Shown piece after piece: positions 1 to 64,000 of a DNA stretch of 64,000 nucleotides. Positions within the stretch are counted from its first letter, which is position 1. Each line of letters opens with the position of its first letter. The notes beneath the pieces are model-generated. The model had not been told where the DNA came from and did not search any database. It saw only the letters and a list, made by a program, of their open reading frames with translations. The translations under genes and the position numbers were made by a program. The DNA lies in NCBI GenBank assembly GCA_019637875.1, contig JAHBUW010000016.1, forward strand, positions 1 to 64,000. The letters run 5' to 3'. This stretch comes from Pseudobdellovibrionaceae bacterium. GTDB taxonomy: Bacteria; Bdellovibrionota; Bdellovibrionia; Bdellovibrionales; Bdellovibrionaceae.

Positions 1-353
1 GCCCACTCCGAGCGGGATTCTTTCAAGACTTCATCGAGCGCGATGATTTCCAGACAGAAGGTGCGCACGTCGCGAATTTCGAGAACTCTTAAGACCGCGC
101 GCTTTTTCACGCGCGCGTACCAGGGTTCGAAGAAGTCCAGGCTTTCCATGAAGGGGCGTTTGCCGGTGGAGAGGATCTCGACGGCGTCGAAAACTTTCCG
201 CAGCGCCCGTTCGGCTTCAAGTTTGGAGCGGCAGGGACCGAGCTGGGCGATTTGCAATTTCGCGGTGCCGCTCGTGGCGAAGCCTTCGATGCGGCCGAGC
301 ACCGCGGGCCAATCGAGTTCGTTCAGTTCAGGTGATTTGATTTCATTTTTCAT
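1..353 (-). CDS. mutS2: endonuclease MutS2, N-terminal part (cut by window edge)
   Basis: The minus strand reads open from an ATG at 353 to the left edge, giving 117 residues with no stop. The translation starts MKNEIKSPELNELDWPAVLG and continues with a helical segment of the kind found at the N-terminus of MutS2 (LDW..VL.RI..FATSG.AK.QI..L.P, then an AERAL..V.DAVEIL stretch). MutS2 proteins are MutS homologues with a C-terminal Smr nuclease; they act on branched DNA or on stalled ribosomes. The ATPase and Smr domains would lie outside the window. The gene starts 3 bases after the lnt stop, so the two are probably cotranscribed. The call rests on the N-terminal pattern only. Confidence 0.68.
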   Translation of the reverse strand, partial: MKNEIKSPELNELDWPAVLGRIEGFATSGTAKLQIAQLGPCRSKLEAERALRKVFDAVEILSTGKRPFMESLDFFEPWYARVKKRAVLRVLEIRDVRTFCLEIIALDEVLKESRSEW

Positions 354-356
354 AAA

Positions 357-1937
357 TTAAAACTTGGGTTCCTTTCGGCGTCCCGCAAGTCCGGCGATGA
401 GGGCGATCAGCAGAAGCACCACGGGGAAATACGCCCCGTAGCGGATGTAGAAGGTTTGGTGAGTGGTGGTGCGATACGGGATCTCGAAGACCGAGGCCCA
501 CTCTTCGAAGGTCGGCGAACGTTGCAGCTGCGTGCCGTCGGCGAGAATCGCGGTGGTTATGCCCGTGTTCGTCGAACGCACGAGCGGACGACGCGCCTCC
601 ACGCCGCGCGCGAGCGTCATGATCATGTGCTGGCGCGGTTCGAAGCCGGGACCGAACCAAGAGTCGTTGGTCAGGTTGACCAGGACTTCCGCGCCCTTTC
701 GCACGAGCGCCTCGGTGAAATCGGGGTACAGGCTTTCGTAACAGATCTGCGGACCGATCTTCAGCTCGCCGTACTGGAAGAGCGTGGGGCCCGAACCGCG
801 ACCGAAGCCGGGACCGCCGGGATTGATTTTTTTGAGGTAAGGGAACATCTCGCCGAAGGGCACGTACTCGCCGAACGCGAGCAGATAGGTTTTGTGATAA
901 CCCGGCGACAGCGGCGTGCCGTCGGGTTGGTAAAGGAACATGCCGTTGTACTCGCGGCGATTCGCCGCGCCGGGAAGATCGTTCGCGTAAGAGCCGGTCA
1001 GAATCGGGATCTGGATCTCTTGCACGAATTTGACGAGCTCGCTGTTGTAGTAGCGATGGGCATTGTGCGCGCCCAGAAAATCCGGATACGCGCTTTCCGG
1101 CCAGACGATCAGATCGACGTTTCCGTTCTGCGCGAGGCCCTGCCGGGTCAGGCGGAAGTAACGGTCCTTGATGTCGGCTTGAAAGCCCGCGCCCTTTTCG
1201 GCCATGACTTTTTCGAGGTTCCCGATGTTCGCCTGGACCTGCAGGACCCGCAGCGTTTTGTCCGCACCGGTTTTCCAGGGCGCGCCGTGCTGCTGGCCCC
1301 AGAAGTTCAACGCGACGAACAGAAGCACGAGCCCACCGACACCGCCCACCCAGAGATGATGGGGACGACGGCGAATCATGCCGGCGATGAAGGCGTTCGC
1401 CAGATGCAGGCCGAGGCTCAGCCCCAAAAACCCCACGACGTCGGCGAATTGGAAGATGGGAAACTCGGCCCACAGAAGCGGGTAACCCAAGTTCCACGGA
1501 AAGAGCGAGGGCCAGAGCGTCTCGCCCGCGTTTTGGAAAACGGCGAACAGGACGAAGAGCGCGCCCGCGCGCAGCGGCCACTTCGAGTCGATCCACTTCG
1601 CGAGCAGGCACGCAAAGGGAATGTAAAGATGCACGAAGCTCGCAAAGCCCAGCAGCGCAAGAATCGCGATGGGCCAGGGAAGATAGCCGAATTCGTGGGC
1701 GACGTAAGCAATCCAGTGAAAGCCGATCAGCGACAGGATGAACTGCGCGACCCATGCCTTCCAGAACACTTTTTTCAGTGAGGTTTCATGACGGAGATCC
1801 AGCCACAAGGGCACCCAGCAAAACGCCAGAGCCCAAGGTGGGAGCGGGATATACGAGGTTCCCATCATGAATCCCGACAGAATTGACCAGCGATAATTCT
1901 TGAAAAAGAGGCCGAGACGCACGATGATCTGAGGCAT
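357..1937 (-). CDS. lnt: apolipoprotein N-acyltransferase
   Basis: A 526-residue polytopic inner-membrane protein that adds the third acyl chain to the N-terminal Cys of lipoproteins. Several hydrophobic segments fill the first 220 residues and a nitrilase-like domain follows. The catalytic triad is visible as Glu281 in VWPESAYPDF, Lys349 in YHKTYLLAFGEYVPFG and Cys399 in GPQICYESLYPDF, in the usual order and spacing. The open frame extends to 2063, but I place the start at the ATG at 1937 (MPQIIVRLGLFFKN). The upstream 42 residues are non-hydrophobic, look unrelated to the family and overlap the divergent gene at 2048. A functional Lnt fits the many predicted lipoproteins in this window. mutS2 follows directly. 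Confidence 0.95.
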   Translation of the reverse strand: MPQIIVRLGLFFKNYRWSILSGFMMGTSYIPLPPWALAFCWVPLWLDLRHETSLKKVFWKAWVAQFILSLIGFHWIAYVAHEFGYLPWPIAILALLGFASFVHLYIPFACLLAKWIDSKWPLRAGALFVLFAVFQNAGETLWPSLFPWNLGYPLLWAEFPIFQFADVVGFLGLSLGLHLANAFIAGMIRRRPHHLWVGGVGGLVLLFVALNFWGQQHGAPWKTGADKTLRVLQVQANIGNLEKVMAEKGAGFQADIKDRYFRLTRQGLAQNGNVDLIVWPESAYPDFLGAHNAHRYYNSELVKFVQEIQIPILTGSYANDLPGAANRREYNGMFLYQPDGTPLSPGYHKTYLLAFGEYVPFGEMFPYLKKINPGGPGFGRGSGPTLFQYGELKIGPQICYESLYPDFTEALVRKGAEVLVNLTNDSWFGPGFEPRQHMIMTLARGVEARRPLVRSTNTGITTAILADGTQLQRSPTFEEWASVFEIPYRTTTHQTFYIRYGAYFPVVLLLIALIAGLAGRRKEPKF

Positions 1938-2047
1938 GGCCTTCAAGGTAGGGTCTTGACCCTCCAAACTCAAGCTTCCTTCGGAGTACGAAACTGGAAA
2001 ATCTCGAGCTTCCGAAATTCTCAAAATCGCGGACTTATCTGCACCCC

Positions 2048-2812
2048 TTGTTCCTGCGAACACGGTGTCCGCATTGTCAGAAGCTCTACAGGATCGACAC
2101 CCGCGACATCAAATCCAGCGAGCCGCACTTCGACTGCCTGGTTTGCGAGACGACTTTCGGTTTCGCGTACCCCGCGGAAAATCCGCTCAATGTGAAAGCG
2201 AAAATCGTCAAAGCGGCACTTCTCCCCTCGGAAAAAGTGACCGAGACGCGTCCGCTCGACGTGAAGTCGTGCCCGAAGTGCAATACGCTCAACGCGAAAG
2301 GCAGCGCGCAGTGCGGTCGCTGCGGCGTCATCTTCGCCCAGCTCGAGAATCTGCCGCTCGACGCGAAGACGGGAGCGCTGCCGAGCCTCGTGCGCGCGTG
2401 GCAAGAGCTCATGGGCGATTACGACAACCTCGCCAAACATATGGCCTTCGTGCATCGCTGTGAAGATCTGCAGGCGTTGCCTTACGCGCTCAAAAAATAC
2501 CGCGACCTCAAGGACGTGCAGCCTCAGGATGAAATTGCCGACGAGATGCTGCATCGCGTTCTCGGAGGGCGCCTGAAGCGACCGGCGGCGTGGCTGTCGA
2601 AACATCCTGCGGTGAAGACTGCGCTGAGTCGCGTTCATTGGGCGCGGATTCGCAAAATTTCGCCGTGGGCGGTCTCGGGTCTATTGATTTTGCTGGGTTT
2701 AACGACACCGAGTTTGAAGAACCTCGCCGGCATCGGCGCGTCGCTTCTTTTTATCACCTTCGGTCTGCACCTCTTTTTCAAGGGACGTATTGAGTTATCC
2801 GACTTTTGGTGA
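2048..2812 (+). CDS. zinc-ribbon membrane protein, function unknown
   Basis: A 254-residue protein that starts with TTG. It has an N-terminal MJ0042-type zinc ribbon (CPHC at residues 7-10, then a second pair as CLVC), a second ribbon near residue 75 (CPKC..N.KGSAQCGRCG), a charged helical middle and two hydrophobic helices near the C-terminus (SPWAVSGLLILLGL and IGASLLFITFGLHLFF). The layout suggests a cytoplasmic metal-binding head anchored by a C-terminal membrane hairpin. Proteins with an MJ0042 ribbon and a membrane tail are frequent in deltaproteobacteria, but their roles are mostly unknown. The next gene starts 13 bases downstream, so the two probably form an operon. No ATG start fits better. 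Confidence 0.75.
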   Translation: MFLRTRCPHCQKLYRIDTRDIKSSEPHFDCLVCETTFGFAYPAENPLNVKAKIVKAALLPSEKVTETRPLDVKSCPKCNTLNAKGSAQCGRCGVIFAQLENLPLDAKTGALPSLVRAWQELMGDYDNLAKHMAFVHRCEDLQALPYALKKYRDLKDVQPQDEIADEMLHRVLGGRLKRPAAWLSKHPAVKTALSRVHWARIRKISPWAVSGLLILLGLTTPSLKNLAGIGASLLFITFGLHLFFKGRIELSDFW

Positions 2813-2825
2813 CAGCTTTTTGGGC

Positions 2826-3590
2826 ATGAATTTGTTCAGGGGCAAAATTCACCAGGCTTGGGTCCTCGTTTTCGCACTGAGTGCGAGCCTTTCTTCTGCG
2901 GCACAGGCGCCGACCGAAACTCCCATCACGCGGATCAAAGCGGATTATCTTTGCGCGCTCGGCGAGCGCGGTGAAGAGGTCGTGGGTTTCACCTTGGCCG
3001 GCCCCGGAGCGCCCGCGCGGGTGTGGCTCGGCATGGCCGACAACGACATGGGACTTGAGCCCGAGGTGAGTTCGTTCACCTACGCCGCGTGCGCGGGCTG
3101 CTTTACGGTGTCCGCACGCTACAGCTTTTCGGGTGGACTCAATCTTTTGCATTTCGAAACGGTCGACGAGAATGCGAACTTCATCGCGGGCCCGTGGCCG
3201 CCGCGTCCGCCCGAAGCGGTCGTGAATCCCGATCAGGAAGAGCCCATCGAACTTCCCGAAGAGCCCGGTGAAAATCTGTGGCGGCCTTTTTGGATCGTGG
3301 CTCCGAACGCGGTCGACTGCGATCTGCCGCCGGGCATGGAGCTTCCGCCGGAATGTCGTCAAGACGATCCCTGCGACGTTCCGCCCGGGATGGAGCCGCC
3401 GCCGGAGTGTCGCGGGGACGACGACCGTCCGCCGGGCTCGGATCCTTGGCCCGAGCCCACGCCGACCCCCACTCCGGAAGAGCCGGTCACGCCCGTGGGG
3501 CCGCCCCTGCGCGTCCGCTATTACGAGACGAGCGCCGATGGCGCCCGCATCTTGTTCCAGAGCCAAGGACTGTGTCGGTCCACGCGTTAA
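2826..3590 (+). CDS. secreted proline-rich protein, unknown function
   Basis: 254 residues from the ATG at 2826. I preferred this to an upstream in-frame start at 2790 because it puts a signal peptide at the N-terminus (MNLFRGKIHQAWVLVFALSA, Ala-rich cleavage region near residue 27). The mature part has an all-beta-looking N-terminal half with several Cys. Residues about 165-220 hold an imperfect repeat of the type (D)xPPGMExPPEC, then an acidic stretch and a TPTPTP linker before about 30 C-terminal residues. The paired PPEC units suggest surface exposure. The stop lies 30 bases from the stop of the convergent phosphoesterase gene. I do not recognise a family. Confidence 0.75.
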   Translation: MNLFRGKIHQAWVLVFALSASLSSAAQAPTETPITRIKADYLCALGERGEEVVGFTLAGPGAPARVWLGMADNDMGLEPEVSSFTYAACAGCFTVSARYSFSGGLNLLHFETVDENANFIAGPWPPRPPEAVVNPDQEEPIELPEEPGENLWRPFWIVAPNAVDCDLPPGMELPPECRQDDPCDVPPGMEPPPECRGDDDRPPGSDPWPEPTPTPTPEEPVTPVGPPLRVRYYETSADGARILFQSQGLCRSTR

Positions 3591-3620
3591 GTGAAGACGG
3601 CGCCGCCGTCGTAGAATCCT

Positions 3621-4478
3621 TTAGCTTTCGCTATCCGTGAACGCCGCCGCTTCGCCTCCGGGCACCGGGGCGGGGCTGGCGGGATTTCCGCGCAGCACTT
3701 GACTGCGGTCCTGCGTGCGCCGGAAGTCGCCCGCCGAGGCGTCGTAGTCGTAGACCTGCACGTGGATTTCGTCATCGCGCAGCTCGATCACGTTGAACGA
3801 GTTCGGCTCCTCACGCGTGCGCACCGAAACGCCGGTGCCGGCTTTGATTTCGAGCGGGAAGAGCTCATTGGGATCGTGCGCGCGGCGGAAGACGCCGAAG
3901 CGGTGATTGTGCCCCGACAGGATCAGGTGCGGCTTCATCGCGAGCACGCGTTCGCGGCGTTCGTCGTACTTTTGTAAAAGTATTTTCGATTCGAACATCG
4001 AGTGGTGGGTCAAAACGATTTTGAAGCGGGGATCGTTCGCGACCTCGGGATAACCGATCTCGAAGCGCGAGATCTGCTTGTTCGAGAGTCGCCCTTCCTT
4101 CACGGACCAGCGGTCTTGCGTGTTCAGTCCCAGAACCAAAATCTCATCGTCTTCGAAAACGTCCTTTACCAGCGGTGCGATATAGCGGCGGTAACGCGAA
4201 AGCGGCGTGAGGAACCGCAGAAAAGGCAGATGCATCGGCATGTCGTGGTTGCCGGGAATCGCCACGATGTGCGGTACGTCCAGACGGCGCAAGAAAGAGG
4301 CGGCCTCGCGGAATTGATGAAGGGTCGCGCGCTGGGTGAAGTCCCCGGTGATCAGGACGACGTCGAATTGGGGTTGCGCCCGTGCGATGAAGCGCTCAAA
4401 CGCCGCGATGATACGCTCGTCGGTACGGCCAAAATGCAGATCCGAAACGTGGATGAATTGTCGATTGGGAAAAGCCAA
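3621..4478 (-). CDS. calcineurin-like metallophosphoesterase
   Basis: 285 residues with all five metallophosphoesterase motifs in order: DLH in HVSDLHFG, GDFTQ (GDxx), GNHD, the lone His in LTHHSM, and GHNH (GHxH). These bind a di-metal centre that hydrolyses phosphomonoesters or phosphodiesters. The compact size and motif spacing resemble CpdA/Icc-type cyclic-nucleotide phosphodiesterases, but the substrate cannot be read from the sequence. There is no signal peptide, so it is probably cytoplasmic. The C-terminal 25 residues are a low-complexity Pro/Ala tail. It is transcribed toward the secreted-protein gene at 2826, with a 30-base gap holding only a 6-bp GACGGC/GCCGTC stem. Confidence 0.9.
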   Translation of the reverse strand: MAFPNRQFIHVSDLHFGRTDERIIAAFERFIARAQPQFDVVLITGDFTQRATLHQFREAASFLRRLDVPHIVAIPGNHDMPMHLPFLRFLTPLSRYRRYIAPLVKDVFEDDEILVLGLNTQDRWSVKEGRLSNKQISRFEIGYPEVANDPRFKIVLTHHSMFESKILLQKYDERRERVLAMKPHLILSGHNHRFGVFRRAHDPNELFPLEIKAGTGVSVRTREEPNSFNVIELRDDEIHVQVYDYDASAGDFRRTQDRSQVLRGNPASPAPVPGGEAAAFTDSES

Positions 4479-4575
4479 GGGCGCGTCCTCCTTCCGTCGT
4501 TTTAGACCGGGTGAAGCGCGCCCTCAAGCAGACGTTCGCGCGAGTGGAAAATCGCGCCAGATCCCGTTGGTCCCG

Positions 4576-5955
4576 TTATTGCGTCTCGCCCAGACGGTTG
4601 CCCGCGTTCGACTCGCCGCCGAGCGCGTCCATCAGCGATTTGCCGAAAGTCGCGATTTTGGAAGTGGGCTCCATCCCTTGACCCGCGTCCATCGTGTAGG
4701 ACTGAGTCGAAGAGGCCGAAGCGACGCCCGAAGCGGTCACGCCCGCGTCAAGCATGGTGAGCGCTTTGTACAGGTTCAGACGGCGCGAGGTGCGCGTCTT
4801 CGCGATCAGCGCGGCGTTCGAGTCACCCGTCGACAACACGTACTTCTTGACCTGACCGACCGAGAAGTCCGTGTGGTGCGCCATGACCAGAACCGCCGCG
4901 CCGGTGACGAACGCGGTCGCCTGCGAAGTGCCCGTCATGTAACCGTAGTTCGAGCCGGGCAGAGTCGACAGAATGTTTTGTCCCGGCGCCGCGAGGTCCA
5001 CGGTTTCGACGCCGTAATTCGACGACGAGAGGACTTCGGTCTTGGGATCGATCGCGGTGACCGAGATGATGTTATCCAAACCGTAGTCGGCGGGATAGTA
5101 CTTGTGGTGATCCGAGTTCGAACGTTCGTTCCCCGCCGCCGCGACAAAGAGGATGCCTTGGTTGCGCGCCTCTTGGATGGCCGCTTTCTCTTCCGCCGAG
5201 AATTCGGTTCCGCCGCCCGAGTAATTGATGATGTTCGCCTTCATTTTGATGGCGTAACGGATCGACTCGATCGTGTTCTTCAAGTTGTCGGTGTTCGGAA
5301 CTTTGGGATCGAAATACTTCAGGACCATCAGGCTGACGTTCGGGGCGATGCCCGCGATGCCCTTACCGTTACCGGCCTGCGCGCCGACGATACCCGCGAT
5401 GTGGGTGCCGTGACCGTGGTTGTCGGTCAGGTCGCCGTTGTTCGAAACGAAGTTCCAGCCGTGCACGTCGTCTTTGAAACCGTTGCCGTCGTCGTCGATG
5501 CCGTTGATCGACTTGTTACATTCTTTGATCGAGAGGGCTTTCGTTTCGGGCATACCTTTACAGTAGTCGTTTTGCACGACGCCGACTTCGCCTTCGTTTT
5601 TCCAGATATTGAGCGCGAGGTCCTCGTGATCGACATCGGCGCCCGTATCGATGACGGCGACCACGATGCGGTCCGAACCTTTCGAGATTTCCCAAGCCTT
5701 CGCGGCTTCGGATTTTTTGAAGCCCCAGGCTTGATTGATCGCCGGATCGTTCAGGGCGACGGTTTGCTCCATCACGGGCTTCTGGGACTTCTGACCTTTA
5801 TCGGCCAAGTCGAGGGGGCGTTCGCCTTGATCGGCCACTTGTTCGGTGACGTTCACGCCGTGATCGAAGGTCTGACGCTTCATCACGAGCGATCCCATAC
5901 CCAGAAGGCCAATCGAGCTCACCGCAACCACAACCACAATCCGAATGTCTTTCAC
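4576..5955 (-). CDS. subtilisin-like S8 serine peptidase, exported
   Basis: 459 residues. An N-terminal hydrophobic segment (residues 5-24) serves as signal or anchor, then a propeptide-like stretch to about residue 70. The catalytic triad is Asp103 (AVIDTGADVDHED), His182 (NHGHGTHIAGIVG) and Ser344 (MTGTSQATAFVTGAA). The oxyanion Asn276 sits in AAAGNE. A 50-residue insertion between Asp103 and His182 carries three Cys and an acidic NGIDDDGNGFKDD loop that looks calcium-binding. The Ser block reads GTSQATAFV where GTSMATP is usual, so the conserved Pro is replaced by Phe. About 60 residues follow the catalytic domain. It stands alone between a hairpin-rich gap upstream and the phosphoesterase. 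Confidence 0.93.
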   Translation of the reverse strand: MKDIRIVVVVAVSSIGLLGMGSLVMKRQTFDHGVNVTEQVADQGERPLDLADKGQKSQKPVMEQTVALNDPAINQAWGFKKSEAAKAWEISKGSDRIVVAVIDTGADVDHEDLALNIWKNEGEVGVVQNDYCKGMPETKALSIKECNKSINGIDDDGNGFKDDVHGWNFVSNNGDLTDNHGHGTHIAGIVGAQAGNGKGIAGIAPNVSLMVLKYFDPKVPNTDNLKNTIESIRYAIKMKANIINYSGGGTEFSAEEKAAIQEARNQGILFVAAAGNERSNSDHHKYYPADYGLDNIISVTAIDPKTEVLSSSNYGVETVDLAAPGQNILSTLPGSNYGYMTGTSQATAFVTGAAVLVMAHHTDFSVGQVKKYVLSTGDSNAALIAKTRTSRRLNLYKALTMLDAGVTASGVASASSTQSYTMDAGQGMEPTSKIATFGKSLMDALGGESNAGNRLGETQ

Positions 5956-6370
5956 TTGAAGCCCCCTGGATCGTCCACGACCCGACAGCAGTTACCGCTT
6001 TATAGAGCAAGGAGGGGGCCATGGTCGGGGTGACCAGTGGCTCGACTAAATAGCCAATTTCAGAAGGGAAAACGGATCGAAACAGAATGATCCAGTGTCG
6101 AAGTTGTGATTTTCCGTCGACGAACTTTGCGACAGCCTTCACAACTCCGTCTTAATTCGGGAATGCGCGCGTTTTTGTGTAACCGATATTCGCTCGGAAA
6201 AGGTGCGCATCAAATTGCGATGAGACACGAAAGTCGCCCGGCAGGCGACACGCCCGTCGGCGCGGCGGGGTCAGCTGGGCCGAGCGCGCGCTGAAGCGCG
6301 AAACGCGCCTTCCGGGCGCGTTTCGTGAAAGACGAATGAGAATGTCAATGAATCGCGGCGAGTGCCTCGA
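5956..6370. other. 415-base intergenic stretch with hairpins
   Basis: I find no convincing ORF here. The half near the S8 peptidase gene (5956-6200) presumably holds its promoter on the minus strand, though I see no clean box. The 6225-6330 part is rich in inverted repeats: GTCGCC/GGCGAC (6233-6249), CGCGC-TGAA-GCGCG (6286-6300) and a 10-bp stem GAAACGCGCC-TTCCG-GGCGCGTTTC (6300-6324). None is followed by a T-tract on either strand, so they are not classic terminators. They could be a structured RNA 3' end for slt or a small RNA. Confidence 0.4.
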
Positions 6371-6392
6371 TCAGAGAGAAGCGCTCTGATCG
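6368..6392 (-). repeat. 9-bp inverted repeat across the slt stop codon
   Basis: On the minus strand CGATCAGAG (6392-6384), a 7-base loop and CTCTGATCG (6376-6368) form a perfect 9-bp stem. It contains the last codons and the TGA stop (6373-6371) of the transglycosylase gene. There is no T-tract. It may shield the mRNA 3' end or slow the terminating ribosome. Confidence 0.5.
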
Positions 6393-9007
6393 CCCGCGGA
6401 ATGTTTGAATTTTTGCAGATCCGGTAGACACTCCGGCGGGAAAGCCAGCGCCATCTCGGGATTTGCGAGTCTTTTGTAGAAGATGTAGTTACGCAGAACG
6501 AGCTTCACGTAAGTGCGAGTCTCTTCATAGGCGATTTCTTCGATGAACTCGACGGGGTCCTCGCGGAAGCGCGACTTCAGCCAACCTTTGATCGCGCGGT
6601 CGTTGGCGTTGTAGCTCGCGATCGCCAGGATGAAGTTCCCGTCGTAACGGTCGAGTCCCTGGCGCAGCATCTTCGCGCCGACCGGGATGTTCAAATCGGG
6701 CCGGTAAAGATCGTCGTGCCCGCTCCACGCGATGCCGAGCTCTTTCGCCACGTTCTTCGCCTGCGTCGGCAGGATCTGCATCAAGCCCATCGCGTCCGCG
6801 AAGCTGCGCGCGTTCGGGTCGAACGCCGACTCTTGGCGGATGATCGAGAACACGAGTTCCGCCGGGATTTCCTGACGGTGCGCCGCCGATTTGATCGTCG
6901 GGGCGTAGTCCATCGGGAACAGCAGCTCCGGATGGTTCAGTAGTAAAGCTTCGCGTTGCGACTTTTCGATCTTGCCGATGGTAGCGAACAGCGGCAGGTA
7001 AAGCCCCGCGCGCGCGTAAGATTTCAAAAGCTCGAAACCTTGCTCGGTCGTGTAGTCCCAGCGCGATTCGAGCGCGAGTCCGTCCAGATATTTTTCGAGG
7101 ATCTTTTTTTCGCCCATCAAGTGCAGATCCGTGATCCACACCTTCTCGTCGATCGTCAAAGAGCGCAGCGCGGTTTTGGCCGGGGCCTCGGCCGCGGTCT
7201 CACGCGTCGCGAGTCCGGGCGCCACCGCGCCCGTCGGGAGCGCCGTTTGTCCACGAGCCGCCGGAGGCGGCTCAGAAGCTTTGCCCGCTGCAGGCGGCTC
7301 CGACACCTTGCCCGCCGGAGGCGGCTCCGAGCTGGTCGTTGCCGTGGGCTCCACCGCGCCGACGTCCGGTTTCACATTCGGGTCCGCGACCGCTTGGGTT
7401 CCGCCGTGTCCAGCGGCACCGCTGAGGTTCGGGTCGTGCAAGTTTGGATCTAGCGCGACGGCGTCGCCCGTCACGGTCTGCGCGCTGCTGGCGATCTCGT
7501 CGTCGAGTTTCGCGGCGGACTTCGCTTTTTCGAGCTCTTCGCGAAGCGCGTTCCAGCCTTTCAAGCTGTCCGCGCGCGAGGCGTTGATCGGCGGGATCAC
7601 GTGTTGCAGTTCGTGAAAGGCGATGAGTCCGTAATAACCGACGGGATCGTCGAAAGCCACTTGGCGGAAGACGAGCTGCGCGCGTTCGCCCTGGCCCGCC
7701 TTCGCGAGCGATTTACCCTGCCAGAAGCGGGCGCGCAATTGGTCGCCGGGTTCGGGCGCGTTCGCGGCCAGCGTTTCGAAAGCCGCGGCGGCCTCGATGT
7801 CCCGACCCAGGCGGCGCAGCGCCCACGCGCGGGACGCTTCGATTTTCACCCGCGAGGCTTTGTTCGAAAGACCGAGCGCTTTTTCGTAGTGGGCCAGCGC
7901 TTTCGCGAAGTTCGCGTCTTCTTCTTCCATGCGGCCGCGGATGAACTCGATCTCGAACAGTCGCGCCCCGCGCTTCGCGAAAAGCTTTTCCATGCGCGAC
8001 ATCGCCTTTTGCGCTTTGGCCTTCTGGCCGTCGGTCCACAGCGCGCGCACCCAGTAAAGGCCGCTGTCGAAGGCGAGGATCCACTCTTTGTTCTTCACGA
8101 GCCAGTCGTAGTACTTTTCGGATTCTTCCAGATGCTGCGGTTTATTCTGTTCGACCTTGAACGAGTTGCGGTGCGCCTGGAACGCGCGCCGCTGGTCATT
8201 GAACTTCGCGAACTTCGAGGTCATGACTTTGCGCAGGTACTCGCGACCTTTCGCGAACTCGCGCGCTTGGATCAGATCCTGGCCGACGTCGAGGTAGTCG
8301 CCGGCTTGCGGATTTTTCAGAAAGCGCGGCGCGAGTTTTTCCAGGTCGTGGCGTAGGCGCTTCGCCTCCTCGGGCAGGTTTTTGGTCTCGGCGATCTGCA
8401 CGGCCATTTCGAGCTGTTGGGTTTTTTCACGGAGATTGCGGTTCTCGCGAATTTTCGCCGACAGCAGCTCGAGGTAACGGGGCCACTTCTCTTGGCGTTC
8501 GGTCACGACCATCTCGGCGTCGTCTTTCAGCGCTTGCAGCGCCGGGAAGTGCGCGACGTCCACATCGTTCAAATTGTCGGTCGGCTTCACGAGCGCCGAG
8601 CACAAAGTCCAAAAGCGCAGCTTCGCGAATTCGCGGCGGTTGAAGTCCGCATCCTCGGCGAGTTTTTGAAATTCGGGGCAGGCCTCTTGATTGCCCAGGG
8701 TGAGCGCCCGGCGGTAGGCGTCGAGTTTCGCGCGGCGGGCTTTGGCGACGTGGATGTCGGGAAAGATCGACGACGCGTCTTCCGCGACCGAAGCGACTTC
8801 CCGGGCCTGCGGCAGAACGAACGACGGCCGCTCGCTCGGGGACCAGTTCAGAAAAGCGAGGGGCGCTTCGCCGTGGCCGACGTGGGGATCCATAGGGAGA
8901 AGGGCGGCGGGAATGCGGACGCCGTTCTCGGCGTACAGTGAAAGTCCCGATCCCAGGATCAAGAAAGACAGCACTAAAAAAGAAGATTTGCAGAGTCCAT
9001 TGCGCAT
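6371..9007 (-). CDS. Slt-type lytic murein transglycosylase with long helical N-terminal region
   Basis: 878 residues. A signal peptide (residues 1-26) is followed by about 470 residues of TPR-like alpha superhelix, a disordered Pro/Ala linker at about 500-615 (EPPPAGK repeats) and a C-terminal SLT domain. The catalytic Glu726 lies in SIIRQESAFDPNARS, followed by the family motifs AMGLMQILP, NIPVGAKML and AIASYNAND. The enzyme cleaves the MurNAc-GlcNAc bond of peptidoglycan to form 1,6-anhydro ends, in the periplasm. It is longer than E. coli Slt70 (about 620 residues) because of the linker and extra helices. The start is the ATG at 9007, directly before the signal peptide. The gene is monocistronic, with the htpX terminator upstream. 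Confidence 0.93.
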   Translation of the reverse strand: MRNGLCKSSFLVLSFLILGSGLSLYAENGVRIPAALLPMDPHVGHGEAPLAFLNWSPSERPSFVLPQAREVASVAEDASSIFPDIHVAKARRAKLDAYRRALTLGNQEACPEFQKLAEDADFNRREFAKLRFWTLCSALVKPTDNLNDVDVAHFPALQALKDDAEMVVTERQEKWPRYLELLSAKIRENRNLREKTQQLEMAVQIAETKNLPEEAKRLRHDLEKLAPRFLKNPQAGDYLDVGQDLIQAREFAKGREYLRKVMTSKFAKFNDQRRAFQAHRNSFKVEQNKPQHLEESEKYYDWLVKNKEWILAFDSGLYWVRALWTDGQKAKAQKAMSRMEKLFAKRGARLFEIEFIRGRMEEEDANFAKALAHYEKALGLSNKASRVKIEASRAWALRRLGRDIEAAAAFETLAANAPEPGDQLRARFWQGKSLAKAGQGERAQLVFRQVAFDDPVGYYGLIAFHELQHVIPPINASRADSLKGWNALREELEKAKSAAKLDDEIASSAQTVTGDAVALDPNLHDPNLSGAAGHGGTQAVADPNVKPDVGAVEPTATTSSEPPPAGKVSEPPAAGKASEPPPAARGQTALPTGAVAPGLATRETAAEAPAKTALRSLTIDEKVWITDLHLMGEKKILEKYLDGLALESRWDYTTEQGFELLKSYARAGLYLPLFATIGKIEKSQREALLLNHPELLFPMDYAPTIKSAAHRQEIPAELVFSIIRQESAFDPNARSFADAMGLMQILPTQAKNVAKELGIAWSGHDDLYRPDLNIPVGAKMLRQGLDRYDGNFILAIASYNANDRAIKGWLKSRFREDPVEFIEEIAYEETRTYVKLVLRNYIFYKRLANPEMALAFPPECLPDLQKFKHSAGDQSASL

Positions 9008-9063
9008 CCCTTCAAGGATAGACCGGGGGGAGCGGGGTCACAAGGGTGGGAAGCGCGGATATG

Positions 9064-9091
9064 AAAAAAGGGCCCTCTGGCGAGGACCCTT
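9064..9091 (-). terminator. rho-independent terminator of htpX
   Basis: On the minus strand AAGGGTCCTC-GCCA-GAGGGCCCTT forms a 10-bp stem with one mismatch, followed by a run of T (plus-strand A 9064-9069). It lies 28 bases after the htpX stop. Confidence 0.8.
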
Positions 9092-9118
9092 TCTTCGATT
9101 TGGCCGGTTAAGACGCGA

Positions 9119-10015
9119 TTAACGAATGATGACCGCGTTCTGCAGGCGTTCGATCCGCTGTTCCAGCGGGGGATGCGTGCTGAACAGCGCCATGACCCCG
9201 GCCGGTTTGTTCGAGATCTTCATGGTCGCCATGCCGCCGTTGTCCGGCGTCATCTGGGGGTAAAGCGACTGCAGACGACGCAGTCCCGCGATCATCTTGT
9301 CGCGGCCCGCGTACTGAGCTCCGCCCAGGTCGGCGCGGTACTCCCGCAGACGCGAGAAGTAGGCGATCGCGATCGAGCCCAGGATCGTGAAGACGATATC
9401 GAACAGGAACGTACACGCGAAGTAGACGACGGTCGAAATTTTCTCGTCGACCGAGTTCGCGATCACGCGCGCCACGATCCGCGAGAAGAACAGGACGAAC
9501 GAGTTCACGACCCCCGTGACGAGCGTCATGGTGACCATGTCGCCGTTTGCGACGTGGGCGACCTCGTGACCGATGACGCCCTCGACCTCGCCCTTCGACA
9601 TTTTGTTCAGCAGTCCGGTCGAAACCGCGACCAGGGAGTTGTTGCGGGAAGGTCCGGTCGCGAAGGCGTTCACCTCATCGCTGTCGTAAATGCCGACTTC
9701 CGGCATCTTCTTCAGGCCCGCGGCCTGCGCCATGCGGTAGACCATCTGCACGAGCTCTTGCTCACGCGGCTGCGCGGAATTGGGATTGATGATCTGAACG
9801 CCCATCATCCACTTCGCCATCATCTTGGACATGAAGAGCGAGATGAACGCGCCCCCGAAGCCCCAAGCGGCACAGAACACCATCAGGCCGCCGATGCTCG
9901 ACGGATTCAGATTCACGCCGAAGAGCGGCAGAACAACGTTCAAGAACACCGAGATCGTCACGATGACCAGGACGTTCACTAACAGGAACAAACCAACGCG
10001 TTTGAACCATTTCAT
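9119..10015 (-). CDS. htpX: zinc metalloprotease HtpX
   Basis: 298 residues, the normal family length. Two N-terminal membrane helices (residues about 7-27 and 38-62) precede the M48 peptidase domain. The zinc motif HEVAH is in GVIGHEVAHVANGD, and two further hydrophobic segments follow it. The third zinc-ligand region is in YRADLGGAQYAGR. HtpX degrades misfolded or damaged inner-membrane proteins and is a heat-shock protein in many proteobacteria. The start has a GGAGGT Shine-Dalgarno sequence 9 bases upstream. A sigma-32-like promoter lies about 27 bases before the ATG and a terminator follows, so it forms its own transcription unit. Confidence 0.96.
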   Translation of the reverse strand: MKWFKRVGLFLLVNVLVIVTISVFLNVVLPLFGVNLNPSSIGGLMVFCAAWGFGGAFISLFMSKMMAKWMMGVQIINPNSAQPREQELVQMVYRMAQAAGLKKMPEVGIYDSDEVNAFATGPSRNNSLVAVSTGLLNKMSKGEVEGVIGHEVAHVANGDMVTMTLVTGVVNSFVLFFSRIVARVIANSVDEKISTVVYFACTFLFDIVFTILGSIAIAYFSRLREYRADLGGAQYAGRDKMIAGLRRLQSLYPQMTPDNGGMATMKISNKPAGVMALFSTHPPLEQRIERLQNAVIIR

Positions 10016-10041
10016 TCAAGGACCTCCTACAAGTCGCTATA

Positions 10042-10070
10042 AAATTGTGTATCACGTGGGTTTCGTCAAG
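10042..10070 (-). promoter_or_regulatory. heat-shock (sigma-32-type) promoter of htpX
   Basis: On the minus strand CTTGACG (10070-10064), a 14-base spacer and CACAATTT (10049-10042). This matches the dnaK site in the window (CTTGACG-N14-CCCAATTT) at all but one position. Sigma-32 consensus is CTTGAAA-N13-17-CCCATNT. The predicted transcript starts about 20 bases before the htpX ATG. Confidence 0.65.
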
Positions 10071-10082
10071 GTCCACAGAATC

Positions 10083-10124
10083 AAAAAATCATAATCAAAA
10101 CGGCTCGTTAAAGCCGTTTTGATT
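10083..10124 (-). terminator. rho-independent terminator of clpA
   Basis: A perfect 13-bp inverted repeat (10093-10105 and 10112-10124, core AATCAAAACGGCT) with a 6-base loop. A T-run follows on the minus strand (plus-strand A 10083-10088). It lies 45 bases past the clpA stop and separates the clpSA operon from the htpX promoter. Confidence 0.9.
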
Positions 10125-10168
10125 CATCAGGGGCGAAGGGATACTTCGTTTTCCGTGAAGGGATGGTT

Positions 10169-12466
10169 TTAGTGGACCGTTTCGAGGGTCTGGGTCTCGA
10201 TCGTGAGCTGATTGTCTTTCACGTCGACGTACAAACGTCCGCCTTTGGCGAGATCTCCGAACAGGAGCTTATCCACCATCGCGCGCTTGATGTGTTCGTC
10301 GATCGCGCGCGCCATGGGCCGCGCGCCGTAGACCTTGTCGTAACCTCGTTTCAGCAGCCACTGCGCGGCCTCCGCGCTGACGTTCAGCTCCACGTTCTTT
10401 TTCACGAGCTGCGTGCGCAGCTCTTCGATGAACTTGTGGACCACGCGCAGGACCATGCCTTCGTCCAAATCTTTGAAGGTGACGATCGCGTCCAGACGGT
10501 TCAGGAATTCGGGCGCGAAGTTCTTCTTCAGCGCTTCCATCGAAAGTCCCGAGCGCGGAGTCTCGACCAGGCCGATGCTTCCGCGCGCGACTTCCGCCGC
10601 GCCGGCGTTCGACGTCATGATCAGGATCACGTTGCGGAAATCGGTCGTGCGGCCGTTCGCGTCCGTCAGGCGTCCGGCGTCCATCACTTGCAAGAGGATG
10701 TTGTAGACGTCCGTGTGCGCTTTTTCCATCTCGTCGAACAGCAGAACCGTGTACGGGCTTTTCGTGACGGCTTCGGTCAGCTGACCGCCCTCTTCGAAAC
10801 CCACGTATCCGGGAGGCGCTCCCACCAAGCGCGCGACGGTGTGCTTTTCCATGTATTCGGACATGTCGAAGCGGGTCAGCGGGACGCCCAAGAAGTCCGC
10901 GAGTTTACGGCAGACTTCGGTTTTTCCGACGCCCGTGGGGCCGGTGAACAGGAAGGTCCCGATGGGTTTGTTGTCGCGGCCCAGACCCGAACGCGAAAAC
11001 TTGATCGCGGCGACCAGACGGTCGATCGCCTCGTCTTGTCCGTAGATGACGGACTTGAGTTTGCGGTCGAGATCTTTCAGCTGATCCAGCTCGTTCGCCG
11101 AAATGGTGCTGGCGGGAATCATCGCCATACGCGCGATGGTCTCTTCGATTTCGCGGGTGGAAATCGTGACGCCCGCACGACCCTTCAGGCGCGCGTCGGC
11201 ACCGGCTTCATCTAGGACGTCGATCGCTTTGTCCGGTAAGAGCTTGCCGGTCAGGTATTTGGCTGACAGTTCGACGGACGCGGTGATGGCGTCGTCCGAG
11301 ATCGTGACGTTGTGGTGCTTTTCGAAGCTTTTGCGCAGGCCCTTCAGGATCTCCATCGCTTCGGGGAGCGAGGGCTCCTTCACGTCGATGCGTTGGAAGC
11401 GCCGATTGAGCGCGCGGTCCTTTTCGAAGTGCTGACGGAATTCGGTGTAGGTCGTGGAACCGACGCAGCTCACGTCGCCATTGGCGAGCGCGGGTTTCAA
11501 GAGGTTCGACGCGTCCATCGAGCCGCCGCTGGTGGAGCCCGCGCCGACGATGGTGTGAATTTCGTCGATGAAGAGGATCGCGTTTTTGCGTTTTTTGATC
11601 TCTTTCAGGACGCCCTTGATCCGGCCTTCGAAATCCCCGCGGAACTTCGTGCCCGCCAGCAGCGAACCCAAATCCAGCGAGTAGATCACTTTATCGGCGA
11701 GCGCCTCGGGCACGTCTTTCGCGACGATGCGCGCGGCCAGCCCCTCGGCGATGGCGGTTTTGCCGACGCCGGGTTCACCGATCAGGAGCGGATTGTTTTT
11801 CGTGCGACGGCAAAGGACCTGCATCACGCGTTCGAGGACGTCCGCGCGGCCGATCAGGGGATCGACTTTGCCGGATTCTGCTTTTTCATTTAGATTGGTG
11901 CAGAAGCTTTCCAGCGGCGAATTTTTACTTTCGTCCTGGGGCAGTCCGTCGATGTCTTCTTTGCCGCCACCGTCGGGGCCGGGGATCGCGCGGGGGCCTT
12001 CGTCGGCGCCGTCTTTTTCGATTCCGTGCGAGATGTAGTTGATCACGTCGAATTGGGTCACGCCTTGGCGCGAAAGCGCGTGCACGGCGAAGCTGTCCTG
12101 TTCGTAGAAGTAGGCGACGAGCAGGTGGCCGTCCGAGATCTGCGTTTTGCCGGCGCTGCGGACCTGCAGGGCCGCGCGCTGGATCAAGCGATGGCAGGCG
12201 AGGGTGAACTCGGGCTGCCAAGTCTCGTACCCACCGTAGGCGGAGAGCTGTTCGACCGTGATTTGCGGGCAATTCTTTTTGATGGAGTCGCGCAGATCCG
12301 TCTTCAGACGGGTGACGTCCACGCCGAGGGCCGTGAAGATCTGCTGCGCGGATGCGGAGTTCGTCAGCGCCATCAAAATATGTTCGAGCGTCACGAATTC
12401 GCAACGCGACTGTTTCGCATCCTCGGCCGCTTCGGCCATCCGACGTTCCAGATCACGGCTTAACAT
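10169..12466 (-). CDS. clpA: ATP-dependent Clp protease ATPase subunit ClpA
   Basis: 765 residues. The double Clp N-domain (residues 1-145) is followed by an acidic Gly-rich linker and two AAA+ modules with Walker A motifs GEPGVGKTA and GPTGVGKTE and Walker B motifs LFIDEIH and LLFDEME. The family block [10 protein letters not shown] lies in the second module. The short middle region and total length point to ClpA rather than ClpB or ClpC. ClpA unfolds substrates and feeds them to ClpP, which is not in this window. clpS lies 12 bases upstream on the same strand, the usual clpSA arrangement, and a strong terminator follows. Confidence 0.96.
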
Positions 12467-12478
12467 CGACGTCTCCCT

Positions 12479-12880
12479 TCATTCGGGTTCGAGAGTGCAC
12501 TTCAAGGGATGCTGATTCTGGCGGGCGAACTGATTCACCTGCATGACTTTCATTTCGGCGGTCTCGAGCGAGTAGACGCCCGCGATGCCGGAACCCTTTT
12601 GGTGTACATCCAGCATGATCTTCATCGCGGCTTCTTCGTTCTTCGCGAAGAAACGTTTCAGAACTTCGACGACGAAGTCCATCGGGGTATAGTCATCGTT
12701 CAAAAGCAGCACTTTGTACAGTCGGGGCGTCTCGACGCGCGGAGCGGTGTCGACGACACTGCGAATATCGCCCGAAGTGTGATCGTCGTCGCCGTCGCGT
12801 TCGCCGCCCCCTCCCTCGTATTTCTGAGGGATGTGCGAGTTATCCAGTCTAAGATCTTCGACTCGAGAATTGTGCTGCAT
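12479..12880 (-). CDS. clpS: ATP-dependent Clp protease adaptor ClpS
   Basis: 133 residues from the ATG at 12880. The C-terminal 85 residues are a full ClpS domain: the [20 protein letters not shown] motif, the [12 protein letters not shown] segment with the His that helps bind N-degrons, and the [12 protein letters not shown] block that contacts ClpA. The N-terminal 48 residues are disordered, Gly/Asp-rich and longer than in E. coli ClpS (106 residues in total). An open frame runs upstream to 13240 but is Arg-rich with no family match, so I take the ATG preceded by GAGAGAGG. ClpS delivers N-end-rule substrates to ClpAP. It is the first gene of clpSA. Confidence 0.94.
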
Positions 12881-13268
12881 GCCTCTCTCAGTTTGACCCA
12901 AATTTCCGTCCGGGTCACGACGGCCCGGGGCGCGTTCCCGGCGCCCGCGGAAGTCCCGGCCCTTCGTCGAGGTCACCTCAATCGGGTAGGCCGTGACATA
13001 ATCTGTTTCGCAATGTGGGCGCGCTTGGGAAAATGTCAAGACGAGTGGACTTCGCTCTTGAGGGACAAACCCCGACTTCCGATGAGTGGGTCCGAGAACG
13101 AAGCGCACGAAGCAGACGTCCGTCCCAGTGTGAAACACGTCTGAGCATTCGCTTGGTTTAGGTGAAAAAAATGTGCAAACTGTAGTCGTCTGATCAAAAA
13201 TTCTGCGCAGATTGTTGGGGCGGCGAAGTTTTGATCTCAAAATTTAGCAAAAAGGGCAGGGGGTTTAG
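12881..13268. other. 388-base divergent intergenic region between clpS and the pilin gene
   Basis: The region holds regulatory DNA for two divergent units. A sigma-32-like site faces clpS at 13040-13012, which predicts an untranslated leader of about 125 bases before clpS. The 12900-12960 part of that leader is very GC-rich (CCGGG and GGGCGC clusters) and could fold. The pilin side (13140-13268) is AT-rich, with a purine-rich Shine-Dalgarno region (GGCAGGGGG) before the pilin ATG. The long minus-strand frame covering the region (to 13240) looks non-coding. Confidence 0.5.
13012..13040 (-). promoter_or_regulatory. heat-shock (sigma-32-type) promoter of clpSA
   Basis: On the minus strand CTTGACA (13040-13034), a 14-base spacer and CCCACATT (13019-13012). 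The spacing is identical to the htpX and dnaK sites. Read as a sigma-70 promoter the -10 would be poor (ACATTG at 17 bases), so the heat-shock reading is better. It lies about 130 bases before the clpS start. Confidence 0.55.
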
Positions 13269-13856
13269 ATGAAGAGACAAATGGGCACAAAAGGACAAGC
13301 GGGTTTCTCGCTCGTCGAGCTGATGGTGGTCGTGGCGATCATCGGGGTTCTTGCGATGATGGCCGTTCCGCGGGTGAACTCGTTCATCGCGAAGTCGCGT
13401 CAATCGGAAGCGAAAGTGAATCTAAGCTCCTTCTACACGTTCAATAAAAACTTCTACGTCGAGTTCCAAGGTTATACGAACTCGTTCGAAGCGATGGGCT
13501 TCTCTCCGGAAGGTCAGCTTCGTTATAATATTGGTATCGGTGGTACCGCGGCCGCGAATACTCAGTACACCACGCTGAAGGGGACTCCCGGAGGCACGGT
13601 GAGCTCGCTGGCACGCTGCCCGGTTCTCACGGCTCAGGCCGACAGTACGGTCGAGTGCTTCACGCTCCAAGGAGCGACGGGCGAAGATCCGCCGGAAGTC
13701 GCGGGTGAGCTGGAAGAGCCGTCTTTCGCGACCTTCACTGCGGAAGCTCGTGCGGTCCTGATCTCGAATGCGGCGGATACCGAAAACGACCGTTGGACGA
13801 TCAACCAATCGAAAAACCTGCTGAACCCCAACGACGGAACAGTGGAAGGCGACTAA
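13269..13856 (+). CDS. type IV pilin-like prepilin
   Basis: 195 residues. A 12-residue basic leader ends in Gly, followed by the class III prepilin motif G|FSLVELMVVVAIIGVLAMMA with Glu at position +5 of the mature protein (Glu17). A long hydrophobic helix and an alpha-N region follow. The globular part has a Cys pair (ARCPVL and TVECFTL) that could close a C-terminal loop. PilD would cleave and methylate the N-terminus, after which it could join a type IV pilus or pseudopilus. No other pilus assembly genes are adjacent. A good terminator follows after 43 bases. Confidence 0.9.
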   Translation: MKRQMGTKGQAGFSLVELMVVVAIIGVLAMMAVPRVNSFIAKSRQSEAKVNLSSFYTFNKNFYVEFQGYTNSFEAMGFSPEGQLRYNIGIGGTAAANTQYTTLKGTPGGTVSSLARCPVLTAQADSTVECFTLQGATGEDPPEVAGELEEPSFATFTAEARAVLISNAADTENDRWTINQSKNLLNPNDGTVEGD

Positions 13857-13899
13857 GCCTTGAGCGAGATTGGCCCCTCTGTGCAATCAGCGAAAGAAA

Positions 13900-13924
13900 A
13901 GAGCGGCTCCGGCCGCTCTTTTTT
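13900..13924 (+). terminator. rho-independent terminator of the pilin gene
   Basis: AGAGCGGC-TCCG-GCCGCTCT (13900-13919) forms a perfect 8-bp stem with a tetraloop. It runs into a T-tract at 13919-13924. The next gene's ATG follows 4 bases after the tract. Confidence 0.88.
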
Positions 13925-13928
13925 ATTG

Positions 13929-14591
13929 ATGAGCTCCGCGAAACTCCGTGCGGGTTTGGGGTGGGGGCTCATTTTGGCGGGTCTTATTGTCGGGCTCGCG
14001 TTGTCACGTACGGAATTGCGGACCGCGGCCGACAGACCGCGTGAACTCATCGCACCCCCTCGTGACATTCAGTACTTCACCTTCGGTCACAAAGAGATCC
14101 TCGCGGACGCGCTCTGGATCCGTTCGCTTCAGGATTTCGATTACTGCGAGAAGCTGGTGAATCAGCGGGATTGCCGCTCGGGCAGCTGGTTGTATCAAGT
14201 GCTGGAAGTGATCACCGATCTTTCGCCCTATTTCCGCATGGCCTATTCGGCCGGCAGTATGGCGTTGACGGTGATCATCTCGGATATCGAGGGGGCGTCG
14301 AAATTTTTCGATAAAGCGGTCGCGCGTTTCCCCACCGATTGGGAAATCAGTTACAAAGCGGCCTACCACGCGATCTACGAAGAGAAAGACCTCGAGAAAG
14401 GGGCACGGCTCGTGGAAGTCGCGGCTCAAAATGGGGCTCCCGATTGGGTGCACGTCTTGGCCGGGCGCCTGTACACGCAGGCGGGGCAACGCGAAATGGC
14501 CGAGCTGCTCGCGCGCAATCTGGAGGCGGCGGGCGAGGACCCGAAGATCGTCGAGGCCATCCGGGCCCGCATCCGCGAGAATCAACGGTAA
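13929..14591 (+). CDS. membrane-anchored TPR-like protein, unknown function
   Basis: 220 residues from the ATG at 13929. The frame is open from a TTG at 13860, but that start would place the pilin terminator inside the gene and delay the membrane helix. The helix is at residues 8-27 (LGWGLILAGLIVGLALS), followed by a conserved-looking block (PPRDIQYFTFGHKEILADALW) and helical pairs resembling TPR or Sel1 units (FFDKAVARFPTDWEISYKAA, EKDLEKGARLVEVAA). It is probably periplasmic and anchored by an uncleaved N-terminus. There is no obvious Shine-Dalgarno sequence before 13929, so the start is uncertain. dnaJ follows with its own promoter. Confidence 0.75.
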   Translation: MSSAKLRAGLGWGLILAGLIVGLALSRTELRTAADRPRELIAPPRDIQYFTFGHKEILADALWIRSLQDFDYCEKLVNQRDCRSGSWLYQVLEVITDLSPYFRMAYSAGSMALTVIISDIEGASKFFDKAVARFPTDWEISYKAAYHAIYEEKDLEKGARLVEVAAQNGAPDWVHVLAGRLYTQAGQREMAELLARNLEAAGEDPKIVEAIRARIRENQR

Positions 14592-14639
14592 CCCGCCTTA
14601 ATTTCAGGCAAATTTCGTGTTTTTCCACCCCCGGGGGAA

Positions 14640-14670
14640 CTTGACACTCCGTGGGCCAGATCCCATGTTA
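14640..14670 (+). promoter_or_regulatory. heat-shock (sigma-32-type) promoter of dnaJ
   Basis: CTTGACA (14640-14646), a 15-base spacer and CCCATGTTA (14662-14670), very close to the sigma-32 consensus. The predicted start site (about 14675) lies only about 3 bases before the dnaJ ATG at 14678, so the transcript would be nearly leaderless. Confidence 0.7.
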
Positions 14671-14677
14671 GCGAGGC

Positions 14678-15805
14678 ATGCGTATCACTCGCGATTATTA
14701 CGAAATTTTGGGCGTGGAAAAGACGGCCGACGGCGACGTCATCAAAAAAGCGTATCGCAAATTGGCGATGCAATTTCACCCCGATAAAAATCCGGGCGAC
14801 AAAGAAGCCGAAGAGAAATTCAAAGAGGCCGCCGCGGCCTACGAGATTCTCTCCAACAGCGATAAACGCGCGAAGTATGACCGTTTCGGTCATGCGGCTT
14901 TCCAGCAGGGCGGCGGCGGTGCGGGTTTCCAAGACGTCGACGATATCTTCAATCAATTCTCGGACATCTTCGGCGACTTCTTCGGTATGGGCGGGCAAGG
15001 CGGTCAGCGCCGCGCGCAGAACCGCACGAGTCCCCGCCGCGGAGCCGACCTCCGCTACGTGACCGAGATCTCGCTGCGTGAAGTGATCGAAGGTGTCGAG
15101 CGCGAAATCGAGTTCGAGACCGACGTGAACTGCAACTCGTGCTCGGGCTCGGGCGCGGAAAAAGGCTCGCAACCGCAGACCTGTACGACCTGCGGCGGCC
15201 GTGGCCAGGTGGTGAAGCAACAGGGTTTCTTCCAGATGGCGGCGACTTGCCACGCGTGTCGTGGCGAAGGCGTCGTGATCAAACATCCTTGCAAAACCTG
15301 TAAGGGCAGCGGTCGCGGCAAGCAGGATCGCAAGATCCGGCTCACGATCCCCGCGGGGGTCGACACGGGCACGCGTCTGCGCGTGACCGGCGAAGGCGAA
15401 GGCGGCTATCGCGGCGGTCCCGCCGGCGATCTGTACGTCGAAGTCGCGGTGAAGGAAGACAATCGCTTCGAGCGTGAAGGCAATCATCTCTTCGGCGTTT
15501 TGAAGCTCGATTATCTGCAGTGCCTGCTCGGCGCGGAAGTCGAAGCCGAGGTCGTCGTGGGCTTGAAATCCGTGACGGTTCCGGCGGGCACCCAGGTTGG
15601 TGATCGCCTGAAGGTGCCGAACGAAGGCGTCCCTTCGCTGCGCGGTTCGCGCCGGGGTGACCTCTACTACACGGTCGAGGTCGACTTCCCGACGAAAATG
15701 GACAAAGACGAAGAGCAGCTTCTCCGTCAAATTGCTGAAAAAAGGGGCGTAAACGTCTCTGGAAGCGGCGGGTCCATGTTTGGATTCCTGGGCCGGAAGA
15801 AATAA
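14678..15805 (+). CDS. dnaJ: chaperone protein DnaJ (Hsp40, type I)
   Basis: 375 residues with the complete type I layout. The J domain (residues 5-70) has the HPD motif in [10 protein letters not shown] Gly/Phe-rich linker follows (residues about 75-105, [13 protein letters not shown]). Four zinc-binding CxxCxGxG repeats are present: [24 protein letters not shown] and CKTCKGSG. The C-terminal substrate-binding domains complete it. DnaJ loads unfolded clients on DnaK and stimulates its ATPase. The ATG at 14678 gives the usual N-terminus ([13 protein letters not shown]). dnaK lies 99 bases downstream with its own promoter. grpE and hrcA are not next to it. Confidence 0.97.
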
Positions 15806-15817
15806 GAAGAAGCCCGA

Positions 15818-15846
15818 CTTGACGAAGCGTGACTCGCACCCAATTT
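15818..15846 (+). promoter_or_regulatory. heat-shock (sigma-32-type) promoter of dnaK
   Basis: CTTGACG (15818-15824), a 14-base spacer and CCCAATTT (15839-15846). The predicted leader of about 50 bases contains an imperfect hairpin (arms around AGAGGCGCT and AGCGCTCT) before the AAGGAG Shine-Dalgarno at 15888-15893. A heat-shock promoter here allows dnaK expression independent of dnaJ. Confidence 0.7.
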
Positions 15847-15904
15847 AAACACGAACGAGAGGCGCTCCTGAAGCGCTCTTTGATTCGAAGGAGAACAGCA
15901 TAAC

Positions 15905-17824
15905 ATGGGTAAAATTATCGGTATCGACTTGGGGACCACGAACTCGTGCGTGGCCATCATGGAGGGCGGCGAGCCCAAAGTTCTGGTGAACGAAGAAGGC
16001 GCGCGCACGACTCCGTCGGTGGTCGCTTTCACGAAAGACGGCGAACGCCTGGTCGGTCAGATCGCGAAACGCCAAGCGGTCACCAACCCCGAGAACACCA
16101 TCTTCTCGGCAAAACGTTTCATCGGCCGTCGCTTCCAAGAGGTCGCGGAAGAAGTGAAACTGGTTCCCTACAGCGTCGTTGAAAAAGGGAATGACATCGC
16201 CTTCAAAATTCAAGGCGGCAAACAAGCCTCGCCCGAAGAGATCGGCGCGGCGGTTCTGGGTAAACTGAAAAAGGTCGCAGAGGATTACCTCGGCGAACCC
16301 GTCACCGAAGCGGTGATCACGGTTCCCGCTTACTTCAACGATTCGCAACGTCAGGCCACGAAAGACGCCGGCCGCATTGCGGGTCTGGACGTGAAGCGGA
16401 TCATCAACGAGCCGACGGCCGCCGCTCTGGCGTACGGCATGGACAAGAAGAAAGAACAGAAGATCGCGATTTACGATTTCGGTGGCGGTACGTTTGACGT
16501 GTCGATCCTCGAAGTCGGCGACAATGTCGTCGAAGTCAAAGCGACCAACGGGGACACGCACCTCGGTGGGGACAACTTCGATATCCGCATCCTCGAGTGG
16601 CTCATCGCGGAGTTCAAAAAAGATCAGGGCATCGACCTGAAGAACGACAAGATGGCGCTGCAACGTCTGAAAGAGGCGGCGGAAAAAGCGAAGATCGAGC
16701 TGTCCAGCGCGCAAGAGACCGAAATCAATCTGCCGTTCATCACGGCGGACCAAACCGGTCCCAAGCACTTGCAGATCAAACTGTCGCGCGCGAAGTTCGA
16801 GCAGATGGTCGACGACCTCGTGAAACGCTCCATCGAGCCCTGTAAGAAGGCGCTCGCGGATTCGGGCCTCGAGAAAGGCGCGATCGACGAGATCGTCCTG
16901 GTCGGTGGTTCGACCCGTATCCCCGCCATTCAAAAAGCGGTGAAGGATTTCTTCGGGAAAGAGCCGAACCGTTCCGTCAACCCCGACGAAGTCGTCGCGG
17001 TGGGCGCGGCGGTGCAGGGTGGGGTCTTGGCGGGTGACGTGAAAGACGTCCTGCTGCTGGACGTGACTCCGCTGTCGCTCGGGATCGAAACTTTGGGTGG
17101 CGTGATGACTCCGCTGATCGAGCGCAACACCACGATTCCCACGCGCAAGTCGCAGGTCTTCTCGACCGCGGCAGATAACCAGCCGGCCGTGGATATCCAC
17201 GTCCTGCAGGGTGAGCGTAAGATGTCGACGGACAACAAGACTTTGGGACGCTTCGAGCTGCAAGGCATTCCGCCGGCTCCTCGCGGAGTTCCGCAGGTCG
17301 AAGTCACTTTCGATATCGACGCGAACGGGATTCTGAACGTCTCGGCGAAAGATATGTCGAGCGGGAAGTCGCAGAATATCAAGATCACGGCGCAGTCGGG
17401 TCTCTCCGAAGAAGAGATCAAGCGCGCGGTGAACGATGCGGAAGCGCACCGTAAAGAGGACGAAGAGCGCCTCGAAGCGGTTTCGGCCCGCAACCAGCTG
17501 GATAGCATGGTCTTCCAAACGCAGAAACTCGTCAGCGACACGCCGAACCTCAGCGAAGGCGACAAGACGACGCTGAACGCGGCGGTGGATGCGGCGAAAG
17601 TCGTCCTTGATAACAAGCAGGCTTCGGTGTCGGACCTGAAGAAGGCGACCGAAGAACTGCAAACGGTTTCGCACCGTGTGACCGCAGAGCTGTATAAAAA
17701 TGCGGGCGCTCAGGGCGGACAACCCGGCGGAGCGGCTCCGGGAAGCGAAGACACGCAGACCGACGCAGGCGCGAGTGCCGGCGGCGACGATGTGATCGAC
17801 GCGGACTACAAGGACGTGAACTAA
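15905..17824 (+). CDS. dnaK: molecular chaperone DnaK (Hsp70)
   Basis: 639 residues, the usual family length. The nucleotide-binding domain starts [20 protein letters not shown] and includes the Hsp70 signatures ([14 protein letters not shown] and [15 protein letters not shown]). The linker [19 protein letters not shown] leads to the substrate-binding domain and a helical lid. The tail ends in an acidic [12 protein letters not shown], a typical DnaK C-terminus. It binds hydrophobic peptides in an ATP cycle driven by DnaJ and GrpE. A strong Shine-Dalgarno (AAGGAG) precedes the ATG by 11 bases, a heat-shock promoter lies upstream and an 11-bp-stem terminator follows. Confidence 0.98.
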
Positions 17825-17852
17825 GGTTCCACGAAACAGATCCAAAAACGCA

Positions 17853-17883
17853 AAAAGGCCCGGGAAACCGGGCCTTTTCTTTT
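17853..17883 (+). terminator. rho-independent terminator of dnaK
   Basis: AAAAGGCCCGG (17853-17863), GAAA loop, CCGGGCCTTTT (17868-17878), followed by CTTTT. It is a perfect 11-bp stem with a stable GNRA loop, 29 bases after the dnaK stop. Its A-rich 5' arm could let it act on the opposite strand too. Confidence 0.92.
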
Positions 17884-17886
17884 GGG

Positions 17887-17943
17887 GGTATCATCTACCT
17901 TCCGGAAAGTAGCAGGTACTTTCCAGAAGGTAGAAGCTACCTT
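17887..17943. repeat. palindromic module array, site 1 (convergent gap after dnaK)
   Basis: Three small palindromes stand in tandem: GGTA-tcatc-TACC (17887-17899), GGAAAGTA-gcagg-TACTTTCC (17904-17924) and AAGGTAG-aag-CTACCTT (17927-17943). Short CCGG- or CCAG-like steps join them. The last one abuts the TAA of the minus-strand gene that ends at 17944. The modules share the GGTA/TACC ends and the TTCCGGAA joint with sites 2 and 3 at 20585 and 22304. Confidence 0.7.
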
Positions 17944-18462
17944 TTAGCGGGCTTCGACGTCGACGTTGGTGAAGATCCCCAGATAGACGTAGTCGCTGCT
18001 GCAGTCGCCGTAGCTGCAGATTTCGCCGACACGGTAGATGCTGGCGGTGGGGGCGACTTGGATTTCGGTGGGTGAGAGCTTGGCGACACGGAAATAGACG
18101 ACGAGCTCATCGACGGGGGAGTCTTTGCGTTTCGAGGCGATCGGCAGGCGCATATAAGTTACGAGGGTCGCGGGGGCGATCGCGTTCGCGCGCAATGAGC
18201 CTTTGAGCGTCGCTTGGTAAGCGCCGCCGTCGCGGAGGTCGCTCTCGTAGTAGCACTCGCTGTTCGCGGTGCGGACGAGTTTCAAATCCGACGTCACGAC
18301 GTGGTCGTTCGCGAAGAATGCGTCGAAACCCGGTTTCGCGTAGCCCTTCTGGATATCGGGAGTCCCGACCAGCAGGTTCAAACTCTGCGGGCAGCTTTTC
18401 ACGGGAACGGCTTGCGCCGAAAGACCGAAGGCCGCGATCAATGTCATCAGAGTCAATTTCAT
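17944..18462 (-). CDS. small secreted protein, unknown function
   Basis: 172 residues with a clear signal peptide (MKLTLMTLIAAFGLSAQA, cleavage near residue 18). The mature protein is about 154 residues with five Cys (KSCPQ, SECYYES, EICSYGDCSS and others) and alternating hydrophobic residues, which suggests a disulphide-stabilised beta fold. It loosely resembles the secreted protein at 44127-44573 in size and in having a charge-balanced beta-rich sequence. It is convergent with dnaK and divergent from acs, so it has its own promoter. I recognise no family. Confidence 0.75.
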   Translation of the reverse strand: MKLTLMTLIAAFGLSAQAVPVKSCPQSLNLLVGTPDIQKGYAKPGFDAFFANDHVVTSDLKLVRTANSECYYESDLRDGGAYQATLKGSLRANAIAPATLVTYMRLPIASKRKDSPVDELVVYFRVAKLSPTEIQVAPTASIYRVGEICSYGDCSSDYVYLGIFTNVDVEAR

Positions 18463-18560
18463 GATTTTCCCCTCCTCGAGATGGAGGCCGTGTACCCCAT
18501 TCGCGAGCCTTCGACGTGTTAGAAATGGCTAGCGTGTCGTCTTTTCAGGTGAGGGGAGCG

Positions 18561-18641
18561 ATGACTCTTTCCGGCAAAATTGACCTTCGCCCCGCGCATC
18601 ATGACAAACGCGAGGGGGAGTCTAGACTCTTTACTCGATGA
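18561..18641 (+). CDS. 26-codon leader ORF overlapping the acs start
   Basis: ATG at 18561, preceded by GAGGGGAG (18551-18558), encodes 26 residues beginning [20 protein letters not shown]. It ends in a TGA at 18639-18641 that shares ATGA with the acs start codon at 18638. The arrangement implies translational coupling or a leader-peptide control of acs. Codon choice is GC-ending in part only, and the peptide is too short to judge by composition. A perfect 12-bp palindrome GAGTCTAGACTC (18618-18629) lies inside it, just before the acs start. It may be a leader ORF or chance. Confidence 0.4.
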
Positions 18642-20587
18642 GCACTCAACAGACGTTTCCGCCGACCGAAGCCTTCGCCCGCAACGTCCTGATCACCAAA
18701 GAAACCTACGACCGGATGTACGCCGAGTCCGTGCGCGCCCCGGAAAGCTTCTGGGCGAAGCAGGCCGAGCGGCTGCACTGGTTTAAGAAATGGGACGCGG
18801 TGAAGAAGACGAGCTTTCAGAAGCCGGTCTCCATCGGCTGGTTTCTCGGCGGAAAACTCAACGTCGCTTACAACTGCCTGGATCGTCATTTGCCCGCGCA
18901 CAAAGATCGCGTCGCTTTCCACTGGGAGGCCGACGCGGAGAATGCACCCAGCCGCAAGGTCACTTACGGTGAGCTGCATGAGGACGTCTGCCGGATGGCG
19001 AACGTGCTGCGGAAGTACGGCGTGGGGAAGGGCGATCGGGTCACGATCTATATGCCCATGATTCCCGAAGCGGCGGCGGCGATGCTGGCCTGCGCGCGGA
19101 TCGGTGCGATTCACTCGGTGGTCTTCGGTGGATTTTCTCCGGATTCGATCTCGGATCGGATCAACGATTGCGAGTCATCTTTCGTCATCACTGCCGATGA
19201 AGGTCGGCGTGCGGGGAAGGTGATTCCCTTGAAGGCGAACGTCGATACCGCATTGAAGAAAACGACGACGGTGAAGAACGTTCTTGTCGTCGCGACGGCG
19301 GGCGGGCCTGGGACATCGGTGAATTTCGAGACGGGCCGCGATCTGTGGTGGCACGAAGAGCGGGGCACCGTTTCGGCCGAATGCGAGGCCGTGCCGATGG
19401 ACGCGGAAGATCCGCTCTTCATTCTGTACACTTCGGGCTCGACGGGGAAACCGAAGGGCGTGCTGCACACGACGGGCGGTTATCTGCTTTACGCGGCGAT
19501 GACCCACGAGTACGTTTTCGATCACCGCTTGGACGACGTCTACATGTGCACGGCGGACATCGGTTGGGTGACCGGACACAGCTACATGGTGTACGGACCG
19601 CTTGCGAATCTCGCGACCTCGGTGATGTTCGAGGGCGTGCCGAACTATCCCGATCACGGCCGCCTCTGGCGCATCGTCGACAAATACAAGATCTCGATTT
19701 TCTACACGGCGCCCACGGCCCTGCGCGCGTTGATGCGCGAGGGCGACTCCTGGGTGACGAAAACGTCGCGGAAATCCCTGCGCGTTCTGGGAACGGTGGG
19801 CGAGCCCATCAACCCCGAGGCGTGGCTGTGGTATCACCGCGTGGTCGGCGAAGGTCGCTGCCCCATCGTGGATACCTGGTGGCAGACCGAGACGGGCGGC
19901 ATGATGATCACCTCGCTTCCGGGCGCGACGACTCTGAAACCGGGCTCGGCGACGAAACCTTTCTTCGGCGTGCGTCCGAAACTCCTGACCTCCGAAGGGG
20001 CCGAGATCACGGGCGCCGGCGAAGGCATCCTCGTGATCGAAGACTCGTGGCCGGGGCAGATGCGCACGGTCTACCGCGATCACGCGCGTTTCGAAGAGAC
20101 CTACTTCTCCGCCTATAAGGGCTACTACTTCACGGGGGACGGTTGCCGTCGCGATGAGGACGGGGACTATTGGATCACGGGCCGCGTGGACGACGTCTTG
20201 AACGTCTCGGGGCACCGCTTGGGCACGGCCGAAGTCGAAAGCGCACTCGTCGCTCATCCGCAAGTCGCCGAGGCCGCGGTCGTCGGCTACCCTCACGACG
20301 TGAAAGGCCAAGGGATCTACGCCTACGTGACGCTGAACACAGGCGTTACTCCATCCGACGAACTCAAAAAAGAGCTCATCAAATTCGTGGCTCAGGAGAT
20401 CAGCCCCATCGCGAAACCCGATCTGCTGCAATGGGCGCCGGGCCTCCCCAAAACCCGCTCGGGCAAAATCATGCGCCGAATCCTGCGCAAGATCGCCGAA
20501 AACGCTCCGGACCAACTCGGCGACACGAGCACGCTCGCCGACCCGTCCGTGGTGACGAGTCTGGTAAACGACCGCCAAAACCGCTAG
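18638..20587 (+). CDS. acs: acetyl-coenzyme A synthetase
   Basis: 649 residues, typical for AMP-forming Acs. The AMP-binding motif [15 protein letters not shown] lies near residue 265. The acetate-pocket and ATP motifs follow ([11 protein letters not shown], then [18 protein letters not shown]). The hinge and C-terminal domain include [16 protein letters not shown], and the [17 protein letters not shown] block carries the Lys that is usually acetylated and is needed for adenylation. Acs converts acetate, ATP and CoA to acetyl-CoA in the cytoplasm. The start overlaps a 26-codon leader ORF. The stop is the first base pair set of a 27-bp perfect palindrome, and the next gene is convergent. Confidence 0.97.
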
Positions 20588-20641
20588 GGTACCACGTACC
20601 GCGTGCGGTACCATGTACCGCACGCGGTACGTGGTACCCTA
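20585..20641. repeat. palindromic module array, site 2: 27-bp perfect inverted repeat between two stop codons
   Basis: Arms 20585-20611 and 20615-20641 are perfect reverse complements around a 3-base centre (CAT). The left arm begins with the TAG of acs, and the right arm ends with the TAG of the convergent gene (20641-20639 on the minus strand). So the whole 57-base gap, both stops included, is one cruciform. Each arm contains a smaller palindrome, GTACCGC-GT-GCGGTAC. The core (GGTACCACGTACCGC) recurs at 22346-22381. It could act as a bidirectional terminator without T-tracts. Confidence 0.85.
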
Positions 20642-21529
20642 TGCGAAAGAAGCGATGAGGGAGCGCAGGGGCTGGGGCGCGTGGCTTGCGAAGGCGTTCA
20701 GGACGTTGAAGTTCAGGAGTTGCTCCAACGGTTGTTCCAGACCCAATAGACGGAAATGAAAGCCGGTTGTGTTTTCGCGGAAGGCGGGATTCAGGTCCGC
20801 GCAGATTTTGATCAAGGCGCGGAGGGCTTTACGCGTTTGCGGAGAGACGGACGTGGGGGCCGTCAGTTCTCCCGCGATTTTCAGCATGCGGTCGATGTCC
20901 TGATCGCGGAAATCTTCTTGGAAGGCGTTCACCCGCAAGTACGTGAGCATCGCGAACGCCAGGACATAGCTCAAACCCAGATCTTGAATCGCGTTCTTGA
21001 GCGGAACGCGGGCGTCCGCCACGAAGAAGTAGGAGTTCGCCTCGTAGAAGGCGCGATGGGCGTTGTCGTCGGCGAAGTGCAGGCCCATCATTTCGACCGA
21101 GTTCACGAAGGACTCCTCGCACAGAACGCGCAAGACTTTCGCCTCCGTGGAGTTGTCTTTCGCGGGCCAAGCTTCGCGGAATAAAACGTGCGCCGTTTCG
21201 TGCATTAAGAAGTTTTTCTTCAGCGCATCGGCGACCTGGGGCCACTCTGTCGTTTGCGAAACACGCGGGGGAAGTTCCGTGAGGGCGGGGCGGGTGGGCG
21301 TGTAGGGAAGAGTCTTCTCTTGGATGTAGATCTCGAGTCGCGCGAGCGGCAGCGCGATGTCGTTCGCCGTAAGACCCGCGCGGTATTTCACTCCCGCCTT
21401 CACGCCGAGCTCGCGTACGCGTTGGTAAACGGGATTTTGCGCGAGCAGGAACGCGTCTCCGAAGACGTCTTTCAAGACGTGGGGATTCGTCGTCGGTGAA
21501 TCGAGTTCGAGGAGTTTTGCGAGTTTCAC
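20639..21529 (-). CDS. protein with HExxH motif, possible metallopeptidase
   Basis: 296 residues from a GTG at 21529. The Shine-Dalgarno GGAGGAGG almost touches the start codon, so the exact start is uncertain. The clearest motif is MHETAHVLFREAW near residue 108, a gluzincin-like HExxH followed by an acidic CEESFVNSVEMMG helix about 25 residues later that could give the third zinc ligand (Glu). The rest is mainly helical and no signal peptide is evident. The catalytic reading is inference from the motif alone. It is convergent with acs through the 27-bp palindrome. A short ORF may precede it in an operon. Confidence 0.7.
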   Translation of the reverse strand: MKLAKLLELDSPTTNPHVLKDVFGDAFLLAQNPVYQRVRELGVKAGVKYRAGLTANDIALPLARLEIYIQEKTLPYTPTRPALTELPPRVSQTTEWPQVADALKKNFLMHETAHVLFREAWPAKDNSTEAKVLRVLCEESFVNSVEMMGLHFADDNAHRAFYEANSYFFVADARVPLKNAIQDLGLSYVLAFAMLTYLRVNAFQEDFRDQDIDRMLKIAGELTAPTSVSPQTRKALRALIKICADLNPAFRENTTGFHFRLLGLEQPLEQLLNFNVLNAFASHAPQPLRSLIASFA

Positions 21530-21538
21530 CTCCTCCGC

Positions 21539-21673
21539 TTAGCGGGAGTTCGCACTCTCGCACAAGAGGGAGGCTTCTTTCGTGGAGTCTTTCCATCTCG
21601 AGGGGCGCGTTGGGTACACGTCGGCCTTTTCTTTCGGGAGCCCGAAAAATTCGATGATGCGGTCCAGTTCCAC
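21539..21673 (-). CDS. possible small protein upstream of the HExxH gene
   Basis: The minus frame from a GTG at 21673 (or a TTG at 21679) to the TAA at 21539 encodes about 44 residues ending in ...SLLCESANSR. Codons are strongly GC-ending in the manner of neighbouring genes, with a positive and Pro-containing middle (PTRPSRWKDSTKE). It ends 9 bases before the next start, so the two would be coupled. No Shine-Dalgarno sequence is visible. It may be a real small protein or a leader, or the mutated start of a longer gene. Confidence 0.4.
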   Translation of the reverse strand: MELDRIIEFFGLPKEKADVYPTRPSRWKDSTKEASLLCESANSR

Positions 21674-21748
21674 GCACAAAAGTTTGCGCGCGGGGTATGT
21701 GTAAGTTATATGTAAATACAGGACGACGCAAACGACTTGGAGGTCGAA

Positions 21749-22171
21749 ATGTCCGAGCAGGAAGCGCAGCAGACGGAACTGGTGCAACTCATTCAAGAGG
21801 CCGACTTGGCCCTGGTCCAGCTGGAGCAGGCGCGCAGCGCGGTCGAAGCCGCCAAACTCGGTTTCGAGTTGGCGAAAGAAGAGCTCGAACAGCGTCGGGA
21901 TTCCTTTGAGCAGGTCATCGCGCGGGCCGACGACGTGGGAGTCCCACGAAGCAAGCTCAAGAAACTCGCGGAGGAGAGATCCGCGGCCCTTCTCGCGTCG
22001 GGCCTCCTCTCTTCTCCGATCACGGGATCGCGGGCCGCCCCAGGTGGCGGCTCCACGAAACCCAAATCCCCACGCAAGAGCAAAGAACCAAAAATTCCTG
22101 AAGACCGCTTCACAAGCGACTCAGTGAGCATGGAGTCCCCCTCCCTCGCCGAGCCTCCCGTCTTCAACTAA
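21749..22171 (+). CDS. coiled-coil protein, unknown function
   Basis: 140 residues from the ATG at 21749. GGAGGT at 21739-21744 supports this start over an in-frame one at 21737. Residues 1-75 are a charged amphipathic helix rich in Glu, Gln, Ala and Leu with a heptad look (LVQLIQEADLALVQLEQARS). Residues 80-140 are disordered, Ser/Pro/Lys-rich (STKPKSPRKSKEPKIPE). Such small coiled-coil proteins may be scaffolds. An AT-rich region before it (about 21695-21720) should contain the promoter. A strong terminator follows about 100 bases after the stop. Confidence 0.72.
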   Translation: MSEQEAQQTELVQLIQEADLALVQLEQARSAVEAAKLGFELAKEELEQRRDSFEQVIARADDVGVPRSKLKKLAEERSAALLASGLLSSPITGSRAAPGGGSTKPKSPRKSKEPKIPEDRFTSDSVSMESPSLAEPPVFN

Positions 22172-22273
22172 ATTCCCCCATCCCCTCACCTCGGCGGTCC
22201 GGATCCCCTCCTGGACCGCTGTCTTCGTTTGGGGCTCACACCAAAACCCGAGGCTCTTCCGATCCTCACATCC

Positions 22274-22301
22274 ACGGTCCGGCCTCCGGACCGTTTTTTT
22301 T
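22274..22301 (+). terminator. rho-independent terminator of the coiled-coil gene
   Basis: ACGGTCCGG (22274-22282), a 3-base loop and CCGGACCGT (22286-22294) form a perfect 9-bp stem that runs into eight T (22294-22301). The preceding bases 22195-22225 hold a related, weaker GGTCCGG/CCTGGACC pair. Confidence 0.9.
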
Positions 22302-22303
22302 AA

Positions 22304-22381
22304 AAGGTAGCTGCTACTTTCTGGAAAGTAGCAGCTACCTTCCGGAAGGTACCACGTACCGCGTGCGGTACGTGGTACCTT
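22304..22381. repeat. palindromic module array, site 3 (convergent gap before rnhA)
   Basis: Two perfect palindromes stand in tandem, joined by CCGG. The first has 18-bp arms (22304-22321 and 22324-22341; ends AAGGTAGC) around a 2-base centre. The second has 17-bp arms (22346-22362 and 22365-22381; AAGGTACCACGTACCGC) around GT. The second ends on the rnhA stop, TAA at 22382-22380 on the minus strand. The core of the second module equals that of site 2. The first module belongs to the GGTAG type of site 1, so this site links both types. Confidence 0.85.
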
Positions 22382-22853
22382 AGCGGGTGTAGGTTTGGCG
22401 GCAGAGTTCGTCGGCGCGTTGGTTGAGTAGGCACTTGGCGTGCGCGCGGACCCATTTCCATTGCAGGGGCATGTTGACGGCGGCGAAGCGGTCGAGCTGC
22501 CAGCTGAGGCGTTCGAGAAGATCGAAATGGAAAACGTCGCGACCGGATTTGCGTTTCCAGCCGTTGTCGCGCCAGCGGAGGACGTCGCGCAGAGCGAGAT
22601 CGATCAAAATCTGCGAATCCGTGTGAACCACCACCGGGATCGCCGCCGGTAGGCTTTCCAGCGCTTCCACCGCCGCCGTGATTTCCATCCGCAGCGAATC
22701 GGTCTGGCGCGCGAGCCCGGTTTTTTCTTCGAGGATGCGACCCGTGTCGCTGATCAGGTAAGCCCAAGCTCCACGGCCCGAGGGCAAGCAGCCCCCATCC
22801 GTATGCACCGACAAGAACGGATTCTCCAAAAGTGCACTCCCTTGACGGCGCAT
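22380..22853 (-). CDS. rnhA: ribonuclease HI
   Basis: 157 residues from the ATG at 22853. The catalytic acidic residues are Asp19 (VHTDGG), Glu57 (LRMEITAAVEAL), Asp79 (VVHTDSQ) and Asp148 (NQRADEL), and His138 lies in VRAHAK. These match the order in type 1 RNase H, which cuts RNA in RNA-DNA hybrids. The basic protrusion (WKRKSGRDVF) is present. A TTG at 22829 with AAGGGAG 7 bases upstream is an alternative start that gives a 149-residue protein beginning just before the first strand. The 3' end merges with the palindrome array. Confidence 0.93.
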   Translation of the reverse strand: MRRQGSALLENPFLSVHTDGGCLPSGRGAWAYLISDTGRILEEKTGLARQTDSLRMEITAAVEALESLPAAIPVVVHTDSQILIDLALRDVLRWRDNGWKRKSGRDVFHFDLLERLSWQLDRFAAVNMPLQWKWVRAHAKCLLNQRADELCRQTYTR

Positions 22854-22992
22854 CCGGCGCCCCTAGGAAAAGCGTAACGGAAATCCCGCCCTTTCATCGA
22901 GAGAAAAATTTCGATGAGCAAAACCGCCAAGACTTGATTTCGTAGGGAGAACCGGACAAGGCGGGGGCGAGGCCCCCCCATCGGAGGCGGGC

Positions 22993-23023
22993 AAAAAAAA
23001 GCCGACTCGCCAGAGCCGGCTTC
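22993..23023 (-). terminator. rho-independent terminator of the lipoprotein gene at 23075
   Basis: On the minus strand AAGCCGGCTC-TGGC-GAGTCGGCTT forms a 10-bp stem with one G-T pair, followed by a run of T (plus-strand A 22993-23000). It lies about 50 bases after the stop at 23075. Confidence 0.88.
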
Positions 23024-23074
23024 AAAATAAATCTGAATTTCACTCACCCGACGGGCGAGAGGTCACGCGCCGCT

Positions 23075-24043
23075 TTAGCGACGCCCGTTCTTCGGGGGAG
23101 TCGCCGGTGCGGGGGCCGACTTGCCGTCGGGAGCGGGAACCTTGCGTGCCTCGAGCGGAGCCACGAACGTCGGATAGACGATGTCCCCCTTGATCATGTT
23201 GTTCTCGAAGGTCGCCTTCATGCTCCAGCCCGTATAACCCGCGCCGTTCGGCGGGGGCGTGAAGGTCAGCTCGATGGGCGTGCGGTCCCCGTTGTAGATC
23301 ACGGTGTGGCGCGCGGCCAAAGACAGTCCGTCCTCGCGGCGGTTGTAGCAGACGAGCACGGGCAGGATCTGGCCGTTCACGCTCGTGTCCTCGATACGCA
23401 TCTGCATATCGACGGTGAACGACGCGTCTTTCTTCCCGTCCATCCGTTTCACGACGGCCTTGTACGAACCTTGGATGGGGAGCAGGATCGCCTTGATGCG
23501 GTCGTAAGTTTCGTTCCCGCGGCCTTCGGGCGGCGCGATCACTTCTTTCGAGACAAGTCGCACGTTCAGCATGCCGATCTGGCTGCCTTCGCCGTTTTTC
23601 ACCGGCGCGCGGAAGATTCCGTCCTGCACGATCCCGCGGATGTACATCGATTCGCCGCCGCCCTGTTGCGTGGTCAGCGTGAGGTCCGAGGTCTCGGTGA
23701 TCATGGTCGCCGTGAAGTAAGTGTCCACGATGTCGCGATCCAGGCGGGCGAAGCGGGCGCGGAGCTCCGGCTGGTAGCGGATCTCGCCGTCCTGAGTTTT
23801 GCCGACGGCGACCTCGGTGTACGAGATCGTCAGCCGCACGTTTTCGATTCGCGCGGGCGTATCGAAGGTGCCTTCATAGACGCCCTGGATACTTTCGTAA
23901 GCGCGCACGAGCTTTTCGCGGTTGTTCAGGTCGCGTTTGCGATTCGGATCGGTATCGCTTTGATCGAACGCGCAGGCCGTGAGCGAAAGCGCGATGAAGC
24001 CGACGCTTATCACACGGAAGATCACGCCGAAAAACTGTGTCAT
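23075..24043 (-). CDS. predicted lipoprotein, unknown function
   Basis: 322 residues from the ATG at 24043, chosen because it gives a lipoprotein signal (MTQFFGVIFRVISVGFIALS, then LTAC with Cys at about residue 25). The open frame extends 25 residues upstream. The mature part begins with a charged segment (DPNRKRDLNNREKLVRAYES). The rest is long and beta-rich, with two repeats of a block that opens YxxIQGxYxG or ILLPIQGSYKAV, suggesting two similar domains. The C-terminus is Pro/Ala/Lys-rich. It follows gloA by 31 bases on the same strand, so it is probably the last gene of a four-gene operon starting at 26937. Confidence 0.78.
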   Translation of the reverse strand: MTQFFGVIFRVISVGFIALSLTACAFDQSDTDPNRKRDLNNREKLVRAYESIQGVYEGTFDTPARIENVRLTISYTEVAVGKTQDGEIRYQPELRARFARLDRDIVDTYFTATMITETSDLTLTTQQGGGESMYIRGIVQDGIFRAPVKNGEGSQIGMLNVRLVSKEVIAPPEGRGNETYDRIKAILLPIQGSYKAVVKRMDGKKDASFTVDMQMRIEDTSVNGQILPVLVCYNRREDGLSLAARHTVIYNGDRTPIELTFTPPPNGAGYTGWSMKATFENNMIKGDIVYPTFVAPLEARKVPAPDGKSAPAPATPPKNGRR

Positions 24044-24074
24044 GGGTTGCCCCCTTTTCCTTTCAAGCCCGGCT

Positions 24075-24587
24075 TCAACCCAGAAGTCCCGGCTCAACGA
24101 TTTCAATCCAATAATCATCGGGATCTTTGATGAAGGCGATGTTCTTCATGCCACCCTCACCCATCCGCTTCTGAAAGCGAACGCCCAGCTCTTCAAAACG
24201 CGCGCACGCGGCGGCGAGACTCGGCACGCTGACGCAGATGTGGCCGAAGCCCCGCGCCTCGCCGTTGCCGTTCACGTAAGGCGTTTCCGCCTTCTCTTCG
24301 GTACCCCAGTTGTGGGTCAGCTCTAGTACCGACTCACGCGCGTTCGTGTAGCGCGCGCGGCCCACCTCGTCCTCGGGAATGTGGGTTCCCTCGGGCACGT
24401 AGGCAAGGAAGTAGAGCGAAAATTTCCACTCCGGAAAATCCACTTTCCGCACCAGGCTCATCCCCAAAATGCGACTGTAAAAATCCAAAGAGACCTTCGG
24501 ATCGCGCACGCGCAGCATGGTGTGATTGAACACGTAGCCCTTGGTCGCGGGGTCGATGCGGGTCGACAGGCCGGGAACGTCGATCAT
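24075..24587 (-). CDS. gloA: lactoylglutathione lyase (glyoxalase I)
   Basis: 170 residues. The glyoxalase fold is visible with metal ligands His22 (FNHTMLRVRDP), Glu in ESVLELTHNWGTE, His in GFGHICVSV and Glu in DYWIEIVEP. The family motif SLDFYSRILGMSLVRK follows the first ligand. It converts the methylglyoxal-glutathione adduct to lactoylglutathione. The ATG at 24587 overlaps the TGA of the TolC-family gene (ATGA), so translation is probably coupled. The protein has extra residues in the SLYFLAYVPEG region, typical of the longer eukaryote-like form. Confidence 0.95.
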   Translation of the reverse strand: MIDVPGLSTRIDPATKGYVFNHTMLRVRDPKVSLDFYSRILGMSLVRKVDFPEWKFSLYFLAYVPEGTHIPEDEVGRARYTNARESVLELTHNWGTEEKAETPYVNGNGEARGFGHICVSVPSLAAACARFEELGVRFQKRMGEGGMKNIAFIKDPDDYWIEIVEPGLLG

Positions 24588-26179
24588 CGCGCGCCCCCTT
24601 GCGAGTCGTCGTCCGGAATCAGCTCGTCGCGGCCCGCGGCCCACGACGCCAGCGCGATCTGGTAATCGCCCAGTGCGCGGCTGAAGCTGACCTCGGCGGC
24701 GAAGAGCTGATTCAGCGCCTCGACGACGAAGTTGATGTCGGTCCGCCCCTGATTGTAGGCGCGGCTGATCTCGTTGTACGCGCGTTCACGGAGCTGCATC
24801 TGCTCGCGCGCGCTGACCGCTTGCGCGTACAAAGTCCGCGTCTGGCGTTCGCTATCCCAGAGCTCGTTCTGGGTCTGCAACTTCATGCGCTCTAGCCGGA
24901 GCTTCTCGAGCTCGGCTTGCGCTTTGCGGTTGACGGTTTCTTCGTTCTGCACGCCCGAGCCGAAGTTGTGCTCGAACTTCACGCCCATGTAATACTTCGG
25001 ACGCGAGCCCGAGAGCGCCTCGCCGACCGAGTCCGCCGCGCGCTCCTCGATGCCCGAGCCGTAAACCTGACCCACGAACGCGAACGCGGGATGCTCTTCG
25101 CTTTCGGCGCTTTCGACGCGGGCCTGGGCCGCGTCGGTTTTCAGTTGCTGTGAACGCACGCGGCGCAGTTTTTCGAGTTCCACCGCCGACAGTCGCGGGG
25201 GCGGGTTGATCTCGTGCGGGATCTCGAACGTGATGTCGGCGTTGAGCGGCAAACGCAGAAGCTCGACCAAACGGTCCGCATCGCGCAGATACGTCGCACC
25301 CGAGGTCTTCGCGTTCTGACGGCGCAGTTCGAGCTCGGCCGAGACCTGCGAAAGCTCGCCCGGCGCCGAAAAGCCCAAGCCGCTTTTACGGCGAACGGTG
25401 CTGACGAGATTTTCGTAACGTTCGATCGCCTTCAGGGACTGGCGCATGTTCTCTTGCGAGATGTAGGCGGTCCAGTAAGCGCGAAGCCCTTCGAGCACGG
25501 CCGCTTGCAGATCCTGCGCGCGGGTGACGAGGGCCGCGTTCATGTCCATTTCGGCCGCGCGCACGCGGTCGCGATCCGAAACGCCGAACGAGTTCCGCCA
25601 CAGCGCCTGCTCGAACGTGAAACCGAAGATGTCCTGCGTCTGTTCGGTCGGAAGGGTCGTGAAGGTCGGTGACAGGGGGCTGTACTCGGAGCGGTAGGAG
25701 TTCCGCAGCCAGCTCAGTGACGTCGTCGTGCCCGTCGTCCAGCGCTTCGTCAACGAAACGTCCGACTTCAGGATCTGGTCCTCGATGTTGCCGACGCCCG
25801 ACAGGCTTTCGAAGCGCGAACGCTCGTAGCCGCTATTCGCGCGCAAAAACCAATCGAAGTCTTTCAGCACGCGCGCGAGATCCACACGCGGCAGCTCGGA
25901 CTTCAGATTCGCTTCGGTGGCGCGATCGGACTGTTTCAGCACCAGGTTCGAGACGTCGGCCTGCTTCAGCACGACCTTCGGAGAATCGATTTTCACCGCC
26001 ACCGGCTCGAGCTCCGGCGCGGGCGCGATCCGCGGAGTGGGCGCGATCCGCGGAGTGGGCGTCGGCGTGGGCGTCGCCGAATGTTTGGGCGCGGGCGTCG
26101 CCGTGGGCTTCGAAGCCGCGGTCTGCGCGAACGCGAAGCCGGGAGCGGTGAGCGCGAAAGCGAGGAGCGCTTTTACCAC
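24584..26179 (-). CDS. TolC-family outer membrane efflux protein
   Basis: About 531 residues from the GTG at 26179. The frame is open to a GTG at 26191. I prefer 26179 because it gives a standard signal peptide (MVKALLAFALTAPGFAFA) and overlaps the upstream stop by a few bases. After a Thr/Pro linker with TPTPTP and two copies of PRIAPTP, there is a helical outer-membrane factor domain with two OEP repeats (ELSQVSAELELRRQNAKTSG and RAYNEISRAYNQGRTDINFV). It should form a trimeric channel across the outer membrane, but no RND or ABC pump partner is adjacent. It is in an operon with an outer-membrane-like protein upstream and gloA downstream. Confidence 0.88.
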   Translation of the reverse strand: MVKALLAFALTAPGFAFAQTAASKPTATPAPKHSATPTPTPTPRIAPTPRIAPAPELEPVAVKIDSPKVVLKQADVSNLVLKQSDRATEANLKSELPRVDLARVLKDFDWFLRANSGYERSRFESLSGVGNIEDQILKSDVSLTKRWTTGTTTSLSWLRNSYRSEYSPLSPTFTTLPTEQTQDIFGFTFEQALWRNSFGVSDRDRVRAAEMDMNAALVTRAQDLQAAVLEGLRAYWTAYISQENMRQSLKAIERYENLVSTVRRKSGLGFSAPGELSQVSAELELRRQNAKTSGATYLRDADRLVELLRLPLNADITFEIPHEINPPPRLSAVELEKLRRVRSQQLKTDAAQARVESAESEEHPAFAFVGQVYGSGIEERAADSVGEALSGSRPKYYMGVKFEHNFGSGVQNEETVNRKAQAELEKLRLERMKLQTQNELWDSERQTRTLYAQAVSAREQMQLRERAYNEISRAYNQGRTDINFVVEALNQLFAAEVSFSRALGDYQIALASWAAGRDELIPDDDSQGGAR

Positions 26180-26937
26180 CGCGCACCCCACACCAGACTG
26201 TAAACGGTCGGCGATTCGAACTCGTTTTCGATCTGACGGGCGGCGAGACTCACGTACTGATTGCGGTCGACATGGAACTGCAAAGCGAGGCGACGTGCGC
26301 GCTCGTTATAACCTTGGGTCCACTGCGCGAGCTCGGACTCGGACGAATTCTGAATCGTCGAGACCTGATCGAACGACATCCCGAACAACGCCGCCCAGCG
26401 CGCGCTGAAGTTCCAGGTCAGGCGCGGCTCTACGCCGTAGCCGATCCACTGGTAACGCACGTTCAAGGGCAAACCGTTCGGCAGCGTCACTTCTTGGTTC
26501 GAGACGGCGATGCCGCCGTGACCGAGAACGCCGAAGCGCAGGACGTGCGTTCCGAGCGCGAGCGACTTTTCGAGGCCCGCGCCGAGCCCGAAGGTCGTGA
26601 ACGCGGGCAGCGAGTTCAGGTTGTCGGGACCGAGCGCGCCGACGGGGCGGGGCACGGTCAGCTGACGTTGGTAAAGCTCCGCTTCCAGAATCCAGTCCCA
26701 CGCGCGACGCGCGATCGGATTGTATTCGGCTTTCAAGGGCATCATGACCGAAGGTGTTTCGCCCGTGGGCGCGGCGGTCGGAATGTCGCTGAGCTGGCGG
26801 AGCGCTTCTTCGCGGACGGACAAGCTTTCCGTCGGCGCAGCGCTGCGCGCGCGGGATTTTTTCGAAGTGGTCGCGGCCTCGCCCGTGAGCGCGAAAACGG
26901 CGACGGATGCGGAAATCAGGATGAGCAATGATCTCAT
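26173..26937 (-). CDS. exported, probable outer membrane protein, unknown function
   Basis: 254 residues with a signal peptide (MRSLLILISASVAVFALTGEA), a Ser/Arg/Thr linker, then alternating hydrophobic strands (YQRQLTV..., VLRFGVLGHGGIAVS, GYGVEPRLTWNFSARWAALFG, LALQFHVDRNQYVSLAARQ). The C-terminus is VYSLVWGARW with an aromatic last residue, as in beta-barrel proteins recognised by BamA. It looks like a small barrel of eight to ten strands. It is the first gene of the run toward tolC-like, gloA and the lipoprotein, and overlaps the next gene's start by a few bases. Confidence 0.78.
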   Translation of the reverse strand: MRSLLILISASVAVFALTGEAATTSKKSRARSAAPTESLSVREEALRQLSDIPTAAPTGETPSVMMPLKAEYNPIARRAWDWILEAELYQRQLTVPRPVGALGPDNLNSLPAFTTFGLGAGLEKSLALGTHVLRFGVLGHGGIAVSNQEVTLPNGLPLNVRYQWIGYGVEPRLTWNFSARWAALFGMSFDQVSTIQNSSESELAQWTQGYNERARRLALQFHVDRNQYVSLAARQIENEFESPTVYSLVWGARW

Positions 26938-27084
26938 TCCAGCCCCCTTAATTGTGGCCGCAATTCACACCTAATTAAGGTCTGAGTCAAATCGGTCGAA
27001 GGCCCCCTTCATCAAATGTTGACGGAATGCGACGCGCAGCATTGCGGACTGGCCAACGGAGCGCTCTCGTGATGAATTGCGGTC

Positions 27085-27603
27085 ATGAAAATGAATAAAT
27101 CTCATATCGCTTTGATGTTCGCCTTCATCCTGATCACGCTCCTCAGCCGTTGGCTCCCCCATCCGCCGAACATGACCGCCGTCGGCGCGCTGGCGCTTTT
27201 GTCGGGAGCCCTTTGGGGTCGTCGTATTTGGGCGCCCCTCGTTCCGCTAGCAGTGCTGTTCGTTTCGGATCTCGTCCTTGGTTTCCACTCCACTTTCATT
27301 TGGGTCTACGCGGGCTTTGTGCTCGTCGCGCTGATGGGCATGATCGTGAAACCGCAAAAGGGGTGGGGACGTTCGGCGCTCGGCGCGGGACTCTCGTCGC
27401 TGGTCTTCTTCGCGATCTCGAACTTCGGGGTGTGGATGGTCGGCGGACTGTACCCGAAGACGGGCGCGGGGCTGATCGAGTGCTACGTGATGGCGCTGCC
27501 GTTTTTGCAAAACCAAATCGCGGGCGATCTGATTTTCACCGCGGTCTTTACGCTGATGGCTCGCCGGATTCTGGTGTCGGCTCGAGCTCCTCAGGCGGCA
27601 TAA
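27085..27603 (+). CDS. DUF6580-like integral membrane protein
   Basis: 172 residues from the ATG at 27085 (an alternative ATG is at 27091). There are five or six transmembrane helices. The N-terminal part (SRWLPHPPNMTAVGALALLSGA) and the later SDLVLGFHSTFIWVY and NFGVWMVGGLYPKTGAGL blocks match the DUF6580 family of short membrane proteins, which resemble substrate-binding (S) components of energy-coupling-factor transporters. The substrate is unknown. The last 56 bases overlap in the antisense sense with the 3' end of the convergent pilin-like gene. Confidence 0.82.
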   Translation: MKMNKSHIALMFAFILITLLSRWLPHPPNMTAVGALALLSGALWGRRIWAPLVPLAVLFVSDLVLGFHSTFIWVYAGFVLVALMGMIVKPQKGWGRSALGAGLSSLVFFAISNFGVWMVGGLYPKTGAGLIECYVMALPFLQNQIAGDLIFTAVFTLMARRILVSARAPQAA

Positions 27604-28441
27604 ACTCGTCGGGCTGCGGCTCTCCCGGAGGTCCCATCTCGGGCGGCGCGAGCGGCATTTGATCGGGTGACGGCGGCAGCGGAATGTCCTCGTCGTCGCC
27701 CACCGGATCTTCCGGCAGGCTCGGAAATTTTTCTCCCCGCGCATCGAGCGGGGGACGTCCTTCCAAATCGTCGAACAAGTGCACGAGCTCTTTGCGGTCG
27801 TTGATCCGCCACACGTCGAGCTCGTCGTCGTCATCGAGATTCGCGGCCGCGATCGCCTCGAAGCCGTTCGCGTCGGCGGTGCAGTTCATCTCGCAGTAAG
27901 ATCCGAGCGAACGCATCGAGACGCGAATCGCGGAATCCTGATAGCTCATGTGCGAGTCGGGATCTTCGAACGTCTTCGAGGCTTCGACGGCCTGATCGGT
28001 GTCGAAGCGGTCCATGCGATCGCGATACTCGTCCGGCGAAGGTTGGTAAGGATAAAGAAAACCGACCTTCGCGCTGAGTTTCTGCGACGTCGGCATCCAG
28101 CCCACGACGTCGAAGTCCGTCGAGTAACGCCCCGACTCGGAGTAGAACGCGCGTTCGGCCGCGTAAAGTCCCGACAGCGAGATCTTGATCTCGGAGCGGA
28201 TGCGGCGTGCGCGTTCGAGTCGATCCAGATTCGGCGGGACGCTGGTATCGGCGGGGCGCGTGGCGGACGGCGACGCGACCGGCGCCGGCGTTTCGGGAAA
28301 AGTCGTTTCGAGAGTCACCGGAGGCTCTTCGGTCGCGACTTCGGGAGCGGGAGCGTCGCTCGCGCGCCACATGCGCCACACGCCTAAAACCAAGAGCAGA
28401 AAGAAGACCGCGACGACGGCCTGACGGGTGCGGGGACTCAT
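27548..28441 (-). CDS. pilin-like membrane protein with acidic Pro-rich tail
   Basis: 297 residues. An N-terminal membrane helix (residues 7-24) is followed by a Pro/Thr linker to about residue 70, then a block that resembles the region after the pilin helix (IKISLSGLYAAERAFYSESGRYSTDFDVVGW). A beta-rich domain with two Cys (GSYCEMNC) follows, and a strongly acidic Pro-rich C-terminal tail of about 70 residues. The helix lacks the FTLIE prepilin motif, so it is not a standard PilD substrate. The start overlaps the purE stop (ATGA). The 3' end overlaps the convergent gene by 56 bases. The role is unknown; its link with purE may be only positional. Confidence 0.72.
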   Translation of the reverse strand: MSPRTRQAVVAVFFLLLVLGVWRMWRASDAPAPEVATEEPPVTLETTFPETPAPVASPSATRPADTSVPPNLDRLERARRIRSEIKISLSGLYAAERAFYSESGRYSTDFDVVGWMPTSQKLSAKVGFLYPYQPSPDEYRDRMDRFDTDQAVEASKTFEDPDSHMSYQDSAIRVSMRSLGSYCEMNCTADANGFEAIAAANLDDDDELDVWRINDRKELVHLFDDLEGRPPLDARGEKFPSLPEDPVGDDEDIPLPPSPDQMPLAPPEMGPPGEPQPDEFMPPEELEPTPESGEPSA

Positions 28442-28935
28442 TTGCGGGCAGAGAGTTCCTTGCGGATGTTTTTATTCATCTGACGGACCTTCGCCCGCTG
28501 CGCGCCTTGGTGTTTCTCGAGCTTCGCGCGCAGCTTCGGTGAATCGATGGAAAGAATTCGCGCGGCGATCAGCCCCGCGTTGATCGCGTTGTCGACCGCG
28601 ACGGTCGCGACCGGCACGCCCTTCGGCATCTGCGCGATCGAAAGAAGCGCGTCGAGGCCCTTCAGTTTTCCCACCGTGATCGGCACGCCGATGACCGGCA
28701 GGGTGGTCAGCGAGGCGACCATTCCCGGAAGATGGGCCGCGCCGCCCGCGCCCGCGATGATCAGCGAGTATTTATCGGCGGCGGAGGCGGCGAAGTCGTA
28801 CATTTTTTGCGGAGTCCGGTGCGCCGACACGATCTCGACGTGGGTTTTCACGCCGAAGGTGGCCAGCGCTTCCGCGGCGCCCTTCATCACGTCGAAGTCA
28901 GTTTGGCTTCCCATAATGATCGCGACCGGTTTCAT
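28438..28935 (-). CDS. purE: N5-carboxyaminoimidazole ribonucleotide mutase (PurE)
   Basis: 165 residues, a class I PurE. The N-terminus VAIIMGSQTDFDVMKGAAE and the conserved EIVSAHRTPQKMYDFA are present, with the active-site His in SAHRTP. IAGAGGAAHLPGMVASLT and PVIGVP follow, and GVPVATVAVDNAINAGLIA completes the family core. It converts N5-CAIR to CAIR in purine synthesis. purK ends 8 bases upstream, so the two form the usual pair. Confidence 0.96.
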   Translation of the reverse strand: MKPVAIIMGSQTDFDVMKGAAEALATFGVKTHVEIVSAHRTPQKMYDFAASAADKYSLIIAGAGGAAHLPGMVASLTTLPVIGVPITVGKLKGLDALLSIAQMPKGVPVATVAVDNAINAGLIAARILSIDSPKLRAKLEKHQGAQRAKVRQMNKNIRKELSARK

Positions 28936-28943
28936 CCGACCCC

Positions 28944-30077
28944 CTACTTCCGAAAAAGACCGGCGCGTTCCCGCCGGGCGGTTTTATAAAGTGTCTCGAG
29001 CGAGGCGCCCGCATAGTTGATGTGACCCATTTTACGGCCGGGACGCGACTCCGCCTTCCCGTACCAATGGAGCCGACCCGTCAAAGGCGCATTCAGGCGC
29101 GGCGGAGTTTCGCCCTCGCCCAAGATGTTCGCCATCACGAACGCCTTCGTCAGCGGGACCGGTTGCGGAAGCTTTCCGCCCCGCGCGCACAGCAGATGCA
29201 TCTGGAATTGATCGAAGCTCAGCGCGTTTTGCGAGTAGTGCCCCGTATTGTGGACCCGCGGCGCGAGTTCATTTACCCAAAGCTCGCGTCCCGTATCGAA
29301 CATCTCGACCCCGAGGGCGCCGACGTAGTCGATGTCCTTGAGCGCTTTGCGGAAACGCTTCACCATCGCTTCCAGACCGCGGTGTTTGAGCGGTCCCAGA
29401 ACGAAATCGCAACGGCTGTCGCGCTGACGGCTTTCCACCAAGGGGTAGACGGCGACGTCGCCCGCGCGATTGCGGAAAATCATGAACGCGAGCTCGCGCG
29501 AAAACTTCACCGCCTTTTCCGCGATCGCGGGAAAGGGCGCAACGTCGCGCACGCGCGCGAGGTCTTCGGGTTGACGGACGTAAAAGGTCCCGTAGCCGTC
29601 GTAACCGCCCTGCGCTTTTTTTAGGACGAACGGATAACCCAGCGTCGCCGCCGCCGTCGCCAGCTCGGTGGGGGAATCCACGCGCACCCACGGTGAGGTC
29701 GGAATCTTGAAACGGTCGAGCAGGGCCTTTTGCGTGCGGCGGTCTTGAATTTCGGCCATGACTTCGGGGCGCGGATACACGAAAAGCCGCGGCGTTTCGC
29801 GCGCGATCTTCGCGACCACGTTCATATCGTAGAATTCGCTTTCGAAAGTCAGGGCGTCCAGGTCCGCGCAGAACTCGCGCAGGTCGTTCTCGTTCGCGGG
29901 GTCCCCTTTTTTCCAGGCGTTCGTGACTTGCGCCGCGGGGTCGTCGGCTTTGCCGCTCATCACCGCGGCGGACATCCCTTGAGGGGCGGCGGCGAGGGCC
30001 AGCATTCGCGCCAGCTGTCCGCCACCAAGAAGGCCAATACGGGACGGCAAGCGTTCGGGGGACGTCGTCTCGGGCAT
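28944..30077 (-). CDS. purK: 5-(carboxyamino)imidazole ribonucleotide synthase (PurK)
   Basis: 377 residues of the ATP-grasp superfamily. The N-terminal RIGLLGGGQLARMLALAA binds the nucleotide substrate, the middle has DRRTQKALLDRFKIPTSPW and GYPFVLKKAQGGYDGYG, and the C-terminal part carries the metal-binding ELWVNELAPRVHNTGHYS with the Glu and Asn ligands. It carboxylates AIR with bicarbonate and ATP to N5-CAIR. The ATG at 30077 starts about a dozen residues before the nucleotide loop. It is upstream of purE in one operon. Confidence 0.95.
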   Translation of the reverse strand: MPETTSPERLPSRIGLLGGGQLARMLALAAAPQGMSAAVMSGKADDPAAQVTNAWKKGDPANENDLREFCADLDALTFESEFYDMNVVAKIARETPRLFVYPRPEVMAEIQDRRTQKALLDRFKIPTSPWVRVDSPTELATAAATLGYPFVLKKAQGGYDGYGTFYVRQPEDLARVRDVAPFPAIAEKAVKFSRELAFMIFRNRAGDVAVYPLVESRQRDSRCDFVLGPLKHRGLEAMVKRFRKALKDIDYVGALGVEMFDTGRELWVNELAPRVHNTGHYSQNALSFDQFQMHLLCARGGKLPQPVPLTKAFVMANILGEGETPPRLNAPLTGRLHWYGKAESRPGRKMGHINYAGASLETLYKTARRERAGLFRK

Positions 30078-30236
30078 GAGTCCTTCTAGACCAGAAGCGC
30101 CCGGGAACTCAAGTTTGAAAAACGGGCAAGCCGGGCATTGGGGCGCTAGGGCCTTGGTCGTGGTCCTTGGCCCGGAGCTACCGGGGGCGGCGGGGACTCG
30201 TTACCCTGAGAACTCCACGAACCCCGGAGACCCGCA

Positions 30237-30905
30237 ATGAAGAAATTCCTTCTATCCGTCTGTGTGCTCAGTCTGTTTTCGTTCAACGTCATGGCCCAAG
30301 ACGATTCGGATATCGAAAGCGACACCGAAACGGTCTCGCGTCAGCGCGTGAAAACCAATCCGGACGGATCGAAAGAAGTGGAAGTGCGTTCCGGGAAAGT
30401 GCGGCCCGCGCGTCAGGGTGGTCCCCGCGTCGGCGAGATCTACAACGAGGACGTCCACCGCGTCGTCAAACGGGTCGAACCCCTGAACATGACGTCGCTC
30501 GGCCTCGGTCCCGCGGTCGTGGGCAAAATCGGGAACGAAAGCGTCTTCTACAGTCTGCAGCTCGCGCGGCACTTCGAAGTGAATCCTTGGGCCGAAATGC
30601 GTTTGGGTGTCGGAACCGCGCTCGCCGGTGAGGGCAGCGGCAGCTACAATCACCTCGCGGTCGGCGCGAGTTGGTTTTCGACGAACGAGGACATTTCGCC
30701 CCTGTTCGGCGGGGAGTTCGGTTTAGGAATGTTCACGGCGCAAGGGCGTGACGGGGGCGCGGGCTTCCACGCCGGACTGCACGGGGGCGTCCGTTTCTTC
30801 CGGACGGCCCGCGCGCAGCTGGGACTCGAGTTTTTCGGTAAGATGATTTTCCACAAGGACGACAAGCCCGTCATGGGCGGTGCGATGGTGACGGCGCTCT
30901 TTTAG
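30237..30905 (+). CDS. outer membrane beta-barrel protein, unknown function
   Basis: 222 residues with a signal peptide (MKKFLLSVCVLSLFSFNVMA), a short Asp/Ser/Arg linker rich in charged residues, and eight or so amphipathic strands. The pattern of alternating aromatic and Gly residues (GVGTALAGEGSGSYNHLAVGASW, GAGFHAGLHGGVRFF) and the C-terminal GGAMVTALF with a terminal Phe fit a beta-barrel of the myxobacterial/Bdellovibrio OMP type. The stop TAG lies inside a perfect 8-bp hairpin that starts an imperfect triplicate repeat. A pair of promoter-distal genes on the other strand is convergent. Confidence 0.8.
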   Translation: MKKFLLSVCVLSLFSFNVMAQDDSDIESDTETVSRQRVKTNPDGSKEVEVRSGKVRPARQGGPRVGEIYNEDVHRVVKRVEPLNMTSLGLGPAVVGKIGNESVFYSLQLARHFEVNPWAEMRLGVGTALAGEGSGSYNHLAVGASWFSTNEDISPLFGGEFGLGMFTAQGRDGGAGFHAGLHGGVRFFRTARAQLGLEFFGKMIFHKDDKPVMGGAMVTALF

Positions 30906-30967
30906 AGCGCCTGGGTGGTGACAGCGCTCTTCGAGAGAGCGCCCCGCTGTTGACCGCGTTCTTTTAG
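30887..30967. repeat. imperfect triplicate with hairpins between convergent genes
   Basis: A motif GTGAC(G/A)GCGCTCTT..AGAGCGCC occurs at 30888-30911 and 30918-30943, and a degenerate copy (GTTGACCGCGTTCTTTTAG) at 30949-30967. Copy 1 forms GGCGCTCT-TTT-AGAGCGCC (30893-30911), with the TAG stop of the barrel gene in it. Copy 2 forms a 7-bp stem (30924-30942). The third copy carries the TAA of the convergent gene. It looks like duplication of a gene's 3' end that built up hairpins in a convergent gap. Confidence 0.65.
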
Positions 30968-31902
30968 TGTTCGATGCAGGCGCCGTAGTGTTTCGGATTG
31001 GCCGAGACACACGAGCCCGAGGGCTTGCCGCAGCTGATGCCGCAACCGCCGCCGACCTTACACGTCTTGGTCAGACCCAGACGATCTTTGATCGACTTTT
31101 CGCAGGTCGCTTTGTCGCCCGCCACGAAATTGTAGAGCTTCGGCGTTTCGACCGTCGCGACCGCGCGGGGCAAAGCCGCGAGGTCCGCCGCCGAATAGCA
31201 GGCACCGTAATGCTGCGGATTCGCCGAGGCGCACGAGCCGCCGGGTTTACCGCAGCTGATGCCGCAACCGCCACCCAAAGAGCAAGTGCCCTTCGCGCCG
31301 TAGTGATCCGCGATCAGCTTTTCGCAAGCGGCTTTTCCGCCACCCGCCACGAAGTTGAAAAGTTGCGCCGGAGGTGTCGCCACCGGGGCGTTGTTGATAT
31401 CGGTTTGCGAAACGCAAGCACCGTAGTGTTGCGGGTTCGCCGAAGCGCAAGAGCCCGAGGGCTTGCCGCAGCTGATGCCGCATCCGCCGCCCAAGGAACA
31501 GCTGATTTTTTTGCCGGTGTGATCGGCGATTTGCTGCTCGCAGGCCGCTTTGCTGCCGCCGTTCACGAAGTTGATCAGCGACTCGGAGGGCGTGGGTGTC
31601 GACGGCGAAGGCGACGTCGGCGGAGTGTAGGGAGTGGGCTCGTAAGCCGTCTCTTCGGTTTCTGCGGATTCTTCTTCTTCGTAAGTGGCAATGTCATCGC
31701 CGCCGCCGTCACCTTGAGTGAAGACGCGACCTCCGCCGTCGCCGGCGTTCAGGCTTTCTTGGCAATTGAGGCCATCGCACGAGATGCTGACGAGATCGAG
31801 CGACTGAAACCCGGTGCCCGCGCAGTTCTGGAAAAGCGTGAGCGTGCTCAAACCAACGATAAGACAGGCATAGGTCAACCAACGATTAAACCAACGACGC
31901 AT
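30964..31902 (-). CDS. lipoprotein with three six-Cys tandem repeats
   Basis: 312 residues from the ATG at 31902. Upstream reading to 32277 adds an unrelated basic segment. The N-terminus is a lipoprotein-like signal ending FQNC (Cys27 or so) instead of the classic L-A-G-C. A Thr/Pro/Glu linker leads to three tandem repeats of about 55 residues, each starting (I/F/Y)NFV.G and ending HYGAC. Each holds six Cys in the order CE/CS, GGGCGISCGKP, GSC, GAC. The repeats are nearly identical in GGGCGISCGKPSGSC. No family is recognised. The even, conserved Cys suggest three disulphide bonds per repeat, so a surface protein exposed to oxidation. Confidence 0.85.
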   Translation of the reverse strand: MRRWFNRWLTYACLIVGLSTLTLFQNCAGTGFQSLDLVSISCDGLNCQESLNAGDGGGRVFTQGDGGGDDIATYEEEESAETEETAYEPTPYTPPTSPSPSTPTPSESLINFVNGGSKAACEQQIADHTGKKISCSLGGGCGISCGKPSGSCASANPQHYGACVSQTDINNAPVATPPAQLFNFVAGGGKAACEKLIADHYGAKGTCSLGGGCGISCGKPGGSCASANPQHYGACYSAADLAALPRAVATVETPKLYNFVAGDKATCEKSIKDRLGLTKTCKVGGGCGISCGKPSGSCVSANPKHYGACIEH

Positions 31903-32117
31903 ATGTCCCCCCGACAGGGAGGTGTGATGCAAACGTGATGCGCGGTCCGCTTTCACAAATTCGCGCCGATCCGGGACGCGAGCGCCAACGTCGGCGCAAG
32001 CCGCCCCGAACGTCACGTCTTGAAACGTCGACAGGGTCTTAGCCTGTCCGTGCGTTCGACAATCAACTTGCCGGGCGTTTCTTGACATCAACGAAGGAAC
32101 GGGCGAACTCCAAGGGC

Positions 32118-33167
32118 ATGACGACCGAACGCCGTGCCCTGTTGGGCGGCAAAGTGAACTTCCCGCTGTGTCTGGCCCCGATGGTCGGTCTGTCCCACGT
32201 CGTTCTGCGGATGATACTACGGTCTTACTTACCGGCGGGCGCGGTGACGCTTTGGCCGACCGAGATGCTGAATTCACGTAAACTTCCGTTCGAGGATTTC
32301 GCGCGCGTCCCGGAAACCTACAAAGGCGAAGGTGAGGGCGAACTCGTTCCGCAGATCCTGGGCAACGAGGCCGAACCCATCGGTCGCAGCATCGCGCGGC
32401 TGACCGATTGGGGCGCGGAAGGGATCGACATCAATATGGGATGCCCCGTGCAGAAGGCGCTTCGGCACAACTACGGCGTCGCGCTGATGGGGGATCCGGG
32501 TTACGCGAGTGAGGTCGTCGCCATGGCCCGTGCTCAAACGAAACTTCCGGTTTCGGTGAAACTTCGCGCGGGCAGCCAGGGCGACTTCGGATTCTTAGAG
32601 ACCTTCGCGAAAGGACTGACGAAAGCGGGCGCCGATTGGTTGACGCTGCATCCGCGCACGCCCGAGCAAAAACGCCGCGGTCAGGCGGATTGGTCGCAGA
32701 TCCGGCGGTTGCGGGACAGTTTGGATGTCCCCGTCATCGGGAACGGCGACATCCAGATCACGGAGGACGTTCACCGCATGATCCAAGAGACCGGCTGCGA
32801 CCAAGTGATGGCGGGACGCGCGTTGGCGGCGCGGCCGTGGATGATGTGGCAGCTCGGCGAAGAACTGGGCTTCGCGAACCCCGCCGGTCGCGAGGGCCGT
32901 GCGCCACGCACGCGCGAGGAAGAGGGCGCCGAGTACGGCCGCATGTTGCTTCAATTTCTGGATTTGGCGCCGCAATACTTCACCGAAGAGCAGGCGCTAC
33001 GGAAATTTCGCTTCTTCGTGCGGACGACGTCCGTCTGGCTGCCGTTCGGGATGAACTTGGTTTCCATCAGCACGAAGGAAAGAACGATCGCGGACATCCG
33101 GCGCGAGACCGCCCGTTACTTCGAGCAGTCCATCGAGATGTCCGCGCGGACCGAGCTGCGGCAGTAG
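32118..33167 (+). CDS. tRNA-dihydrouridine synthase (DusB-like)
   Basis: 349 residues from the ATG at 32118. An in-frame TTG at 32082 would extend it by 12 residues without a family-like sequence. The FMN-binding barrel starts with PLCLAPMVGLSHVVLR. The catalytic Cys is in INMGCPVQKALRHNYGVAL, and VSVKLRAG, TLHPRTPEQK and VIGNGDI follow, all conserved in Dus enzymes. It reduces uridines in tRNA D-loops using NADPH and FMN. It is one of two Dus genes in the window; the second, at 37007, is DusC-like. The paralogues share less than would be expected for a recent duplication, so they probably modify different positions. Confidence 0.93.
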   Translation: MTTERRALLGGKVNFPLCLAPMVGLSHVVLRMILRSYLPAGAVTLWPTEMLNSRKLPFEDFARVPETYKGEGEGELVPQILGNEAEPIGRSIARLTDWGAEGIDINMGCPVQKALRHNYGVALMGDPGYASEVVAMARAQTKLPVSVKLRAGSQGDFGFLETFAKGLTKAGADWLTLHPRTPEQKRRGQADWSQIRRLRDSLDVPVIGNGDIQITEDVHRMIQETGCDQVMAGRALAARPWMMWQLGEELGFANPAGREGRAPRTREEEGAEYGRMLLQFLDLAPQYFTEEQALRKFRFFVRTTSVWLPFGMNLVSISTKERTIADIRRETARYFEQSIEMSARTELRQ

Positions 33168-33178
33168 CCGCGGCCGGT

Positions 33179-33433
33179 TTACGCCAGCATGGATTCGAGT
33201 TTGCCGTCCTCGTCGAGCTGGCGCAGATCCGTATAGCCGCCGATGAGTTTGCCATTGATCAAGATGATCGGAAACGTGCTCCAGCCCGTCTGCTGTTTGA
33301 TCTTCATCATCTCATCCATGTTGCCGGTCAGATCGATGGTCTCAAAGGCGATGCCACGATCTTCCAGGAAGTTTTTCGCGGCGACGCAGTAGGGGCAGGG
33401 GTTTTTCGAATACATCGTCACTTTCGAGGCCAT
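33179..33433 (-). CDS. glutaredoxin
   Basis: 84 residues with the dithiol active site CPYC in YSKNPCPYCVAAKNFL, the cis-Pro in STFPIILINGK, and the GGYTDLRQLDE glutathione-binding loop. The length equals Grx3-type glutaredoxins. It reduces protein disulphides and mixed disulphides with glutathione. Its stop is 11 bases from that of the convergent dus gene. The next gene upstream on the same strand encodes a CxxCH lipoprotein about 20 bases away, so the two may be cotranscribed. Confidence 0.95.
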   Translation of the reverse strand: MASKVTMYSKNPCPYCVAAKNFLEDRGIAFETIDLTGNMDEMMKIKQQTGWSTFPIILINGKLIGGYTDLRQLDEDGKLESMLA

Positions 33434-33453
33434 GGGGACTCCCTTCGGAAAGA

Positions 33454-34653
33454 TTACTTCGTTTTCGGCTGTGCGAGCTTCGACAGTTCGGCCAGCTTCG
33501 CCTGAACGTCCTTCGGCAGGTGCGTTCCGGCGCTTCCGGTATACCCCATAAATAGGCTTTCTTCGAGCGACTTATAACAGCTGCGCGACCAAATTGAATG
33601 CGGCACGCGGCGCACGCAGGTTTCGAAGTAATTCTCGTGCAGCGAGGTCATGGTGGTGTCGCGGGTCGCCTCGTAGGCTTGGCCGGTCAGCAGCAGCACC
33701 TTCCCGAGCTGCGCTTTGGACAGATCCGTCCACAGAATCTGGTGAAGTTCGGAAAGACCGCGCAAAAGATCGATGTCGCCGCTACGATCGGTTTGGCCTT
33801 GCTGGGCGGCGCGGCCCCGTTGGACCAATTTTTCCGCGAAGGCGATGCGATCCGCGACCTTGGGATTTTTGGGAGTCTTTTCGCGCTTCCAGTCCCGCAG
33901 CGAAGTCAGCCACGAGTCCGAGGCCTGGCGGATGAAGAAGGGGAGGTGTTCGGATTTGAGCACCTGCTCGATCACCTTTTGGGTTTTGTCGGGATCGCGT
34001 TGGAACTTCACCGTGATCGCCAGCGAATAGCGAAGGGCGCGGTCATAGTCGTAGAAATTGAATTTCTCCTTCTGACCGACCTCGAGCGTCTTCATGAATT
34101 CCGCCAGGGCCGCGTCGAATTGACGGACCGCCAACAGATATTCGCCGCGTTCGAGCGGGCGTAGGCGCTGCAAGGTCTGCGTCAGGTCGGGGCTTTGGAA
34201 GGCGGGCCCCGAGGCCGTGCGGGTATGGCACTCGATGCAATAACCGGTCAGATTGACGAGCGAGTAACGGGCGTAATCGTATTTGCCTTCACCGAAGGCC
34301 GCGTCGGCGTTCTGGATCTCTTCACGCAGGCCTTCCGACAAAAAGCCGAACGAAGGATCGAGCTTCGTTTTGAACTCGGCATGATTCACTTGGCGCGAAA
34401 TGTCGTTCAGGCGGTGCAGATCCTGCTTGATACGTGAAGCGTTCGCCGCCGACTCGAAAGACTGTTTGTCGACGACGAAGGGAAGCAGTCCTTCCATGGT
34501 GAGTTTCATATTCTGCATGCTGGCCTGGATCGGCACGGGCGTCGCCGCGTTCATCGACGGATCGGTCACGGGCTGCGGAGGTTTGTTCGCGCAAGCAGAG
34601 AGAATGAGAGTCGGAATCAAAATGCGGCAGAAATTCATCCATGAAATAGTCAT
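33454..34653 (-). CDS. lipoprotein with one CxxCH motif
   Basis: About 399 residues from the ATG at 34653. A second ATG at 34638 gives the cleaner signal MNFCRILIPTLILSACANK. Both give the lipobox LSAC with Cys21 (or 16). A single haem-binding motif, CIECH, lies at residues 139-143 in TGYCIECHTRT, within a helical domain that resembles a c-type cytochrome or TPR-like periplasmic protein. The rest is helical (LGKVLLLTGQAYEATRD and similar pairs). Without a second ligand motif or redox neighbours the cytochrome reading is tentative. It is upstream of the glutaredoxin gene. Confidence 0.72.
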   Translation of the reverse strand: MTISWMNFCRILIPTLILSACANKPPQPVTDPSMNAATPVPIQASMQNMKLTMEGLLPFVVDKQSFESAANASRIKQDLHRLNDISRQVNHAEFKTKLDPSFGFLSEGLREEIQNADAAFGEGKYDYARYSLVNLTGYCIECHTRTASGPAFQSPDLTQTLQRLRPLERGEYLLAVRQFDAALAEFMKTLEVGQKEKFNFYDYDRALRYSLAITVKFQRDPDKTQKVIEQVLKSEHLPFFIRQASDSWLTSLRDWKREKTPKNPKVADRIAFAEKLVQRGRAAQQGQTDRSGDIDLLRGLSELHQILWTDLSKAQLGKVLLLTGQAYEATRDTTMTSLHENYFETCVRRVPHSIWSRSCYKSLEESLFMGYTGSAGTHLPKDVQAKLAELSKLAQPKTK

Positions 34654-34765
34654 GGAAAGGATTCTAAGTTCGGGAGGTGAAGGGAGCAAAGCTTAACGCG
34701 GTTGGAAGAGAGGGGAAAAGTTCCCAGAGAGTGTCGTCGACCGCGAGGCGGTGACGCAGAGAGAG

Positions 34766-35584
34766 TTACGCCAGCTGGCGTTCGTCCGACGAGTCTTTCG
34801 ACTCGTCGGTTTGGGCGACGACTTCGGCGTCGTCATCGGCGTGGTCTTGGTCTTCATCTTCATCGTCGTCACGGCGGGCGGGAGCGTTTTTCTTCTCCAC
34901 CTCGTGAATCTTGATGGCCATGCTGGTCGCGATGACGAGCACGATCGCCAAGGGATCGAAAATCAGGACGAACAACAGAATGAAGATCTTCGCGACCGAG
35001 TCGACGGGCGCGTCGAAGCTGTCGGCGACGTAGATGATCGGTCCGACTTCGCTCCGGTGCGAAAGCGCTTCGACTTTCGTCTTCGATTGATCCGCCAAGT
35101 TCTGGTTGATCTTGTCCTGCAGCGAACGCAGGTGCGGCTCGGCCTCACGTTGCAAAGCGATTTTGCGCGCGATCCGGTCCGGCGGAACTTCGTCGATGTA
35201 AGCCTGAATCCGCTTCATCTCTTTCTCGAGATTGACACGTTCCCCTTCGAGGGTCGCCAGGCGCTGGTCAGAGATCTTCATGTCCTGCGAGGTGCGCTGA
35301 TACGCGCTCGACAGGTAACCGAAGATCCCCATGCTGGTGATCCCCGACAGCACGATGATCGCGCCGGTCAGGTAGGACCGCATCAGGAAGTTGGTGTCCT
35401 TCCAGTAGCGGTACAAGAAACCGGCCGAGACGAGCTTCGCGAATTCCAGCGCCGAGGCCATGACGCCCACGGCGATCGCCGAACCCGCGAACAACTTCGC
35501 CAGACCGATCACGGAAAAGGCCGCGGCGATCAGCGAGATCGACAGCCCCGAGATGGCAAGCAGAATGACGTACGCTAAACTCAT
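34766..35584 (-). CDS. four-TM protein with periplasmic or cytoplasmic coiled coil, unknown function
   Basis: 272 residues. Three hydrophobic helices (about residues 3-25, 28-60 and 69-92) are followed by a charged coiled-coil region of about 95 residues (QRLATLEGERVNLEKEMKRI and DRIARKIALQREAEPHLRSL). A fourth helix follows (FILLFVLIFDPLAIVLVIATS), then a highly acidic C-terminal tail (RRDDDEDEDQDHADDDAE). The tail is presumably cytoplasmic. I recognise no family. It has about 180 bases of upstream sequence before the divergent VWA-lipoprotein gene. Confidence 0.75.
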   Translation of the reverse strand: MSLAYVILLAISGLSISLIAAAFSVIGLAKLFAGSAIAVGVMASALEFAKLVSAGFLYRYWKDTNFLMRSYLTGAIIVLSGITSMGIFGYLSSAYQRTSQDMKISDQRLATLEGERVNLEKEMKRIQAYIDEVPPDRIARKIALQREAEPHLRSLQDKINQNLADQSKTKVEALSHRSEVGPIIYVADSFDAPVDSVAKIFILLFVLIFDPLAIVLVIATSMAIKIHEVEKKNAPARRDDDEDEDQDHADDDAEVVAQTDESKDSSDERQLA

Positions 35585-35808
35585 GCTTTGCTTGTCGGTC
35601 CGAAGGGGGCGACGTTCAGGTCTAGAAAATCATTTCACGATCGTAAACCCCGTCGAACGTCTAGGCGGATTGACCACCTGCTGGGCGGTCGACTTTCACG
35701 TCTGAGAAATCGGCGTTTCAGGCTGAAACGAAGGCGACATCCATCGGGCTTTGAAGTGCCAGAGCGGTTTATGCTGATCCCGGGTAGGTGGCGATGCGAG
35801 GAGACTCC

Positions 35809-37014
35809 ATGGCCCGCAACATCGTATTCGTCCTGGTTCTTGGTCTGGTCGCCGTCAGTTTTCAAAACTGCTCGCAGGCGAACTTCGACACGCAACCCGA
35901 GACCCTCGAAAATCCTTTCAACAACGGGACGCTGACCGTGAACAACGCCACGGGCGAAAAGACGTTCACGATCCGGGCGGATACGGAGCTTCGTTACCCG
36001 ACGGACGTGCTGTTCGTCATCGACGAGTCCGTCTCGATGAACGCGATCGCCACCGAGGTGCGCGAGGGCTTCGCGAAACTCGCCGGCCACGCCTATCCCG
36101 CGAACACGCGCATGGCCGTGACGAATATGGCGCCGGCGCTCTTGAACGGTTCGACGCCGCAATTCACCACGGCCTACAAAAACAGCGCGGGCGTTTCGGC
36201 GCAACCTGGATTTTTACGTTTGGTTTCGCGCGCGGGGGTCGACAGCTTCCGTACGTCTTACCCTTCCTCGGCGGGACAGTTTCCGGTGAAGGGTTGCGCG
36301 AGTTCGTGGTTCACCCCCGAGATGAAAGACGAAGGCGGCGTTCCCTGTTTGGTCGGCGCCGCGCAGATCGCGCAGTTGGCGACGGGGATCGAGGCCGGCG
36401 TCACCTCTTTCAAACAGCTTTTGCAGAAGGCGGGGATGCAAGACGCGAAACTTTTCCGCAAGGACGTGGCCCTGACCGTGATTTTCGTTTCGGATACGCA
36501 CGACGCCGGCGGCGCGTACTACGGGAAAACCGGTGCGGAAGCCTCGATGATCAGCTACGCGGCCCTACGCCAGATGGTCTACCAGCACGAGCCCACATTG
36601 AAGGGCCTGAAGTTCAACGCCATCGTGCCGCTCCCGCGCGCGACGAATTCCGTCTTGAATGGTGTGAACGTCATCGGCAATTTGCCCCTGACCGCCGAGG
36701 AGGAAATCGTCAGCGGCGAAGCCGTGAATGGCTACTCTTATCTGCCCTTCGTCGCGGCGTCGGGCGGCTCGGCGATGCATATCGCGAAGAATGATTGGGG
36801 CACGGCCATCGCCGAGATGGTGAAAGACATCGGCGTCTTGCAGGTGCCGGTGTTGAAACTCGCGGTGGTCGCCAATGAGATTCACGAAGTGAAAGTGAAC
36901 GGCGTCGTGCTGACCCCGGCGCAGTACACGCTTCAGGCCGACAAACAGACGATCCAGATTCCACGTCAGGCGGGCTGGGGTCGTTACCTCGACATCCAGG
37001 TGCTGTTCAAATAG
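35809..37014 (+). CDS. VWA-domain lipoprotein with FQNC lipobox
   Basis: 401 residues from the ATG at 35809, supported by GAGGAG at 35798-35803. The signal ends VSFQNCSQ, a Cys preceded by FQN rather than the classic A-G. After a short linker a von Willebrand factor A domain begins, with the MIDAS motif DxSxS in VLFVIDESVSMNAI and later conserved strands (VALTVIFVSDTHDAGG). The C-terminal 60 residues form a beta domain (EVKVNGVVLTPAQYTLQADK). The layout is like the lipoprotein at 48225-49475. The gene end overlaps the 3' end of the convergent dus gene by 8 bases. Possibly a surface protein-interaction module. Confidence 0.85.
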   Translation: MARNIVFVLVLGLVAVSFQNCSQANFDTQPETLENPFNNGTLTVNNATGEKTFTIRADTELRYPTDVLFVIDESVSMNAIATEVREGFAKLAGHAYPANTRMAVTNMAPALLNGSTPQFTTAYKNSAGVSAQPGFLRLVSRAGVDSFRTSYPSSAGQFPVKGCASSWFTPEMKDEGGVPCLVGAAQIAQLATGIEAGVTSFKQLLQKAGMQDAKLFRKDVALTVIFVSDTHDAGGAYYGKTGAEASMISYAALRQMVYQHEPTLKGLKFNAIVPLPRATNSVLNGVNVIGNLPLTAEEEIVSGEAVNGYSYLPFVAASGGSAMHIAKNDWGTAIAEMVKDIGVLQVPVLKLAVVANEIHEVKVNGVVLTPAQYTLQADKQTIQIPRQAGWGRYLDIQVLFK

Positions 37015-38050
37015 GGGCGCCGAGCTCCGCCGGGAGCTCGCGCGAGCGCGCGGAACCGGGAATCGAAAAAAGCTCCCGCACTTCGGTGGGGGTTTTCACG
37101 ATTTTCACCTGATCGAAGGCGGCGGCGGCTCCCGCGCAGTCCTTCGCCATCGAGCGGAGCATCTGTTTCACCCGCGCCACCGCGAAGGCCTGCGGGTTTT
37201 TCACGAGCGGCGTTTGCTCCGAGGCCATCAGAAGCGCCAACAGGAGCGCCCTTCGGCGGGGCCATTCGTCGGCGACGCCCGCATCCAGGCCTTTGATTTT
37301 CAAAGCGAGCCAGGGGTCGGTCAAAGCGGAGCGGCCGATCATCATGTCCGCGCAGCCGCTGATCGCGCGGCAGGCGCGGGCGTCATCGGCGGTCCAGATG
37401 TCGCCGTTCACGATCAGGTTCAGATTCACGACCTCGCGGATGCGCGGAAGCCAAGTCCAGTCCACGGGCGGTTGGTACATTTGTTTTTTCGTGCGGCAGT
37501 GAACGGTCAGCGCTTCGGCGCCGCCCTCGCTGACGGCGCGCGCGTTCTCGAGGCAGAGCGACGGGTCCATGAAACCCAGCCGCATCTTCGCGGTGACGGG
37601 AAGATCGGCGGGGAGCGCGGCGCGAACTTTCGAGACCATCTCGAACAGACGTTCCGGCTTTTGTAAAAGCGCGGCGCCGCCATCGTGACGGTTCACGGTG
37701 GGGGCGGGGCAGCCGAAATTCAGATCAATCCCCGGAGAGCCCAGCTCCACCGCGCGCACGGCATTTTCCGCCACCCAGTTCGCGTCGCCACCCAGAAGCT
37801 GGACGATGAGTTTCGTCCCGTTGGGGGTGCGGGTCGTGTGCCCGCGCGTGAACGCGACCTCGAGCTCCGGGCACTCGCGAAAGAAAACATGATCGGGAAT
37901 TTTCTGGTTCGTGACCCGGATGAACTCCGTAAAAACCTGGTCGTACCCGCCCACCCGTGTCCACAAATCGCGGACCGTGGCGTCGACGACGCCTTCCATG
38001 GGAGCGAGGTAAACTCGCTCCTTGGCATTGGCGAGGTCAACTTGGCTCAT
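37007..38050 (-). CDS. dusC: tRNA-dihydrouridine synthase (DusC-like)
   Basis: 347 residues. The barrel starts VYLAPMEGVVDATVRDL, with the catalytic Cys in GIDLNFGCPAPTVNRHDGGAALL, a segment like that of DusC (which modifies U16) rather than DusB. AKMRLGFMD and LIVNGDIWTADDA follow, with FMN-phosphate contacts in the latter. The ATG at 38050 overlaps the stop of the EVE-domain gene (ATGA). The last 8 bases overlap the convergent VWA-lipoprotein gene. Confidence 0.9.
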   Translation of the reverse strand: MSQVDLANAKERVYLAPMEGVVDATVRDLWTRVGGYDQVFTEFIRVTNQKIPDHVFFRECPELEVAFTRGHTTRTPNGTKLIVQLLGGDANWVAENAVRAVELGSPGIDLNFGCPAPTVNRHDGGAALLQKPERLFEMVSKVRAALPADLPVTAKMRLGFMDPSLCLENARAVSEGGAEALTVHCRTKKQMYQPPVDWTWLPRIREVVNLNLIVNGDIWTADDARACRAISGCADMMIGRSALTDPWLALKIKGLDAGVADEWPRRRALLLALLMASEQTPLVKNPQAFAVARVKQMLRSMAKDCAGAAAAFDQVKIVKTPTEVRELFSIPGSARSRELPAELGAPI

Positions 38051-38505
38051 CCGCGGGCCATCTTCAGGACGGTCTCGAATTCCGCGGCGGTCACGGGCTG
38101 CACCGACAAACGCTGTCCGCGTTGCAGAAGCGCCATCTTCGCCAGGGACTTCGTCCCGCGCAGAGTTTCGAGCGGCAAAACGTCCGGGAACTTCTCGACG
38201 AATTCCACGGGGACGCAGTTCCAGCGGGGATTTTCGCGGGTGGATTTCGCGTCGAAGTACTCCGACTTTTTGTCGAACTGAGTGGGGTCGGGAACGGCGG
38301 GGCCGGCGACTTTGGCGAGGCCCGCGACGCCGGGGGGCTCGGCGTTCGAGTGATAAAACAGCACAAGATCACCGGGTTTCATGGCCTGGGTCATGAAGTT
38401 GCGTGCCTGATAATTACGCACACCCTCCCAGAGGCTTTTCTTGTCTTTTTTGAGGTTCTCGATCGAGTAGACCTCCGGTTCCGATTTCATCAGCCAATAG
38501 GCCAT
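38047..38505 (-). CDS. EVE-domain protein
   Basis: 152 residues from the ATG at 38505, which has GGGAGG at the proper distance (the frame is open to 38559). The N-terminus YWLMKSEPEVYSIENLKKDK, the WEGVRNYQARNFM block and the PGDLVLFYHSN segment are typical of EVE (PUA-like) proteins, which bind modified nucleobases in DNA or RNA. The C-terminal MALLQRGQRLSVQPVTAAEF also fits. It is cotranscribed with the dusC-like gene, which may hint at a tRNA or RNA-modification role. It is short for a stand-alone domain but complete. Confidence 0.93.
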   Translation of the reverse strand: MAYWLMKSEPEVYSIENLKKDKKSLWEGVRNYQARNFMTQAMKPGDLVLFYHSNAEPPGVAGLAKVAGPAVPDPTQFDKKSEYFDAKSTRENPRWNCVPVEFVEKFPDVLPLETLRGTKSLAKMALLQRGQRLSVQPVTAAEFETVLKMARG

Positions 38506-38635
38506 CGACACATCCTCCCAAAGCCCGAGGATGTAGCAAAACGCCCTCGGCAAGGTCAATCACGGTCCTAATGCGGAAGCCCGGGATTCAGGGCGTCTTT
38601 GCCTCTGAGCGCCTGGGGGTCTAGAATAGACCCTT

Positions 38636-39391
38636 ATGGAAAAAGGCACGGTCTTTATCTCGGGGGCGACGGCAGGCATTGGTGCCGCGACCGCCCGCAA
38701 ACTCGCGATGGCGGGTTACGCGCTGATTTTGACCGGTCGTCGCGAAGAGCGTTTGCAACAGATCGCGAACGAACTCGCGGAACAAACCGAAGTCCGCGTC
38801 GCCGCGCTGGACGTTCAAGACGCTCAAGCGATCCGCGCGCTCTTCGACGCGCATCCCGAGTGGTTGGGCGAAACGACGGTCCTCGTGAACAACGCGGGCC
38901 TCGCGGCGGGCACGGATAAAATGCAAGACGCCGATCCCGCGGACTGGGACCGGATGATCGACACGAACATCTCGGGGCTTCTGCATCTGACCCGGCACTT
39001 TCTGCCGTCGATGATCGCGAAGCGCGAAGGCCACATCGTGAACCTGGGCTCGGTGGCGGGCCGTCAGGTGTATCCGGGCGGCGGCGTTTACTGCGCGACG
39101 AAGTTCGCCGTGCGCGCGTTGACCGAAGGTCTGCGCATGGATCTGGCGGGCACGGGCGTGCGCGTGACGAACATCTCGCCCGGCATGGTCGAGACCGAGT
39201 TCTCGGAAGTGCGCATGGGGAACGCGGTGAAAGCGAAAGCGGTTTACCAGGGCATGACGCCGCTTTCGGCCGAGGACATCGCCGACGCCATCTACTGGGC
39301 GATCGAACGGCCGAAGCATGTGAACATTCAAGAGCTGGTGATTTATCCCACCGATCAAGCGGGCATTGGCCTCGTCAGCAGGAGTACATAA
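38636..39391 (+). CDS. SDR-family NADP-dependent dehydrogenase (YdfG-like)
   Basis: 251 residues of the classical short-chain dehydrogenase family. The cofactor motif is TGxxxGxG-like in ISGATAGIGAATARKLA. NNAGLAAGT (the NNAG motif) follows, with the active-site Ser in NLGSVAGRQ and the YxxxK motif in YCATKFAV. The PGMVETEFSEVR region and the ITAGRLQ-free C-terminus resemble YdfG, which acts on 3-hydroxy acids and malonic semialdehyde. Its stop is directly followed by the fumC ATG, so the two are cotranscribed. The real substrate is unknown. Confidence 0.92.
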   Translation: MEKGTVFISGATAGIGAATARKLAMAGYALILTGRREERLQQIANELAEQTEVRVAALDVQDAQAIRALFDAHPEWLGETTVLVNNAGLAAGTDKMQDADPADWDRMIDTNISGLLHLTRHFLPSMIAKREGHIVNLGSVAGRQVYPGGGVYCATKFAVRALTEGLRMDLAGTGVRVTNISPGMVETEFSEVRMGNAVKAKAVYQGMTPLSAEDIADAIYWAIERPKHVNIQELVIYPTDQAGIGLVSRST

Positions 39392-40789
39392 ATGGAATTT
39401 CGGACCGAAAAAGACACGATGGGGGACGTTCAAGTTCCCGCCGACAAATTCTGGGGCGCGCAGACGCAGCGCTCGCTCGGTAATTTCAAAATCGGCGGCG
39501 ATCGTTTCCCGCGCGAGATGATCAAGGCGCTCGGCACGTTGAAGAAGTGCGCGGCTTTGACGAACTCGAAGCTGGGACTGCTTGATCCCAAGAAAACCGA
39601 TCTGATCGTGAAGGCGGCGGACGAGGTCATCAGCGGCAAACTCGACGCGCACTTTCCCCTCGTCGTCTGGCAGACCGGTTCGGGCACGCAGACGAATATG
39701 AACGCCAACGAGGTCATCGCGAACCGCGCGATGGACATGATGGGCGTAAAGCTCCCTTCGAAAGAAGTCCACCCCAACGACGACGTGAATAAGGGCCAGT
39801 CGTCGAACGACACCTTCCCCACGGCGATGCACATCGCGGTCGCGGACCAAATCCATTCGCGTTTGATCCCCATGGTGACGAAGCTGCAAAAAGCGATCGC
39901 CGCGAAACAACAAGAGTTCGACGGCGTGGTCAAGATCGGCCGCACGCACTTGATGGACGCGACTCCGCTGACGCTCGGCCAAGAGTTCTCGGGCTACGCG
40001 ACGCAACTGTCGCACGGTCTGAAGCGCATCCAGAACACGCTTCCGCATCTGCATGAGCTCGCCATCGGCGGCACGGCGGTGGGCACGGGACTGAATACCC
40101 ATCCGAAGTTCGCCGTGGAAGTCGCGGCGGCCATCGCGAAAGAGACCGGCCTGCCCTTCACCTCGGCCGAGAATAAATTCGAAGCCTTGGCGACCCACGA
40201 TGCGTTGGTCGAAGTCAGCGGTGCGCTCAAAACGCTCGCGGTTTCTTTGATGAAGATCGCGAACGACATCCGTCTGCTGGGGAGCGGTCCGCGCTCGGGC
40301 ATCGGTGAATTGAACCTTCCCGAAAACGAGCCCGGCTCGTCGATCATGCCCGGTAAAGTGAACCCCACGCAGTCCGAAGCGATGACCATGGTCTGCGCCC
40401 AGGTCATGGGGAACGACGTCGCGGTCGCGGTGGGCGGTTCCAACGGACACTTCGAGCTGAACGTCTTCAAGCCCGTGATCGTCTTCAACGTTTTGAACAG
40501 CGTTCGTCTTTTGGCCGACGCCTGCGAGTCCTTCTGCGACAACTGCGTGGTCGGCATCACCGCGAACACGAAAAACATCAAAGACCACCTCGAAAAGTCG
40601 TTGATGCTCGTGACCGCGCTGAACCCGTACATCGGCTACGACAAAGCGGCGCAGATCGCGAAGACCGCGCACAAAAACGGCACGACCTTGAAAGAAGAAG
40701 CGGTGAAGTTCGGCTACCTGACCGCCGAGCAATTCGACCAATACGTCCGTCCCGATGAGATGATCGGGCCCCTTGCGGACGGGAAGTGA
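39392..40789 (+). CDS. fumC: class II fumarate hydratase
   Basis: 465 residues. The signature [17 protein letters not shown] carries the catalytic Ser loop, and family blocks [37 protein letters not shown] and [20 protein letters not shown] lie upstream. It interconverts fumarate and malate in the TCA cycle without an iron-sulphur cluster. The ATG follows the SDR stop directly. The next gene starts after 4 bases, so this is a compact operon of at least three genes. A strong match along the whole length. Confidence 0.97.
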
Positions 40790-40793
40790 TTTG

Positions 40794-41675
40794 ATGGATC
40801 CGGTTTTAGAGAAAGCGGAATGGCTGAAGCAGATGGAGTCGGGGGACATTCGTCCCTACGTCTTCGTGCGTCCCGAGAACCGCATTCAAAATCCCGGAAC
40901 CCGCCATCGTCTGGACTGGTTTCCGAACGAGCCGATCTACAAAGATCCGCTCGATCTGGGGCAACTTGAATTCGCCGAGCAGATTTACGATCTGGAACAT
41001 AAGGCTTTCGGTCCGTCGAATCTGCAGATCCCGCGCTGGGTGTTTTACGATTGCGCGGTGATGCCCGGCTTCGTGGCGGGCTTCGCGATGAAGTCGTCGA
41101 AACTGCCCGACGCCGTCAAAAAGGTCCTTCGTCACGATCCGAAATTCGATTGGACGCCGCTTTCGCTTTTCATCATCATCCCGACGATGAAAAAGGGCGA
41201 GTGGGTCGCGCACAACCTGTGCGCGGTGAACTCCATCCTGCCGGAGCAGGATCGCTTCTACGGTTTGGGCTTTTTGTCGAAGGCCTTCGGTTTGTGGTAC
41301 GCGAACGTCGAAACCTGCTGCGGGATGACCCAGTGGGGGAGCCCCGCGCTGAAGCTGCACTCCCACTTCGGCCATTTGCAAATCCTGACCTCGTACACGC
41401 CCGTCCATACGCATGCCGAAACGATCACCTACCGCTCGGAAGTCAATATCGAGTGCTGGGAGAAGTTTTTCACCCGCGAACCGGATCTTGCGTTCTTGGA
41501 AAAATACGAACCTTCGGGTATTGTGCTCGATCCGACCGCGAAAGATTCGCAGATCGCGCTGCAACAGAAAATACAAAATGGTGAAGGCCCGTTCTACTTG
41601 AACGCGGCCCAAATCGCGGAACAGAAACTGACCGAGCCTCTTTCGGTCTATAGAATGAAAGGTAACCATGGCTGA
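40794..41675 (+). CDS. conserved-looking cytosolic protein, unknown function
   Basis: 293 residues from the ATG at 40794, 4 bases after the fumC stop. The first residues (LEKAEWLKQMESGDIRPYVF) are followed by a mixed alpha/beta body with a Trp/Tyr/Phe-rich middle and a Cys pair in ETCCGMTQWGSPALK. HSHFGHLQILTSYTPVHTHAE resembles a metal- or ligand-binding His cluster. There is no signal peptide or membrane helix. I recognise no family. Its stop overlaps the next gene's start by 8 bases. Codon use is like the neighbours, so it is a real gene. Confidence 0.72.
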   Translation: MDPVLEKAEWLKQMESGDIRPYVFVRPENRIQNPGTRHRLDWFPNEPIYKDPLDLGQLEFAEQIYDLEHKAFGPSNLQIPRWVFYDCAVMPGFVAGFAMKSSKLPDAVKKVLRHDPKFDWTPLSLFIIIPTMKKGEWVAHNLCAVNSILPEQDRFYGLGFLSKAFGLWYANVETCCGMTQWGSPALKLHSHFGHLQILTSYTPVHTHAETITYRSEVNIECWEKFFTREPDLAFLEKYEPSGIVLDPTAKDSQIALQQKIQNGEGPFYLNAAQIAEQKLTEPLSVYRMKGNHG

Positions 41676-42105
41676 ATCTACACTGGCTGAACTTCCTGCC
41701 GTTGCGAAGTCGATCTATCTGGAGTGCAAGAAGTGCGAGGCCGAGCGTTACCACAAGGTTTTGGCGCACACGACGGCGACCTCCGCGAAAGTGGAGTGCG
41801 AGGTCTGCGGTTCGAAAAAGACCTACAAGCTGCCCTCGGCGAAAAAGGCCGCGGCCAAGAAACCCGGCACCGGTAAACCCCGCGTGGCGCGCGCTTCGAA
41901 AGCCGAAGAGCACAAGAACGAATTCGAGAAGCTCATGGGTGGCAATGGCGAAGCCCAAAAGTACAACATGAAGCTTAAGTTCGAAAACAACGCGAAGATC
42001 GACCACCCGAAATTCGGAATGGGCGTCGTGCGTTCGTCTTTGAGCGACAAGATCGAAGTCGTCTTCCAAGACGAAGTCCGTAACCTCGTTCACAACCGCG
42101 GTTAA
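41668..42105 (+). CDS. zinc ribbon plus Tudor-like small protein upstream of the helicase
   Basis: 145 residues. Residues about 20-50 hold a zinc ribbon with two CxxC pairs (LECKKCEAERY and ECEVCGSK). A Lys/Ala-rich basic linker follows (AKKAAAKKPGTGKPRVARAS). The C-terminal part, KIDHPKFGMGVVRSSLSDKIEVVFQDEVRNLVHNR, resembles the Tudor-like domain at the C-terminus of PcrA/UvrD helicases. The helicase gene follows 10 bases downstream and appears to lack that domain. So this could be a detached RNA-polymerase- or DNA-binding module. The start overlaps the previous stop. Confidence 0.75.
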   Translation: MAESTLAELPAVAKSIYLECKKCEAERYHKVLAHTTATSAKVECEVCGSKKTYKLPSAKKAAAKKPGTGKPRVARASKAEEHKNEFEKLMGGNGEAQKYNMKLKFENNAKIDHPKFGMGVVRSSLSDKIEVVFQDEVRNLVHNRG

Positions 42106-42115
42106 TAGATCTTCG

Positions 42116-44122
42116 ATGTCTGATTTTCGGACGGGCCTTAATCCCGAGCAGGTGAAAGCCGTTGAGCACCGGGATGGGCCCCTTCTTATTTTAGCGGGCG
42201 CGGGTTCGGGTAAGACCACCGTGCTCGTGAACCGTGCGGGTTATCTGATCGCTTCGGGCGTGCCCGCGAAGGATCTGACCGTCCTGACGTTCACGAACAA
42301 AGCCGCGCGCGAACTCAAACATCGTGTGGGCGTGAAACTGGGTAAGGTCGCGAAAGGCATCTGGGCCGGGACCTTCCACAGTTTCGGGCTCCAGATTCTA
42401 CGCCAGTATCACGTCAAAGCGGGACTGCCCGAGCGTTTCGGAATCATCGACCAGACCGATTCGCAGGCCGTTCTCAAAGACCTGATGAAAACGCTGACCG
42501 TCGCCGGTCGCGACAAGTTCGACATGGATAAGCTGCTGACGCTGGTGAACGATTTGCGTCTGTTCGGCAAATTCAAGTCCGTGGTCGAAAGTGAATATCA
42601 AGTCGTCGCCGAGGCGCTGCTCCCGAAGTACCTCAAACGTCTGAACCATCTGGGCGCGGTCGACTTCGAGGGGCTTTTGCTGGAGCCGCTCGAGCTTCTG
42701 AAAAAGCATCCCGACATCCAAGAGAAGGTCCGCGCGAAGATCGGTTATCTGATGGTCGACGAGTTCCAAGACACGAACGCGACGCAGATGAAGTTGATCG
42801 ACGCCGTCCTCGGCGAACACCGCAATTTGTGCGTCGTCGGGGACGACGATCAATCGATCTACGGGTTTCGCGGTGCCGAGGTCTCGAACATCCTGAACTT
42901 CCCCAAGCGCTACGCGCCCGCCGAGGTCATCCGGCTCGAGCGGAACTATCGCTCTTCGGGACAGATCCTGAATCTGGCGAACGCGGTCATCGCGAAGAAC
43001 TCCAACCGTCACGGAAAGGTTCTGCGCTCCGAGGCCCGCGGTAAAGGCTCGCAAATTCCCGAGCTCTTCCGTTACGAATCCGAAGAGATCGAAGCCGAAA
43101 CGGTCGCGCGCGAATTGCGCAAGCTGATCAGCGAAGGTCGCAAGCCGCGGGATCTGGCGGTACTTTACCGCTCGAACTCCCAGGCCGCTGCGGTCGAAGC
43201 GATCCTGCGCCAAGAGCAGGTCCCCTATTCGGTTTCGGGTGGAACCTCCATCTTCGACCGGAAAGAGATCAAAGACGTGCTCGCGTACCTGCGGGCGGCG
43301 CTGTTCGGCACGGATCTTTCGGTCCGGCGTATTCTGAACACCCCTTCGCGCGGAATCGGCGAGACCAGCTTCGACCGCTTGGACGAGTACGCGAAAGAAA
43401 AGAAAGTCCCTTTCATGCGCGCCTTGCAGTTCTGGCAAGAGGCGGGCGTGAACGAAAACACGGGCGCGGCGATCGACGGCTTCGTGCAGATGTTGCACGA
43501 GATGCCGGACGCGATCTTGACCGAGACGCCCGCCGAATCGCTGTTGCAGTTTCTGGATCAGATCGGTTACCGCAAAGCCGTCTACGACAGCTCGACCGAA
43601 GCCTCTTCCGGCGAAAAGAAATGGAATCTGATCGGCATCTTCGCGCGCATCATGGAGCGCCGTCTATTGAAGGACGGCATCTCGCGCGGGGGATTATCCG
43701 AATTCATCGACCAGATGGAGTTGCGGGACGACGGTTCGGATTCGGACGCGGATGAAGTGTCGTTGATGACATTCCATGCTTCGAAGGGTCTGGAATTCCC
43801 GGTCGTCTATTTGATCGGGGTCGAAGAAGATCTGCTCCCGCACCGTACGCTCGGCCAAGACGTCGACGAGGAGCGCCGCCTCTTCTACGTCGGGATCACG
43901 CGCGCGCAAGAAAAGCTGATTCTGAGCTATTGCCAAGCCCGCCGTCGTTACGGCGCGCCCCGGCCGGTCTCGCCCTCGCGTTTTCTGCTCGAGATCGATC
44001 AAAAACTTTTCGAAAAGTTCGAAGACGGCGTTCGCCCCTGGACCGAGGGCGAACACGAAAAACGCATCGCGGATTTCCTGAATTCACTGACCGCGAACCG
44101 CGCGCCGAAGCCGACGCCTTAA
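42116..44122 (+). CDS. UvrD/PcrA/Rep-family superfamily 1 helicase
   Basis: 668 residues. Motif I AGAGSGKTTVLVN, motif Ia TFTNKAARELKHRV, motif II VDEFQDTNATQ, motif III GDDDQSIYGFRGA, motif IV-like LERNYRSSGQILNLAN, motif V ASKGLEFPVVYLIGVEE and motif VI RRLFYVGITRAQEKL are all present in order. It unwinds DNA 3' to 5' in repair and replication restart. The protein is about 50-70 residues shorter than PcrA or UvrD and stops at ...RAPKPTP without the C-terminal Tudor-like domain. Its neighbour at 41668 has such a domain. The convergent gene stop is only 4 bases away. Confidence 0.94.
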   Translation: MSDFRTGLNPEQVKAVEHRDGPLLILAGAGSGKTTVLVNRAGYLIASGVPAKDLTVLTFTNKAARELKHRVGVKLGKVAKGIWAGTFHSFGLQILRQYHVKAGLPERFGIIDQTDSQAVLKDLMKTLTVAGRDKFDMDKLLTLVNDLRLFGKFKSVVESEYQVVAEALLPKYLKRLNHLGAVDFEGLLLEPLELLKKHPDIQEKVRAKIGYLMVDEFQDTNATQMKLIDAVLGEHRNLCVVGDDDQSIYGFRGAEVSNILNFPKRYAPAEVIRLERNYRSSGQILNLANAVIAKNSNRHGKVLRSEARGKGSQIPELFRYESEEIEAETVARELRKLISEGRKPRDLAVLYRSNSQAAAVEAILRQEQVPYSVSGGTSIFDRKEIKDVLAYLRAALFGTDLSVRRILNTPSRGIGETSFDRLDEYAKEKKVPFMRALQFWQEAGVNENTGAAIDGFVQMLHEMPDAILTETPAESLLQFLDQIGYRKAVYDSSTEASSGEKKWNLIGIFARIMERRLLKDGISRGGLSEFIDQMELRDDGSDSDADEVSLMTFHASKGLEFPVVYLIGVEEDLLPHRTLGQDVDEERRLFYVGITRAQEKLILSYCQARRRYGAPRPVSPSRFLLEIDQKLFEKFEDGVRPWTEGEHEKRIADFLNSLTANRAPKPTP

Positions 44123-44126
44123 TTCC

Positions 44127-44573
44127 TTACTTCGAGAAGCAGCGCAGGCGAACCGAGTAGTGCGAACCCGCGCCGTCGCCATCGGCCATATTGCCGATCA
44201 GGACGCCGTTTTCTTTCGCGCCCATGCCGATCCCCACCGCGATTTTCGCCTTCAAAGCCTCGGGTGAAAGGTCCGCCGGCAAGATCAAACGCGCGTTTTC
44301 GAAATAGTACTCGTTGTTCCCTTTGTAAGGACTGCGATTCGAGGTGATGGCGTTCGCCTGCAGAACGGGTTCGTTCGGGATCGCCAGGTTCGAATCGAAG
44401 CCGTCGTCCGTGCGTTTGTTCAAGCGCACGTCCGCCAGACCGTTGTTTTCGACGACGGTCGCCGCGATATAGGGACGGCTGCCTTTTTTCGAGTAGATGT
44501 CCCAGCACGCGATTTCCAGTGCCTGGGCCGAGAGAGAGCCGAGAATGACAGTGGCAAGAATCAGCGTTTTCAT
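44127..44573 (-). CDS. small secreted protein, unknown function
   Basis: 148 residues from the ATG at 44573, with a signal peptide (MKTLILATVILGSLSAQA). The mature part starts LEIACWDIYSKKGS and is beta-rich and balanced in charge, with Cys near both ends (ACWD and RLRCFSK). A Gly-rich segment (AVGIGMGAKENGVLIGNMAD) looks like a loop or strand edge. The ATG overlaps the TAA of the upstream gene by one base (TAATG), so they form a two-gene operon. The 3' end is 4 bases from the convergent helicase stop. Confidence 0.78.
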   Translation of the reverse strand: MKTLILATVILGSLSAQALEIACWDIYSKKGSRPYIAATVVENNGLADVRLNKRTDDGFDSNLAIPNEPVLQANAITSNRSPYKGNNEYYFENARLILPADLSPEALKAKIAVGIGMGAKENGVLIGNMADGDGAGSHYSVRLRCFSK

Positions 44574-44965
44574 TATTGCGCCCCTTCTTCTTCGCGGATC
44601 AGGCACGAGATGCATTCGTATGCGCCTTTTTTCTTCAGCGATTGGCCCATACACAAAGTCATGAAACCGCCGTCGGTTTGGTAGTCCACCGAAACGACCG
44701 CCGAAAGCTTCGCTTTGCGGTTACGGAATTTGGTTTCGAGGTACGCGAACTGGCCGTCTTCGCTGACGATGTAACGGCCGTCACCGCGGAACTCGCCGGA
44801 TTCCGAAAACTTGAGCGTGGATTTGAACTCTCCGTACTCGTTCATTTTTTCGTTCACGATGCTGTAGGTTTCCGAGCCGAACTGACCTTGATTGCAGTCC
44901 GTGGTTTTGCCGTACGCGAAGCTCATCAGCGACGCCGCACAAAAGATCGCGATTGAACGCAACAT
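44573..44965 (-). CDS. small secreted protein, unknown function
   Basis: 130 residues with a signal peptide (MLRSIAIFCAASLMSFAYG). The mature part, about 110 residues, is polar with six Cys: CNQGQ near the start, MTLCMGQ, then YECISCLIREE at the end. Beta-like strands lie between (STLKFSESGEFRGDGRYIVS and KAKLSAVVSVDY). It is probably a disulphide-rich periplasmic or secreted protein. It precedes the 44127 gene in an overlapping pair. Both are small, exported and novel, so they may work together. Confidence 0.78.
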   Translation of the reverse strand: MLRSIAIFCAASLMSFAYGKTTDCNQGQFGSETYSIVNEKMNEYGEFKSTLKFSESGEFRGDGRYIVSEDGQFAYLETKFRNRKAKLSAVVSVDYQTDGGFMTLCMGQSLKKKGAYECISCLIREEEGAQ

Positions 44966-45127
44966 GAAAGACCCCCTTTAAGATGAGATGGGCTTCCCGC
45001 GCGGCTTTGTCGACGTCATCTCGCACCGTGGGAACTGACGAAATCCAAAGATGAATCGTGTAAAGCGTTCAGCGTTCGCCCATCACGACGGCACTTGACC
45101 ACGTCTTCGTCCCCGGTTCGCAAGACT

Positions 45128-45157
45128 GACCCGGACTGAGACACCGGGGTCTTTTTT
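45128..45157 (+). terminator. orphan terminator in a divergent gap
   Basis: GACCCGG (45128-45134), a 9-base loop and CCGGGGTC (45144-45151) form a stem of seven pairs with one bulge. Six T follow (45152-45157). It points in the plus direction, but no plus-strand gene precedes it in the gap (44966-45127). The possibilities are a small RNA, or an attenuator after the 15-codon frame starting at 45051 (MNRVKRSAFAHHDGT). Confidence 0.6.
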
Positions 45158-45215
45158 GTCAGGGCCGCCCCCAAGCCAAATCGAACAGAATGGAGTCCTA
45201 GGCCTAGGAGGCTCC

Positions 45216-45632
45216 ATGAAACAACGCCGGAACATCTTCGCCGTCATCGTCATCTTTCTGGGACTGTCGCTCATCGCGGGCGATCTGGCCGCCCGGTCGC
45301 GCGTGCAATCGCTCGCGCAAGAGCTCGTGCAGATGGATCTCGAGGGGACGCGTTGGTCGCTGGCCTCGAAACTTTTGGACTCGGGTTATCCCGCGCGTTG
45401 CGTGAGCGATCTGCTCGTCGATCTGTCGCTCGCCCATGTCACGGTGACCGCGATGAACGAAAGCTGCGTGTTGGGGGCGGGCGGCGCGGACACCTGCAGC
45501 TTCCGCTCAGCGGGAGAAACCGAGGGCCGCGTCGGACTGGGGCTGCATCGTTTAGAGTCGTGTCGGCGCCTCGCGGGTGAACGGGCGCTCGACGCCGAGG
45601 TCCGCTGGCCGTCATCGGCCGCCCGTTTCTGA
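45216..45632 (+). CDS. small membrane-anchored protein, unknown function
   Basis: 138 residues from the ATG at 45216, preceded by TAGGAGG (45206-45212). An N-terminal membrane helix (residues 6-25, NIFAVIVIFLGLSLIAGDLA) is followed by a helical stretch (RVQSLAQELVQMDLEGTRWS) and a Cys-containing region (ARCVSD, ESCVLG, DTCSF, ESCRRL). Four Cys may form disulphides in the periplasm. The helix lacks a prepilin motif. It sits directly upstream of two pseudopilin-like genes and may be a minor component of the same system. The frame extends upstream to 45156 without a good start. Confidence 0.65.
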   Translation: MKQRRNIFAVIVIFLGLSLIAGDLAARSRVQSLAQELVQMDLEGTRWSLASKLLDSGYPARCVSDLLVDLSLAHVTVTAMNESCVLGAGGADTCSFRSAGETEGRVGLGLHRLESCRRLAGERALDAEVRWPSSAARF

Positions 45633-45751
45633 ACCCCGTGGGTCTTCGCGAGAGGTGGCTTATTTCGGGACGTCTCACCGGATGATTCTTCGCGGTTTCT
45701 TCAAGGCGTTTTCCGTTCCCCTAAGAGACAATACTCGAGGGGGATGCTGTT

Positions 45752-46642
45752 ATGTCGTTTCGCGCTTTCGCCAATGAGCGGGGGTCCAGCCTCGTTCAGG
45801 TTCTGATGGTTTTGGTCGTCTCGGCCGTCACGAATTTGGCTTTGATGAACCTCTTGTCCGATCAAGGACGTCAACACCGGGACATTTACGTTAAAACCTC
45901 GGCCCTCGCGATCCGTCAGAATCTGATGGGCGTGATGAGCAATCACGCGGCGTGGGCGAAAACGCGCGGCAAGTCCGCGTTCATGACCTGCCGTGGGGCG
46001 AAAGACGATTCGCCTTATTGCTGGGGTCAGCCCTACCGCAAAAGTCCGGGCGACAATCGCGGCCCCGCGAGCGTCTCGGGCGGCGTCGCGGAAAAAACGA
46101 TCGTACCGGCCGCGGTCTCGCTGAACCTGTACGACGCGCGTGGCGAGCTTGTGCACTCCAATGATCCGGATGCGGGTTACACGGCGACGGGCGAGCCTTG
46201 CACCGGTTTCAAGGATAGCGGCAACGACGACTGTCCGTTGAAATTCGATGTGGAGTGGCGTGCGGTCTGCAACAGCGTCACGTGCAGCGCCACCGATTTT
46301 TCCGCGCCGGAGTTCGTGACGATCCGCGCACGCTACGCGCCGAAGTCCCGCGAACTCGAGACCGCCTTCAATCCTTTGAATTACGGATTGGTCGAGCAGA
46401 ATCGACTGCTCTTCGCGGCGCAGGCGTCACCGGCGCTCGACTGCGCGATGAAGTCGCGCATCTTCGTGGGGCCGGGCCGCCAAGTGAACGGTCTGACCGC
46501 GGACGGACAAGGTTGCATCGCCTACGAAGCCTTCTACGGTCCGCGCGGTGAGCGCGGCACGAAAGGCGATCGTGGATTCACGGGCGCGACGGGACCTCAA
46601 GGACCGCAAGGTCCGGCGGGCGCATCGGCGGTGTGCCCATGA
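45752..46642 (+). CDS. pseudopilin-like protein with C-terminal collagen-like tail
   Basis: 296 residues. The N-terminus (MSFRAFANERGSSLVQVLMV) matches a prepilin leader ending in Gly10 or 11, then a helix of about 20 residues. The usual Glu at +5 is replaced by Gln, so processing may be unusual. The globular part has six or more Cys (GKSAFMTCRGA, DDSPYCWGQ, GEPCTGFKDSGNDDCPLKF, VCNSVTC) and ends in ten uninterrupted Gly-X-Y triplets (residues 263-292: GPR GER GTK GDR GFT GAT GPQ GPQ GPA GAS) before AVCP. It is paralogous to the next gene over most of its length. The next ATG overlaps its stop (ATGA). Confidence 0.85.
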   Translation: MSFRAFANERGSSLVQVLMVLVVSAVTNLALMNLLSDQGRQHRDIYVKTSALAIRQNLMGVMSNHAAWAKTRGKSAFMTCRGAKDDSPYCWGQPYRKSPGDNRGPASVSGGVAEKTIVPAAVSLNLYDARGELVHSNDPDAGYTATGEPCTGFKDSGNDDCPLKFDVEWRAVCNSVTCSATDFSAPEFVTIRARYAPKSRELETAFNPLNYGLVEQNRLLFAAQASPALDCAMKSRIFVGPGRQVNGLTADGQGCIAYEAFYGPRGERGTKGDRGFTGATGPQGPQGPAGASAVCP

Positions 46643-48012
46643 GAAATCCGTTTCGCGAGCAGCGCGGTTTTTCGATGACCGAGATTCTGGTCGCCTCGGC
46701 GGCGCTCAGCGTGACGCTGATTTTCAGCGCGCGGATGATCGCGGTGAATCAACATCATCTGCAAGTGAACATGGCCGCCTTCAACATCGACGGTCTGCGC
46801 ACGATGGCGCTCGGCGCGCTGACCGAGCAGCACTCTTGGAACCTGACCATCGCGGGCAATTCCGACATGGCCTGCGCGCAAAGCAGCTCCATCTCGTGTC
46901 CGGCGCAGATCACCCATGGTGACGGGATGCTGATCGATCTTTACGGACCCGACGGTCGGCGGATCATCGACAAGCGCCGCTTCGCCGGGTTCACCACCAG
47001 TGGCACCGCCTGTGACGAGTTCGATGAAAACGGCAACGACCGCTGTCCCTTACGTATGGAAGTGCGCTGGCGTCTGGAGTGCGACGGTAGTCCTTGTCGT
47101 TATCCGAATGAAGTCGTGACGGTCGTTTTCCGTTACGCGCCCAAGTCGACGGACCCGTTGATCGGCAACGTCGCGCGTTTCAATATCGTGAACTTCAACC
47201 GTCGCGGGATGTCCCACGAGGTCTCGCCGGTCGTGGCCTGCGCGGCGATGAATCAAACCTTCGTCGGTTTCGGCAAGTCCGTGACCAATGGGGAGGGCTT
47301 CATCACGGCGGCGAATTCCATGGGCTGCGTTTCGTCGGCGGCCTTTAAGGGCCGCACCGGTTTTCGCGGACTGCTGGGCGAAACGGGACTGACCGGCGCG
47401 CGCGGTCCGGCGGGCGCACGCGGTCCCGCGGGGCATGCGTATCCCGCCGGGACGAGTTTGAGCTCCATCACGTCGGGTTCGGGCTCGGGCTCGAGTTCCG
47501 GCGCCGGCGGAGCCGGAGGCGCGGGTGGGGCGGGCGGCGGCGTCGCGGGCGGCACGGGGGTCACTGCGGGCACGGGAGGACCGGTCATTCCGGAAGGGAC
47601 CGATCCCAATGTCGTGTGCAGCTCATATCCCCAAGTGTGTCAGTGGTATCTGCAATATCTGAATCGTTACCCCGAACCTTCGGGCGCGGCCTACTGGGCG
47701 TCCTCCTTGGCGAACGGGGTGTCGCCCGACGTGATCGAAGATTACTTCCGGTTGGTGGCCTCGGGCGGTGATCGGGTCGTCGAGGGCTTCGACGCCGTCG
47801 GGGCGTGGAACGACATCGCGGCGAAGAAAAACCTGCCCACGGGATTCAACGGCGAATTCTGCACGAACTCGGTCGAGTGCTCGAGCCTGAGTGCCGAAGC
47901 CCACGCCGAATACGCGAAGGTCATGGACGCCTACTGCTCGGCGAATCCTTCGAAGTGTTACATCGTCTACGGCGTCGGCAACTCCGAAACCCGGCGCATG
48001 GCGGGCGAGTAG
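46639..48012 (+). CDS. pseudopilin-like protein with collagen-like and DUF4214-like domains
   Basis: 457 residues from the ATG at 46639, which overlaps the previous stop. The prepilin motif G|FSMTEILV with Glu at +5 (Glu15) is intact. The Cys-rich globular domain is homologous to the previous protein (NGNDRCPLRMEVRWRLEC versus SGNDDCPLKFDVEWRAVC). Nine Gly-X-Y triplets (residues 238-264) follow, then a Gly/Ser/Ala linker (280-315) and a C-terminal domain resembling DUF4214 (residues about 333-380: YLQYLNRYPEPSGAAYWASS). It ends with Cys-containing helices. The domain mix (pseudopilin, collagen, DUF4214) is unusual. It is probably the tip or surface part of a filament. Confidence 0.85.
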   Translation: MRNPFREQRGFSMTEILVASAALSVTLIFSARMIAVNQHHLQVNMAAFNIDGLRTMALGALTEQHSWNLTIAGNSDMACAQSSSISCPAQITHGDGMLIDLYGPDGRRIIDKRRFAGFTTSGTACDEFDENGNDRCPLRMEVRWRLECDGSPCRYPNEVVTVVFRYAPKSTDPLIGNVARFNIVNFNRRGMSHEVSPVVACAAMNQTFVGFGKSVTNGEGFITAANSMGCVSSAAFKGRTGFRGLLGETGLTGARGPAGARGPAGHAYPAGTSLSSITSGSGSGSSSGAGGAGGAGGAGGGVAGGTGVTAGTGGPVIPEGTDPNVVCSSYPQVCQWYLQYLNRYPEPSGAAYWASSLANGVSPDVIEDYFRLVASGGDRVVEGFDAVGAWNDIAAKKNLPTGFNGEFCTNSVECSSLSAEAHAEYAKVMDAYCSANPSKCYIVYGVGNSETRRMAGE

Positions 48013-48033
48013 TCGAGGGCCCCAAAACGCAAA

Positions 48034-48063
48034 AAGCCCACGGCGAACCGCGGGCTTCGTCTT
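48034..48063 (+). terminator. terminator of the pseudopilin pair
   Basis: AAGCCC-A-CGG, CGAA loop, CCG-C-GGGCTT (about 48034-48055) is a 10-bp stem with one mismatch, followed by a short T-containing stretch (CGTCTTG). It lies 21 bases after the stop at 48012. Confidence 0.7.
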
Positions 48064-48105
48064 GCCGCCCCGAGGAAAGGACGGACAAGACCCGAACGAA
48101 GGTCA

Positions 48106-48198
48106 AGCGGGACCCCTCCCGCTCGACCGAATAACCCCAAGTGCGAAGCGGACCCCTCCGCGTCGCTACCCGATGAGCCGCCACTCTCGCGGCGGCTC
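48106..48198. repeat. three hairpins in a convergent gap
   Basis: AGCGGGA-CCCC-TCCCGCT (48106-48123), GCGGA-CCCC-TCCGC (48148-48161) and GAGCCGCC-N8-GGCGGCTC (48175-48198). The first two are near copies with the same CCCC loop, followed by CTCGACC and GTCGC. They lie between the terminator at 48034 and the stop of the convergent VWA lipoprotein at 48225. They add to the pattern of hairpin-loaded convergent gaps in this window. Confidence 0.6.
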
Positions 48199-48224
48199 GA
48201 GACCCATAGCATCTGCTTTCAAAC

Positions 48225-49475
48225 TTAATTCAAGACGGTGAAATCGATTTCGACCTGGAACTGCTCGAGTTCGCCCAGATTCAATCCCTCATTGAGGATG
48301 ATCTGGTTCGTATCGGGCAGGTAAGTCCAACCTTTCAGGTCGCCCTTCGGCAAGACCTTGCCGTTCATTTTCACGGTGATCGGCTCGGAAACGTCCGGCA
48401 CTTTCTTCAGGACGATTTTGAAGTTCATCGCCTTGTTGATCAAAGTGCGTCCCAGTCCCGCCATCTGACCGCCGAAATCTTTCGTGCGGAGGTCAAACGC
48501 CGAACCCTTCATCAAACGAACGAGTTCCGCGATCTGTTCGGGACCCTTCAGGGCCGGCACGATCGCCGGATCCACCGAATAGTCCGCGCAACGCGAAAGC
48601 GATCCGTTCGGGAACGCTTTGTTGAACGAGGTCAGTCCCGGGTTTTGACCCTTTTGGAACTGAACCATTTCGTCCAAGCGCGCCAGCGCCGCGAGCACCG
48701 TCACGGTCGCTTCGCCACGGACTTTCGATTTCAGGTCCGCCGCCAGAACGGCCGCCTTCATCGTTTTCGACGGATCGATCATATCGGGCGTCGCGTCTTC
48801 CGTATCGGTGACCATCACGATCGCGAGATGGGCTTCGGGACGGCGGAAACCCGCGTTCACTCCCGACAGCATTTCGTCCGACAACGCCGCCATCACGGGC
48901 GAGAAGAGCTCTTCCGTTTCGGGACCGGTGGTCGCCGGGTTTTTCGGATCGTAAGCTTCAAAACCGACGTACAGGGTTTTCGAAAGCGTATTCGCGAGAT
49001 CCTTGGTTTTCGGCGTCACGAAACGGACGTTCGAACCCTGACCGTAGACGGGACGGAGTTCGCCGTTTTTATATTTGCGGTTCGCCGTTCCGTAGAGCTT
49101 CGAGTCCCACGTTACGGTCACGCCGATGTGGAAATCGATCTTGTCGTTTTTCAGGAAGCCTTCGACGAAACGATTGATGTTCTTCGCCAGGGAAGCCTGG
49201 TCCGAACACATCGACTGCGAGGTATCGACGACGAACAGAATGTCCATCGGGACGGCCTTCTGACCGGCCAGATCTTCCTTCTGCGTGAACTTCTCTTTCG
49301 CGCCCGGTTTCGGCGGCGCTTCGTTTTGTTTTACGGGATCGAACGAAGGCTTCACCGGGGGAATGTAGACTTCCGGAGTCCCGGTCAAATCCGAGTTCAC
49401 GGGCTGCACGCAAGCGGCGAGTCCCAACATCATCGAGCCGACGACGAGCGCCGGTTTCAAAAAGTGGTTCATCAC
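48225..49475 (-). CDS. VWA-domain lipoprotein, last gene of the envelope-machine cluster
   Basis: 416 residues with a lipoprotein signal (MMNHFLKPALVVGSMMLGLA, then AC with Cys22). After a Pro/Lys linker comes a von Willebrand factor A domain with MIDAS DxSxS in DILFVVDTSQSMCSDQ and later strands HLAIVMVTDTEDATPD. The C-terminal part (ITVKMNGKVLPKGDLKGWTY) forms a beta domain as in the lipoprotein at 35809. The start overlaps the previous stop (ATGA). VWA proteins near ExbB/D-type motors often mediate contacts with other envelope or extracellular proteins. Its role in this machine is inferred from position. Confidence 0.85.
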   Translation of the reverse strand: MMNHFLKPALVVGSMMLGLAACVQPVNSDLTGTPEVYIPPVKPSFDPVKQNEAPPKPGAKEKFTQKEDLAGQKAVPMDILFVVDTSQSMCSDQASLAKNINRFVEGFLKNDKIDFHIGVTVTWDSKLYGTANRKYKNGELRPVYGQGSNVRFVTPKTKDLANTLSKTLYVGFEAYDPKNPATTGPETEELFSPVMAALSDEMLSGVNAGFRRPEAHLAIVMVTDTEDATPDMIDPSKTMKAAVLAADLKSKVRGEATVTVLAALARLDEMVQFQKGQNPGLTSFNKAFPNGSLSRCADYSVDPAIVPALKGPEQIAELVRLMKGSAFDLRTKDFGGQMAGLGRTLINKAMNFKIVLKKVPDVSEPITVKMNGKVLPKGDLKGWTYLPDTNQIILNEGLNLGELEQFQVEIDFTVLN

Positions 49476-50386
49476 AGAGTCCTCCCGGTTTTCGAATCGC
49501 AGGTAAAGAGGTCGGCCTGAGTCTTATCGACTTCATCCGCCCACAGTTCCTGGTCGCCGTTGAAGATCATGGTGTCTTTGTCTTTCTTGATCTCGGTCAG
49601 CTGCTTCGATCCGAACTGATTCGGGATGAAGGCGCGCTGGATCGCCTCGACTTCCACCAGGTGCAGATGCTGCAGGATCTTGTGGTTGCGCTGGTTTTCC
49701 AGCTTCGCCAAAGCTTGCAGACGCTGCATCAAGAGGGCGCGGTTCGCGGTCTTGATCGCGACGTTCGCCGACTTATCCAGATAGAAACGACGGGGCAGCA
49801 CGTGGAAGTTCTCGGGCTTCAGGCCTTCGAACGTTTTTTTCGACATCATGTGCTCGACCGCGCCGACTTGTTTTTCGTTCAAGGCGCCCTTGGTCAGAGC
49901 TTCGATGCCGCCGACGTAGTCGCCCATCTTCGCTTTGGTGTCACCCAAAGTGGCGAAGACCGCGTTGTAGTCGCAGCTGTAAAGCTGAACGATCGACTGG
50001 AGCAGGAAAGGCTCAAGGTCGATCTGCGTCTTCAGATAGTCATTGGTCAACGAACGCACCTGCGCCGCCGCCATCTGGTATTCCTTCAGGCGCAGCGAGG
50101 TCCACGCGAGTTCTTCGCGCGCGATGGGCCAACGATCCGAAGTCGTCGGAATCTTCGCGTACTCGGCCGCCGCGGTTTTGAACTGACCTTTTTTGAAAGC
50201 CAGACGCGCGCGCGACAGGATCGCTTGCTCGCCCTTCAGGCCTTGACCCAGACGGGTCACGTTGACCTTCGAGTCCAGGGCACCCTTCGCGGCCTCGGAA
50301 AGCTTGGAAGCGTGAACTTCCGAAGCGAGTCCGAGGGCCAGCATGGGCGCCAGGATGATGAAGGTGACGGAATCACGCAAAATCAT
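49472..50386 (-). CDS. exported TPR-like protein of the envelope machine
   Basis: 304 residues with a signal peptide (MILRDSVTFIILAPMLALGLASEVHA). The mature part consists of helix pairs that look like TPR units (ILSRARLAFKKGQFKTAAAEYA, DRWPIAREELAWTSLRLKEY, QMAAAQVRSLTNDYLKTQ), then a second helical region. Its place between a beta-barrel gene and a VWA lipoprotein matches the AglT/GltE-type position in the Myxococcus gliding clusters. The family name is inferred from order and repeats, not from a clear motif. Start and stop overlap both neighbours by ATGA. Confidence 0.75.
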   Translation of the reverse strand: MILRDSVTFIILAPMLALGLASEVHASKLSEAAKGALDSKVNVTRLGQGLKGEQAILSRARLAFKKGQFKTAAAEYAKIPTTSDRWPIAREELAWTSLRLKEYQMAAAQVRSLTNDYLKTQIDLEPFLLQSIVQLYSCDYNAVFATLGDTKAKMGDYVGGIEALTKGALNEKQVGAVEHMMSKKTFEGLKPENFHVLPRRFYLDKSANVAIKTANRALLMQRLQALAKLENQRNHKILQHLHLVEVEAIQRAFIPNQFGSKQLTEIKKDKDTMIFNGDQELWADEVDKTQADLFTCDSKTGRTL

Positions 50387-51456
50387 AACAGGAGTCCCAT
50401 GGTAAAGGTCGCGACCGCACCTTCGATCCGGCGTTTACCGGTGAAGATTTGATCTTCGTAAGTTTGGTAACGGGCTTCGAAACGGCTGGTCAGGTGTTGG
50501 TTCCACCACATCCCCATGCCCAGACCGCCGGTCAAAAGCGGCGACGTTCCGTTTTTCAACTGCGTCTGTCCGCCGCCCGCCATGACGTAGAAGTCAAAGT
50601 ACGAAACGGTCGACTCGAACCAGCTGACTTTCCCGTAAACCGGGTAGAACGAAACGGTCGCCAGCGCCGTCGAAAGGGGCTGATCGAGATCGGGAACGAC
50701 GTAGTTATTGTTGTTCGCCGCCGCCATCTGCTCGGCGCGGTCATAGACGCGCTTGCCTTCGGGCGTGAGTTTGTTGAAGTTCATCTGGTAGCGCAGACCT
50801 ACCGAGAAGCGGGTATTCAAGTGGAAGTCGTACTGCAGACCCAAGTTCGAGGTCTCGTAGTACGAATCACCACCCGAAGCGACCGTGCCCACCGAAATCC
50901 CGAGCTCCGAGCGGAAGTCGCGCTCGATCACGCGCTTTTGCACGACGCGGTAAGTGTTCGCGGGAATGGAAGGACGGGCCTTCTGCATGATCTGCGATTG
51001 ATCGCCCAAAGTGTTCAGCGAATTGGAGTTGCCTTGCGCCATCGCGCTACGGCCCGCCAGCAGTCCGCCGATGAGGAGCATCGACAAACCGATGATCGAC
51101 AGGGCTTTGCGCGACGTCATTTTCTTTTGGGCGGACTTCAGGCTTTTCTTCGCCGACGTGATCTGCTTCTTCAGGGCCTGCAGGTCCATCATCGACTCAA
51201 GTTTCGATTTCGAGATCTCGATTTCACCGACGAGCTCACGCAGCGATTGGATTTTCTCTTTCGCGGCGGGCAGGGTGTTCGAGAAGGAAGATTGAATCTT
51301 CGCTTGCGCGCTCTTCAACGAAGCTTGCAGATCGGACTTCAGCGCTTGGGCGCGAGTCGCTTTTTTCTTGCGCAAGGTTCTTGTCTTCTTCACCGCCGAA
51401 GTGGCTTTCTTCGCCCGGACTGTTTTCTTCGCGGTTTTGGTCGTCTCTTTTTTCAT
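50383..51456 (-). CDS. outer membrane beta-barrel protein with Lys/Ala-rich N-terminal extension
   Basis: 357 residues from the ATG at 51456, which has GAGGAG 6 bases upstream. Residues 1-112 are a Lys/Ala/Thr-rich, histone-H1-like and coiled-coil segment (KKTVRAKKATSAVKKTRTLR). A signal-like helix follows at 113-140 (MTSRKALSIIGLSMLLIGGL ... SAMA|Q), then a barrel with strands (TRFSVGLRYQMNFNKLT, SWFESTVSYFDFYVMAGGGQ) and terminal GAVATFTMGLLL. The second start at 51120 would give a plain exported barrel but has only a weak Shine-Dalgarno. The extension could be cytoplasmic, or the two forms could coexist. Part of the gliding-like cluster. Confidence 0.78.
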   Translation of the reverse strand: MKKETTKTAKKTVRAKKATSAVKKTRTLRKKKATRAQALKSDLQASLKSAQAKIQSSFSNTLPAAKEKIQSLRELVGEIEISKSKLESMMDLQALKKQITSAKKSLKSAQKKMTSRKALSIIGLSMLLIGGLLAGRSAMAQGNSNSLNTLGDQSQIMQKARPSIPANTYRVVQKRVIERDFRSELGISVGTVASGGDSYYETSNLGLQYDFHLNTRFSVGLRYQMNFNKLTPEGKRVYDRAEQMAAANNNNYVVPDLDQPLSTALATVSFYPVYGKVSWFESTVSYFDFYVMAGGGQTQLKNGTSPLLTGGLGMGMWWNQHLTSRFEARYQTYEDQIFTGKRRIEGAVATFTMGLLL

Positions 51457-51531
51457 CTGCTACTCCTCGGGGTCTGGCGCGGGGTTAACATGGTTGGCTT
51501 CGGAGGGGGTCCTCAGCCAACCGAACAGATC

Positions 51532-52584
51532 TTACTTCGTTTCCGCGGTGGGTGCCGCTGTCACTTTTTTGTACACGATTTTATACTGAACGATCTTTTC
51601 GTCCGAAGTGGAGCCGGCGGGGCTGACCACTTTGAAGCTCACGCGCAACAGAACCGAGTCCGCGCCCGCGACGGGCTGGAGCTGGTTGTTGAGCTGCGCG
51701 GGCACGGCGAACAGGCTCGAATCGACGTCGTAGTGGAACAGCCACTCGCCGTTACCGACCTTCTCCACGCGGGCTTTCGCCGACGAGGGACGGACGAAGG
51801 GCGAACCGTTGTTCTCGTACAGACCGCCGGTCAGACCTTTATAGTCGTAACCCACCCACACTTCCGGCTGAAAGCCGTTGTAGGTGCCGGGCGCCGAAAC
51901 CTTCAGCGAGAACGACTTCTTTTCGCCCTCGTTGATCGTCGCGGGGAAGTTCTGCACTTCGATTTTGGGAACGCGCAGATCGCGACGGATGGTGTATTCG
52001 AAGGGTTTCGCCATGGAAACCGCGCCGAAAGCCTGCTCCAGGCGTTTCTGCTTGTCCGCGTTCGCGTCTTTAATCGACTTGATCTGCAGCTGAAGTTTCA
52101 GGTTGCCGGTCTTCTCGCGGCTGGTGCCGACGAGGCTATCGACCGCGGGAGTGTAGGTCAGCTTATAGACCTTTTTGTTCGCCTCGGCCGAAACCTGTTC
52201 GAACTTCGCGCCGTCCAGATCCGCCAGCGAGGCGTTGAAGTCGATCTGACCTTGCAGCATACGGACTTCGAAGTTCACGCTCGACTCGATCCCCGCGGTG
52301 AAGCTGACGGGACCCAGATTGTTGATCTGCAAGAGCTGCGCGGCCGCGTAGTTCTGGTCGGGCTCTTTCGCGTAGTAAACCGGACGGTCCACGGGGACTT
52401 CTTTGACCACGATGACTTCTTTGGTCGGCGGATCAACCCGGCGCAGATCGTCGGGATTGGTCACGGGGCGCGAGTTCGCCGTCAAAGGATACTCTTTCAA
52501 GGGATCCTGGGACATCGGTCCGCACGCCGAAAGGGCCAGCATGGAGGCAATCGCAATTTGCGAGTAGATCAGTGTGTTCTTCAT
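51532..52584 (-). CDS. lipoprotein of the envelope machine
   Basis: 350 residues from the ATG at 52584, preferred over a GTG at 52593 because AAAGGTGG precedes it at the usual distance. The lipobox is LSAC in MLALSACGPMSQDP (Cys22 or so). A long beta-rich mature part follows, with segments such as KSFSLKVSAPGTYNGFQPEV and LLRVSFKVVSPAGSTSD. The body resembles tandem Ig-like beta sandwiches. It lies between the AgmX-type gene and the barrel gene, a position used by outer-membrane lipoproteins in Glt-type clusters. The start overlaps the AgmX stop. Confidence 0.78.
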   Translation of the reverse strand: MKNTLIYSQIAIASMLALSACGPMSQDPLKEYPLTANSRPVTNPDDLRRVDPPTKEVIVVKEVPVDRPVYYAKEPDQNYAAAQLLQINNLGPVSFTAGIESSVNFEVRMLQGQIDFNASLADLDGAKFEQVSAEANKKVYKLTYTPAVDSLVGTSREKTGNLKLQLQIKSIKDANADKQKRLEQAFGAVSMAKPFEYTIRRDLRVPKIEVQNFPATINEGEKKSFSLKVSAPGTYNGFQPEVWVGYDYKGLTGGLYENNGSPFVRPSSAKARVEKVGNGEWLFHYDVDSSLFAVPAQLNNQLQPVAGADSVLLRVSFKVVSPAGSTSDEKIVQYKIVYKKVTAAPTAETK

Positions 52585-52585
52585 A

Positions 52586-53857
52586 TCAGCCACCTTTCGC
52601 CATCAGATTCAAACGACCGAAATCAAACGGATAAGAAACATCGACGTTCACGCCGCCCACGGGACGGGGGAACTTCCACTTTTTCACCGAAGCGACGACG
52701 CAGTTCTCGACCGACTTCGAACGCAAAGACGAGCTTGCGACCGAGACGCGGCTGACGCCACCCGATGCGGCGACCACCCATTCCAGGGTCAGGCGACCGC
52801 GCAGGTCTTTCTGCGCTTGCAGTGCTTTTTCGTAACAGAACGCCAGTTGGCCCGAGTTGCGGCGAACCACGGCTTCGACCTGTTCACGGGTCAAACCGCC
52901 ATTCACTTCGCCTTCGTTGAAGTCGGGCACCATCAGGTTACCGACCTTCGAGCCCACCGAACCGCCACCGTGTCCGAGGCGACCGCCGCCGTAGTTATCC
53001 GAGCCGTAGCCCTGAGCGCCGTAAGCGCGCGAGCCTTCACCCGAAAGACCTCCGACCAGGCCCTTGCCCGAGAGCGCGTTTTTGATTCCGCCATTGACGC
53101 CCGAACCCAGTCCGCCGCCATTGCCGTTCTTGTTACCGAACGCGCCCGAGCCCGAACCGAAACCGGTACCGGCGTTACGACCGCGGGTGTCCGCGCCGAT
53201 GCCGCCGATTTTCGCCAGGGTCTTCAGCGTGCCGATCTCGGCACGGGGAGCCTTCTTCAAACCTTGCGTGACGGCGGGGCGGTTGTTCTTCACCACCAGG
53301 CGTTTCACGACGGGCTTGGGCTGGACGACCTTACGGACGACGGCTTTCCGCACCGGCTTGATTTCTTCGGCCATCTTCACGGTCGGACGTTCCTGTTGCT
53401 TGGGCTGAGTTTTGGGCAGCTCTTGCGGGGGCAGGATCACGACTTCGACCGGCTTTTCTTCGGGAACGGGCGTGAACCATTTCTGGACCGCGAAACCGAT
53501 CACGAAGATCATGAACAGGGCCGAGAAGTGACCGAGGCCCGAAGCCTTGGTGAAGTACAACAGACGTTCGTCGTCGTTTTCCTCCGACAAATCGGGGGTC
53601 ACGACGCTGCGGTCGTTGGTGTTCGAAATCGCGAGGGTCAAGTGACCGACCTTCACGGGATTCGCGTGCAGCGACTTGATCGAGACTTTGTCGATCAGAT
53701 CGAACTCCAGACCTTCTTGCTTCAGGACGGTCGACGACTTCACCAGCTCTAAACGGCCGGTGTCTTTCATCATCACGAGTTCGTGTTGATTTTCGTCACC
53801 CAGGCGGTACGAGCGGACAATCCGCGAGCCCGAGTCTTTCAGTACGACATTTACCAT
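52586..53857 (-). CDS. AgmX/GltJ-type TonB-like protein
   Basis: 423 residues. An N-terminal domain of about 80 residues (possibly FHA-like, beta-rich) is followed by a membrane helix (108-127), a Pro/Lys-rich periplasmic stretch (130-195), a Gly-rich low-complexity region (215-305) and a C-terminal domain (318-415). The last has the AgmX/PglI signature features: Cys341 in GQLAFCYEKALQAQ, LRGRLTLEWVV and NCVVASVKKWKFPRP. TonB-like proteins of this family bridge the inner membrane motor and outer membrane. It should interact with ExbB/ExbD of the cluster. It overlaps both neighbours. Confidence 0.9.
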   Translation of the reverse strand: MVNVVLKDSGSRIVRSYRLGDENQHELVMMKDTGRLELVKSSTVLKQEGLEFDLIDKVSIKSLHANPVKVGHLTLAISNTNDRSVVTPDLSEENDDERLLYFTKASGLGHFSALFMIFVIGFAVQKWFTPVPEEKPVEVVILPPQELPKTQPKQQERPTVKMAEEIKPVRKAVVRKVVQPKPVVKRLVVKNNRPAVTQGLKKAPRAEIGTLKTLAKIGGIGADTRGRNAGTGFGSGSGAFGNKNGNGGGLGSGVNGGIKNALSGKGLVGGLSGEGSRAYGAQGYGSDNYGGGRLGHGGGSVGSKVGNLMVPDFNEGEVNGGLTREQVEAVVRRNSGQLAFCYEKALQAQKDLRGRLTLEWVVAASGGVSRVSVASSSLRSKSVENCVVASVKKWKFPRPVGGVNVDVSYPFDFGRLNLMAKGG

Positions 53858-54147
53858 GTGGTTACCCGTCCCTTCTCGGTGCCTTCGCGGTCGTCAAAGT
53901 GCTTACGCACGCCCAAGAGGTCGTCGATGGACTTATCGTTCTCGACGACGATCTTGCGCAGACTTCCCGATTGCACCTTTCCTTTGATGGCCGCGCCTTC
54001 AAAGGACATTTTTGTCGAATACTCGGAGTTGGTCGCCGCCTTGGCCGCGACCTTCTTCTTGGGAGCAGCGTTTGCGCTGACCGCCAGCATGAGGGCCACG
54101 GTCAGGGTCAAACCCAGGCCGAAGCTTGAAATCGTAGATCCCCGCAT
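53851..54147 (-). CDS. small exported protein of the envelope machine
   Basis: 98 residues from the ATG at 54147 (GGAGGA upstream). A signal peptide of about 28 residues (MRGSTISSFGLGLTLTVALM, then SANA) is followed by a basic segment (PKKKVAAKAA) and a folded part of about 55 residues (YSTKMSFEGAAIKGKVQSGS). The C-terminal end overlaps the start of the AgmX gene by 7 bases. A short periplasmic protein of unknown role; the position suggests a linker between the TPR protein and AgmX. Confidence 0.75.
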   Translation of the reverse strand: MRGSTISSFGLGLTLTVALMLAVSANAAPKKKVAAKAATNSEYSTKMSFEGAAIKGKVQSGSLRKIVVENDKSIDDLLGVRKHFDDREGTEKGRVTTW

Positions 54148-54148
54148 C

Positions 54149-57040
54149 TTAGATTCCTCCCAATTGGCGCTCGCGCGCGCTGATGAAGGCCGACAGCACA
54201 TGGTTGCCGCGGTCTTCCTCCGCCCGGGCCAGCTCTTTCGAGAGCTCCGTGCGGAAAGGATTTTTCTGAACTTTCGCGTACAAAGACGTCAGCGAGGACT
54301 GTTCGTCGCCGCGGGCGTGCGTGCGCTCCAAACGCGACCAGGATTTCTGGATCACGCCGTAGCTTTGCGTCTTCCAGAGCGCGATCTCTTTCAAAAGAGC
54401 CTGACGCTGCATCGGATGCGCTTTGTTGAAGGCCGCATTGATCTCGTTTTCGAAACCCGAACGCGACCAGTTGTTTTCCATCTGCTCTTCCGACTTCGCG
54501 ACCGAAGCGCGCAGCTCCTGCGCTTTGCCGGTCAGCTGGGCCTGGAAGTCCTTCTTCATATTCGCCGGAACGGGGACGCGGCCGGCGGCTTTGTCCAGAT
54601 CGTTGGCGAGGGTCAAGTGGATGCCGCTCATATAACCTTGCGCGATCAGGTTCAGGACCGAGTCCCGCTGGCGTGCGTACTTGCGTTCGAACTTGTTCAT
54701 GGCGCCCAGACGGCTGTCCAAGGTGCGGTTGAACGAATTCATCGAACCGAATGCCACGGGCGTCTTAACCGCCGCGCGGTAAGCGCGTGTCATTTCCACG
54801 AGGGCGTCACGACGCTCCAGCAGAATGCCGAAGACGGTGCGTTTCAACGAGGGATTCGATTTCAGATAAGCGCGCGCATCGGACTCGCGCCCTTCGCCCA
54901 TCGCCATCAACGCGAAACGGGCGTTCAGCTCTTTACGTGAAGACAGAAGCGACGAGTTTTCGCGTAACAGCGTGAACGGACGCTTCGCGACCTGAATCTG
55001 CTGCTGCAGGATCCAAGTGCGTTTCTGCAGATCCGCGCGGTTGTCCGCCAGGACCTTCTTTTCCAGCGCGAGCTCGGGACGGCCCGCCAGGCGCGACTTC
55101 AACACCAGACGGAAAGCGGTTTCCGAGTTGTAGGCTTTGCCGGCCTGGTTTTTCTTCTCGAGCGCTGCCGACGTTTTGAAATCCAGCTCCAAATCCGCCA
55201 CGAACATGCGTTTTTCCACCGCGAGGCCGCGCTCACGCTCGCCCAGCGAACGCGAAGTCTCGACCAGCAGCTCGGCCGTGCGCTTCAAACGATCGAAGTT
55301 TTCGATCTTCAGGGCGACGAGGTACGCATCCGACAGAATTTTGTACTTCTCTTTGCGATCGGTCGTGCGTGCGGCGATCTCGACCATCATGTCGTAGTCG
55401 CCGACGTCGACCAGATTCGCCTCGAGGCGTTTCTTGGTCAGATCGAGCGTCAGGCGCTTATAATTGCGGTAGAACGAGTTCTCGGTCTTGCCTTTCGACA
55501 GATCCAGCGACAACAGACGTTCTTTTTCCGTCTGTTTGGTGCGTTGGAAGATCCCGAGCAGCATTTCGCCCATCTCTTGGCTCTTCGTCGAACGGTAGAT
55601 CGACGTCGCCGCCTCTTCGGCTTCTTTGTTCTTGCCCAAGGCGACCAGCGTTTGGACGCGCTGAAGTTGGATTTCGTTCTTCAGCTTCTGATCTTTTCCC
55701 TTGGACAAATAGAGGTCGTAAGCCGACAGGATTTGATCCTGAGCCTTCGACTTCTCGGCCGATTGAATGTTCGCGAGCAGCGCCTGCTCCAGAACCTTTT
55801 CGTCACGGGTATTGCCGATCAGAATGGCCAAGAGTTCCAGCGACGCTTTGTGCTGGCCGGCGTCCTGAGCGGTTTTGATCCCGAAGAGAAGCGCGTTTTG
55901 CTCCAGCGGTTTCATCGATCCGAAGATCGCGAACGCGCGCATGAGTTCCGCCGAGGGCTTCGTCTTTTCGAGCGCCGCCCAGTTCCGCAGGGTCTTGTGG
56001 ACGCGCATCTGCACGTCGGGGATCAAAGTTTCGCACTTCGAATCGCACTTCGCGCCCGCGATTTTCTCGAGGACGGGGAGCGCCTCTTTGTTCCGTTGGA
56101 TGTGGACGAGGTTTTCGAACAGCTCGGCCTGGGTCGCGATGGTCTCGTCTTCATTGACCGACTTCATTTGCAGTACGGTCAGGAAAACGAGCGCCGATTC
56201 TTTCTTCTGGCCGGTGCGCTTCAGCTCTTCGGCGAAGAGCTTCAAGTTCGATTTCTGGATTTCTTGGTCCGTGCCCGAAGCGTTCAGGACCTTCTGGATC
56301 GCGTTCGATTTGAAGGGAACGCGCGCGTAGAAGATCGCCATGTCGCGGGCCGCTTCGATCCGCAAACCCTGATCGAGTTGGGGATTCTTCAAGAGCGCTT
56401 CCATCTTGCGGACGGCGTCCTGCTCGCGGCCTTGGTGCAGCGAGCACCACGCCAAGCGGTACTGGGCGAAGGCGTTTTTCTTCTTCGAATTCTGGATCTC
56501 GTTGTACATCTTTTCGGCGGTTTTATATTCGCCGATGGCGAAGTTCAGGTCCGCCAGCAGATCCGTCGCGGTCCAGTACTCTTCCGAGCCTTTCTGCGAT
56601 TTACGGATTTCGACCAGAAGTTTTTCGGCCACTTTGGATTGATCAATGAGTTGATACAGTTGAGCACGTTGCAGGTTCGCGCGGACCTTTTGATCCTTGG
56701 CGAGGCTTCCCATGACCTGTTCGATCAGGGCGATGGCCTGGACGCGGTCCTGGCGGGCCTCTTTCGAAAGCTCGCCCTTCTTCTCCATGGACTCCATATC
56801 GCGCAGACGTGCGCGGTCGGCCAAGAGATCGGCCATACGGAGCGTGGTGGGGCCGAAGCTCGAATCCTTCGCGCTGAGGTTCGCGCGCACCTCGGCGAGC
56901 TTCGCGATCAGGATATCGTGCGTTTCCGCATCCAGGGTCACGGCTTTCGCCGCGGACGCCACCATCGCGATGATGAGGAATGCGCGCACGATCACTTTCG
57001 TGATCGGAGCAAGCATTTGAATTTGGGGTCCTTGAGTCAT
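54149..57040 (-). CDS. large exported TPR protein of the envelope machine
   Basis: 963 residues with an N-terminal signal (LAPITKVIVRAFLIIAMVAS, then AAKA). The mature part is almost wholly helical with many TPR-like helix pairs (LADLNFAIGEYKTAEKMYNE, YRLAWCSLHQGREQDAVRKM, AYLVALKIENFDRLKRTAEL). Its size and place next to ExbB/D and AgmX resemble the AgmK/GltI-type TPR scaffold of Myxococcus. A region of 291 bases precedes it, with the terminator of the exbBD operon at 57276. It probably starts a second transcript covering seven genes down to 48225. There is no catalytic motif. Confidence 0.85.
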   Translation of the reverse strand: MTQGPQIQMLAPITKVIVRAFLIIAMVASAAKAVTLDAETHDILIAKLAEVRANLSAKDSSFGPTTLRMADLLADRARLRDMESMEKKGELSKEARQDRVQAIALIEQVMGSLAKDQKVRANLQRAQLYQLIDQSKVAEKLLVEIRKSQKGSEEYWTATDLLADLNFAIGEYKTAEKMYNEIQNSKKKNAFAQYRLAWCSLHQGREQDAVRKMEALLKNPQLDQGLRIEAARDMAIFYARVPFKSNAIQKVLNASGTDQEIQKSNLKLFAEELKRTGQKKESALVFLTVLQMKSVNEDETIATQAELFENLVHIQRNKEALPVLEKIAGAKCDSKCETLIPDVQMRVHKTLRNWAALEKTKPSAELMRAFAIFGSMKPLEQNALLFGIKTAQDAGQHKASLELLAILIGNTRDEKVLEQALLANIQSAEKSKAQDQILSAYDLYLSKGKDQKLKNEIQLQRVQTLVALGKNKEAEEAATSIYRSTKSQEMGEMLLGIFQRTKQTEKERLLSLDLSKGKTENSFYRNYKRLTLDLTKKRLEANLVDVGDYDMMVEIAARTTDRKEKYKILSDAYLVALKIENFDRLKRTAELLVETSRSLGERERGLAVEKRMFVADLELDFKTSAALEKKNQAGKAYNSETAFRLVLKSRLAGRPELALEKKVLADNRADLQKRTWILQQQIQVAKRPFTLLRENSSLLSSRKELNARFALMAMGEGRESDARAYLKSNPSLKRTVFGILLERRDALVEMTRAYRAAVKTPVAFGSMNSFNRTLDSRLGAMNKFERKYARQRDSVLNLIAQGYMSGIHLTLANDLDKAAGRVPVPANMKKDFQAQLTGKAQELRASVAKSEEQMENNWSRSGFENEINAAFNKAHPMQRQALLKEIALWKTQSYGVIQKSWSRLERTHARGDEQSSLTSLYAKVQKNPFRTELSKELARAEEDRGNHVLSAFISARERQLGGI

Positions 57041-57275
57041 GTTCTCTCCTCACAAAAAACACACGGGGCCAGCCTGGGCAGAGGCAAGTTCGGTGCCCCG
57101 CGGAGTGTTGAAAAAACTTCCGACTGAACAGGCTCTATTCGAGTGTAGAGCGTGAGAATCCTGACAGCTTCCGTGTGTTTCCGTCGTCGCGCGCGCATTT
57201 ACGTCACGTTTGCCGCTTTTTGTTTCTGGGTGGGGTTTTTCAGGGGGGAAATTATTTTTGCGTGCCGGAAAATGC

Positions 57276-57303
57276 AAAAACCCGCTCTTGTGGAGCGGGT
57301 TTT
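57276..57303 (-). terminator. terminator of the exbB-exbD-exbD operon
   Basis: A perfect 11-bp stem AAAACCCGCTC/GAGCGGGTTTT (57277-57287 and 57293-57303) with a 5-base loop; the minus-strand arm ends in T. It lies about 30 bases after the stop at 57332 and splits the cluster into an exbBD unit and a downstream unit. Confidence 0.85.
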
Positions 57304-57331
57304 CGTTCGTGAGATCCGGCGAGTGATACGT

Positions 57332-57832
57332 TTAGCGAACCGACTCGACGACCGCGAGTTTATAGGACTGGAAGCTCGCTTCCGAAGCGGCGACCAAGAT
57401 GGGGCTCAGATCGTCGTAGCTCATCCCGCGCGCGGCTTGGATGATCAGTTCGGCTTTCTTCGCCACGATCTGGCCGGCTTCCATCTTCGACTTCTCTTCG
57501 GTCAGGCGACGCGAAAGATCGCGGGGCTGAACGATTTCATCGCCGATTTTATAGCGGCCGTTTTCGATGGCGAGGATGACGCCTTTCTTGAGCGCATCGG
57601 TGTGCGACGCGATCGGCATGCCGTTCATCGCTTTGAGCTCGACCTCTTGGATCGAGTTCGACGTGTTCATCAAAAGGAAGATGACCAGAATCGAGAAGGC
57701 GTCGATCAAAGACGTCAGCATCAGCGAGCCGACCAGGATCGAGTGCGAGCCCTTGCCTTTGGGGCGCAGGATCGACAGACCTTTCGTGGGCGACATGGCG
57801 ACTTTCGGGGCCAGAGGCGATTGGGCATTCAT
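57332..57832 (-). CDS. ExbD/TolR-family protein (second copy)
   Basis: 166 residues. A cytoplasmic N-terminus of about 30 basic residues is followed by one membrane helix with the key proton-channel Asp in LTSLIDAFSILVIFLL (residue 44), a periplasmic linker and a TolR-type alpha/beta domain (VILAIENGRYKIGDEIVQ). With ExbB it forms a proton-motive-force motor, as in AglRQS. The Asp is the conserved residue of TolR (Asp23-type). It follows the first ExbD gene by 11 bases, and a terminator ends the operon. Confidence 0.92.
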   Translation of the reverse strand: MNAQSPLAPKVAMSPTKGLSILRPKGKGSHSILVGSLMLTSLIDAFSILVIFLLMNTSNSIQEVELKAMNGMPIASHTDALKKGVILAIENGRYKIGDEIVQPRDLSRRLTEEKSKMEAGQIVAKKAELIIQAARGMSYDDLSPILVAASEASFQSYKLAVVESVR

Positions 57833-57843
57833 GGCATCGCTCC

Positions 57844-58311
57844 TTAAATCGAGTTCTTCAAGGGGACGAGTCCCACTTGAGAAATCTTCTGGTCACGGAA
57901 GACCTGCATGGTTTTGATCACGTCGTCGTACTTCACCGCGCTCGAAGGCATGATGAAAACGGTCGTCAGCATATTGTAGCGCTGCTTCAAAGCCGTGACT
58001 TTCGCGTTCAGTGTGTTCGCATCGACGCGACCACCGATACCGCGGATTTGGTCGCGACCGTTGGTGGTCTGACCGGGAACGTCTTTGATCATCAGAGTCA
58101 CATCACCGCTCGCCGCGATTTCCACCGACACGGAGGGCGGGGGAGTCGAAGCGTCGATGTTCGATCCGGTCGCCTGGTTCAGCGAGAACCCGCCGACCTG
58201 GATCATGACGGCGCTGATGAGCAGGAAGCAGATGCACGTCGAAAGAATGTCGATAAACGGAATCAGGTTCAGTTCGAATGTTCCGTCGTTATTATCTTGT
58301 CCGCCGACCAT
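57844..58311 (-). CDS. ExbD/TolR-family protein (first copy)
   Basis: 155 residues. The short N-terminus leads to a helix with the conserved Asp in LNLIPFIDILSTCICFLLIS (residue 20) and a periplasmic domain (SVSVEIAASGDVTLMIKDVP ... FIMPSSAVKYDDVIKTMQVF). Two ExbD proteins with one ExbB is the layout of AglR-AglQ-AglS of Myxococcus. The copies differ enough in length and linker to suggest separate roles. It is 30 bases after the ExbB gene. Confidence 0.93.
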   Translation of the reverse strand: MVGGQDNNDGTFELNLIPFIDILSTCICFLLISAVMIQVGGFSLNQATGSNIDASTPPPSVSVEIAASGDVTLMIKDVPGQTTNGRDQIRGIGGRVDANTLNAKVTALKQRYNMLTTVFIMPSSAVKYDDVIKTMQVFRDQKISQVGLVPLKNSI

Positions 58312-58341
58312 GTTCGACTCCTTTCCTACTCAATAGTTCGA

Positions 58342-59019
58342 TTAAGCTTTTTTCGATTTGATTTTCGCGGCGGTCATGTCTTGGTTGAAAGCCAAGAGGT
58401 TCAGCGCGCGGAGCGAATTTTCATTCAGCTCTTCCGACAGACGCTGTGCGCGGCTCTGCAGGATGGTGTAAGTGACCAGCGCGGGAATCGCGACGATCAG
58501 ACCGTAAGCGGTCGCGTTCATGGCTTCCGAGATACCGGCGGCAAGAACGGCTGAACGTTCAACGGGGTCCGCGTTAGCGATACCGGCGAACGACTTGATC
58601 ATACCCACGATGGTACCGAGCAGACCCAACAGAGTCGCCGTGTTACCCAGCATCGCCAAGTACGAAGTACGGCGGTTCAGGCGTGCGTTCTCGGTCAAGA
58701 GAACCGCGTCCATTTTACCTTGAATCTCTTCACGTCCACCCATGTGGAGGGCCGCTTGAGTTCCGGCCGCAACGACGGTACCGAGAACGCTCTCACGAGC
58801 CATTTTCTCGGCCATCGAGTTGGCTTTTTCGAGATCGCCTTTGCGAACGCTGTCTTCGAAGTCGCGCGACAGGCGGTTTTCGCCGGTCTTACGCAGAACG
58901 AAGAGCGAGTAGCCGCGCTCGATGATAACCGCGAAGGTCGCGATTTGCGCGAGCAAGATGGGGAACATCCAGATTCCGCCTTCAACGAAGAAGTGGGTGA
59001 TGCTTGTGAACAGTGACAT
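58342..59019 (-). CDS. MotA/TolQ/ExbB-family proton channel protein
   Basis: 225 residues from the ATG at 59019, with GGAGG 5 bases upstream (the TTG-started frame at 59031 is ignored). Three membrane helices are visible: residues about 14-34 (MFPILLAQIATFAVIIERGY), 123-143 (MLGNTATLLGLLGTIVGMIK) and 160-182 (ATAYGLIVAIPALVTYTILQ). The large cytoplasmic loop between helices 1 and 2 is typical. The Thr/Gly-rich second and third helices form the proton channel with ExbD. It is the first gene of the exbB-exbD-exbD operon, the likely energy source for the AgmX-type machine downstream. Confidence 0.93.
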   Translation of the reverse strand: MSLFTSITHFFVEGGIWMFPILLAQIATFAVIIERGYSLFVLRKTGENRLSRDFEDSVRKGDLEKANSMAEKMARESVLGTVVAAGTQAALHMGGREEIQGKMDAVLLTENARLNRRTSYLAMLGNTATLLGLLGTIVGMIKSFAGIANADPVERSAVLAAGISEAMNATAYGLIVAIPALVTYTILQSRAQRLSEELNENSLRALNLLAFNQDMTAAKIKSKKA

Positions 59020-59293
59020 CGTGGCCTCCAAAATTAATCAGTGAACCTTGCGGCTCGAAAATTCTTCCGCGAGCCCAATGAGCAAGCCGAGTGCCGAGCC
59101 CTCTTCTTCACGCCATTTTGAGCTGAGGGGGACGCCCACGGGCGGCCAAGCTGAGAACGAATTCAGGGGCTTTGGGGACGGCTTGCCAGTGACTAATTTT
59201 GAGACGCGGTGACGTTCAACGGCGTTCGCCAAGGGGCCGCGGGGCACGGACTTTGAGTTCCTAAGGTCTGAATTCGACCAAGGAGCCGTCCAA

Positions 59294-62200
59294 ATGAAGC
59301 TGAACCGCTTGTTGTTGACCACCCTGTGCACAGCCGCGATCCCTTTTTCGGCCTTCGCCGAAACTCCGGCGAAACCCCTGATGCTCGAAGAGCTTCCTCC
59401 GGCGGCGATCTTGCGGGTCAATAAAAGCTGGGGTGGGACCTATCTGCTGCCGGACGGTCGCGAGCTTCGCCTTTCTCAGGACAAACGTTCCTTGGAAGTT
59501 CGGCGCTTCAACCAGGTCCAAAAGATCGATCTGCCCGGCGCGGCCACCAGTATGGCGAATAAGAGTAAAGGCGTGATCCAATTCTACGGGGCCTATGATG
59601 AAACGACAAAGAACTATGAGATGTTCTTCGTCCATCTGAAAACAGGCAAATCCTATCGTAAAGCGCCGGACGAGAAGGCCTATCTGATGTCCATGGGCGA
59701 CTCGACGATCCTGCAATCGAACTCCCGTTACGAATACATCGACGACCGCACCGGCGACCTGAAGCTTTTAAAAGAGCGGGCGACGGGCGCGACCTCGGTC
59801 AGCTACAATTCGATGCGCACGAGTCTGGGGCACATTATCACCATCGAGGGATCGATCTTCCGCGTCTCGCACGACGGTGAATGGTCGGTGATTCCGGTTC
59901 CGGCCGGCGTGACCTATTGTAGCGAGCGTGATGAAAAAGGCATCCTCGATTGCGGCGGGAACGACGGTCGGACTCAATACCTGGTTTATCCTAACGGCAA
60001 CGACAACGACGACCTGAAGTGGGTGACGTGGGAGTATTCCGGAAAGACGCTCTTAGCATTCAATGCTTCCCGCCACGAGGCCATTTGGGTCAACGAGATC
60101 TCGACGCCCGACGTCTCCAAGGTGGCGACGATGAACGTGACCCGCGTCGATACCGGCGCGACTCAGCAGGTGAAGTTCCGTACGTTGGATCCGCGGGGAA
60201 GTCTGGACTTCTTTTTCCGTCTGGGCGGCGCGAAGTACATTCTTTGGTTCAAGAACAAAGACGTTTCGGTCGTGAGCGGTGAAGATTTCTGGGCGGCTTT
60301 CGATGCCCGGGCGCTGCATTCGCTGAAGACGAAAGGCCGCGCCCTTGGCAATGCGCGTTCCATCGCCGATCTCACGCCGCTTCTGCAGAATGAGTTCGTG
60401 GACAGCTACAGTTCGCAGACGGATGGCGGTTACCAGATCTCGACCCGTGACGGCGTCTTGACCTATGGCCGTGTCGGCGCGAAAGAGCAACATCGAGTCT
60501 TCCTGGGATCGGACCCGTCGGTCCGCGTGCTGCCCAACACGGACTTCGCGCTTTTGCAATTCCGGGTGGGCTCGAACAACTTCAACGTCCTCTATAATAT
60601 GGAGCTGCATCGGGCCTTTGAGCTCGGCGCCGGCTACGCGAATGTGGACTCCAGCGACAAGGGCGATCAGATCCTGATGTCGCGCAACTCGGAAGAGTGG
60701 CTGATCGGTTTGGGGCTCACGAACCAGAACCTGAATTGGCGTAAAGGTCTGCACACGGGACTCACCCGCGGGGCGCTGAGCGATGAGGTCATGGGTTCGT
60801 GCACGACGCCGGAACTTCCGCAAGAGCAGGGGATCGCCTCGGCGCTCCTGCGTTTGCGCCAGATGCCCGATGCCCGCGTGGATGAACACGGCTTGCGTTC
60901 ACTGCTCGCCTATCAACTGACGCAAAGCGAGCTGATCCTCGTCGCGCAGGTCATCCAGAAAAATCTGGCGTCAAAACCCGAGGACACGATCTTGGCCTTC
61001 CGCCGCCTCGGATTGGCCGAGCGTCTGCAAGCGCTGCGTCCGGGTTTCAAGGCCTCGCCGTGTTTGAACGCTCAAGAGCTTGAGCGCCTTCGCCATCACG
61101 TCAGTCAGCTGTTCAAGGAAGCCGCCGATCAGAACTTGGTGGGAACCGATATCTACAGTTTTCAGCACTTGGTGGCGCTGCAACCCTTGGTGAACGAATT
61201 CGGCTTCGCGAATGAGCGCTCCGAGGACGTGATCATCGAGAAAATCGCGAAAGCCGCCGAGCTTCATCCGCAGCTTCAGGGCGTCTTTCCCTCGAAGCTG
61301 TACTACTTCGCCAAAGCGATCGCGAACCCCATTTTCGGTCGGCCCGTGAAATTCAAAACCGACGTGACCGTCAATCAAGACAAGAAGGTCTCGCACGTCA
61401 CGCTGTTGAGCACGGTTCCCGCCTGGGGCCAAAACGTGCGCCGCAATTCGTTCGGCTTCTATCACGGCGTGATCAGCTCGATGGAGGTCGCGGGGAACGT
61501 GGGCGCGAAGGTCACGCAACGTTTCGAATGGCGTGCCTTGGGACAGAAGTTCGCCGCGGACGTGACGCTCACGAAGTCCGGTGACCTCAGCCACCTCGTG
61601 CCGGCCGAAGCCTCGGTCGACTACGCGGCTTTGAATCAAGATCGCAAACTCGTCGGCATGATGGTCGTCGGCACCAACATGGGAAATATGCATTCGGCGA
61701 TGACGATGAGCCAGTACGAGTATTTCTACAAAACGCACGGGTACAACTTCGAGGCGACGACCCAGATCCCGAACTCGCTTCAGTTCATGCAGGAAAAAAT
61801 CTCTTCGGGTGAGCTCGACTACTTGGTGAAAGAAGCGCACTCGGACGGCGATGAGCGGAATCTTTTCCGCGCGGCGCGCGTGGGTGAGCTGCGGATCGGA
61901 CGCAAGGTCCATCCCGTCTCTGGGCGCGAGCAGATCGTTTACCTGCTGTCGCCGAAGTACGCCTCGGGCAGTATGGTGGCGGGTGAGGGTGGGTCGGACG
62001 ACCTGATCCCCAACCAACTGTTCGGCGAGTGGATTCGCGCGCGGGAGTCGACGAAGAAAGGGCCGCTCGTTTATCTGAATGCGAGTTGTTCGAGTTCCAC
62101 CAAGGTCATCAACGAGATCACGGCGACGCGTTCGAAATTGCTGATCGCCATCCCTTCGGTGACGGCGATTTCGATGTTCCGCAGCTCGCACACCAACTCG

Positions 62201-62440
62201 ACGGCGGTCTTCCTCGAGGGCCTGCATAACGGGCTGGATTGGGCGACCATTCGTAAGCGGATGGAGATCGACAGGGAAGTGAAGGAAGAGCGGAACAACC
62301 TCTTCGCCTTGCCGAATGAGGAGCGCTTCGACCGGTCGATCCGCAAATCCTTGGGATTCACGGTCGATACCGACGTCCGCCTGATGGATTTGCGATTGAA
62401 CCGCAGCTTCTCGGTCGACGAGTTCAACCGCGATCATTAG
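59294..62440 (+). CDS. large secreted protein, C-terminal domain resembles a clan CD (caspase-like) peptidase
   Basis: 1048 residues with a signal peptide (MKLNRLLLTTLCTAAIPFSAFA). The N-terminal 500 residues are beta-rich with propeller-like blades, and a helical region follows at about 510-680. Residues about 690-1048 may form an alpha/beta domain. VGMMVVGTNMGNMHSA is a strand and loop, LDYLVKEAHSDGDE carries His849, and GPLVYLNASCSSSTKVINEI carries Cys932 after a hydrophobic strand. The His and Cys lie at the ends of parallel strands as in caspases, CHAT and C25 peptidases. The match is by pattern only and weak. SD is AAGGAG, and a terminator follows. Confidence 0.75.
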   Translation: MKLNRLLLTTLCTAAIPFSAFAETPAKPLMLEELPPAAILRVNKSWGGTYLLPDGRELRLSQDKRSLEVRRFNQVQKIDLPGAATSMANKSKGVIQFYGAYDETTKNYEMFFVHLKTGKSYRKAPDEKAYLMSMGDSTILQSNSRYEYIDDRTGDLKLLKERATGATSVSYNSMRTSLGHIITIEGSIFRVSHDGEWSVIPVPAGVTYCSERDEKGILDCGGNDGRTQYLVYPNGNDNDDLKWVTWEYSGKTLLAFNASRHEAIWVNEISTPDVSKVATMNVTRVDTGATQQVKFRTLDPRGSLDFFFRLGGAKYILWFKNKDVSVVSGEDFWAAFDARALHSLKTKGRALGNARSIADLTPLLQNEFVDSYSSQTDGGYQISTRDGVLTYGRVGAKEQHRVFLGSDPSVRVLPNTDFALLQFRVGSNNFNVLYNMELHRAFELGAGYANVDSSDKGDQILMSRNSEEWLIGLGLTNQNLNWRKGLHTGLTRGALSDEVMGSCTTPELPQEQGIASALLRLRQMPDARVDEHGLRSLLAYQLTQSELILVAQVIQKNLASKPEDTILAFRRLGLAERLQALRPGFKASPCLNAQELERLRHHVSQLFKEAADQNLVGTDIYSFQHLVALQPLVNEFGFANERSEDVIIEKIAKAAELHPQLQGVFPSKLYYFAKAIANPIFGRPVKFKTDVTVNQDKKVSHVTLLSTVPAWGQNVRRNSFGFYHGVISSMEVAGNVGAKVTQRFEWRALGQKFAADVTLTKSGDLSHLVPAEASVDYAALNQDRKLVGMMVVGTNMGNMHSAMTMSQYEYFYKTHGYNFEATTQIPNSLQFMQEKISSGELDYLVKEAHSDGDERNLFRAARVGELRIGRKVHPVSGREQIVYLLSPKYASGSMVAGEGGSDDLIPNQLFGEWIRARESTKKGPLVYLNASCSSSTKVINEITATRSKLLIAIPSVTAISMFRSSHTNSTAVFLEGLHNGLDWATIRKRMEIDREVKEERNNLFALPNEERFDRSIRKSLGFTVDTDVRLMDLRLNRSFSVDEFNRDH

Positions 62441-62445
62441 AAATG

Positions 62446-62474
62446 AAAAACCCGCCGGGATGGGGCGGGTTTTT
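62446..62474. terminator. bidirectional terminator between convergent genes
   Basis: AAAAACCCGCC (62446-62456), a 7-base loop and GGCGGGTTTTT (62464-62474) form a perfect 11-bp stem with A-tract before and T-tract after. It can stop transcription of the 1048-residue gene on the plus strand and of the coiled-coil gene on the minus strand. Confidence 0.9.
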
Positions 62475-62518
62475 GCTTCAACCGTCCTGGTTGGTGCGGG
62501 GCGGGTCGGGACGGAGTC

Positions 62519-63256
62519 TTACAGCCCCGAAATCAGCGTGCCGGTCTGGTGATCCAGAATCTGGCGGCGCAGATCGTTGTTCTTCACGCGCTGTTGAGCG
62601 ATTTCGCGACGCAAGTTCTGGATCTGGCTGGTCTGCTGACCGCGTTTTCTTTCGATTTCCTTCAAGGTCCGCTTCATCTCGTCCTGTTCGGACTTGAGTT
62701 TCGCTTTCTCTTCGGCGAGCTCGTGCTTCACGCGTTCGTAGTCCATCTCTTGTTCGCTCGCGACGCTGCGGCCCTGCTCCATATTGCGCTCGATCTGCAG
62801 GCGCTCTTCACGGGCGGCGGCGATTTGGCGGCGCATTTCGGCGCGCTGTTGCTTCAGGCCTTCGGTTTTGGCGATGGCGTCGGCGCTTTTCTGTTTCGCC
62901 TTGTCGATTTCACGTTGGGCTTTCGCCAGATCACCGCGCGACACTTGGATCTCTTTCGTCAGACGCACGTTTTCCGCTTTCAGGTTTTCGACCTGACGGA
63001 CGGTGCGATCGGCGGCTTTTTCAGCCTCGCGTGCTTTCTTTTCCGCATCGCGAGCGGCCATGCGCGCTTGGCGCCCGCGCTCTTGGTTCATGCGCTGCTC
63101 TTCACGTAAGCGACGCTGATCTTCCTTCGCTTGCGCCAAGGCGCCGTCCGAATCCGCGATCGCCGCTTCGGCGTCGAGCGAATCCTCTTCGGTACCGACA
63201 TAGGCTTGGGCTTGCAGTCCGGTGAACATCAGTAGTGCGATCAGCAGTGCTTTCAT
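62519..63256 (-). CDS. exported coiled-coil protein, unknown function
   Basis: 245 residues with a signal peptide (MKALLIALLMFTGLQAQA). Residues about 40-235 are one long charged coiled coil with heptad repeats (EDQRRLREEQRMNQERGRQA, AEKKAREAEKAADRTVRQVE, KQQRAEMRRQIAAAREERLQ). The C-terminus ends QTGTLISGL. A rod-like periplasmic protein of this kind could be a spacer or scaffold. There is no lipobox or membrane anchor. It is convergent with the caspase-like gene across the bidirectional terminator, and divergent from the next gene. No family recognised. Confidence 0.8.
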   Translation of the reverse strand: MKALLIALLMFTGLQAQAYVGTEEDSLDAEAAIADSDGALAQAKEDQRRLREEQRMNQERGRQARMAARDAEKKAREAEKAADRTVRQVENLKAENVRLTKEIQVSRGDLAKAQREIDKAKQKSADAIAKTEGLKQQRAEMRRQIAAAREERLQIERNMEQGRSVASEQEMDYERVKHELAEEKAKLKSEQDEMKRTLKEIERKRGQQTSQIQNLRREIAQQRVKNNDLRRQILDHQTGTLISGL

Positions 63257-63508
63257 CTGTTACCCCTTTTGAGACGCCATCGTTCGCGCCTCTTGATCTG
63301 TGAAAATGCGAAGAAAGGGCCAGCCGGGAACGAATCTACGTGCAGGAGACCTTCGACGACTGCGGGGAACTTCGACACTGTCTGGCACTTCAACAAGGAT
63401 GAGACACGTGAAACGTTTCAAGGCGAGTCGCGAAGGCCGGCGTGAACGCGTTTCCGTCACGTTTCAACCACGCTTCGACCATGGTCCGATGCCGCCGAAT
63501 GAGAATTT

Positions 63509-63533
63509 CCCGATACGTGTGTATCGGGGGAAG
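63509..63533 (+). promoter_or_regulatory. hairpin that overlaps the Shine-Dalgarno of the glutamate-synthase-like gene
   Basis: CCCGATAC-GTGT-GTATCGGG (63509-63528) is a perfect 8-bp stem with a 4-base loop. Its 3' arm overlaps GGGGGA (63526-63531), the likely Shine-Dalgarno of the ATG at 63538. Folding would hide the ribosome site, suggesting translational control or a fold that must open. Confidence 0.45.
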
Positions 63534-63537
63534 CTCC

Positions 63538-64000
63538 ATGCGCAGAATTTTTCGACGCCTCGTTTTAGGTGGAATCGCCTTGTTCGCTTTCGTGACCTAT
63601 TTTTGGCCGCCTTTCGCGTTCTCGGCGATCCTTTTTGGTCCGCTGCTTTTCTTCGGACTTGTGGACTACTTCCAAACGAAGCAGAGCGTGCGTCGGAATT
63701 ACCCTCTCGTCGGACGCTTCCGTTACCTGCTCGAAAGCATCCGTCCCGAAATCAATCAGTACTTCGTGGAGTCCAATACCGACGGGACGCCGTTCAACCG
63801 CGAGCAGCGTTCGCTGGTTTATCAGCGCGCCAAACATGACCTCGACACCTTGCCCTTCGGTACGCAGCGGGATGTCTATGCTTCGGGTTATGAATGGGTG
63901 AACCATTCCCTTTCGCCCAAACACGTGAAGTCCACGGATTTGCGCGTGGTCATCGGCGGACCGGATTGCAAACAGCCCTACTCGGCGAGCGTCTTCAACA
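63538..64000 (+). CDS. FMN-binding glutamate synthase family protein, N-terminal part (cut by window edge)
   Basis: ATG at 63538 gives 154 residues with no stop before the edge. An N-terminal membrane region (about residues 9-45, VLGGIALFAFVTYFWPPFAF and a second helix) is followed by DYFQTKQSVRRNYPLVGRFR, RPEINQYFVESNTDGTPFNR and LPFGTQRDVYASGYEWVNHS. These blocks are characteristic of the membrane-anchored, FMN-binding glutamate-synthase (GltB2-like) family. The FMN barrel would follow outside the window. Its physiological substrate is not known. Confidence 0.88.
   Translation, partial: MRRIFRRLVLGGIALFAFVTYFWPPFAFSAILFGPLLFFGLVDYFQTKQSVRRNYPLVGRFRYLLESIRPEINQYFVESNTDGTPFNREQRSLVYQRAKHDLDTLPFGTQRDVYASGYEWVNHSLSPKHVKSTDLRVVIGGPDCKQPYSASVFN

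Follow-up and report, generated by a model that had tools for sequence, protein, structure and literature searches.

Tandem Minor Pilins With Length-Matched Collagen-Like Tails in Bdellovibrionales: Candidates for a Heteromeric Rod at a Type IV Filament Tip

The Overlapping Gene Pair A and B

The window, that is, the whole stretch of 64,000 nucleotides analyzed here, carries the two genes A and B on its forward strand. They had been described in the original prediction as adjacent, overlapping paralogues, and both open reading frames were confirmed. GTG 46633 is a possible start of B, and ATG 46639 was the likelier one in the ORF analysis because it creates a four-base ATGA overlap with the stop codon of A, which is the usual kind. 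A stops only four residues (AVCP) past its collagen tract; B continues through a Gly/Ser linker, present as claimed and predicted to be disordered, into a C-terminal tail. Orthologues of A were found at L036, L037, L086, L087, and L088. The features of the pair are as follows.

45752..46642 (+): gene A, 296 aa; prepilin lacking Glu5 (G↓SSLVQ), with pilin head and neck, then 10 Gly-X-Y triplets and AVCP at the C-terminus
46418..46540 (+): neck of A, SPxxxCA...FVG...AD..GC...AFxG, abutting the collagen tract (neck profile search)
46538..46627 (+): Gly-X-Y tract of A at residues 263-292, GPR GER GTK GDR GFT GAT GPQ GPQ GPA GAS (shuffles; PF01391)
46628..46639 (+): last four residues of A, A-V-C-P
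46639..48012 (+): gene B; Glu5-bearing prepilin (G↓FSMTE) with pilin head and neck, then 10 Gly-X-Y triplets, a Gly/Ser linker, and a DUF4214-like tail
47215..47352 (+): neck of B (neck profile search)
47350..47439 (+): Gly-X-Y tract of B at residues 238-267 in the numbering from ATG 46639, GRT GFR GLL GET GLT GAR GPA GAR GPA GHA
47440..47580 (+): Gly/Ser-rich flexible linker of B, predicted to be disordered (sequence and AlphaFold2 pLDDT)
47602..48009 (+): end module of B, DUF4214-like and with Cys (PF13946 at E 0.0019, short of the curated cut-off)

Prepilin Features of A and B

Judged from sequence and models, the N-termini of A and B are those of prepilins, as had been proposed, and not plain membrane anchors. 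The family profile was compared with solved pilins (TcpA 8uhf, PilE1 8pfb, and geopilin 2m7g), and the predicted +1 position fell on residue 1 of the mature protein. In the AlphaFold2 models, a single unbroken N-terminal helix spans residues 13-62 in B and 9-63 in A and is followed by strands; the head and neck of both proteins were modeled confidently, with pLDDT mostly above 90. Both proteins thus combine a class III signal peptide with a long helix on a beta-sheet head. In the NCBIfam scan, TIGR02532 (prepilin cleavage/methylation domain) matched B with 18.7 bits against a cut-off of 16.3, and the Pfam model N_methyl (PF07963) scored above its cut-off in one orthologue of B. A has the short leader and the hydrophobic helix. 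The residue at +5 is Gln in A and Glu in B, where the G↓FSMTE motif is intact, both in agreement with the earlier claim, and the Gln of A resembles known capping minor pilins. A Foldseek search of the PDB with both models returned no usable fold match for the heads. Genes for two prepilin peptidases and for six or more pilus/secretion ATPases are present in the source genome, and no pilus machinery genes were recognized beside the pair.

Collagen Tracts and the Neck

The tract of A had been counted as 10 triplets, which was correct; that of B had been counted as nine and in fact has 10, since the last unit, GHA, had been missed. Ten triplets were reached in none of 5000 composition-preserving shuffles of either protein. 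The Pfam Collagen model (PF01391) matched A with an E-value of 1.3e-5 and 25.3 bits, slightly below the cut-off of 27.2. Over 11 tracts, Pro occupies 53 of the 107 X positions, and most Y positions are Thr, Gln, or Arg. Each protein therefore has the uninterrupted Gly-X-Y repeat with a Pro-rich X position that characterizes collagen-like proteins. In the monomer models the tract and tail were of low confidence or disordered, as for any single chain, with pLDDT below 50 for residues 257-348 of B.

The head, which contains Cys in both proteins, is joined to the tract by a neck of some 41-46 residues with what looks like a pair of Cys (SPxxxCA...FVGxG...AD..GC...AFxG). The neck profile search gave 14 strong matches, 13 of which have at least eight triplets; the remaining one is a paralogue in G007 with two triplets followed by a Ser-rich linker. 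Because the neck was found almost only together with the tract, this pattern suggests that it sets the register of the collagen tract. At 6-11 triplets and lacking hydroxyproline, the tracts may not be long enough for stability unless their flanks clamp them. All six A proteins have a Cys at the identical position beyond the final triplet, and an inter-chain disulfide there could lock the end of the rod.

G007 holds two close paralogues (L089 4605-5635 and L092 7617-8765) with the neck in common. One has 10 triplets, and the other has two, followed by Ser-rich and Pro-Gly-Gln-Pro repeats. By its sequence, this pair looks like a natural case in which the collagen rod was lost or exchanged.

Tract Lengths Agree Within Tandem Loci

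Collagen pilins were found in 7 of the 141 genomes of the order, namely G000 (the source genome), G007, G024 (two loci), G065, G074, G139, and G098; those of G065 and G007 are solo proteins. The original prediction depended on the tracts being conserved, and they are kept in orthologues of A and B at four more tandem loci in three other genomes. The numbers of triplets in A and B were 10/10 in the window, 10/10 and 8/8 in G024, 9/9 in G074, and 11/11 in G139, where a second A-like gene located elsewhere likewise has 11. In a permutation test on six tandem sets (the five A+B loci and the three-gene operon of G098), a small sample, only 2 of 720 pairings matched the lengths equally well. Glu5 was absent in six of six A proteins and present in five of five B proteins.

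The identity of X and Y residues within a pair was 0.12-0.39, and the mean between pairs was 0.19. A and B fell on opposite sides of one branch in 200 of 200 bootstrap trees, the branch itself being weakly supported (83/12, all rows). These comparisons indicate that A and B are old, separate paralogues and that their tracts are not copies of one another. Recent gene conversion was considered as the source of the likeness of the tracts and was unsupported, given the low identity within pairs and the separation of A and B in the tree.

A triple helix requires three chains of similar length. The lengths vary between loci and agree within each, and A and B are old paralogues, so the simplest cause would be that the tails wind together. 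The equal tract lengths strongly support trimerization, and trimerization between different chains.

Searches were extended to contigs, PADLOC, and a plasmid collection. With a single-sequence query, the contig profile search returned no match; with an alignment query, the only true match was Bdellovibrionales bacterium CSSed162cmB_279, which has the same sequences as G139. An Anabaena ORF matched by the alignment query was rejected as a chance match, as it has neither prepilin nor collagen features. PADLOC and the plasmid collection gave no match.

A Three-Gene Operon in G098

A distant locus (L153) was reached independently with a profile of the neck only. It consists of three overlapping tandem prepilin genes with exactly 6/6/6 triplets, intact on one contig of G098, a genome rated 8% contaminated, so that its species is uncertain. 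Glu5 is missing from one chain and present in the other two; a non-Glu5 cap with Glu5 partners, the composition of an HIJK-type tip complex, is thus found both in the A/B pairs and in this operon. Beyond the tract, all three chains have a stretch rich in proline, an identical PPFTPPSPKWSD motif, and C-terminal ends that resemble one another; one of them ends in an S74 chaperone domain.

For the two-gene loci, a trimer requires a ratio of 1:2 or 2:1. We prefer an A:B stoichiometry of 1:2, because the G098 operon has one chain without Glu5 and two with it. G139, with two A-like genes and one B gene, fits a strict A1B2 composition poorly.

The same loci bear on the alternative that A trimerizes with itself and B with itself, each making a collagen rod or a tip of its own, the equal lengths then reflecting shared ancestry or spacing limits. 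A review describes prokaryotic collagens, including bacterial collagen-like proteins, as homotrimers (PMC8968730), and the solo proteins of G065 and G007 would need either to form homotrimers or to find their partners elsewhere. However, the lengths differ between loci (6, 8, 9, 10, and 11 triplets) and match inside every tandem set, with A and B forming separate old groups. Moreover, an operon of exactly three single-copy chains fits a three-chain heterotrimer, and a filament tip accommodates few minor pilins. We consider separate homotrimers unlikely and prefer a rod wound from different chains.

It was also considered that the Gly-X-Y tracts are a mere extended flexible spacer, polyproline-like or disordered, which joins the head to the end module and forms no triple helix. 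Such a spacer would need neither a strict Gly at every third residue, kept over 6-11 units in all collagen pilins found, nor the Pro-rich X and Thr/Gln/Arg-rich Y positions, nor an equal length in two proteins. A, furthermore, ends straight after its tract and has only a Cys left to space. The spacer is favored by the shortness of the tracts and their lack of hydroxyproline, by the G007b tract, which is cut to two triplets with a Ser-rich linker instead, and by the Gly/Ser linker that B already has past its tract. On balance it appears quite improbable, and a triple helix of different chains is retained as the preferred reading.

The End Module of B and the Neighboring Genes

The DUF4214 model (PF13946) scored 18.7 bits on B of the window and 17.5 bits on its orthologue in G139, both below the cut-off of 23.2. 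The tails of these two proteins are alike over 49 residues, and their pilin cores group together in the tree (90/84). The end modules of B differ by locus, being DUF4214-like in the window and G139 and of other kinds in G024 and G074. A lipoprotein of the same genome (L055 3191-4639) has several DUF4214-like repeats by eye and a weak match to the tail of B.

An ORF of 138 aa lies upstream of the pair (45216-45632). It encodes an N-terminal hydrophobic helix and four Cys and has a good ribosome-binding site and a coding-like base composition, which bears out the small four-Cys membrane protein of the original prediction. Its membership of a conserved unit was rejected: no relative was found in the order's 140 other genomes, where the best match (E 0.025) lay in a frame interrupted by stops. 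The conserved synteny suggested for the three genes thus holds for the A+B tandem and not for the upstream gene.

Lipoproteins with an (F/Y)QNC or TNC lipobox adjoin most collagen-pilin loci (L036, L037, L088, L089, L090, and L091). In the window, the neighbor (48225-49475) is a lipoprotein in convergent orientation, and its match to vWA is weak.

A Wider Family of Modular Minor Pilins

The pilin core of A and B belongs to a larger family, matched in 67 of the 141 genomes of the order at E 1e-6 and often arranged in tandem clusters. Most members have no collagen and carry other C-terminal modules, including TSP1, fibrinogen-C-like, Big_9, Calx-beta, RCC1, and S74 chaperone domains. By these architectures, the family is a Bdellovibrionota set of modular minor pilins, which are distinguished by a non-pilin domain C-terminal to the pilin module; in B this place is taken by the collagen tract and the DUF4214-like tail. 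The family thus follows the strategy of S. sanguinis PilB/PilC (PMC8179133; PMC9934059), with an analogy in the Kil tips of Myxococcus (PMC12075869). Both Glu5 and non-Glu5 members occur in 16 of 23 multi-gene clusters, and the median length is 280 aa for non-Glu5 members against 389 aa for those with Glu5, in each case over loci that were not independently chosen.

Several family pilins (L041, L085, L097, L048, L099, and L038) end in animal-like or phage-like modules, namely thrombospondin type 1, Calx-beta, an RCC1 propeller, Big_9, and the S74 chaperone. The source genome has three further tandem prepilins on contig C9 (L054 2178-6299), about 15 kb from a prepilin peptidase. One contains a vWA-like DxSxS stretch by eye, with no Pfam match, one has a fibrinogen-C-like end (E 4.7e-4), and one is short with Gln5. 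Divergent from this cluster is a lipoprotein (L054 607-2010) in which an astacin-like metalloprotease motif, HEIGHIVGLDHE, was seen by eye.

Collagen in general was rejected as a signal of such pilins. PF01391 occurs in 59 of the order's 141 genomes. Most of these matches are long tracts in secreted proteins, some of more than 100 triplets (G048 and others), and among the proteins fetched there was no true prepilin outside the collagen-pilin group. PilY1 (PF05567) had no match in the 141 genomes of the order, and the control genomes were likewise without a match, so that its absence is not established. Modular minor pilins could replace PilY1 in this order.

Proposed Assembly of a Collagen-Rod Tip

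Adhesive end modules on modular pilins are well documented, as are tip complexes (PMC8179133; PMC9934059; PMC10191384), and known tip complexes are capped by a subunit without Glu5 (PMC10191384). We propose that A and B, either minor pilins or pseudopilins, probably assemble together into an alternative type IV filament tip complex, where a short collagen rod of mixed chains would display a binding module. More specifically, different minor pilins encoded in one operon, two or three in number, would twist their length-matched Gly-X-Y tails into one triple helix and form a rigid, exchangeable tip rod in Bdellovibrio-like bacteria; we regard this narrower proposal as evenly balanced.

In the proposed mechanism, A and B would be inserted into the membrane and cut by a prepilin peptidase at G↓S/F. 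Their long helices would pack, with A, which lacks Glu5, as the cap and B, which has it, joining the filament below. The neck and the pilin heads would gather three chains in register, in the window as A:B 1:2 or 2:1, and the equal tracts would form one heteromeric triple helix, possibly locked at its end by the Cys of A. From the standard rise per residue, a rod of 10 triplets is about 8.6 nm long. It would keep the linker and DUF4214-like module of B off the filament end, and the module would bind a ligand on a surface, in a matrix, or on prey. Because the module of B differs between loci while the pilin, neck, and rod stay constant, the unit would act as an interchangeable tip. Judged from the lineage, a putative role in attachment to prey or surfaces is plausible.

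That the pair instead caps a T2SS-like pseudopilus, with the collagen/DUF4214 part taking up a secreted substrate, is very doubtful: the non-Glu5/Glu5 logic is common to the T2SS HIJK tip (PMC10191384) and several secretion-type ATPases are present in the genome, but, in contrast to core pseudopilins, these genes are orphans with a patchy spread over 7 of the order's 141 genomes, most end modules in the family are of the adhesion type, and a rod of about 8-9 nm would be awkward within the periplasm.

If the heteromeric tip rod is correct, register-matched different chains encoded in one operon would be a natural bacterial collagen heterotrimer and would offer a simple model of how chains are selected and brought into register, and type IV filaments would gain a new tip part, a collagen rod with an exchangeable binding module. 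The lineage of A and B includes predators whose prey recognition is poorly understood. Moreover, the three-gene operon makes the stoichiometry directly testable.

Comparison With Known Systems

A and B had been presented as having a domain order for which no described system was known. This holds for the literature searched on collagen together with pilin, pseudopilin, or Bdellovibrio, where no collagen pilin was found; the supplement of 264 architectures of PMC8179133, which lay outside the search, could hold one. As proteins, A and B belong to a known kind, the modular minor pilins; it is the collagen-pilin system that was not found in the literature. No described heterotrimeric bacterial collagen was found there either, and a heterotrimer of A and B has a fair chance of being the first of its sort in bacteria.

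Scl1/Scl2 and Legionella Lcl share with A and B the use of bacterial Gly-X-Y tracts as surface rods (PMC8968730; PMC11162425) and gave weak NCBIfam matches. However, they are not pilins, are described as homotrimers, and match A and B in the tract only. The mosaic fibers of Bdellovibrio are trimeric surface fibers with variable tips (PMC10769870), and the S74 chaperone domain occurs also in one chain of the G098 operon; they differ in not being pilins, and the text of PMC10769870 mentions neither collagen nor pilin.

The HIJK tip complex of T2SS and T4aP resembles A and B in that minor pilins are capped by a non-Glu5 subunit (PMC10191384), and differs in having no collagen and no neck. In the Pfam and NCBIfam scans no model of the H, I, J, or K subunits scored above its cut-off, and the heads of A and B had no PDB fold match; A and B are therefore not classed as HIJK, only as working like it.

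Interchangeable minor-pilin tips are known in the predator Myxococcus xanthus (PMC12075869). Its Kil Tips, KilLMN, are like A and B, by description, in being orphan minor-pilin cassettes, and the KilLMN tips are heterotrimeric and interchangeable with variable end domains (PMC12075869). They belong to a Tad-type pilus, and the text of PMC12075869 does not mention collagen. Streptococcus sanguinis PilB (vWA) and PilC (lectin), together with PilA, also resemble A and B, each being a pilin with a grafted C-terminal binding module accompanied by a small minor pilin at the tip (PMC8179133; PMC9934059), a likeness in which the relation shown by sequence is that of the pilin N-terminus. PilB and PilC have no collagen tract, whereas at the loci described here two or three paralogues have tracts of equal length.
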